This document shows positions 1 through 32,221 of a stretch of 32,221 nucleotides of DNA, piece by piece; the stretch's first letter is position 1; each line of letters begins with the position of its first letter. The DNA is from an uncultured Pseudomonadota bacterium (GTDB lineage: Bacteria > Pseudomonadota > Gammaproteobacteria > Methylococcales > Methylomonadaceae): NCBI GenBank assembly GCA_903847275.1, contig CAINDC010000243.1, positions 1-32,221 of the forward strand, given 5' to 3'. The position numbers were made by a program, and so were the translations under genes. Below the pieces are notes generated by a model. That model made no database searches and had not been told where the DNA came from. It worked only from the letters and a program-made list of their open reading frames with translations.

Positions 1-390
1 AAAGAAGAAAATTTAGAACCGCGTAAAATTATTGGCTCTTGGGCGGGGGCGTTAGGTTTAGGTCAGTTTATGCCAAAAAGTTTTCGCAAATTAGCGGTTG
101 ATTTTAATGGCGATGGTAAACGCGATTTGTGGAATTCTGAAGATGCGATTGGCAGTGTCGCGCATTATTTTAGTAATTCGGGTTGGAAATTTAATCAACT
201 TGTTGCTACGCCAATAAATGGAGATATTGATACCGAATACATCATTTTAGGCACAGATAATGGCAGTCAATTTTGGGCAGTCGGTGATAATTTCAAAACC
301 ATAAAAAAATATAACAGTAGCAACAAATACGCTATGGCGGTTCATCAACTTGGGCAAGCGATAAAACAACGTTATTTAATGATGAAATAA
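1..390 (+). CDS. mltB: Lytic murein transglycosylase B, C-terminal part (5' end outside window)
   Basis: The reading frame is open from base 1, so the gene enters from the left edge and only about 129 C-terminal residues are present. Visible family motifs are GSWAGALGLGQFMPKSF, then AVDFNGDGKRDLWN and DAIGSVAHYF, which are the hallmark of the SLT/MltB fold. MltB-type enzymes are outer-membrane or periplasmic lytic transglycosylases that cleave the MurNAc-GlcNAc bond of peptidoglycan to give 1,6-anhydro-muropeptides. The catalytic Glu and any lipoprotein signal would lie upstream of the window. The gene stops at TAA 388-390, and 226 bp without a gene separates it from the next one, so it is probably not part of the following locus. 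Identification is firm; the subtype (MltB against a close paralogue) is less certain. Confidence 0.9.
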   Translation, partial: KEENLEPRKIIGSWAGALGLGQFMPKSFRKLAVDFNGDGKRDLWNSEDAIGSVAHYFSNSGWKFNQLVATPINGDIDTEYIILGTDNGSQFWAVGDNFKTIKKYNSSNKYAMAVHQLGQAIKQRYLMMK

Positions 391-423
391 AACTGCGGTA
401 AATCCCACGCTTTCAATTTTTAC

Positions 424-439
424 TGTGTCATATCACACA
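424..439. promoter_or_regulatory. Perfect palindrome TGTGT-N6-ACACA, possible operator or upstream activator site
   Basis: The arms TGTGT (424-428) and ACACA (435-439) are exact inverted repeats around six bases, the geometry of a CRP/FNR-superfamily site. It lies about 100 bp upstream of the possible sigma54 promoter at 525-541, a usual distance for an enhancer-type site, and about 180 bp before the first gene of the exported-protein locus. Five-base arms can occur by chance in AT-rich spacer, so this is a candidate only. Confidence 0.3.
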
Positions 440-524
440 CTTTTCATAATTATACAGTTCATAAATAACAGCCAATTTTTTATTTAATCTAATAATTTCA
501 ATGTATTAATATTTAAAGTATAGA

Positions 525-541
525 TTGGCGTGCATCCTGCA
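525..541 (+). promoter_or_regulatory. Possible sigma54 (-24/-12) promoter for the exported-protein locus
   Basis: TTGGCGTG-CATC-CTGCA carries the GG (527-528) and GC (539-540) dinucleotides separated by exactly ten bases, as the sigma54 consensus TTGGCACG-N4-TTGCA requires. Three of the flanking consensus bases differ. Transcription would begin near 552 and give a leader of roughly 65 nt before the ATG at 617. No good sigma70 -35/-10 pair stands out in this 226-bp spacer. Confidence 0.4.
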
Positions 542-616
542 AACTAGCGATAACGATTTAAGTTTTCAAGATTTAAATTTGTTACTCCACTAAATTAAAA
601 TTATTCAGGATAAAAA

Positions 617-1585
617 ATGAACAATGTACTTAAAACTTTAACTTCATTAGCTTTATTGGCTGGAACAGCACAACTCGCTCATGCTCACGCTGGCTTTAAG
701 GATCAAATAACCGAAGGAACGGTGAAAACTTGGAATGCTGTTGCAATTACTCACGGCTGTAACACCAATGCAGGCGGTGAGGCAAATGGTCAGCCACATA
801 AAGACGTAATTGCGATTAGTGCAATTTTCCCAAATTCACCAAATATGAATGATGTGGTCATTCGTGGCAGTAAAGGTAAACCAGCAGTTGCAGAAGTGAA
901 AGATGCGGCTGGAAATGTAACAACTCAAGCGGTTGCTGGTTTCATTTCTGGTGAAGAAACAATTATTCCAAACTTGGTAAATGACATTGTTGGTTCAACA
1001 GACACTACGCCATTGAAAGCCGCATTATCTTTGGTTACTTCTGGTGGGACATTGTTTGCAAACACAATTCCTGTTGCTGACGGCAAAGGAAACGTGCGCG
1101 GTTGGCAAGGTTGGAGTGGTACATCGCCGTATAGTAGCCCTGCATTATTAGAAAGTGCAAAAAATGCACTCGGCGCAGATATTAGTACAACGGGTTTATC
1201 ACCTTTTGGTATTAACGCTTTCGCATTTCAACCAACATCTTGTGCGAAAACTTTGAAAATTCGCGTTGCTGTGGCGAATTGGTGTGAGAAAGGAACTAAA
1301 TCTTACAATAGCCCAAGTCGTGTCGATTTATGGATTGGTCACACAACGCCAAAATTCAACGATCAAGTTGTCATGCCAAGCGCAGATCCAAAATCAATTT
1401 TCTGGTCAACGTTAACGGTAAATCGTGATTTAGTGAAAAATCCTGTTACGAAAGCCTGTGATCAACCGACTGATTACGACACGGTTTATATCGAACCAAG
1501 TGACGCAGACATTGATACATATATGCCAATTTCAGCAGCAAAATATCCAGTGGGCGCAGGTGCTTTCTACTGGCCAACTAAATAA
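617..1585 (+). CDS. Secreted protein with predicted N-terminal His, weakly YcnI/DUF1775-like; possible metal-binding protein
   Basis: The product is 322 residues with a clear Sec signal peptide; the AXA site LAHA (20-23) puts His24 at the mature N terminus (HAGFKDQ), although cleavage after Ala25 is also possible. The start has a good Shine-Dalgarno (CAGGAT, about six bases from ATG). After the signal comes an ITHGCN segment, followed by GQPHKDVIAISAIFP, which recalls the VPHGC...V.IP pattern of YcnI/DUF1775 copper-binding domains, but the protein is longer and the match is weak. Five Cys lie in the mature chain (in ITHGCN, TSCAK, NWCEK and KACDQ among others) and could form disulfides. It is the first gene of a run that continues through TlpA, DUF4266, DUF3570 and ApbE. 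Envelope copper handling is inference from the N-terminal His and the neighbours, not from a recognised family. Confidence 0.75.
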   Translation: MNNVLKTLTSLALLAGTAQLAHAHAGFKDQITEGTVKTWNAVAITHGCNTNAGGEANGQPHKDVIAISAIFPNSPNMNDVVIRGSKGKPAVAEVKDAAGNVTTQAVAGFISGEETIIPNLVNDIVGSTDTTPLKAALSLVTSGGTLFANTIPVADGKGNVRGWQGWSGTSPYSSPALLESAKNALGADISTTGLSPFGINAFAFQPTSCAKTLKIRVAVANWCEKGTKSYNSPSRVDLWIGHTTPKFNDQVVMPSADPKSIFWSTLTVNRDLVKNPVTKACDQPTDYDTVYIEPSDADIDTYMPISAAKYPVGAGAFYWPTK

Positions 1586-1601
1586 GTATTCCATCTAAAA
1601 A

Positions 1602-1648
1602 TATCGGCACATTTTCATTTGTAAGATACAGAGCAAGATGTGCCGATA
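1602..1648 (+). promoter_or_regulatory. Stem-loop with perfect 11-bp arms between two genes of the locus
   Basis: TATCGGCACAT (1602-1612) pairs perfectly with ATGTGCCGATA (1638-1648) across a 25-base loop. No T-run follows, so it is not a standard intrinsic terminator. It lies between the stop at 1585 and the ATG at 1701, where it could stabilise the upstream transcript end, mark an mRNA processing point, or act as a DNA operator. The spacing separates the large first gene from the smaller ones and may set their expression ratio. Confidence 0.5.
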
Positions 1649-1700
1649 GTTCTAAAATGCGCGATAATACGCACAATCGTTATTTCCCTTGGATTTTCTA

Positions 1701-2537
1701 ATGAAAAAAATAGCTCAAAAAACGTTGTTATCGTTTATTGCTTTAAGTGCAATGGAAAGTGCATTTGCGTTGGATTCAGGCGCAAAAAATTTAACTGCAA
1801 CAGAAGGTGCAACAGATTATTTCAAAATTAATTGTGCAGGTGATACGGATCATTTGAATTTTAAATTGTTTGAAGGTGCGGCAAATTCTGTTGTTGAAAC
1901 GCCAGCCACTCCGTCACAACTTTTTAATGCAACATTAACCAAATTAAAATTAACAACAATCGTTTCAGTAATTGAAGTAGGTACAAACAAAGAAATTACC
2001 TTAAAAGGCGGCAATGGTGCGTACACATTGGCACTTGATACATTTGGGACAAATTTAAGCGTAAAAACAGCGCAAACTTATTCTGTGCAATATCAATGTT
2101 TAAGTGCTACTAAAAAAATCACAGCTGGTTCATCAACGCTAACAAAACAAAGCATTGAATCAGCAAAGAAAACATTAGCAAACGGTAAAACAGCAAAATA
2201 TATTATTAACTGCGCGAAAGATAAAACGAATGGAAATACCGATAGTTTGGTTGTAAAACTCATTAACAAAACAACAGCGGTAGCAAAATCTGCTTCAACA
2301 GCTTCTTCGGCTTTAGCCCCATCTGGTGATTTAACCGCGCAAGTGATTAAAGGTGCAATCGCAAAAAATACCACAGGTGAAGAAGCGATAGATGTTCAAA
2401 ATGGCAGTGGTAAATATGATGTTTTGGTAAATAGTCCGACGAATAAAGCGTTGCCTTATCATTTTGAATATAGCTGCCTAAATACTAAAAATGTTGACGC
2501 GCAAACTGCGCCATTTCAACTTTTACAAGACCAATAA
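1701..2537 (+). CDS. Secreted protein with two copies of an unrecognised Cys-pair domain
   Basis: I chose the ATG at 1701 (278 residues) because it begins a classic signal peptide (MKKIAQKTLLSFIALSAMESAFA, cut before LDSG); an in-frame TTG at 1689 only adds four residues. No strong Shine-Dalgarno is visible. The mature protein contains two related units. The first runs from DYFKINCAGDTDHLNFKL to YSVQYQCLS, the second from KYIINCAKDKTNGNTDSLVV to YHFEYSCLN. Each has one Cys near its start, a Gly-rich turn before a beta strand (GGNGAYTLAL, NGSGKYDVLV) and a second Cys at its end, suggesting a small disulfide-closed beta domain. The second unit also shares QVIKG with the next gene (QVVKG). I do not recognise a family. 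Lys, Thr and Ala are abundant, as in exported proteins. Probably periplasmic or surface-located. Confidence 0.75.
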   Translation: MKKIAQKTLLSFIALSAMESAFALDSGAKNLTATEGATDYFKINCAGDTDHLNFKLFEGAANSVVETPATPSQLFNATLTKLKLTTIVSVIEVGTNKEITLKGGNGAYTLALDTFGTNLSVKTAQTYSVQYQCLSATKKITAGSSTLTKQSIESAKKTLANGKTAKYIINCAKDKTNGNTDSLVVKLINKTTAVAKSASTASSALAPSGDLTAQVIKGAIAKNTTGEEAIDVQNGSGKYDVLVNSPTNKALPYHFEYSCLNTKNVDAQTAPFQLLQDQ

Positions 2538-2552
2538 CACGAGGAAATACAG

Positions 2553-2924
2553 ATGAAACGTTTTATTTTTTTGATGTTAATGGGATTGTCTTTGAATGTT
2601 TTTGCACACGATGACGGTGGTATTTTGGGCGAAAATGCGGATGCAGTTGATTATTTTATGGTGTCTTGCAGTGCTGATTCTGACCGAATGTATTTTAACA
2701 TTTCAACATCAACGACAAAGCCTTTACTGAGCGCACAAGTTGTCAAAGGTACTTTTGCCACGAACATTCCAACGAGTCGCGGAGGTGTTGAAATTTCACA
2801 AGGTGGCGGCAGTTATCGAATTACGGTTAATAAAAATGGTTTTGGTAAAGTGGGTTATTCGTTTGAATATCATTGTGAAAACGGTGGTGAACACACCGAA
2901 ACCGATATTACCCGTCTTCAATAA
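2553..2924 (+). CDS. Small secreted protein with one copy of the same domain, predicted N-terminal His
   Basis: This 123-residue product starts with a signal peptide ending LSLNVFA, which leaves HDDGG as the mature N terminus. GAGGAAA lies upstream of ATG with good spacing. The mature part is one copy of the unit found twice in the preceding protein: DYFMVSCSADSDRMYFNI, then SAQVVKGTFA, a Gly-rich GGGSYRITV strand, and YSFEYHCEN, with two Cys in equivalent places. It therefore looks like a paralogue produced by duplication within the locus. A free N-terminal His next to Asp-Asp could bind a divalent metal (Cu or Ni), but that is inference. It is followed nine bases later by the TlpA-like gene and is probably co-transcribed with it. 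Function unknown. Confidence 0.75.
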   Translation: MKRFIFLMLMGLSLNVFAHDDGGILGENADAVDYFMVSCSADSDRMYFNISTSTTKPLLSAQVVKGTFATNIPTSRGGVEISQGGGSYRITVNKNGFGKVGYSFEYHCENGGEHTETDITRLQ

Positions 2925-2933
2925 TTTCATTTT

Positions 2934-3419
2934 ATGAAAAAAATTTTACTTTTCGCTGCAACGCTGATTTTTTCAAATGTTCATGCCGCTACAATCGGTG
3001 AAAAATCCCCCGATTGCGTACTAACTTCGCTTAATAACACGCCCGTGCATTTTCACGAATACACAGGAAAAGTGCTGTATGTGGATTTTTGGGCATCGTG
3101 GTGTACGTCTTGTATGCAATCGTTCCCGTTTTTAAATCAACTCACGCACGAATTCGGCGAGCAAGGATTGCATATTGTTGGCGTGAATTTAGATGAAAAA
3201 GTCGATGATGCTTTGGCATTTTTGGGACATCACCCGTCACATTTTACGATTGCAAATCACGGCGGTGAACAGTGTGCGAAAAGTTTTGATGTTCAAGCCA
3301 TGCCGACTTCTTATGTAATCGATAAACACGGTGTTATTCGCTATACGCATCAAGGTTTTCGTGCTGGTGAAACGGAAGAATTGAAAATGCAAATTGCCCA
3401 ATTATTGGCTGAAAAATAA
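2934..3419 (+). CDS. TlpA/ResA-like periplasmic thioredoxin
   Basis: The 161-residue product has a signal peptide ending near NVHAA (17-19) and a thioredoxin fold with the redox motif WCTSC (Cys57 and Cys60) in FWASWCTSC, plus the cis-proline loop AMPTSYVID. TlpA/ResA proteins reduce disulfides in exported metal-site proteins (cytochrome c apoproteins, Cu sites). An extra Cys (PDC, Cys28) lies before the active site. Its place between two Cys-containing secreted proteins and a DUF4266/DUF3570 pair suggests it serves the products of this locus; TlpA-DUF4266-DUF3570-ApbE is a gene order I recall from other proteobacteria. No clear Shine-Dalgarno precedes the ATG, which is close behind the previous stop, so translational coupling is likely. 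Confidence 0.88.
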   Translation: MKKILLFAATLIFSNVHAATIGEKSPDCVLTSLNNTPVHFHEYTGKVLYVDFWASWCTSCMQSFPFLNQLTHEFGEQGLHIVGVNLDEKVDDALAFLGHHPSHFTIANHGGEQCAKSFDVQAMPTSYVIDKHGVIRYTHQGFRAGETEELKMQIAQLLAEK

Positions 3420-3423
3420 AACG

Positions 3424-3654
3424 ATGTTTGAAAAAAAATTCTTAGCCCCCTTAAAAATCGGGGCTTTTTTTTGTTTGATATTTTTATCGGCGTGTAGCAG
3501 CGTTTCACCTTGGGAACGCGGCACGCTTGCCAAATCTCACATGAATTTACAGCCATCACCGCTGCAAAGCAGTTTGCGCTCGCACCAATACGGTAGTCGT
3601 GAAGCCGCATCGGGTGGTGGCGAAGCCGCAGGAGGTGGTTGTGGCTGTTACTAA
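3424..3654 (+). CDS. DUF4266 small lipoprotein
   Basis: The product is 76 residues. The lipobox LSAC places the lipidated Cys near residue 24. The mature part has the DUF4266 signature: SPWERGTLAKSHM, then REAASGGGEAAGGGCGCY at the C terminus, with two terminal Cys. The ATG lies four bases after the tlpA-like stop, with no obvious ribosome site of its own. The function of DUF4266 is unknown; it is typically encoded right before a DUF3570 protein, as here. Two unusual elements lie inside the gene: an intrinsic-terminator structure in the signal-peptide codons, and an AGGAGG ribosome site for the next gene in the Gly-rich tail. An outer-membrane lipoprotein working with the DUF3570 barrel is a reasonable inference. 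Confidence 0.88.
   Translation: MFEKKFLAPLKIGAFFCLIFLSACSSVSPWERGTLAKSHMNLQPSPLQSSLRSHQYGSREAASGGGEAAGGGCGCY
3444..3472 (+). terminator. Intrinsic-terminator-like hairpin inside the DUF4266 signal-peptide codons
   Basis: AGCCCC (3444-3449) pairs with GGGGCT (3460-3465) around a ten-base loop and is followed directly by a run of eight T (3465-3472). This is the layout of a Rho-independent terminator, yet it lies about 20-49 bases inside an open reading frame. It may be the old terminator of the tlpA-like gene that the lipoprotein gene grew across, or a working attenuator whose folding depends on ribosomes reading the lipoprotein start. Confidence 0.6.
3630..3635 (+). promoter_or_regulatory. 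AGGAGG ribosome binding site that fixes a GTG start for the DUF3570 gene
   Basis: A consensus AGGAGG lies five bases before GTG 3641. It is embedded in the codons for the Gly-rich end of the DUF4266 lipoprotein, whose stop codon is at 3652-3654. It selects GTG 3641 over the earlier in-frame GTG at 3599 and gives a 14-bp gene overlap, which suggests coupled translation of the two products. Confidence 0.8.
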
Positions 3655-6175
3655 ATCCAAAGCATTACATCTTTTAACCGCCGCCGCACTTGCCTTGCCT
3701 TTAACATCGGTTTTTGCTGGCGACGAAGAAGCCTATTTTCAATACGGACATTATGAAGATGGCGCACGAAATTTATTTACCACCCAAAGTGCGTTCAAAC
3801 CCATTCAAGTTGATAGCTTGCAAAGCGGAACGCGTTTAAAACTGTCTGATCGCGTGCGGTTAGCATTCAATTACACGCAAGATACTTGGAGTGGCGCAAC
3901 GCCGATGACGACCGCACCGCTTGCATTTAATCCAAATCGTGAAAGTAAAACTCGCGCCAAAACCATTAGCGGTGCGTCGCCGTATTTGCAACCCTCTAAT
4001 CTCTATGTCGATAAACAATTTAATCCGCTGCAATTTGACGCAAAAACGAAAAAATACAGCGCAAATAATCAACTTGTTCACACACTTTCTACTGCATCAC
4101 CTGAAACACGAAAACAAGGTGATGTTCGAATTGGTTACGATTGGGACGAAGCGAGTTTGGACGCTGGCGCGGGAACATCGGTTGAGCCAGATTACGAATC
4201 GGTTTTTGGTAATGTTGGTTTGCGGCTCGATTTTAATCAGAAATTGACCAGCTTAAATTTGGGCGCAAGTTACACGGCAAGCGAAACAAATTCGATGCTT
4301 GATCATGATGCGTCGCCGTATATTGAAACCTCGACATTTGGCACTCGCGTTCAAACGCTAAAAAATGGCGTGAAAGTCGTCACAGGTTCAAAAGAAGATT
4401 GGACGGGCAGTTTGGGATTGACGCAAATTTTGAATAAATCGGCGTTAATTGAAGGCAGTGTCAGTTACACCGCTAGCAGCGGTTATATGTCAAATCCGTA
4501 CAAAGTGGTGGAAATTTTATTTGTTGACCCAACTAAAAAAGCGGATTCAGACGGAAAAATTGACGCGAAATTATTGCCATTTTTAGAGCAACGCCCAGAG
4601 CAACGCAATCAATGGACGGAAAATTTACGCTTTGTTCAGCACATTGACGCGCTCGATGCGGCGTTGCATTTGGATTATCGTTTTTATCACGATGATTGGG
4701 GCATTAACGCACACACGATTTCGGGTGATTGGATTCAACCAATTGGTGACGGTTGGTCGCTGACACCACGAGTTCGTTATTATTCGCAAAATTCGGCGAA
4801 TTTTTACGCGCCTTATCTGCTTTCTAAACAAGCTACTAGCACGATTACGTTTGATGACGATGGAAATATCCAACGCACTTCGTATAATCCAAAATTATTC
4901 CCTAAAAATTATTCTAGCGATTACCGTTTATCGGGTTATGGCGCGTTAAGTGGTGGTTTGACGGTCACGAAAAAATTCGCCAAAGGCTTGGAATTACAAG
5001 CAGGTGCAGAGTATTACACGCATGCGGGAAGTTTGAAATTAGGCGGTGGCGGCGAGGGCAATTACGCTGATTTCGATGGTTATTTGGTTAATGCTGCATT
5101 GAATGTTGATTTAGCGGCGTTATCAATTGCAAATTCCTCGCACAGCGAGCATTCAAATCATGCTCACCACCATCACGGCGCAGGCGCACCAGCGGGCGTG
5201 ATGTTTGATCATGTTTTAGCAAAGGCAGGTGATGTAATGATTGGCTATCGTTATATGTATGCAAATCAAGCAGGGCAAATGCAACAAGGTGTAAATCCTG
5301 TGAACGATAAAACACTTCTAAATCAAAGTTGTGATCCTGTTTTAAAACAATGTTTTGTTACGCCACAAGAAATGAGCATGAATATGCACATGCTTGATTT
5401 GATGTACGCGCCGACCGATTGGCTAACGTTGATGTTGATGCCGCAATTTATGGATATGCACATGACGATGCGTGACCTTGCTGGGGCAGCAGATTTAAAT
5501 ATGCTGACACCATTAGGGGCGGCGGTGATTCACTCGCGCCATGAACACACAACGGGCGGCGTAGGCGATACAGGAATGTACGCGCTATTTAATGTACTTA
5601 AATTTTCAAATCAGCAATTGAATGTGAGTTTGGGAATTTCGGCACCAACGGGCGATTCGGCGATTCAATTGCGCGATACGCATCAGCAAGATTTAGGCTT
5701 TATTCATTATGGAATGCAAATTGGTAGTGGAACGTGGGATTTCAAACCCGCCATAACATACACCGCGAACATTGACGATTGGTCATTTGGCGCACAATTG
5801 AACGGTACAAAACGATTAGAAAATCAAAGTAAATCAGGTTTTGCGTTAGGCGATATTTTTCAAGCAACTGGCTGGGGAAGTTACAGTTGGACGAATTGGC
5901 TAGCAACCTCATTGCGCGGTGTTTATACCTTACAAGGCGCGTTAAACGGTTCATACAACGGCGTTTATCATCAAATTGGCGCGATGGATTTTACAAATAG
6001 TTACGGTGGACGTTTTGTTGATGTTGGTTTTGGTATCAGTGCTTCGATGCCAAATGGAAGTTTACAAGGCAATCGTTTGAGTTTTGAATGGTTGCAGCCT
6101 GTTCACGATGACGTGAACAGCTACCAATTACCACGCGAAGGCGCCTTATCTGCGACTTGGTCTTATGCGTTTTAA
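3641..6175 (+). CDS. DUF3570 outer-membrane barrel fused to a second, MetA-like barrel, His/Met-rich
   Basis: From GTG 3641 the product is 844 residues with a signal peptide (about 26 residues, ending SVFA). Residues about 27-490 are DUF3570-like: alternating beta strands, the early LQSGTRLKLSDRVRLAFNY segment, YDWDEASLD, and long aromatic strands. A linker at 501-512 reads HSEHSNHAHHHH. Residues about 520-844 form a second barrel like the Phenol_MetA_deg/transporter family, with GVGDTGMYALF, APTGDS and a C-terminal Phe (WSYAF). This half is Met-rich: MSMNMHM from 578 and MDMHMTM at 604-610, patterns usual in copper-binding proteins. DUF3570 proteins are normally shorter single barrels, so the fusion is notable. 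It overlaps the lipoprotein gene upstream and the apbE-like gene downstream (11 bp). Outer-membrane location is well supported by composition; substrate or metal is inference. Confidence 0.85.
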   Translation: MAVTKSKALHLLTAAALALPLTSVFAGDEEAYFQYGHYEDGARNLFTTQSAFKPIQVDSLQSGTRLKLSDRVRLAFNYTQDTWSGATPMTTAPLAFNPNRESKTRAKTISGASPYLQPSNLYVDKQFNPLQFDAKTKKYSANNQLVHTLSTASPETRKQGDVRIGYDWDEASLDAGAGTSVEPDYESVFGNVGLRLDFNQKLTSLNLGASYTASETNSMLDHDASPYIETSTFGTRVQTLKNGVKVVTGSKEDWTGSLGLTQILNKSALIEGSVSYTASSGYMSNPYKVVEILFVDPTKKADSDGKIDAKLLPFLEQRPEQRNQWTENLRFVQHIDALDAALHLDYRFYHDDWGINAHTISGDWIQPIGDGWSLTPRVRYYSQNSANFYAPYLLSKQATSTITFDDDGNIQRTSYNPKLFPKNYSSDYRLSGYGALSGGLTVTKKFAKGLELQAGAEYYTHAGSLKLGGGGEGNYADFDGYLVNAALNVDLAALSIANSSHSEHSNHAHHHHGAGAPAGVMFDHVLAKAGDVMIGYRYMYANQAGQMQQGVNPVNDKTLLNQSCDPVLKQCFVTPQEMSMNMHMLDLMYAPTDWLTLMLMPQFMDMHMTMRDLAGAADLNMLTPLGAAVIHSRHEHTTGGVGDTGMYALFNVLKFSNQQLNVSLGISAPTGDSAIQLRDTHQQDLGFIHYGMQIGSGTWDFKPAITYTANIDDWSFGAQLNGTKRLENQSKSGFALGDIFQATGWGSYSWTNWLATSLRGVYTLQGALNGSYNGVYHQIGAMDFTNSYGGRFVDVGFGISASMPNGSLQGNRLSFEWLQPVHDDVNSYQLPREGALSATWSYAF

Positions 6176-7031
6176 ACATTTCACTTTCTCAGCAATGGGA
6201 AGTCCGTGCGAATTACAAATTTATGCTGAAAATGAATCCATTGCTCAAAAAATCGCACAACAAATTATTGCCGATGTTTATCGTTTAGAACGTAAATACT
6301 CGCGTTATCGAGCAGATAGTTTTTTATCGGAAATTAACGAAGTAGCTGCGTCAGGCGGTTCGATTACAGTTGATGAAGAAACGGCTGGTTTATTAAATTA
6401 CGCTCAAACCTGTTACGAATTAAGCGATGGTTTGTTTGATATTACGTCGGGAATTTTGCGGCAAGCGTGGCGATTCGACTCCCCTGCCCTGCCCAACGAA
6501 AAAATAATTCAATCATTATTAGCAAAAATTGGCTGGCAAAAACTTCACTGGGAAAATTCAACCCTTACTTTTTCGCAGGCTGAAATGGAAATCGATTTTG
6601 GCGGTATCGTTAAAGAATATGCGGCGGATAGAGCGGCGACCTTGTGTTTGAATGCGGGGATTTTGCACGGAATCGTAAATTTAGGCGGTGACATAAAAAT
6701 TATTGGCGCACACCCTGACGGTAAACCGTGGCGCGTTGGCATTCAACATCCGCGTGATAAAACTAAAGTGTGGAAAACACTAAAATTAAAAACAGGAGCG
6801 TTAGCGAGTAGTGGCGATTATGAACGCTGCATGGTGATTGATGGCGTACGTTATGGGCATATTCTAAATCCGAAAACAGGTTATCCTGTGCGACATTTAG
6901 CGGCAGTTAGCGTGATAGCGGATTTATGCGTAGTAGCGGGAAGTGCCGCAACCATTGCAATGCTCAAAGAAAAAGAGGGTGAAAAATGGTTGAAGTCGCT
7001 TGGTTTGAAAAATTACACGTTTAAAAATTAA
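6165..7031 (+). CDS. ApbE-family FAD:protein FMN transferase without signal peptide
   Basis: ApbE enzymes attach FMN covalently to Thr/Ser of target proteins using FAD and Mg2+. The 288-residue product has MGSPCEL at the start (residues 11-17), IDFGGIVKEYAAD (143-155), NLGGD (172-176), GALASSGDYER, and GHILNPKTGYP around His232, all family landmarks. In the KEY stretch most relatives have K-G-x, so this looks like a divergent subgroup. Near the C terminus DLCVVAGSAATIAM replaces the usual DALSTA-type Mg site. Unlike most ApbE proteins it lacks a signal peptide or lipobox and should be cytoplasmic, although the genes before it encode exported proteins. Its ATG lies inside the 3' end of the barrel gene. 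No canonical D-x-x-[ST]-G-A-[ST] flavinylation motif is evident in the neighbouring products, so the target is unknown. Confidence 0.88.
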   Translation: MRFKHFTFSAMGSPCELQIYAENESIAQKIAQQIIADVYRLERKYSRYRADSFLSEINEVAASGGSITVDEETAGLLNYAQTCYELSDGLFDITSGILRQAWRFDSPALPNEKIIQSLLAKIGWQKLHWENSTLTFSQAEMEIDFGGIVKEYAADRAATLCLNAGILHGIVNLGGDIKIIGAHPDGKPWRVGIQHPRDKTKVWKTLKLKTGALASSGDYERCMVIDGVRYGHILNPKTGYPVRHLAAVSVIADLCVVAGSAATIAMLKEKEGEKWLKSLGLKNYTFKN

Positions 7032-7971
7032 CCACCACTTCTCCGCCTTGATTTCTAGCACTCACGATTTTGAATTGTAGCGGTATTTCGACAAAAGCAG
7101 CACGAGCGGATTCAACTAAACCTTCGGCAATTTCTTCACCTTCAATCAAACAAAAACCTGTCGGTCCCCACGACGTTTGACCAATCGCAACTGCCCCACA
7201 TTTTGCTAAAAATTGCATGGCTTTTTCTACATCGAGGCTTGTAAACACGCCGCCCTGTGCGGGTGAAAAATGTTCACCAACAGTCCGTTGTAATTCTGTA
7301 ATCACTTCACCAAAACGCGCTAAATCATTTTCTGCAACCGCTGGCAAAGCCTGCATCAATAATAAATAACTCAATCGTTCTGCTTCCAAGCGTGGAAATG
7401 GTGGTAAATTTTTAAACGCATGGATTTCTTGTTGACCATGTAATCCTTGTCCGCGTTGGTCGAAAACTAAAATGAATCGCCACGTTTCTGGAATATCAAA
7501 ATGTGCCAACATTGGTGGCGTAATCGTATTTTCACCACGTCCACCATCAACAACAAAACCACCCTGTTCAAAAATACCAATGCCAATACCAGAACGTAAA
7601 CCACGATCCATCGTGGCGGCAATATCTCGCACACTCAAACCCAAATTGTAAAACGCATTTAAACCAGCACCAACAGCCAAAGCCATTTGTGTGCCTGAAC
7701 CCAAGCCAATGTGTTCGGGAATTGCAGAGATAATTTCAATTTGAACATTTGTGGAAACGTTAAAGGTTTCACAAAAAGCGATTAAACATTTTTCGGCTCG
7801 TTTATTAGTGACAATTTTTTCTTTCGCAGGAGTAATGACTAATTCTGTCACAGGTTCATCTAATGCCACACCGATGCTGCCAAAATGTCGTCCTAACGCG
7901 CCACTCAAATCTAAAAAACCCATGTGTAAACGTGCAGGTGCGATAACAGAAACAGAAGAAAATGAAGTCAT
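7021..7971 (-). CDS. Beta-ribofuranosylaminobenzene 5'-phosphate (beta-RFAP) synthase
   Basis: This 316-residue enzyme belongs to the GHMP-kinase-like family of beta-RFAP synthases, which condense p-hydroxybenzoate or p-aminobenzoate with PRPP at the first committed step of methanopterin synthesis. Visible features are APARLHMGFLDLSG at the N terminus, IGLGSGTQMAL (88-98) as the GHMP loop, RSGIGIGIFEQGGFVVDGG, QRGQGLHG and IGQTSWGPTGFCL. In bacteria this gene marks organisms that oxidise formaldehyde via H4MPT, chiefly methylotrophs, and it matches the cyclohydrolase at the other end of the window. It converges on the apbE-like gene with an 11-bp tail-to-tail overlap, so no terminator separates them. 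The start was taken at MTSFSSVSVIAPARLH; no strong ribosome site is visible. Confidence 0.92.
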   Translation of the reverse strand: MTSFSSVSVIAPARLHMGFLDLSGALGRHFGSIGVALDEPVTELVITPAKEKIVTNKRAEKCLIAFCETFNVSTNVQIEIISAIPEHIGLGSGTQMALAVGAGLNAFYNLGLSVRDIAATMDRGLRSGIGIGIFEQGGFVVDGGRGENTITPPMLAHFDIPETWRFILVFDQRGQGLHGQQEIHAFKNLPPFPRLEAERLSYLLLMQALPAVAENDLARFGEVITELQRTVGEHFSPAQGGVFTSLDVEKAMQFLAKCGAVAIGQTSWGPTGFCLIEGEEIAEGLVESARAAFVEIPLQFKIVSARNQGGEVVVNF

Positions 7972-8090
7972 GTGTAACCAGTAAAAAATAAAGAATGATG
8001 CAAAGATAGCAGATTCTGGAATTATTGAAAGTGCGTTGTTAACACGTCCATAAACCCAGATGACAGTGCGTTAATGTGCAATTTTTATTG

Positions 8091-8099
8091 TGCTACAAT
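8091..8099 (+). promoter_or_regulatory. Extended -10 promoter element (TGCTACAAT)
   Basis: TGC-TACAAT has a TGn extension followed by a -10 box with one mismatch to TATAAT, 35 bases before the ATG at 8135. The -35 region (TTAATG at 8071-8076, spacing 17) is poor, as is common for extended -10 promoters. It is the most convincing sigma70-type element in the divergent spacer 7972-8134. Confidence 0.5.
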
Positions 8100-8134
8100 T
8101 CGCGCCTCACTTAACCTTCTTAAAATTGTGACCT

Positions 8135-8584
8135 ATGAACAAAATGAGCAAGAAAAAAATTTTTGCATTATTTGCAGCGGTAATTGCTTTAGTAGTTTTT
8201 CAACGTGAATTATTGATTCCAATGGCAAAAGAAGCTGCAAAGTCTGATTTATTTCTAATCGAAAGCAAAGATCAAGGCAGCATGATTACGCAATCGAATG
8301 AAATGACACAGTTTGCGTTCCAACATTGCAACACACATCTCAAAGCCGATTTAGACCCAAAAACGACAGTGGTATTGCCAGAAAAACCGTTGAATGCGTG
8401 GAGTTTAGGAAATTATGAATATGTTGTTAGTGCAGAAGCAGACGTTACGCACGAAAATTCAGCCCCTAAAAAACATAAATATGTGTGTCGAATTAGTTAT
8501 AAAAATGGCGATGATATAAGTGGCGGTAAAGATTTTGAGAATTGGTCATTAGACGGATTGTCTAAAGTGGATGACGAAAAATAA
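8135..8584 (+). CDS. Hypothetical membrane-anchored protein
   Basis: The 149-residue product is not recognised. It begins with a positive N terminus (MNKMSKKK) and one hydrophobic helix (about residues 9-23, IFALFAAVIALVVF). It lacks a good signal-peptidase site, so it is probably a single-pass inner-membrane anchor with the rest in the periplasm. The soluble part contains two Cys (QHCNTH and YVCRISY) that may pair, a strand-rich stretch NYEYVVSAEADVTHEN, and a charged tail. It stands alone, with a promoter-like element upstream and a hairpin just downstream, so it is probably transcribed as a single gene. Alternating hydrophobic strands suggest a small beta domain. No function is proposed. 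Confidence 0.7.
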   Translation: MNKMSKKKIFALFAAVIALVVFQRELLIPMAKEAAKSDLFLIESKDQGSMITQSNEMTQFAFQHCNTHLKADLDPKTTVVLPEKPLNAWSLGNYEYVVSAEADVTHENSAPKKHKYVCRISYKNGDDISGGKDFENWSLDGLSKVDDEK

Positions 8585-8591
8585 TCATGAC

Positions 8592-8614
8592 GAGACGCAG
8601 AAATTTTGCGTCTC
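8592..8614. terminator. Perfect 8-bp hairpin between convergent genes, probable terminator
   Basis: GAGACGCA (8592-8599) pairs perfectly with TGCGTCTC (8607-8614) across a seven-base loop. It lies between the stop of the anchored protein (8584) and the stop of epmA on the other strand (8616). Neither side has a long T-run, so termination may be weak or Rho-assisted, or the hairpin may protect 3' ends in both directions. Confidence 0.5.
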
Positions 8615-8615
8615 A

Positions 8616-9584
8616 TTAAGCGTGTGAAATATCAAAACTTAACACATCAGCAATCGTTTGCGAATTCGCCAATACCATCAAAATTCTATCCAAACCCAAC
8701 GCAATGCCTGAGCAATCGGGCAAACCGTTTTTCAGCGCAGCGAGTAATCGTTTATCTTTTTCTACTTTTGGTAAATTATTTTGCTTTCTGATTTCAATTT
8801 CAGCATCAAAACGCCTATTTTGTTCTTCTGCATCGCTAAGTTCGTGAAAACCGTTGCCCAATTCAATGCCGTTGATAAAGACTTCTACACGCTCTGTGAT
8901 TAACGGATTTTTAGCATTTAAACGCGCTAATGATGATTGACACGCGGGATAACCATAAACCAAACACAGCTCATTTTTACCCAAATGTGGTTGAACACAA
9001 AAACTAAACAAAAAATCTAACCACAGCGCGTGATTTTCGCCACAAATCGAAATTGCATCGGACAAATGTTCGCGTTTAGCAAAAGCAGAATAATCCTCAA
9101 ACGAAAAAACGAGTGCGTTCAAACCCGTAAATTGCTCGAAAACGTTTTGATAACTGATGCGTTGTGGCTTTTTTAACCTGCCATCAAATAAAATATCGAA
9201 CAACAATTCCACTTCATTCATCAATTCTGCCAAATCAAAATCAACCCGATACCATTCTAAAATCGTAAATTCTGGATTGTGAAAACGTCCTGCTTCACCA
9301 TTCCGAAAGGCTTTGCAGATTTGAAAAATTGAACCACTACCTGCTGCCAATAATCGTTTCATGGCAAATTCAGGCGACGTTTGTAAAAATAATAGTTGTG
9401 AATGTGGAGGCGTTTCGTAATTTGACGTAAAAAAAGCGAGTTGTGGATCCGTGCCACTCGCGTGACTAAGTAACGGTGTTTCTACTTCCAACACATTTCG
9501 TTCCACAAAAAAAACGCGAATACGTTGTAGCATTCGCGCTCTTAATTGCAATAATTCAATCGAACAACTTTCTGAATTTTGCAC
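8616..9584 (-). CDS. epmA: EF-P--(R)-beta-lysine ligase (EpmA/PoxA/GenX)
   Basis: EpmA is a truncated class II lysyl-tRNA-synthetase homologue that ligates (R)-beta-lysine to the conserved Lys of elongation factor P. Landmarks are FFVERNVLEVETPLLSHASG (motif 1 region), FRNGEAGRFHNPEFTILEWY (motif 2), GIELGNGFHELSD, and GIALGLDRILM (motif 3). There is no tRNA anticodon-binding domain, which separates it from LysS. I place the start at GTG 9584, seven bases after the efp stop, giving 322 residues, near the usual length of about 325. A longer frame would overlap efp by more than 40 bases. The gene follows efp on the same strand, pairing enzyme and substrate. The partner lysine aminomutase EpmB is not in this window. 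Confidence 0.93.
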   Translation of the reverse strand: MQNSESCSIELLQLRARMLQRIRVFFVERNVLEVETPLLSHASGTDPQLAFFTSNYETPPHSQLLFLQTSPEFAMKRLLAAGSGSIFQICKAFRNGEAGRFHNPEFTILEWYRVDFDLAELMNEVELLFDILFDGRLKKPQRISYQNVFEQFTGLNALVFSFEDYSAFAKREHLSDAISICGENHALWLDFLFSFCVQPHLGKNELCLVYGYPACQSSLARLNAKNPLITERVEVFINGIELGNGFHELSDAEEQNRRFDAEIEIRKQNNLPKVEKDKRLLAALKNGLPDCSGIALGLDRILMVLANSQTIADVLSFDISHA

Positions 9585-9591
9585 GGCAATT

Positions 9592-10161
9592 TTATTCTTT
9601 GACGCGAGAAATATATTCACCCGTGCGAGTATCAACTTTAATTACTTCGTTTTGTGCCACAAATAACGGAACACGAACGACTGCGCCTGTTGATAATCTG
9701 GCTGGTTTACCACCGCCGCCTGATGTATCACCACGCACGCCTGGATCAGTTTCAACAATTTCTAATTCCACGAAATTTCCTGGTGTCACGGCTAATGGCG
9801 CATCATTCCACAATGTGACGGTACACATATCTTGATCTTTTAACCACAAGCCTGCATCGCCAACCACTTTCGCATCGGCTTGATATTGTTCAAATGTATT
9901 CTGATCCATAAAATGACGATAATCACCGTCGTTATAAAGATATTGCATTTCAACATCCATCACGTCTGCGCCTTCCAACGATTCGCCAGATTTAAATGTG
10001 CGCTCAATAACCCGACCTGTTTTTAAATTACGGATTTTGACACGGTTAAATGCTTGCCCTTTACCAGGTTTCACAAATTCGTTTTCGATAATCGCGCATG
10101 GGTCGTTATCTAACATGATTTTCAAGCCAGATCTAAATTCATTGGTGCTATAAACTGCCAT
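9592..10161 (-). CDS. efp: Translation elongation factor P
   Basis: EF-P binds the ribosome between the P and E sites and relieves stalling at consecutive prolines. The 189-residue protein has the full three-domain length. The modified residue is visible as Lys34 in [10 protein letters not shown], and the C-terminal OB domains end with the RTGEYISRV stretch. Presence of Lys34 and of epmA immediately downstream indicates beta-lysylation rather than rhamnosylation. GAGGA lies a few bases upstream of ATG, and a -10-like TATAAT lies about 35 bases upstream, so efp probably starts a two-gene efp-epmA operon on the minus strand. Confidence 0.97.
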
Positions 10162-10195
10162 TTTGTCCTCAAAAGATTAAACAAGTTAAAGCATC

Positions 10196-10224
10196 ATTAT
10201 AATGGTTCAGGTTCTATCCTAAAA
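10196..10224 (-). promoter_or_regulatory. Probable sigma70 promoter of efp-epmA
   Basis: On the minus strand a perfect TATAAT (+ strand 10196-10201) lies about 35 bases before the efp ATG. A -35 at 17 bases is TTTTAG (10219-10224), a poor match. The -10 box is convincing, the -35 is not. Confidence 0.45.
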
Positions 10225-10280
10225 ACTTTAAAATCCAAAAAATACGGATATTACACGCCATTATTATTTGCTTGAAAATT

Positions 10281-10318
10281 GGTTCACAAAAAGATTAACG
10301 ACTTCTACTGCGTGAACC
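10281..10318 (-). terminator. Long-loop hairpin over the rhlE stop codon, possible terminator
   Basis: GGTTCAC (10281-10287) and GTGAACC (10312-10318) are perfect inverted repeats on either side of the rhlE stop. On the minus strand the downstream arm is followed by AATTTTC, a weak T-run. The 24-base loop is long for an intrinsic terminator, so the role is uncertain. Confidence 0.3.
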
Positions 10319-11593
10319 TTGCGTTTTAGGACGCGCATTCGGTGCTTGATTTCTAGCAACGTAACCTTTCTTATCAGAGGGTTTTGTATGACGTAAATCT
10401 TTCTTCGCGCCATCTTTCACGACGACTTTTTTCGGCATATCGGCGACTTTTAACGACACCACTTCATAACCTGTATCAGCAACTTGTGGCAAATGACGTT
10501 TCAATAATTTTTCAATTTCAAATAATAATTGTGATTCTTCAGGTGAAACTAACGAAATTGCTGCACCACTCGAACCCGCACGACCTGTACGTCCGATGCG
10601 ATGAATATAATCTTCAGGCACTTGCGGCAAATCATAGTTCACAACGTGCGGTAAATTATCGATGTCCAAACCGCGTGCCGCAATATCTGTCGCCACTAAA
10701 ACAGACACTTTTCCATTTTTGAAAAAATCTAATGCTTTAGTGCGTGCGCCTTGTGATTTATCACCATGCAAGGCAGCTGAACGAATTCCGTCCATCGTTA
10801 ATTGTTTTTCCAAACGATCCGCGCCATGTTTTGTACGAACAAAAACCAACACTTGTTTCCAATTATTACTGCCAATCAAATACGAAAGCAAAGCACGTTT
10901 ATTTTCTTTTGCGATGCCATAAACTAATTCGGAAACATTTTCAGACGTGATATTCGGTTTCGCTACTTCAACGGCAATAGGATTATTTAATAACTGTGCA
11001 GCAAGTGCTTTGATTTCTGATGAATAAGTGGCTGAAAATAACAATGTTTGACGCTGTTTTGGCAAATTGCCACAAATACGTTTGATGTCTGGCAAAAAGC
11101 CCATGTCTAACATTCTGTCAGCTTCATCGAGAACCAACATTTCGACGTTATTCAAATTGATATGGCGTTCGTGCATGTGATCGCACAAACGTCCCGTGGT
11201 CGCCACCACAATATCGCAACCGCGTTGTAATTGGCGAATTTGCATATTGATACTCGCACCACCGATAATAACCTCTGTGACCAACGGCAAATGTGCGCCA
11301 TACGTTTTAATACTTTCATAAACTTGCGCCGCGAGTTCACGAGTTGGCACGATAACTAATGCGCGAATGCGTCGTGGTTTTTGATGCGGATCATGATTTT
11401 CCATTAAGCGTTGCAACAATGGCAACGTGAAACCAGCGGTTTTACCCGTGCCAGTTTGTGCGCCCGCTAAAACATCTTTGCCAGCGAGAATATGGGGAAT
11501 GGCTTGTTTTTGTACGGGGGTTGGCGTGGTGTAACCTTGGGTACTGATGGCCTTTAATAATTCTTCGTTTAAGCCGAGTGCTTCAAAACTCAT
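10295..11593 (-). CDS. rhlE: DEAD-box ATP-dependent RNA helicase, RhlE type
   Basis: I chose ATG 11593 (432 residues) because [16 protein letters not shown] is the normal N terminus of this family and AAAGAGA lies a few bases before it. All helicase motifs are present: Q motif GYTTPTPVQ (20-28), Walker [11 protein letters not shown] (43-52), PTRELA, DEAD (156-159), [24 protein letters not shown], and [10 protein letters not shown]. The C-terminal 50 residues are basic and Lys/Arg-rich, ending in SRSRSR, as in RNA-binding tails. RhlE proteins remodel rRNA and mRNA, with roles in ribosome assembly and cold growth. The gene is divergent from the large hybrid kinase, with about 200 bp between the starts. 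Confidence 0.92.
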
Positions 11594-11798
11594 GTAAAAT
11601 CTCTTTGTAATAAAAATAAAAATGAAATGGATAGCAATAATATAACACAAGGCTCATAAGGGTTTGATGTTAAAAGTAAGATAGCGAAAATGAGCCTAAC
11701 TTTTTATTCAGATTACTATTAAAATATGGGATACAAATTGTAAGCGACCATTAAAGTCACCTTTTAAAATTATTCACTAAATTTTGGAATAGCCATAT

Positions 11799-14700
11799 AT
11801 GTTCACCACACGCCTTCAAACTAAATTATTTGCAGCCTTTTTAATTTTGCTGCTAATGAGTTCTGTCACCACGTTTATTGCGGTATCACAATTAGACACC
11901 GAGAATTTACGTTCATGGTTATTCTTAATGCTAGGCGTGTCGTGGCTATTTGGTATTGGTTTTACGTTTTTAATTTCTAACACACTAAAGCAACGCATCA
12001 ACATCGTTACCGAGCAAACTAATTCTATTCTTCAAGGAAATTTGAAATCGCTAGATCAAGAAATCAATGGCGATGATGACGATGAATTTGTTGTCATTAC
12101 GCAGAAGAATTTCAAAATTTCACAAATTTTGTTTTTCTTATTGCAAGATTTAGAAAGTCTTGCTCAAGCGTCACGAGATGGAAAATTGCAGCAACGTCTT
12201 GAAATGGATAAATATCAAGGCGATTGGAAGCTAATTGCGTCAACGGTCAATACGTTATTAGATGCAGCAACCCGCCCGATTGACGCGCAAGCAGCCGTTT
12301 TACAAAAAATGGCGGAAGGCGTATTGAATACACACATCACGGATAATTTTAAAGGTGAACATAATCGCATTAAAGATGCGGTGAATCGTATTGCAGATAT
12401 TGCGGCGAATGTGATGCACGAATTTGATTCGTTATTATCAGATTTTGAAGCGGGTGATTTTGCACGTCGAGCGACAACAGAAGGTTATGACGGTGATTGG
12501 AATACCATTTTAGCGGGTGTGAATCGCATATTGGGCATTGTTCATCAATCGACACAAGAAGTTCAAACGCAAAATTGGATTAAAACAGGTTTGGCGGAAT
12601 TATCAGGGCGTATTCGTGGTGATATGTCGTTAAATGATTTGGCATATCAAGTGGCTTCTTACATCGCGGTTTATACCAATGCACAAATTGGCGCGTTGTA
12701 TTTGTGGAATGAATCTGATGAACGTCTACATTTGACGGGCAGTTACGCTTACGAATTCCGAAAAAATTTATCTCAATCTTTTGCATTAGGTGAAAGTTTG
12801 GTTGGGCAAGCCGCGTTAGAAAAACAAATAATTGTTGTCAGTGATTTACCCGAAGATTATGTTCGCATTTCATCGGGAATTGGTGGAATAAAAGCTCGCA
12901 GCACCATCGTTGTACCGATTTTGCACGAAGGCAATATCAAAGGCGTTTTGGAATTGGGCAGTTTGACTGAATTTAGCAAAGAAACGCTCGATTTGTTGCG
13001 CCTTTATTCTGACACCATCGGCATGGCGGTTGTTGTGGCAGAATCAGCAGTCACAACGAGATTTTTGTTAAAACAAGCTCAAGAACAATCCGAAAAACTA
13101 AAATCACAACAAGAAGAATTGCAACAATATAACGAAGAGCTAGAAGAGCAAACACAAGCCTTACAAGAAAATGAATTGGCATTAAAAATTCAGCAAGAAG
13201 AATTGCAACAATCGAACGAAGAATTAGAAGAGCAAACACAAGCATTACAAGCCAGTGAATCGCAGTTGATAAAACAACAAGAAGAATTAGAACAAAGTAA
13301 TCAAGCGTTAGAAGAACAAACGCAAGCCTTGCAAGCCAGTGAAGCACAGTTGAAATTACAACAAGATGAGCTGCAACAAACCAATGAAGAATTAATTGAT
13401 CGTACTGAAGCGTTAGAACAACAGCGCGACAAAGTAGAGCAAAAAAATAATCTACTCAAAGCGGCGCAAGATGATTTAACGCGCAGAGCGGAAGAATTGG
13501 CGATTACGTCAAAATACAAAAGCGAATTCTTAGCCAATATGAGCCATGAATTACGCACGCCATTGAATTCGATGTTGTTGCTTTCGCGTTCGTTGTCTGA
13601 CAATCGTGAAGGCAATTTAAACGAAAAACAGGTTCAATCGGCACGAGTGGTTTATCAAAGCGGTAATGATTTATTGAGCATCATTAACGATATTTTAGAT
13701 TTGTCTAAAATCGAATCAGGTCACGAATTGGCAATTATGGAAACGGTGCCGCTCGATGAGGTTATCTCGCAAACTGAGGGACTTTATCGCCCCGTTGCGG
13801 CGGATAAAGGATTGGAATTCATTGTTGATGTTGCGGAAAACACACCCAAAGATTTGTACACCGACCGTCAACGATTAGGGCAAATTTTACGCAATTTGTT
13901 ATCCAATGCGTTTAAATTTACAGAACGCGGTTCAGTTTCGTTGAGCGTTTGGATTCCTGATTCCTTCACCGATAAATATGCCAATATGTTAGCGATTAGC
14001 GTCGCAGATACTGGCGTGGGTATTCCAGAAGATAAACAATTAGCCATTTGGGAAGCGTTTCAACAAGCCGATGGTTCAATTAGTCGTCAATACGGTGGCA
14101 CAGGTTTGGGATTAACCATTTCGCGTGAATTAACTCGTTTATTGGGTGGTGAAATTCAAGTGGAATCTGAGTTAAATGTAGGCAGTCGATTCACACTTTA
14201 TCTTCCGTTGAATGGCATAAATATCAGCACAAATGAAATATCTGCTGAAAAATTAGTCGTTCCAGCGATTAACGAGGCATTTGAACAGATAAAGAAAAAA
14301 GCGGTTCAAAATCGCCCCGTGGTTAGAATTTCTGATGACCGCGAAACATTAGCTAGCGATGATTGTGTGATATTGATTGTCGAAGATGATTCTATTTTTG
14401 CCGAAGTATTAGCGGGTTTATGCCACAAAAATGGCTATCAATATCTCGCGGCGGCTTCTGCTGAGGAAGCGTTGAATTTATTGGCAAGTTACAACATTAT
14501 CGGCATTTTCTTAGATATGTTATTGCCTGAAAAAGACGGTCTATTTTTATTGACGCACATCAAAGAAAACTTAGATAAAGCGCATATTCCGATTTATGTT
14601 ATGTCGGCGGATTCGAGTTACAGCGATGTCATTTCACACGGGGCATTGGGCTTCTTAACAAAACCCGTCACAGAAGAAGAATTGGAAAAAGCCTTTGAAT

Positions 14701-15539
14701 CTATCAATGACATTATTGTCGATAAAGTTAAAAAGATTTTAGTTATCGAAGATGATCCGAAATTAGCCACGTCGATTACGGTGTTATTGGGTGAAGATAA
14801 AACCAGTATCGTCACGGCAGAAAATGGCAAGCTTGCACTCGCTACCATTGAAGCCAATTATTTTGATTTAATCGTATTAGATTTCGGATTGCCTGATATG
14901 ACAGGGTTGGAATTGTTAAAACGGGCAAATGAAAATAGATCGGTAAAAATGCCCCCTGTGATTATTTATACGGGGCGAGATTTAACCCGCCAAGAATATG
15001 AAGAAATTCAAAAATACACCAATAGCGTGATTGTGAAAAGTGTGCAATCTGATGAACGTTTGTTAGCAGAATCGCGATTATTTTTACATCGCGCCGTGAC
15101 CAGTTTGCCTGAAAAATCTAAAAAAATGTTGTTGTCGTTGCACGATAAAAACGCAATGTTCCAAGGCAAAAAAGTATTATTAGTGGACGATGATATTCGT
15201 AACATTTTTTCATTGTCAGCGGTTTTGGAAGAACGCGGAATGATTGTAATGACTGCGAGTAATGGACAAGAAGCGTTAGATCAACTCCAGACAGTGCAAT
15301 TGAATAACATGGATTTGATTATTACCGACATTATGATGCCTGGTATGGACGGTTTAGAATTGATTAAACGAATTCGTGCTGAAGATTGTTATTTTTCTTT
15401 GCCGATTATCGCGTTGACAGCAAAAGCAATGAAAGAAGACCGTCATCGTTGTTTAGAAGCTGGTGCATCGGATTATTTAACCAAACCTGTTGATGTGGAT
15501 AGATTATTATCAATGTTGCACGTTTGGTTATATCGGTAA
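11799..15539 (+). CDS. Hybrid histidine kinase: 2 TM, HAMP-like repeats, GAF, coiled coil, HisKA-HATPase, three receivers
   Basis: The 1246-residue product has two membrane helices (about 9-28 and 40-60) with a very short periplasmic loop, so the signal is probably cytoplasmic or membrane-borne. HAMP-like repeats follow to about 255, then the connector NWIKTGLAELSGRIRG and a GAF domain (about 275-420). Four 28-residue coiled-coil repeats (437-548) lead into HisKA with the phospho-acceptor His583 (NMSHELRTP) and a HATPase with NLLSNAFKFTE and GGTGLGLTI (about 690-805). Three receivers follow with intact Asp at 906, 1028 and 1177. This architecture relays phosphate through a kinase to several receivers. 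The CheR-CheB gene starts seven bases after its stop, and four more signalling genes follow, so it is probably the first gene of an operon. The ligand of the GAF domain cannot be read. Confidence 0.93.
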   Translation: MFTTRLQTKLFAAFLILLLMSSVTTFIAVSQLDTENLRSWLFLMLGVSWLFGIGFTFLISNTLKQRINIVTEQTNSILQGNLKSLDQEINGDDDDEFVVITQKNFKISQILFFLLQDLESLAQASRDGKLQQRLEMDKYQGDWKLIASTVNTLLDAATRPIDAQAAVLQKMAEGVLNTHITDNFKGEHNRIKDAVNRIADIAANVMHEFDSLLSDFEAGDFARRATTEGYDGDWNTILAGVNRILGIVHQSTQEVQTQNWIKTGLAELSGRIRGDMSLNDLAYQVASYIAVYTNAQIGALYLWNESDERLHLTGSYAYEFRKNLSQSFALGESLVGQAALEKQIIVVSDLPEDYVRISSGIGGIKARSTIVVPILHEGNIKGVLELGSLTEFSKETLDLLRLYSDTIGMAVVVAESAVTTRFLLKQAQEQSEKLKSQQEELQQYNEELEEQTQALQENELALKIQQEELQQSNEELEEQTQALQASESQLIKQQEELEQSNQALEEQTQALQASEAQLKLQQDELQQTNEELIDRTEALEQQRDKVEQKNNLLKAAQDDLTRRAEELAITSKYKSEFLANMSHELRTPLNSMLLLSRSLSDNREGNLNEKQVQSARVVYQSGNDLLSIINDILDLSKIESGHELAIMETVPLDEVISQTEGLYRPVAADKGLEFIVDVAENTPKDLYTDRQRLGQILRNLLSNAFKFTERGSVSLSVWIPDSFTDKYANMLAISVADTGVGIPEDKQLAIWEAFQQADGSISRQYGGTGLGLTISRELTRLLGGEIQVESELNVGSRFTLYLPLNGINISTNEISAEKLVVPAINEAFEQIKKKAVQNRPVVRISDDRETLASDDCVILIVEDDSIFAEVLAGLCHKNGYQYLAAASAEEALNLLASYNIIGIFLDMLLPEKDGLFLLTHIKENLDKAHIPIYVMSADSSYSDVISHGALGFLTKPVTEEELEKAFESINDIIVDKVKKILVIEDDPKLATSITVLLGEDKTSIVTAENGKLALATIEANYFDLIVLDFGLPDMTGLELLKRANENRSVKMPPVIIYTGRDLTRQEYEEIQKYTNSVIVKSVQSDERLLAESRLFLHRAVTSLPEKSKKMLLSLHDKNAMFQGKKVLLVDDDIRNIFSLSAVLEERGMIVMTASNGQEALDQLQTVQLNNMDLIITDIMMPGMDGLELIKRIRAEDCYFSLPIIALTAKAMKEDRHRCLEAGASDYLTKPVDVDRLLSMLHVWLYR
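13107..13442 (+). repeat. Four tandem 84-bp units encoding 28-residue coiled-coil repeats
   Basis: Residues 437-464, 465-492, 493-520 and 521-548 of the hybrid kinase are tandem copies of a unit beginning QQEELQQSNEELEEQTQALQ. Each unit is exactly four heptads. The first three units are nearly identical in protein sequence but differ at many third codon positions; the fourth has diverged. They form a rigid signalling helix between GAF and kinase domains. Confidence 0.85.
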
Positions 15540-15546
15540 TTTTAAA

Positions 15547-17046
15547 ATGATTAACGAATGCGAAAATTATGAATTGGATTTATTGCTCAACGTGATTGAA
15601 TATCGCTGGGGGTATGATTTTCGTGATTATGCTCGTGGCTCTATTGCACGACGAGTGAAAAATGTGATGTCCAGACATCGTATTAAATACATTAGTGATT
15701 TAATTCCGCTTGTTTTATATGATGCCGATTTTTTCCAAGACATGATTGGTGATTTTTCGATTACGGTGACAGAAATGTTTCGTGATCCAAAGGTGTGGAA
15801 TAAAATCGTTACCGAAGTGTTGCCGCGTTTAAAAAGTTGGCCTTATTTTAAAATTTGGCACGCAGCCTGTGCGACAGGTGAAGAAGTTTGGTCGATGGCA
15901 ATTTTGCTTAAAGAAGCGGGGCTATTAGAACGCGCCACCATTTATGCCACAGATTTCAATGACAGTGCGCTTCACCAAGCACGAAAAGGCACTTACCTTG
16001 TTAAAAATATGCAAGCCGCTACTCGTAATTATGTTAAAGCAGGTGGACAGCATTCTTTGTCTGAATACTATATGGCACAAGGAGATGAAGTGATTTTGGA
16101 TGCCGAATTAGGTAAACGGATTGTGTGGGCGAATCATAATTTAACGACGGATCGTATTTTTGGTGAAATGAATCTAATTGTATGTCGTAACGTGCTTATT
16201 TATTTTGCGCCTAATTTACAGAATAATGTCTTGACGTTATTTACCCTTAGTTTGTCACGCGGTGGTTTTTTATGTTTAGGTGCTAAAGAAACATTATCTT
16301 TTATGGGCGTGAAAAATTGCTATATTCCATTGGCAATAAATGAAAAGATTTGGTGCAGAAAAAATACTATCGATTTTATCGATCCAGCCACGCTTACCGA
16401 GCAAATTAATTCAGTAGCGATTGAACATCCACGTCATAATCCAAATGGTGGAATTATTGCTATTGGTTGTTCAATGGGCGGGGCAAAAGCGTTGCAAGCG
16501 ATATTATCAAAATTATCACCTGACTTTCCATTGCCGATTGTCATCACACAACATATTTCACCGTCAAAAAATTCGTTTTTGGCTGAAGTTTTACAACGTT
16601 CATGTGTTTTAACCGTAAAAGATGCAGAAGATGGTGATCGCATTAAAATAGGTTATGTTTATGTCGCGCCATCCGATTATCATTTGGTTATAGAAGAAAA
16701 TGCAACCCTCACGCTATCTTCTCAAGAACGCAAATCTTATGCGCGTCCAAGTATTGATGTAATGTTTCAATCGGTTGCGAATGCTTATGGCGAAGATGCC
16801 ATTGGTGTTGTTTTGACAGGTGCGAATGCGGATGGGGCTGAAGGTTTAGATGCTATCCGAAAAGCGGGTGGTTGGGCGTTGATTGAAGATCCAAAAACAG
16901 CGAATACTGGATTTATGCCAAATGCAGCATTGTGTAAAGCGGGTGCAGATTGTGTTTTGCCGCTTAAAAAAATTGCAGATGCGTTAATTGATCGAGCAAA
17001 AACGATGCAATATCAAACAACGGCACAACTGCCAAATAATCCATAA
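15547..17046 (+). CDS. CheR-CheB fusion: methyltransferase plus methylesterase, no receiver
   Basis: From ATG 15547 the product is 499 residues. The first half (about 1-275) is CheR-like: an alpha-helical N domain with ARGSIARRVKNVMSRHRI, the SAM site HAACATGEEVWSMAI, ATDFNDSALHQARKG, and LIVCRNVLIYF. The second half (about 300-490) is a CheB methylesterase with its triad intact: Ser309 (GCSMGG), His336 (TQHISP) and Asp429 (GANADG). CheR methylates and CheB demethylates receptor glutamates. CheB normally carries an N-terminal receiver; here none exists, so control must come from elsewhere, for example the neighbouring receivers. The common fusion known to me is CheB first, then CheR; this order is reversed. 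No CheA, CheW or flagellar gene is nearby, so a regulatory role on a kinase or on the receptor at 25873 is as likely as chemotaxis. Confidence 0.9.
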   Translation: MINECENYELDLLLNVIEYRWGYDFRDYARGSIARRVKNVMSRHRIKYISDLIPLVLYDADFFQDMIGDFSITVTEMFRDPKVWNKIVTEVLPRLKSWPYFKIWHAACATGEEVWSMAILLKEAGLLERATIYATDFNDSALHQARKGTYLVKNMQAATRNYVKAGGQHSLSEYYMAQGDEVILDAELGKRIVWANHNLTTDRIFGEMNLIVCRNVLIYFAPNLQNNVLTLFTLSLSRGGFLCLGAKETLSFMGVKNCYIPLAINEKIWCRKNTIDFIDPATLTEQINSVAIEHPRHNPNGGIIAIGCSMGGAKALQAILSKLSPDFPLPIVITQHISPSKNSFLAEVLQRSCVLTVKDAEDGDRIKIGYVYVAPSDYHLVIEENATLTLSSQERKSYARPSIDVMFQSVANAYGEDAIGVVLTGANADGAEGLDAIRKAGGWALIEDPKTANTGFMPNAALCKAGADCVLPLKKIADALIDRAKTMQYQTTAQLPNNP

Positions 17047-17067
17047 TTTTTAGTCTATAAATTTTTA

Positions 17068-18528
17068 ATGAACATTTTAATTGTTGATGATAGCGCAGCA
17101 AATTTGCTGGCGTTAAGTAACACCCTGACAGATTTAAACCTAACGATTACCGCAACCCATTCAGGTGAAGCTGCGTTAAAGATTTTGCTAAAAAGCGAAA
17201 CGTTGCCAGAAGTTGCCATTCTTGATGTCCAAATGCCGATGATGGATGGTTACGAATTAGCCAAAATTATGCGTTCACACCCGCGCACACAACATATTCC
17301 AATCATTTTTCTGTCGGCGATTTATACCGACGATTGGCACGTTGCGTTGGGTTACAAAAGTGGTGCAGTGGATTTTTTAACGAAACCATTCAATCCTGAT
17401 ATTTTGCGTGCAAAAGTGAATGTCTTTTTGGATATTGCGCGTTATCGACAAGAAAACGAAGCTCTGATTTTGCACGCAAAAGAACAAGCCGATTTGCTTG
17501 CGATTGCTAAAACAGAATTTCTTGCCAATATGTCGCATGAAATCCGCACGCCGATTCACGCAATTCTCGGACTTTCAGAATTGGCTTTGCAAAAAGACAC
17601 GGTAATAGAAACGCATCATTATTTAGAAAAAATTAACCAATGCACGCTGAATTTAATGTGCATTTTGAACGATATTTTGGATTCTTCTAAACTAGAGGCA
17701 GGTAGCATTCATATTGAATTTATCGAGTTTAATCTTGATTTCATATTGCAAAGTTTGAGTAATTTATTTTCAGACAATGCAGCAGAAAAAGGTATTAAAT
17801 TTGAAATTGAGATTTCGGCAGATGTTCCGCGTGATTTAATTGGCGACGGTTATAAATTGCAGCAAATTCTTACCAATTTGATTCGGAATGCGGTCAATTT
17901 CACGTCAGAAGATGGCATCATTATCTTTAGAATTACCCTTCAACGAATGGAAAAGCAGAAAGCGCGGTTATTGTTTTCGGTGATTGATACAGGCATTGGT
18001 CTTTCGTCTGATAAATATGAAGCGATATTTCAACCATTTAGCCAAGCCGACGGTTCTATCACTCGCCGTTTTGGTGGGACAGGTTTGGGATTATCGATTA
18101 GCCAAAAATTATTGCAGATGATGGGCGGCGAATTTGTGGTGCAATGCGTTTTGGGTGAAGGCTGTTGTTTTAGTTTTGAATTGTCGCTTGATGTTCAGAT
18201 GGAAAAATCAGCTCAATCGGATAAAGAGGAACGTCAGCTAATTGATGCGAAAAAGTTTAATAAATCTATGTTGAATTTCCCAGCGTCAAATTCATCAAAA
18301 GATTCAGTTCTCCGAACACCCGATGAAATTAAAGCGTTTAATCAAATCACGGTTGAATTGGACGAATTACTTGAAGGAAAAGATTTTATTTCGGATAGAT
18401 TGCTTGATACACTGAAACTCTATTTGAATTCCAACCAGATTCAACAGTTTTCTAAACTCTATAAATTGATTAGAAATATAAAATACGATGAAGCACGTAA
18501 AATTTTGAAACAGATTGTTGAATTATAG
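17068..18528 (+). CDS. REC-HisKA-HATPase hybrid histidine kinase
   Basis: The 486-residue product starts with a receiver (Asp53 in AILDVQMPMMDGYE, conserved Lys in LTKPF), then a short coiled coil, a HisKA domain with His157 in NMSHEIRTP, and a HATPase with NLIRNAVNFT, DTGIGLS and GGTGLGLSI. About 110 C-terminal residues have no recognised domain. No membrane helix is present, so it is soluble and takes input through its own receiver, probably from the phosphorelay started by the large kinase upstream. It follows the CheR-CheB gene by 21 bases and is probably in the same operon. The lack of an attached output domain means that it signals onward by phosphotransfer. Confidence 0.92.
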   Translation: MNILIVDDSAANLLALSNTLTDLNLTITATHSGEAALKILLKSETLPEVAILDVQMPMMDGYELAKIMRSHPRTQHIPIIFLSAIYTDDWHVALGYKSGAVDFLTKPFNPDILRAKVNVFLDIARYRQENEALILHAKEQADLLAIAKTEFLANMSHEIRTPIHAILGLSELALQKDTVIETHHYLEKINQCTLNLMCILNDILDSSKLEAGSIHIEFIEFNLDFILQSLSNLFSDNAAEKGIKFEIEISADVPRDLIGDGYKLQQILTNLIRNAVNFTSEDGIIIFRITLQRMEKQKARLLFSVIDTGIGLSSDKYEAIFQPFSQADGSITRRFGGTGLGLSISQKLLQMMGGEFVVQCVLGEGCCFSFELSLDVQMEKSAQSDKEERQLIDAKKFNKSMLNFPASNSSKDSVLRTPDEIKAFNQITVELDELLEGKDFISDRLLDTLKLYLNSNQIQQFSKLYKLIRNIKYDEARKILKQIVEL

Positions 18529-18566
18529 AATTTAACTAGAATCTGAAGCACGAGGATATAATTAAA

Positions 18567-20228
18567 ATGCCCGATACAACAAAACCAGTCATTCTAATCG
18601 CCGATGATGATGCGCTTAATGTGCAAATTTTAGCGGAATTTTTAGAATTAGATTATCGAATTAAAATCGCAACAAATGGCACAGAAACGCTGTCTATTGC
18701 TGAAAAATGCCAGCCCGATTTGATTCTGTTAGATGTTATGATGCCTGACGTTGATGGTTTTGAAGTGTGTCGTTTGCTAAAAAATAATCCCGTTACCAAT
18801 AAAATTACGGTTATTTTTTTAACGGCGAAAAATACCCGATTTGATGAAGAACTCGGTTTGAATTTAGGCGCTGTGGATTACATCTCAAAGCCATTTGTGA
18901 TTGGCATTGTGCGAGCGCGTATTCGTAATCACATTAAGCTAAAACATCAAGCTGAAGCTATTGAATATCTTGATAGCATGATTGAAGAACGAAAAAGAGC
19001 GGAAGAATCCGCTGCCGAACTTCAACAACAATTATTTCAATCACAAAAAATGGAAACCATTGGGCAATTAACCAGCGGTGTGGCGCACGATTTTAATAAT
19101 ATCTTGATGTCTATTTTGGGCTTTACGCGATTAGCGTTAATGCTCAATAATCAGCACAATGAAAATTCACCCGTTAAAGAAAAAATTAACAATTATTTAG
19201 AAAATGTCGAACGCTCTTCAAATCGAGCGGCGGATTTGGTTGATAAAATGCTGATTTTTTGTCGTGAAGGCAGTGCTGCAAAAGCGACGATTCCGATTTC
19301 TCCCGTTAAAATTATGGAAGAAGTGGTTCAGCTGCTTCATTCAACCATTACCAGTAACATCTCTTTTGTAGAACGCTTCAATTTTAATGAAAATAAAGCC
19401 ATTAAAATTGTGGTTCACCCGATTGAACTACATCAAGTCATCACGAATTTAGTGGTCAATGCGAGAGATGCGATTCAAAGTAGCAATAATCATCATGGTG
19501 TTATCACGATTGATTTATCACTTTCTAAAAATTACAGCGGTCGGTGCAATGCGTGTTCAAAAAAATTAGAAGGTGATTTTGTTATTGCCAGTGTCAGTGA
19601 TAATGGCGAAGGCATTGATTCAGAAAAAATAAATCGCATTTTTGATCCATTTTTCACCACGAAAGAATTGGGCGAAGGCACTGGATTAGGTTTATCGGTT
19701 GTGAGTGGCATTCTCCATAATGCCGATGGACATATTGTGGTTGAATCGACACGTGGTAAAGGAACAAGTTTTCATTTGTTATTTCCACTCGCCCACGAAG
19801 AAATAAATAACGAACTAGATGATAGTGTTGCGGAGAAAAATGCTTTAATTTGTCAACGCCAGTTAAGAATTTGTGTCGTTGATGATGAAGAAATTATTTG
19901 TATGTTGTTTAAAGAGTGTTTGATTGATTTTGGTTATGCGGTCGAAGCATTTACTTCTAGTCCTTTGGCATTGGAATACTTTAGAAATGCCCCCGATTAT
20001 TTTGATGCGATTATTACAGATTATGGAATGCCAAATTTGACAGGACTTGATTTAGCGTCTGAAATGCTCGCGATTCGTCCCCAATTACCGATTTTAATTT
20101 GTACAGGTTACAGTGATAAATTGAAAACGGCTGAAGATTTGCCGCAAGGTAATACATTTTTATTTAGAAAACCTGTTGGTACAGATCAAATTATCAGTAC
20201 ATTAGAAAACTTTTTTAATAATTCTTAA
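18567..20228 (+). CDS. REC-HisKA-HATPase-REC hybrid histidine kinase
   Basis: The 553-residue product has an N-terminal receiver (Asp56 in LLDVMMPDVDG, Lys in ISKPF), a coiled coil, a HisKA domain of the NtrB-like type with His174 in GVAHDFNNILMSI, and a HATPase with NARDAI, DNGEGID and EGTGLGLSV. A second receiver ends the chain (Asp485 in IITDYGMPNLTG). A CNACSKKLEG stretch in the ATPase lid is usual in this subgroup. An AGGATAT ribosome site precedes the ATG. Soluble, with receivers at both ends, it is probably a middle relay in the cassette. Confidence 0.92.
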   Translation: MPDTTKPVILIADDDALNVQILAEFLELDYRIKIATNGTETLSIAEKCQPDLILLDVMMPDVDGFEVCRLLKNNPVTNKITVIFLTAKNTRFDEELGLNLGAVDYISKPFVIGIVRARIRNHIKLKHQAEAIEYLDSMIEERKRAEESAAELQQQLFQSQKMETIGQLTSGVAHDFNNILMSILGFTRLALMLNNQHNENSPVKEKINNYLENVERSSNRAADLVDKMLIFCREGSAAKATIPISPVKIMEEVVQLLHSTITSNISFVERFNFNENKAIKIVVHPIELHQVITNLVVNARDAIQSSNNHHGVITIDLSLSKNYSGRCNACSKKLEGDFVIASVSDNGEGIDSEKINRIFDPFFTTKELGEGTGLGLSVVSGILHNADGHIVVESTRGKGTSFHLLFPLAHEEINNELDDSVAEKNALICQRQLRICVVDDEEIICMLFKECLIDFGYAVEAFTSSPLALEYFRNAPDYFDAIITDYGMPNLTGLDLASEMLAIRPQLPILICTGYSDKLKTAEDLPQGNTFLFRKPVGTDQIISTLENFFNNS

Positions 20229-20252
20229 CTTTAACTTTTTTGGGAGACTGTG

Positions 20253-20621
20253 ATGTCTAAAATTTTAATTATTGATGATGATCCACAAGTGTGTGAACTA
20301 ATTTCTGTGATGCTTAACTTTGAGAAGCATGCTGTTGAAATTGCTTATAATGCGGCTGATGCGTTAAAACTTTATAAGTCACACCACCATGATTTGATTA
20401 TCACTGACATACTTATGCCAGGCAAAGATGGTATTGATACGATTTGTGAGCTGATGGAATTAAATCGTGACGTGCCTATTATCGCTATGTCTGGTGGACG
20501 ACGCGCATTATCGAGTGATTTTAACTTGAATTCTGCGAAATTGGTGGGAGCAAAGGTTATGTTGAAAAAACCATTTACTGATATTCAATTAAGACAAGCC
20601 GTTAAACAGGCGATGGCATAA
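20253..20621 (+). CDS. Single-domain response regulator (receiver only), copy 1
   Basis: The 122-residue product is one receiver domain: acidic pair IIDDDPQ, phospho-acceptor Asp52 in IITDILMPGKDG, AMSGG switch region and the conserved Lys in LKKPFT. ATG 20253 was preferred over the overlapping GTG 20250 because of the MSKILIIDDD start and the GGGAG ribosome site. With no output domain it could act by protein contact, as CheY and DivK do, or as a phosphate sink. It is a close paralogue of the next gene, from a tandem duplication. Confidence 0.92.
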   Translation: MSKILIIDDDPQVCELISVMLNFEKHAVEIAYNAADALKLYKSHHHDLIITDILMPGKDGIDTICELMELNRDVPIIAMSGGRRALSSDFNLNSAKLVGAKVMLKKPFTDIQLRQAVKQAMA

Positions 20622-20646
20622 ATTTAAACGATTCAAGGAAACGACA

Positions 20647-21033
20647 ATGGCAAATATCTTACTTGTTGATGATGATTTACAAGTGCGTGAATTACTTACC
20701 ATCATGCTGACACACGATAAACATTCAGTGGTGGTCGCTGAGAATGGTGCAGAAGCATTAAAAACTTACAAATCACGCAAATTTGATTTGGTTATTACTG
20801 ACATACTTATGCCAAAACAAGATGGAATTGAAACCATTCTTGCGCTTTTAGAAATCGACACAAAGGTTCCGATTGTCGCCATGTCTGGTGGCAGAGGCGC
20901 GATGTTAAGTAGCGATTTTAATTTGGATTCTGCCAAAATAATTGGTGCGAATGCAATTTTGAAAAAACCATTTACACATGGTCAATTGCAAGAAGCAATT
21001 ACAACCGCAATGAATACACCACGTCACGCATAA
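20647..21033 (+). CDS. Single-domain response regulator (receiver only), copy 2
   Basis: The 128-residue receiver has LVDDDLQ, Asp52 in VITDILMPKQDG, AMSGG and LKKPFT. It matches copy 1 at roughly half its positions; the ILKKPFT and SSDFNLDSAK segments are nearly the same. An AAGGAAA ribosome site lies 7 bases before ATG. It is the last gene of the cassette and ends near a stem-loop at 21043-21086. The substitutions near Asp52 (PGKDG against PKQDG) and on the alpha4 face suggest that the two copies have begun to differ in partner choice. Confidence 0.92.
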   Translation: MANILLVDDDLQVRELLTIMLTHDKHSVVVAENGAEALKTYKSRKFDLVITDILMPKQDGIETILALLEIDTKVPIVAMSGGRGAMLSSDFNLDSAKIIGANAILKKPFTHGQLQEAITTAMNTPRHA

Positions 21034-21042
21034 ATGTTTATT

Positions 21043-21086
21043 TTGAGCGACTATTCACACATTTATCGTATGAATAGTTGGCTCAA
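21043..21086 (+). terminator. Imperfect 14-bp stem-loop between the receiver cassette and the flavoprotein gene
   Basis: TTGAGC (21043-21048) and ACTATTCA (21050-21057) pair with TGAATAGT (21071-21078) and GCTCAA (21081-21086), with a small asymmetric bulge and a 13-base loop. Only AATAAA-type bases follow, not a T-run. The 3' arm ends six bases before the ATG of the flavoprotein gene and covers the place where its ribosome site would be, so it may control translation as well as, or instead of, ending the upstream transcript. Confidence 0.45.
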
Positions 21087-21092
21087 TAAATC

Positions 21093-22316
21093 ATGAAAAC
21101 AATCGCAATTATTGGTGCAGGTGCAGCAGGTTTAATGGCAGCAGAAGTGCTTAGTCACGCAGATGTTCGTGTGAGGGTTTATGACGCGATGCCATCAGTA
21201 GGACGAAAGTTTTTAATGGCGGGTAAAGGTGGAATGAACATTTCACACGCGGAAGATTTTTCTGTTTTTATGACACGCTACGGCACGCACCAACAAAATC
21301 TTGCCCCTTATTTAAATGCTTTTACCCCGACAGATTTACGCGCATGGTTAAGTGAATTAGGCATTGAAACGTTTGTTGGTTCTTCGGGACGCATTTTTCC
21401 AAAAGAAATGAAAGCCGCGCCGTTATTACGCGCTTGGTTACATCGTTTGCGTTCACGCGGTGTTCAATTTTCAATGCGTCATCGTTGGTTAGGTTGGAAA
21501 AATGATGAAGCACAAACGTTGGTTTTTGATGCGCCAAATGGTGAACAAATAGTAACCGCTGATGCTGTGATATTGGCATTGGGCGGTGGCAGTTGGGCTA
21601 AATTGGGTTCAACGGGTGAGTGGGTTTCAATTTTGCGTGAAAAAGGTATAAAAGTTGAAACATTACAGCCAAGTAATTGCGGTTTTAATGTAGCGTGGAG
21701 CGATTATTTCAAAGCGCGTTTTGCAGGTTTGCCAGTCAAAAATGTGAGTTTACGTTTTGAAGATTTGGAGCAAAAAGGCGAACTAATGTTGACTGAAAAT
21801 GGCATTGAAGGTGGTTTGATTTATGCCGCATCGTCACGCATTCGAAACACAATTTTTAACATGGGAACGGCAACGATTTATCTCGATTTATTTCCCGATA
21901 AAACAGCAGAAGAATTATTAAAAAAACTAAGTAAACCGCGTGGAAAGTCATCAACAGCCCAATTTTGGCGTAGACAATTGGGTTTAGACGGCGTGAAAGC
22001 TGGATTGGTGCGGGAAATTTTATCGGTTGATGATTTAAATTCGTCTGAGTTAGTCGTGCATACGCTCAAAAAATTTCCTGTGGTTTTACTTTCCCCGCGT
22101 CCGCTTGATGAAGCAATTAGTAGTGCGGGCGGTGTTTGTTTTGATGAATTGAATGACGATTTAACGAGTAAAAAATTGACGGGTGTTTTTTATGCGGGAG
22201 AAATGTTGGATTGGGAAGCACCGACGGGCGGTTATTTATTGACTGCGTGTTTAGCAACAGGACGAGCAGCGGGGTTCAGTGCATTAAAATGGTTGGAATC
22301 TTGTCGCCCACAATAA
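21093..22316 (+). CDS. FAD-dependent oxidoreductase, HI0933/BaiN-like (TIGR03862-type flavoprotein)
   Basis: The 407-residue product starts with a dinucleotide-binding motif IIGAGAAGLMAAEVL, followed by GRKFLMAGKGGMNISH, the signature of the HI0933/BaiN/YhiN flavoprotein family. Other landmarks are LALGGGSWAKLGSTG, GGLIYAASSRIR, and FYAGEMLDWEAPTGGYLL near the C terminus, with the second FAD-contact segment. The reaction of this subfamily is unknown; relatives are annotated as NAD(P)/FAD-dependent oxidoreductases. No Shine-Dalgarno is visible before the ATG, and the stem-loop described above ends six bases before it. Tail-to-tail with the carbonic anhydrase gene. Confidence 0.9.
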   Translation: MKTIAIIGAGAAGLMAAEVLSHADVRVRVYDAMPSVGRKFLMAGKGGMNISHAEDFSVFMTRYGTHQQNLAPYLNAFTPTDLRAWLSELGIETFVGSSGRIFPKEMKAAPLLRAWLHRLRSRGVQFSMRHRWLGWKNDEAQTLVFDAPNGEQIVTADAVILALGGGSWAKLGSTGEWVSILREKGIKVETLQPSNCGFNVAWSDYFKARFAGLPVKNVSLRFEDLEQKGELMLTENGIEGGLIYAASSRIRNTIFNMGTATIYLDLFPDKTAEELLKKLSKPRGKSSTAQFWRRQLGLDGVKAGLVREILSVDDLNSSELVVHTLKKFPVVLLSPRPLDEAISSAGGVCFDELNDDLTSKKLTGVFYAGEMLDWEAPTGGYLLTACLATGRAAGFSALKWLESCRPQ

Positions 22317-22351
22317 AAATCACCTCGTTTTAAAGTGGACGACAGAAAGAA

Positions 22352-22930
22352 TTAACGAACTGCGCCAATGCGTGTCGCTTCAGGAACTTCAATTAAACCA
22401 CCCGTTTTAACATCGTAAATATAGCCATAAACTGGAATATCACTAGGAACAAGTGGATGATTTTTAATCCGAACAACATCTTCAACAACGCTTTGTGCTA
22501 AGTCACTAATGGTTAACCATGAAATATGTTTAGCTTCATGAGAACCGCCACCTTCACCGCAATCATGCCAGCCATTTTCATCAACAGATGCTGTTTTTAA
22601 ACTACTCGCCAACAAATCACGCATAATTTCATCGGTAAATGTTTCCATTCCGCAATCTGTGTGATGAATGACAAACCATTCTTTTGTACCGAGTAATTTG
22701 TACGAAATCACCAATGAACGGATTGCATCATCACTCGCGCGTCCACCCGCGTTACGAATAACATGAGCATCGCCTTCACTCAAACCAGCATATTTTGCAG
22801 GATCTAAACGTGCATCCATACACGTTAAAATTGCAAATTGACGAGCGGGCGGCATCGCTAAATCGCCTTTTTGAAAATTTGCGTGATATTCACGATTTGC
22901 GAGTAAAACTTCATTTAGAACTTTTGACAT
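22352..22930 (-). CDS. Beta-carbonic anhydrase
   Basis: The enzyme interconverts CO2 and bicarbonate. From ATG 22930 it is 192 residues; GAGGTG lies about seven bases upstream and fixes this start over longer in-frame options. The zinc site is complete: Cys37 and Asp39 in TCMDARLDP, and His90 and Cys93 in HHTDCG. The Asp39-Arg41 dyad and [10 protein letters not shown] are also typical. The short form resembles small beta-class enzymes of soil bacteria and mycobacteria. In an organism that releases CO2 from C1 compounds it may supply bicarbonate for carboxylations or help pH balance; this role is inferred. No signal peptide, so cytoplasmic. Confidence 0.92.
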
Positions 22931-23123
22931 AAAACACCTCATTATTTTATTAAAATTTAAAAATGCTTGCGTCCTTCTGCGTGACACTAAAAGCAGCCAT
23001 AGTGTAACAGGTGTAATAGTTGTTTTTAATAGTAGGCAAATTATCAAGGAATGAATAAATCTAAGTTATACTACGAACAAGCGGCTAGCCTCGTACTTTT
23101 TAATTACTTACGTCACCATTGAA

Positions 23124-23149
23124 TTGATGAATGGCAATTGATTCATCAA
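23124..23149. promoter_or_regulatory. 9-bp perfect inverted repeat upstream of the EAL-HDOD gene
   Basis: TTGATGAAT (23124-23132) and ATTCATCAA (23141-23149) are exact inverted repeats around eight bases, about 50 bp before the ATG at 23200. The symmetry and place fit a dimeric-regulator operator or a leader hairpin. The surrounding spacer (22931-23199) holds no gene. Confidence 0.4.
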
Positions 23150-23199
23150 ACAAATACAGATTTCATTTTTTATAACCTTTATTGAGTGGAGATAAAACT

Positions 23200-24390
23200 A
23201 TGGCAGATTTCATTATTGGACGGCAGCAAATTCTTGACAAACATTTGAATATTTACGCTTATGAGCTTTTATTTCGTGGTCAGGGTTTTGACTTAACTGA
23301 TAAAGACGATGCAACGAATCAAATGATTATTGAAAAGATTTTAGATGTTGGCATTGATAATATCGTCGATAAACATAGAGCTTTTATTAACTTTTCAACG
23401 CAAAACATTTTAGATAAAACGCCATTATCATTACCAAAAAATCGTATCGTTATCGAAATTTCTGAAAACGTGAAAATTGATGATTTGCGTGTAATTGATA
23501 ATTTGCGTGAAATGTCAAAGCAAGGTTATTTAATTGCGTTGGGGAATTTTGTTTTTACAGAAGAACGGAAACCTTTAGTTGAATTTGCGAACATTGTTAA
23601 ACTCGATATTTTAGAAATGGGTGAAATGAAAACTCGTGATGCGATTGCTCAACTTGCACCATATAATTTAAAAATCTTAGCTGAAAAAGTCGAAGCGCAT
23701 AGCGAATATGCCTATTTGTGTGAATTAGGATGCGATTATTTTCAAGGTTTCTTTTTTAGCAAACCGAATTTAGTTGAAGGGCGACGTATGGGGGTAAATC
23801 AACTTGCAGCTGTGCGCTTATTGACGACAATAAATAATCCTAATGTTGAATTCGATGAATTAACGAAAGTTATTTCAGAAGATATAGGGTTAAGTTATAA
23901 ATTATTGCATTACATCAACTCAGCATTTTTCTCAATTCCCACCAAAATTGAATCCATTGGTCAGGCGATTACTTATCTTGGAATGGTCGAGTTAAAACGT
24001 TGGATTAACATTTTGATGTTGTCTTCATTGTCAGATAAACCCGCTGTAGTCATGCAAAATGCGTTGATTCGTGGAAAAATGTGCGAATTGTTAGCTCAAA
24101 TTGTTGGGCAAAAAACGGCTAATTTCTTTTTGATTGGAATGTTGTCGTCGTTAGACAGTATTTTGGATATTTCATTGGACGATGCTTTAGAACAATTGCC
24201 ATTAGGCGATGATATTATCGGCGCAATTTTGCATCATAAAGGTTTAGGCGGAGAAGCATTAAATTGCGTTCTAAGTTATGAACATTGGAATACTGATTCA
24301 ATTTCATTTGGTAATGTTAATCAGGCAAAAATTGGTGAGATATATATGGAAAGCATCAATTGGGCAACAAAAGTTATGGGAAACGTGTAA
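23200..24390 (+). CDS. EAL-HDOD signalling protein with degenerate EAL domain (YuxH-like)
   Basis: From ATG 23200, with GGAG a few bases upstream, the product is 396 residues. The first 200 form an EAL-like domain: ELL (22-24) in place of EAL, FINFS, IEISEN, VKLD, EKVE and GCDYFQGFFFSKP. The catalytic DDF motif is replaced by GNF (115-117), so c-di-GMP hydrolysis is unlikely. The second half is an HDOD domain (about 205-390) starting near LLTTINNPNVEFDELTKVIS, with DIGLSYKLLHYINSAFF and LGMVELKRWINILML. EAL-HDOD proteins act by protein contact in motility, stress or twitching control. A strong terminator follows directly, so it is transcribed alone. Cytoplasmic. Confidence 0.92.
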   Translation: MADFIIGRQQILDKHLNIYAYELLFRGQGFDLTDKDDATNQMIIEKILDVGIDNIVDKHRAFINFSTQNILDKTPLSLPKNRIVIEISENVKIDDLRVIDNLREMSKQGYLIALGNFVFTEERKPLVEFANIVKLDILEMGEMKTRDAIAQLAPYNLKILAEKVEAHSEYAYLCELGCDYFQGFFFSKPNLVEGRRMGVNQLAAVRLLTTINNPNVEFDELTKVISEDIGLSYKLLHYINSAFFSIPTKIESIGQAITYLGMVELKRWINILMLSSLSDKPAVVMQNALIRGKMCELLAQIVGQKTANFFLIGMLSSLDSILDISLDDALEQLPLGDDIIGAILHHKGLGGEALNCVLSYEHWNTDSISFGNVNQAKIGEIYMESINWATKVMGNV

Positions 24391-24396
24391 CACGTT
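24382..24396. promoter_or_regulatory. Perfect palindrome AACGTGT-A-ACACGTT, candidate activator site for the porin promoter
   Basis: This 15-base palindrome overlaps the stop codon of the EAL-HDOD gene (TAA 24388-24390). It lies about 125 bases before the predicted start point of the sigma54 promoter at 24493-24509, the usual place for enhancer-binding-protein sites. No other reason for such symmetry is apparent. Confidence 0.4.
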
Positions 24397-24402
24397 GCCG
24401 CT

Positions 24403-24442
24403 AAAAAACGGTGTAGCAAATGAATTGCTACACCGTTTTTTT
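24403..24442 (+). terminator. Strong Rho-independent terminator after the EAL-HDOD gene
   Basis: ACGGTGTAGCAA (24408-24419) pairs perfectly with TTGCTACACCGT (24425-24436) around the five-base loop ATGAA, with a run of A upstream and seven T downstream (24436-24442). The symmetry means that it can stop transcription in both directions. It isolates the porin gene from upstream reading. Confidence 0.93.
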
Positions 24443-24492
24443 ATGGACGTTAAATAATCAATTTTTTGTTCCGATCAACTTCTTTATTTTAA

Positions 24493-24509
24493 TTGGTACG
24501 GCATTTGCT
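24493..24509 (+). promoter_or_regulatory. Sigma54 (-24/-12) promoter of the porin gene
   Basis: TTGGTACG-GCAT-TTGCT differs from the consensus TTGGCACG-N4-TTGC[AT] by a single base. The invariant GG (24495-24496) and GC (24507-24508) have exactly ten bases between them. Predicted start point is near 24520, 29 bases before the ATG at 24549. The neat position between a terminator and a signal-peptide start makes chance unlikely. Confidence 0.78.
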
Positions 24510-24548
24510 GACACTTTATTTATTAAACAACATTTTACAGGCTATTTT

Positions 24549-25796
24549 ATGGATATTTTTTTAAAACGCACATTGCTTTCATTAGTGATTGTGGCAACAA
24601 ACTCAGCATTTGCTTCTGATTACAATAAAACGATAGAAGATGCTTTGAAAATTGGCAGTGATGGTGGGATTAAAGCCGATATCAATTACCGCTTTGAAAA
24701 TGTTGACCAAAATGCTGGTGTAATTTCACCAACAAATCCTGCAAATCCTAAAACGGCAAACGCCAACACTATTCGCACACGAATGGGTATTTTGTCACCG
24801 AGTTTTCATGGTGTTCAAGGTTTTGCAGAATATGAAGGTACACACGCAATGCAATCGGATTACAACGATTCGCGTGGACACAATACGGGATTTTCAACTA
24901 TTTCAGATCCCGCGTATAACGAATTAAATCAATTGTGGTTAAGTTATTCGGGACTTCCAGACACTGTGATTAAAGGCGGTCGTCAACGCATTAAATTCGA
25001 CGACGATCGTTTTATTGGAAACGTAGGCTGGCGACAAATGGAAACTACATTTGATTCGGCTTTAATTACCAATAAATCATTGCCTAATACCACAATTAAC
25101 GCAGGTTACATTGGCAACGTCCAAACTTTCACTTCGACAACTGAAAACATAAATGCGCCAATTTTGAATGTAAATTACAAGTTGGGCGATTATGGCAACC
25201 TAATTGGTTACGGTTATTGGTTGGATTACACCGAAAAAGAAAATTATGTGAAATCAAACCAAACCTTTGGTTTGCATTTAAATGGCGCGACACCAAAAAT
25301 TTATACGAATTACAATCTGCTTTACACAGCAGAATGGAGCATTCAACAAGATTATGGTCATCAAGTTAACACTTATGAAGTAAATCGTTACAATGTGATG
25401 GGTGGATTTAATGCGTATTTTATGACCTTCCAAGGTGCCGCTGAACAGTTAAATGGTAATGGAACAAATGCTTTCATTACGCCACTTGGAACGAATCACG
25501 CATTTCAAGGCTGGGCGGATTTGTTTGCAGGAACGACACCCAAAAATGGTATTCGTGATGTTTTCGGAACAGTCAGCGCAAAAGTATGGGACGACAGTTT
25601 GACGATTGCGGGTGTTTATCATGATTACACCGATGACACTGGCAACATTGCTTATGGTAAAGAATGGGATTTTCAAGCGACTAAAAAATTCGGTAAACAT
25701 TATTCTGTAATGGCGAAATATGCGAATTACGAAGCAGATAATACGGCGACAACGAATACACAAAAAATCTGGATTCAAGGTAACATCAATTTTTAA
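24549..25796 (+). CDS. Outer-membrane porin, alginate-export (AlgE-like) family
   Basis: From ATG 24549 the product is 415 residues with a signal peptide ending NSAFA, cut before SDYN. An upstream in-frame extension was rejected because it runs through the terminator and the promoter. The mature part is a beta barrel with IKADINYRFENVDQ, IRTRMGILSP, VIKGGRQRIKFDDDRFIGN, VGWRQMETTFDSALI and a C-terminal strand ending in Phe (QGNINF). The GRQ...DDDRFIGNVGWRQ...DSA pattern is characteristic of the alginate_exp family, used in many proteobacteria for anionic or sugar-like small solutes, not only alginate. No alginate genes are nearby, so the substrate is unknown. Sigma54 control suggests that it is induced by a limiting nutrient, possibly nitrogen. 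Confidence 0.88.
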   Translation: MDIFLKRTLLSLVIVATNSAFASDYNKTIEDALKIGSDGGIKADINYRFENVDQNAGVISPTNPANPKTANANTIRTRMGILSPSFHGVQGFAEYEGTHAMQSDYNDSRGHNTGFSTISDPAYNELNQLWLSYSGLPDTVIKGGRQRIKFDDDRFIGNVGWRQMETTFDSALITNKSLPNTTINAGYIGNVQTFTSTTENINAPILNVNYKLGDYGNLIGYGYWLDYTEKENYVKSNQTFGLHLNGATPKIYTNYNLLYTAEWSIQQDYGHQVNTYEVNRYNVMGGFNAYFMTFQGAAEQLNGNGTNAFITPLGTNHAFQGWADLFAGTTPKNGIRDVFGTVSAKVWDDSLTIAGVYHDYTDDTGNIAYGKEWDFQATKKFGKHYSVMAKYANYEADNTATTNTQKIWIQGNINF

Positions 25797-25809
25797 AATC
25801 ACATGATAG

Positions 25810-25832
25810 ATGGCGGATTTAATATCCGTCAT
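25810..25832 (+). promoter_or_regulatory. Stem-loop between porin and chemoreceptor genes
   Basis: ATGGCGGAT (25810-25818) pairs with ATCCGTCAT (25824-25832) through eight Watson-Crick pairs and one G-T pair, with a five-base loop. The absence of a T-run points to a transcript-end protector or weak attenuator rather than a full terminator. Read-through into the chemoreceptor gene at 25873 is therefore possible. Confidence 0.4.
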
Positions 25833-25872
25833 TCATACAAAATAAATTTTCATTCTTCGGAAACACACGATT

Positions 25873-28308
25873 ATGTTTTTAAAAAATCTGTCTATTAGAC
25901 GCAAATTACTGTCAATGCTAATTTTGCCATTGCTCGGTCTTATTATCGCCAGTAGCACGATTATTCTGGATCGTTTTCATGCTGTTCGCCAATCAACACA
26001 ATTAACTAAAGATGCTGCATTTTTCGCTGAAATTGGAGCGGCAGCGCATAATTTACAAAAAGAGCGAGGCACTTCAGTTGCTTTTGTCAGTAGTAAAGGT
26101 GCGAAAATGGCAGATAAACTGCCAACTGTGCGTGCTGACAGTGACAAAGTTCTCACGATATTAAATGAAAATATAAATCAACGTCTGATAGCTGGTAATT
26201 CGTCACTTCAAAACACCGTCGATGTGTTATCAAAACTGCAAGCCTTACGACAAAAATCAACAGAATTTCAAATAGATGGTTTGGCGTGTGCGGCACAATA
26301 CACGACGATTATTCAATCACTTTTAGAATTGACAAGCACGGTTGCAAAATCGACAAATAATTCGGAAATCATGCGTAGTGCAAATACTTATTCTGCGTAT
26401 TTGAATATGAAAGAACGGGCAGGACGAGAACGCGCTATTTTGGCTGGAATTTTTGCGCTCGATAAAATGGATTTACCTCATCTATTAAAATTGTCTGGAA
26501 ACTTGGGGGAATACAATGCTAGTTTTAGTCAATTTAATCAAATTGCGACACCCGACCAAATTGAATTTCACAAACAAACGGTAACTGGGAAATCGGTTGT
26601 TGAAGTTGATACCATGCGAAAACGTGCGCTGGAATCTAATTTAGATACGTCACTGGGAATTGATAACGCTTATTGGTTTGAGCAAGCCACGGCACGCATC
26701 AACTTAATGAAAATAGTGGAAGATAAATTAGTGGGTGATTTGCAAAATAGCGCGAATTCCATAAAACAAATCGCCATGACGACGTTAATTATCGTGTTAA
26801 TTTTGACGTTGCTGGTTATTTTATTAACGATTATTTTGATTTCAAAAGTAACGGTGGCAATTTCTCAACCGTTAGATTTATTGAAAAATACATTGATTAC
26901 AATCAATGAAACAGGCAATTACTCTGAAAAATTAGCTTACCATTCAGAAGACGAAATTGGACAAACAGCGACGGCATTTAATGCCATGATGACGACATTA
27001 CAAATGGCGTTATCAAACACAAATGCTGTAATGAATGCAATTTCACACGGTGAGTTTAATGTTCAAATTGAAACTAAATTGACTGGCGATTTAAATGAAT
27101 TAAAAATTAACGTAAATGAAACGGTCGGGCAACTTCGAATCACTATTTTTGCGTTAAATGATTTGATGAATTCGTTATATAACGCTGACTTTGCCAAAGT
27201 TATTGTTGCCAACGTGAAAGGTAATTATAAGCAAATTATTGATAAAGCGATTAATTCACAAGAGGCTTTGCGTGTCATGTTGACAGATATTGGTCGTATC
27301 ATGGAATATATCGCAGCAGGTGATTTAAATCATAATCATCGTGTGACAGCCGAAGGTCGTGGTGAATTATTGACATTAAAAAACAATATCAACAGCACAC
27401 TTGATTCATTGGAAAGTTTAAATCAGATTGTGCGGGTTGCCGAAGCGTTATCGCGTGGCGATTTAACACAATTTATTTCAACGAATTATCCAGGTGTTTT
27501 TGGTGAGGTGACCGCGAGCATGAATAACACTGCTGAAAATTTAAAACATTTAATCGGTGATGTTCACAGTGCTGCAGATATGATTAGTACGGCAGCTAAA
27601 GAAATTGCAGCTGGAAATAATGATTTATCACATCGTACCGAAGAACAAGCGGCAAGTTTAGAAGAAACTGCGGCGAGCATGGAAGAATTGACGCAAGCGG
27701 TACAACAAAACAATATGCACGCAAAAGATGCCAATCGTATGGCAAATGAAGCTGCAAACATTGCGATACGTGGGGTTGAAGCGGTAAATTCTGTTGTTAC
27801 AACAATGGATGAAATTAACGATTCGTCGCATCGCATTGTCGATATTATTTCTGTGATTGACGATATTGCCTTTCAAACAAACATTTTGGCATTGAACGCA
27901 GCTGTTGAAGCTGCTCGAGCAGGCGATTCTGGTAAAGGTTTTGCAGTTGTAGCGATTGAAGTTCGAAATTTAGCACAACGTGCCGCTGATGCAGCAGGGG
28001 AAATTAAACGCTTAATAAGTGATTCAGTTGAGCGTGTATCAGGTGGCGGTAAACAAGTTGCTGATGCAGGACAAACTATGTCGGAAATTGTAAATTCAAT
28101 TCGTGGCGTGTCAGCGATTATTGCAGAAATTACTGCTGCATCAGCAGAGCAAACAGCAGGGATTGGGCAGGTTAATCTAGCAATTCGTCAAATGGATGAT
28201 GTAACGCAACAAAATGCAGCATTAGTTGAACAAGCCGCAGCTGCAGCTGAATCGCTTGAAGATCAAACTCGTGATTTATCCATTTCATTGAAAAGTTTTA
28301 ATGTTTGA
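25873..28308 (+). CDS. Methyl-accepting chemotaxis protein with periplasmic NIT domain
   Basis: The 811-residue receptor has TM1 (about 13-32), a periplasmic region of about 270 residues, and TM2 (about 302-327). The periplasmic part fits the NIT domain: LQKERGTSVAFVSSKG early and MKERAGRERAILAGIFA later, a family named for nitrate/nitrite sensing in NasR. HAMP and further HAMP-like repeats occupy about 328-560. The signalling domain follows, with the hairpin tip AFQTNILALNAAVEAARAG and FAVVAIEVRNLAQRAADAAG. It has no C-terminal pentapeptide for CheR docking. It lies downstream of the sigma54-promoted porin and is followed by a strong terminator. The CheR-CheB fusion in the cassette upstream is a possible modifier. 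Ligand assignment to nitrate is by family only. Confidence 0.93.
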   Translation: MFLKNLSIRRKLLSMLILPLLGLIIASSTIILDRFHAVRQSTQLTKDAAFFAEIGAAAHNLQKERGTSVAFVSSKGAKMADKLPTVRADSDKVLTILNENINQRLIAGNSSLQNTVDVLSKLQALRQKSTEFQIDGLACAAQYTTIIQSLLELTSTVAKSTNNSEIMRSANTYSAYLNMKERAGRERAILAGIFALDKMDLPHLLKLSGNLGEYNASFSQFNQIATPDQIEFHKQTVTGKSVVEVDTMRKRALESNLDTSLGIDNAYWFEQATARINLMKIVEDKLVGDLQNSANSIKQIAMTTLIIVLILTLLVILLTIILISKVTVAISQPLDLLKNTLITINETGNYSEKLAYHSEDEIGQTATAFNAMMTTLQMALSNTNAVMNAISHGEFNVQIETKLTGDLNELKINVNETVGQLRITIFALNDLMNSLYNADFAKVIVANVKGNYKQIIDKAINSQEALRVMLTDIGRIMEYIAAGDLNHNHRVTAEGRGELLTLKNNINSTLDSLESLNQIVRVAEALSRGDLTQFISTNYPGVFGEVTASMNNTAENLKHLIGDVHSAADMISTAAKEIAAGNNDLSHRTEEQAASLEETAASMEELTQAVQQNNMHAKDANRMANEAANIAIRGVEAVNSVVTTMDEINDSSHRIVDIISVIDDIAFQTNILALNAAVEAARAGDSGKGFAVVAIEVRNLAQRAADAAGEIKRLISDSVERVSGGGKQVADAGQTMSEIVNSIRGVSAIIAEITAASAEQTAGIGQVNLAIRQMDDVTQQNAALVEQAAAAAESLEDQTRDLSISLKSFNV

Positions 28309-28314
28309 AAATAT

Positions 28315-28349
28315 AAAAAATAAGCGAGTCATTAATCTCGCTTATTTTT
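28315..28349. terminator. Bidirectional Rho-independent terminator
   Basis: AAAAATAAGCGAG (28316-28328) pairs with CTCGCTTATTTTT (28337-28349) across an eight-base loop, giving a T-run at the 3' end on both strands. It serves the chemoreceptor gene on the plus strand and may also end the minus-strand operon that finishes at 28482. The spacer 28350-28481 holds no gene, only two small inverted repeats (28407-28436 and 28450-28466). Confidence 0.9.
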
Positions 28350-28481
28350 AAGCGACACCTCTGATAATTCAAATTTAAGTTTTTTGGCCATAATAAAATC
28401 AAATATTTACATTATCGAAAATGACAAAAAATGTAATTTTTAGAGGCCCCCTTAATGGTATTAAGGCATTGGTTGTAGAGA

Positions 28482-30494
28482 CTATCCACCAAACGATAAA
28501 TCCAACAACGCATTATCTAACTGACCTGCACGAAAACTTTTACCCGATTCAACGGCTGTCACAATAACACTTGCGGGACTAAATAACATTGCGTCGATTT
28601 TGAAAAAGTCGTAATCGCACGCTTTGAAAATTTTCGCAAACGGTTTTCCATAATCTTTTGATGTTGAACTTGGTAATTCTTTTGCCAATTTCTCAGCCGC
28701 TTCATCACTACCTTTTACAAATAAATGCACTTGACCTGCAAATAAAATTGCATCATTAGTGCGCCCCATCGCTTTGACAAAATTCGGATGCGGCGGACAA
28801 ATTGGCGCAGAACCGCTGCCATCAATAATGTTTTCTAATGGAAAATGTAACGCGTGTGCTTTGTGCATTGCAACTTCTAAAACGCGTGCCACAACTTGAA
28901 CACCACCCGCTAAACTGCTTGTAGGCGTGACGATAATCGTTAATTTGGCGGGTGAAATACCACACGATGATGCGACTTTTTCAATAATTGCTAATGGTGG
29001 AATCGCATCATTTTCAATCACCAATGTCGCCGCATCTGCTTCATCGTGATACGCCAACTCTTGATATAGTTCTTCGACAGGAATCGTTTGCCCTTCTTTT
29101 TGTTTAGTCGCCATTGCACGCGCAGGACCTGAGCCGAGTGCGTAGTATTTTTCATGCGACAAGCTCCAGCCTGCATATTGACTGCCTAAACAACCTAAAA
29201 CGGGATTGCCAGTGTGAACATTTACCGATAAAGGCCAATTTGTGGTGTATGAACTATGTGAAATCGATACCGTTCCCATGCCGCCTAAACAAATTTCAGC
29301 AATAATTCGTCCCGCTTCCAATCCACCCGTGTGTTTAATTCCCGCATCAATTACGGTGCAACCATTTTCCAAAACCTCAACACCGACACGCAATTTCGCT
29401 GCATTTTCGATAAGCTCTTGGACTAAAGGTTGAGTAAGTTTATTCACACTTGCTTGTTTCATCGTTAAATTTCCTTCTAATTTTTGAATGTTAATTTTTA
29501 GCTTTTTTAATACTAAGTTAGAGGTTTTCCCAATCGCAATCATACTGCAAATAGGTTGTTTTTTGTGAATTATCACGCCTGTAGGCGGTAAATCTTGACA
29601 AGATTCTAACCACACAAAATTTTTTGGAATGACTACTGTTTGGGGAGCGTAAACAATTTGATATGCTGAAAAATCTGTTGTTCGAGAAAATTCCGTTTTT
29701 AGCGTTAAATGTGCTTTAAACAATAATGCGTTATAAAGTTGCATACTTGCAGACGGACGTGGATTGACTTCCAAAACAAAAACTTCATTTTCAGTTTGTA
29801 TAAAATCCAATGAATTTAATCCGCGTAAATTGAAATGCACAACGATGGATTGTAGCCACGAATAAATCTGCGTTTTTTGCAAATCGTTTAAATTACTGTG
29901 ATTTGAAATACCTAAAAATAGAAAATCATCTCGCGTCCATTGTGTATTAAAACCAATAATTGTCGCAATTTCACCATTCGCTAAAAATAAAACTGAACCC
30001 GCTTGCGCTTGCCCATCGTAAAAATGTTGCCAATAAATATCTTTTTTTTGTGAATTGATACCAACGCCGCCTTGACCTCGAAGCGGTTTGGAAAGCCAAT
30101 TTTTTGATTCATTTGGAAAAGAAAAATGTGTTTCAGGATACGGAATTTTTAGTGAATCTAACGCCGCAAAAAATGTCTGTTTATTTTGCACAGATTCAAA
30201 AACAGCAGCAGAATTTCCTGCAACGTTAAAACGCTTTTCTAAAAAATATAGACTCTCAACGCACGTTTCAAAACCGCTACCATAAACTACGCCAGCGATT
30301 TTATAACCATTAAATTCACTAAAAGCAGTCGTTAAATTTGCAGTCGAAAGCGAATCAACACGTACTACTTTTTGAGCATAATGTGAAGTATCAATATCTG
30401 CAAAACAATCAATCACTAATACATCAAATCCTTCACGCTGCGCCGCTTGTGCAAGCATTCGCCCTGATGTAGCGACGATTAACCAGACATTCAT
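28482..30494 (-). CDS. mch: Fusion of an ATP-grasp protein with methenyltetrahydromethanopterin cyclohydrolase (Mch)
   Basis: The single 670-residue frame joins two proteins. Residues 1-344 are an ATP-grasp domain: [31 protein letters not shown] as nucleotide loop, and [14 protein letters not shown] as metal site. ATP-grasp proteins of this sort occur in methylotroph H4MPT gene clusters, possibly in cofactor synthesis. Residues 345-670 are a full-length Mch (326 residues): [53 protein letters not shown] and [15 protein letters not shown]. Mch converts methenyl-H4MPT to formyl-H4MPT in formaldehyde oxidation. In other methylotrophs known to me the two are separate genes. At the join (ATG 29460-29462) an SD-like GAAGGA lies nine bases upstream, so free Mch may also be made. 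The ATG overlaps the corA-like stop (ATGA), which indicates an operon. Confidence 0.9.
29472..29477 (-). promoter_or_regulatory. Internal ribosome binding site at the ATP-grasp/Mch boundary
   Basis: On the minus strand GAAGGA is followed by nine bases and an in-frame ATG (29462-29460) where a stand-alone Mch would begin ([15 protein letters not shown]). It looks like the former mch ribosome site kept inside the fused reading frame. Spacing is at the upper end of the good range. Confidence 0.6.
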
Positions 30495-31810
30495 CGAGTT
30501 TGAATTTTATGATTTGTACGACTTGCCATTGATAAGCGTCTAATTTTGCGGCGTTCAAAAAACTGCACGCCCATAAACGTCAACCACGATACAAACGCCA
30601 ATCCAGTTAGCAAACCACTGTATGCCATTTGCCAAGGAATGCCCGCTGTCATCATCGAAAATTCTGACATTCCACCAATTCCCGCAATGACATTCAACGG
30701 CATAAAAACCAAACTAATTACGGTTAATCGTTTCAAATCTTTATTTTGATTTACGTTAATAAAACCGACCGTTGCGTCCATTTGGAAATTAATTTTATTT
30801 ACCAAAAAAGACGTGTGACCATCAAGCGATTCAATGTCACGCAAAATTTCGCGCACATCTTCATGTTGAGTTTCAGATAAAAATTTTCCTCGCATTAAAA
30901 ACGATAACGCTCGACGTGTATCCAACACATTGCGGCGAATTCGTCCGTTTAAATCTTCTTCTTCCGCGATGGCTGCCAGAATTTTCGCCGCTTCTTCGTC
31001 TGTCATATATGATTTGAAAACCTGCCGTCCCACGCCTTCTAATTCCATGTAAATATCTTCGAGCGCATTCGCGGAATACTCAACATCGGCGGCATATAAA
31101 TCAAGCAGCAAATCTTTCGCGTTTGAAATGTAATCTGACTCAGCGCGGGCGCGTAAACGCTGCAATCGAAAAGCGGGTAATTCTTCGCTACGAACTGAAA
31201 ATAAAATGTCTTTTTTTAACACAAACGCCACCGCAATGTTGCGTGACGCATCTTTGCGGTCGAGCAAAAAATCAGAATGTAAATGCACTTCGCCATTATC
31301 CTCGACGTAAAATCGCGCACTTGTTTCTAAATCGGTTAATTCTTTAGGATTCGGTAAATCCACGCCAAATACATCTTGCGCCCAATTTAAATGTTCATCT
31401 TCGGGCATCACTAAATCAATCCAAATAGGTTTTGCGTGGGCTAAATCTGCTTTTGTTTCGATAGGAATTTGTCTTAATAAACCTTCGTGTAAATCGAAAA
31501 TCCGAATCACCATATTTCGATTACGCGCCCGAAAATCTGCTGCTAATTCAACCCGTGTGTCATACGGCATCACGATTAAAATTTCTTCTTTTTGTGGCTC
31601 GGCAATTAAATCCCAAATAATTTGTCTATCTTCGGGAGAAAATATTTCCAACATTTGTGCCATCGACTGAGCATCGAGTTGATCAAGTAGACGTTGTAAC
31701 TCCACTAAATTTTGTTTTCGCACCAATTCTTCAACTAAACGATGCCGCGCAAGTACGCCACGCACATTTAAAATGGTTTCTTTGTTGTTAATTTCGTCGT
31801 GATTACTCAT
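30491..31810 (-). CDS. CorA-family divalent-cation transporter with N-terminal MgtE-like domain
   Basis: The 439-residue product has an N-terminal helical domain (about 15-115) like the MgtE N domain: [20 protein letters not shown], then [13 protein letters not shown] and [14 protein letters not shown] CorA cytoplasmic domain follows (about 125-355), with [12 protein letters not shown] and long helices ending [20 protein letters not shown]. Two C-terminal membrane helices follow. The signature GMN of CorA is GMS here (380-382, [11 protein letters not shown]); this variant occurs in relatives, but its effect on selectivity is unknown to me. It probably carries Mg2+ or another divalent ion across the inner membrane. 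Its TGA overlaps the ATG of the ATP-grasp-Mch gene, so the two are translationally coupled. I found no clear promoter in 31811-31915. Confidence 0.9.
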
Positions 31811-31915
31811 AAGTTTTTAGTCGCATGGGTAGGTGTTACTACTTTTATTGATGCTCTGAAAGCTAGATAAATCAAAGCGGCGTTGGTGCATAAATAACAG
31901 TTAAAACAAGCATCC

Positions 31916-32077
31916 CTATTTCTGGTTAAATTTAAGACCATAGATACATTCTATTGCGTCATCAACTTGCTCGACCAGTTTTTCAAACATTTCACAATCG
32001 TGATAATCATCTTCAGTGACTTCAACGGCTAACACATCTTTTTCATTAGCATCCACACCCAAATCATAAGTATCTAC
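31916..32077 (-). pseudogene. 5'-truncated gene remnant next to an insertion sequence
   Basis: Too short for usual gene calling, but the minus-strand frame from about 32077 to TAG 31916-31918 reads as normal coding sequence: DTYDLGVDANEKDVLAVEVT, then EDDYHDCEMFEKLVEQVDDA and a C-terminal IECIYGLKFNQK. An in-frame TGA lies just upstream (32078-32080), at the edge of the insertion sequence, so the 5' part has been lost. The nearest internal start is a GTG within DLGVDAN, which would give about 46 residues. The piece is acidic and helical in character. I do not recognise the family. It could be a small intact protein, but the position against the transposase end favours a remnant. Confidence 0.5.
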
Positions 32078-32082
32078 TCAAG

Positions 32083-32221
32083 GGTGCTGATTCCATTTAA
32101 TGTACTGCCGCCCCCTGAAATTGATCAAATTTCTTCCAAAATTGTTCCCAGTAATCCGATTGGATAAGCGAACGTAAAGATAAAACCGTTTTTGCCCCAC
32201 GAGTTTTCCATCGCATTCCTG
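32083..32221 (-). mobile_element. End of an ISKra4-like insertion sequence, continuing outside the window
   Basis: The transposase end (stop at 32097-32099) and about 15 further bases (GGTGCTGATTCCAT region on the plus strand) form the 3' end of an IS. The exact boundary and target duplication cannot be set, because the other end lies outside the window; the left limit given is an estimate. Confidence 0.45.
32097..32221 (-). CDS. ISKra4-like transposase, last 40 residues (5' end outside window)
   Basis: The frame with last codons at 32219-32097 reads GMRWKTRGAKTVLSLRSLIQ, followed by SDYWEQFWKKFDQFQGAAVH and a stop. GMRWK..GA..vL.LR.L..S..W..FW matches the C terminus of ISKra4-family transposases as I recall them. 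Only 40 residues are present, so neither the catalytic core nor integrity can be judged. The gene points toward the CorA operon and ends about 20 bases from the broken gene remnant. Confidence 0.65.
   Translation of the reverse strand, partial: GMRWKTRGAKTVLSLRSLIQSDYWEQFWKKFDQFQGAAVH

Follow-up and report, generated by a model that had tools for sequence, protein, structure and literature searches.

A Methylococcales variant of the thioredoxin-DUF4266-DUF3570-ApbE flavin relay, possibly rebuilt for copper at the outer membrane

Introduction

The window analyzed here is a 32,221-nucleotide stretch of DNA (contig CAINDC010000243.1 of assembly GCA_903847275.1) from an uncultured member of the Methylomonadaceae. 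Near its beginning lie seven genes, g1 to g7, that encode predicted redox proteins of the cell envelope together with secreted proteins of another kind. The question raised by the locus is whether it represents a redox system of its own and, if so, whether a metal is its substrate. In the original prediction the system was put forward as a candidate undescribed one. This does not hold for its core, which has been published together with experimental flavinylation of a DUF3570 relative (Meheust et al. 2021, PMC8238504). According to the accessible sections of that paper, the DUF3570 protein of Chlorobium luteolum is flavinylated by its ApbE and has two [S/T]GA[S/T] motifs. Thioredoxin (there PF13899), DUF4266 and DsbD are named as partners of DUF3570, and the thioredoxin, the CxC lipoprotein and the flavinylated DUF3570 protein are proposed to form a relay, the function of the clusters being called uncertain. 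A further 316 DUF3570 clusters are without DsbD, so DsbD is not required for cluster membership. In the literature searched, DUF3570 and DUF4266 were each found in this paper only; the accessible part of a 2024 flavinylation paper (PMC11334425) does not mention DUF3570.

Results

Organization of the gene cluster

Gene calls and Pfam searches confirmed seven genes on the same strand with the products expected (Table 1). The spacing is likewise as claimed, with gaps of 115, 15, 9 and 4 bp, in order, followed by overlaps of 17 and 11 bp. Pfam matches were obtained for g4 (Redoxin, 79 bits, and AhpC-TSA), g5 (DUF4266, 72.8 bits), g6 (DUF3570, 369 bits, aa 12-480) and g7 (ApbE, 261 bits). No Pfam family was found for g1 (none at E ≤ 1) or g3, and the single match of g2 fell far under the cut-off. 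The g3-type profile matches g2 twice, showing that g2 and g3 are one family and bearing out the prediction of two secreted paralogues. As judged by hydropathy only, g1 to g6 have hydrophobic, export-like N-termini and g7 has none, in agreement with the claim that six of the seven products are exported. A lipobox, FLSAC, was recognized by eye in g5. Elsewhere in the window, at 28482-30494, an ATP-grasp domain is fused to an MCH cyclohydrolase domain.

Table 1. Features of the gene cluster at positions 617-7031 of the window
Feature	Position	Strand	Description
g1	617..1585	+	secreted; mature N-terminal His24 (cleavage site judged visually); His46 and Cys48 invariant; YcnI-like fold by prediction
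conserved stem-loop, g1/g2 gap	1602..1648	+	probable terminator or attenuator
17 invariant bases 3' of stem-loop	1654..1670	+	invariant in 6/6 sequences; GATAAT inside is a possible -10 element
g2	1701..2537 (ATG at 1701)	+	secreted; two g3-type domains in tandem
g3	2553..2924	+	small, secreted; predicted His-first; two invariant Cys
g4	2934..3419	+	TlpA/ResA-like thioredoxin, exported
g5	3424..3654	+	DUF4266 lipoprotein, C-terminal CGCY
g6	about 3638..6175 (GTG)	+	fusion of a DUF3570 barrel (aa 25-492) with a second outer-membrane barrel
g6 flavinylation motif SGAT	3890..3901	+	aa 85-88
g6 flavinylation motif SGAS	3968..3979	+	aa 111-114
g6 C-terminal COG4313-type barrel	5195..6172	+	aa 520-845, predicted model
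Met ladder, main part	5372..5470	+	strands 2 and 3 of the g6 C-terminal barrel
g7	6165..7031	+	ApbE flavin transferase without evident signal peptide

Relation to the published flavin relay

The cluster shares with those of Meheust et al. a DUF3570 protein with both [S/T]GA[S/T] motifs, a DUF4266 protein with CxC, an adjacent thioredoxin and ApbE. It differs from them in that DUF3570 is fused to a Met-lined barrel, g1 and the g3-type genes are added and DsbD is missing from the seven genes by Pfam. Moreover, the thioredoxin of the published clusters is PF13899, whereas g4 matches Redoxin/AhpC-TSA. By analogy with the C. luteolum protein, g6 would be flavinylated by g7. The C-terminus of DUF4266 reads CGC[YN] in all 74 distinct relatives; it is CGCY in 48 of the 53 cases with a fused barrel and a g3-type gene and CGCN in 13 of 13 plain ones. 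One genome (G096) contained 12 DUF4266 matches.

The genome also contains a second, plain cluster on a different contig (L093, G000:C80), which consists of a thioredoxin, a DUF4266 protein ending in CGCN, a 422-aa DUF3570 protein and a DsbD-type protein. Since no ApbE was seen beside it, g7 might serve both clusters. The published DUF3570 analysis focused on exported ApbE. Hydropathy revealed an obvious signal peptide in none of the 46 ApbE proteins of the fetched loci, the window included. Five have values of 1.2-1.7 on the scale applied, two or more of them in over-long reading frames; for nine of the 46 the anchor motif escaped detection and a longer segment was evaluated. The lack of an obvious signal peptide suggests that the flavin may be attached before export.

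The description of the locus as an envelope redox module is supported. The possibility was considered that it is a general thiol-flavin electron route of the envelope, serving extracellular electron transfer or the repair of oxidized Met or Cys and without metal transport. The relay proposed for the published core would suit such a route, but g1, the His-first proteins and the Met ladder described below would be left unexplained, and it is judged distinctly improbable.

The predicted double barrel of g6

Structure prediction bore out the double barrel of g6 (mean pLDDT 70.1, pTM 0.63). In the model the first barrel resembles porins and BamA. The second barrel matched the COG4313 channel 4rl8 with a Z of 21.7 (254 residues, rmsd 3.2) and FapF with a Z of 21.4. 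The predicted model thus has the 12-stranded fold of COG4313/PF13557 channels and of FapF (Z about 21), but it is fused to DUF3570 and three of its strands are lined with Met inside. The window's second barrel matches no Pfam family at E ≤ 10, PF13557 included; PF13557 is matched by a relative from Ruegeria with 31% identity. Counting strands from a periplasmic N-terminus would place the two flavin motifs where strand 3 ends and within the long loop of residues 86-156, either on the outer side or inside the lumen; this placement is tentative because most of the loop has a pLDDT below 50.

The inward face of each strand was called from hydropathy with Met left out. On this basis all 12 conserved Met of the second barrel (present in at least 80% of 24 sequences) are on the inward face, within the first three strands. 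The Met frequency of the second barrel is 16.1% inward and 1.3% outward, compared with 0.3% and 1.2% in the first barrel.

The match to FapF, about as good as that to the COG4313 channel, could mean that the second barrel exports polypeptides, with g1-g3 as the cargo and the redox genes folding or protecting it. Most such barrels in the fetched loci, which were selected, are accompanied by one to three g3-type genes, which counts in its favor. However, a Met-lined wall would be surprising in a polypeptide pore, and a secretion role is considered very improbable. Second-barrel patterns derived from one protein, which reach close relatives only, gave no match in viral_contigs.

Likeness of g1 to YcnI

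The best VIA-align match of the AlphaFold model of g1 (mean pLDDT 76.6, pTM 0.79) was YcnI, with a Z of 9.8 and an rmsd of 2.8 over 127 of 129 residues. The runners-up were 3esm (9.4) and, as the next family, cohesin (6.5). Unrelated proteins often give a best Z of 7 to 8; the value for g1 lies above this range, but not far. A Foldseek search with the same model returned nothing at E ≤ 0.001; alpha-hemolysin was the top match (E 0.019) and YcnI had an E of 0.24 or worse. By sequence, no significant solved relative was found for g1, the g3-type family or g6.

YcnI is a DUF1775 protein of B. subtilis that, in the accessible account of PMC8424229, binds Cu(II) with Glu50 and the N-terminal His as ligands, Trp137 lying above; among proteobacterial relatives without the Glu, most keep the His and the Trp. 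The first aligned residues of g1 and YcnI are His24 and the N-terminal His27. All 32 g1 relatives compared share His24, His46, Cys48, Cys209, Cys223, Trp239 and Cys281. The spacing from the N-terminal His to HGC is 21-22 in 36 of 51 distinct g1 relatives (from 72 entries, less 10 that did not fit the pattern, several of them fragments, and duplicates) and 22 in all four proteobacterial DUF1775 proteins. In a HMMER alignment of one proteobacterial DUF1775 protein the His of HGC adjoins the Glu50 position, where g1 has no Glu.

The DUF1775 family of Pfam (PF07987) does not match g1 at E ≤ 1, and it was found in none of 35 chosen genomes, 26 of them from the window's order. Comparison of the mature profiles of g1 and DUF1775 scored 27.5 with a probability of 16%; 40 column shuffles reached at most 19.3. 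Thus, g1 resembles YcnI/DUF1775 in its predicted fold, its N-terminal His and an HGC at nearly the proteobacterial spacing, but differs in its length of about 320 aa with large insertions, the missing Pfam match and the lack of conservation at the Glu50 position. As the sequence tie is weak, g1 is termed a protein of YcnI-like fold and not a member of DUF1775. The modeled fold makes it a probable copper-binding protein. A crude pattern classed 64 of 91 distinct g3-type proteins as His-first.

A conserved stem-loop between g1 and g2

Folding of the whole g1/g2 gap gave a z of -4.0 relative to 200 shuffles. Across six related sequences, the 13 pairs of the stem-loop give 78 cells, every one of which is a standard pair; changes on both sides are seen in 8 of the 13, and pairing falls to 30-49% when the partners are slid. 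Five measures were compared with 500 shuffles, the structure being taken from the same six sequences: none of the shuffles reached four of the measures, and 232 reached the fifth (further pair types). In seven loci that are more distant, the strongest stem following g1 is a different one. Neither a promoter nor a terminator was listed at the gap by consensus scans, and an Rfam search of positions 1-9000 gave no match. The stem-loop is probably a terminator or attenuator after g1, which would be followed by a promoter for g2-g7, and g1 is probably a separate transcript. A single operon of seven genes is doubtful for g1 because the conserved stem-loop lies between g1 and g2.

Conservation and linkage

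The original prediction was staked in part on conservation of the neighborhood in other genomes, and this was found. Among 151 genomes of Methylococcales, DUF4266 is present in 94, the g3-type family in 54 and g1 in 40 or 69, when searched with a single sequence or a profile, respectively. A g3-type match lies within 10 kb of a DUF4266 match in all 54 genomes that have one and at 54 of 58 places. The corresponding values for g1 are 51 of 69 genomes and 58 of 95 places, g1 being apart from the core in the other 37. These counts include 58 of 75 g3-type rows and 95 of 108 g1 rows, the omitted ones being further copies, or second fragments, from genomes counted before. The g3-type genes are therefore tightly bound to the core, and g1 less tightly. 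An uptake route that includes g1, as had been proposed, gains no support from the places where g1 stands apart or from its probable separate transcription.

The gene order g1, one to three g2/g3-type genes, thioredoxin, DUF4266, DUF3570-barrel and ApbE recurs in many loci, with exceptions. The fetched loci were selected, 40 mostly with g1 or g3 matches and 20 mostly without, and proportions among them are not frequencies. The whole cluster is present in Methylovulum miyakonense and M. psychrotolerans. A 284-aa HEAT-repeat protein (e.g. L104:8166-9017) occurs in 23 fetched loci, usually directly upstream of the g3-type genes. In 19 loci there is a membrane protein of 517 aa that weakly matches spermine synthase (e.g. 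L114:2932-4482), usually after ApbE. Neither was seen in the window's cluster. A scan of 104 of the 232 neighbors within 4 kb, from which most of these HEAT-repeat and 517-aa proteins had been excluded beforehand, found mostly housekeeping proteins such as SecA, GlnE and MutL among the 25 commonest of 143 families. A TonB receptor upstream of g1 was considered and rejected; the upstream genes of 918-991 aa that were scanned encode SecA and GlnE, which indicates that the module sits in varied surroundings. At L110:7365-8483 a single gene, apparently a fusion, matches both the g3-type and the g1 profiles.

In a tree of 66 DUF3570 domains (quick, unrooted, no bootstrap), one branch (support 99) separates 13 single from 53 fused proteins, so that the fusion need have been gained or lost no more than once. 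The fused proteins form two groups, one of 46 with g3-type genes plus one without (support 99) and the other of six without g3-type genes (support 100). The linkage counts and the tree uphold the view that a known core was extended by g1-g3 and by the g6 fusion. The cluster is a lineage-specific, conserved variant of the published flavin relay, and this variant was not found in the literature searched, which left most subscription journals outside. In L137 (4103-6355) and other fused loci without g3-type genes, a CxxCH protein of about 750 aa near DUF4266 looks by eye like a diheme peroxidase.

Beyond the order, two genomes were found to carry the cluster, G471 and G323, each with an AMO/PmoA gene; in G323 the set is partly repeated and rearranged. 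Their DUF3570 domains fall inside the fused group at two different places, suggesting transfer of the module between such bacteria.

Distribution in relation to methane oxidation

The window's own genome has an AMO/PmoA-family gene (429 bits). Of 369 genomes from the class, 7 yielded a g1 match, 11 a match to AMO/PmoA and 6 both (hypergeometric 9e-10, shared ancestry ignored). These six are the genomes with AMO matches above 390 bits, and the five with matches of 263-357 bits are without g1. Strong g1 matches, exceeding 130 bits, are confined to four of the seven genomes (G000, G008, G323, G471), and all four have AMO above 390 bits. The matches in G003 and G178 (28 bits) are weak, and G448 has a g1 match of 44 bits and no AMO match. 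In a sample of 398 genomes from the phylum, the g3-type family was detected in two, G000 and G471. A pattern scan for g1 in the species-genome collection returned 31 loci; four are called uncultured proteobacterium, and the other 27 carry names that we take to be those of gammaproteobacterial methanotrophs. Within the order g1 is not enriched with AMO/PmoA, which by hand count was detected in 55 of 69 genomes with g1 vs. 67 of 82 without.

Plasmid relatives of the second barrel and the choice of metal

Relatives of the second barrel were found in eight plasmid records. Four are from Ruegeria, 90-100% identical to one that shows the Met ladder, and a multicopper oxidase is present in two of the three opened. 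On one Ruegeria plasmid, genes for a heavy-metal P-type ATPase, cueR and copper resistance protein B are found at a distance of 8-14 kb from the barrel relative. Such surroundings would be expected if the barrel and the secreted proteins served copper homeostasis or detoxification, storing copper, keeping it reduced or expelling it rather than importing it. This explanation is held to be unlikely: the seven genes include, by Pfam, no copper ATPase, Cus-type pump or multicopper oxidase, and an E1-E2 ATPase domain was found in 2 of the 104 neighbors scanned elsewhere (among the 25 commonest of 143 families).

A different neighborhood is found on a plasmid of Methylosinus sp. C49, an alphaproteobacterial methanotroph (L214:8576-10792), where a double barrel that has the Met ladder and a His-rich linker adjoins feoB, with a FeoC-like gene and PepSY near and FecR, sigma factor and TonB receptor genes further off. 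The flavins might accordingly reduce Fe(III) at the outer membrane, Fe(II) then entering the cell, and the accessible text of Meheust et al. also reports the ferrous iron transporter VIT1 in 25 DUF3570 clusters (PMC8238504). The inward-facing Met and the YcnI-like fold would suit copper better, however, and no iron transporter was found among the seven genes by Pfam; an iron relay is thus regarded as improbable. Three Methylocystis records also contain barrel relatives, and the Met ladder is missing in the two that were aligned.

Copper is the better guess because of the inward-facing Met and the YcnI-like fold of g1. Of the metal (copper?) uptake or extracellular redox route originally suggested, copper is favored on these grounds; uptake is not, since no metal transporter was found among the seven genes by Pfam and the Methylosinus relative lies by feoB. 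Envelope copper handling in gammaproteobacterial methanotrophs is also the subject of CorA/MopE, described in the accessible part of PMC3912023 as a two-gene surface system with a diheme peroxidase; nothing was found to tie that system to the flavin relay. A word search of the methanotroph copper and surface-protein literature, in its accessible portions, found no ApbE or flavin in the papers probed for these words, and thioredoxin is mostly not mentioned either. MEALZ_0810-0811 are reported, in the part of the source available, to be induced by copper limitation; no link between them and g1-g3 was found.

Discussion

The preferred reading, which we hold to be possible though somewhat short of probable, is that the cluster is a methanotroph variant of the thioredoxin-DUF4266-DUF3570-ApbE flavin relay that was rebuilt for copper at the outer membrane. 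Counted for this tentative relay are the tested DUF3570 relative, the YcnI-like g1, the Met ladder, the copper genes of Ruegeria, the linkage, the clustering on the tree and the AMO/PmoA genes of G471 and G323. Counted against it are the missing transporter and DsbD, the non-significant Foldseek result, the non-conserved Glu50 ligand, the missing DUF1775 match and weak profile score of g1, the feoB neighbor, the Methylocystis barrels without the ladder, the absence of AMO enrichment within the order and G448.

We infer the metal, its direction and the path of the electrons as follows. By homology to the tested relative, g7 would transfer FMN to both motifs of g6, perhaps before Sec export, given that g7 is without an evident export signal. 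Thiol electrons from g4 and the CxC of the lipoprotein g5 would then pass to the flavins of the first barrel, which could convert Cu(II) into Cu(I) or maintain copper in the reduced state. Cu(I) would pass through, or be held by, the Met-lined second barrel. Finally, as the fold of g1 suggests, this protein with its N-terminal His, together with the His-first proteins of g3 type, may bind envelope copper and pass it on, ultimately for pMMO.

A stricter version, somewhat unlikely on the present evidence, is a dedicated outer-membrane copper route of methanotrophs among the Gammaproteobacteria, in which flavins attached covalently to one barrel reduce surface Cu(II), Cu(I) moves to the fused Met-lined channel and the YcnI-like and His-first proteins act at the surface and in the periplasm as chaperones for pMMO. 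If this were true, an electron conduit and a metal channel would be fused in one chain. The methane-oxidizing enzyme needs copper, and the module may be how these bacteria handle it.
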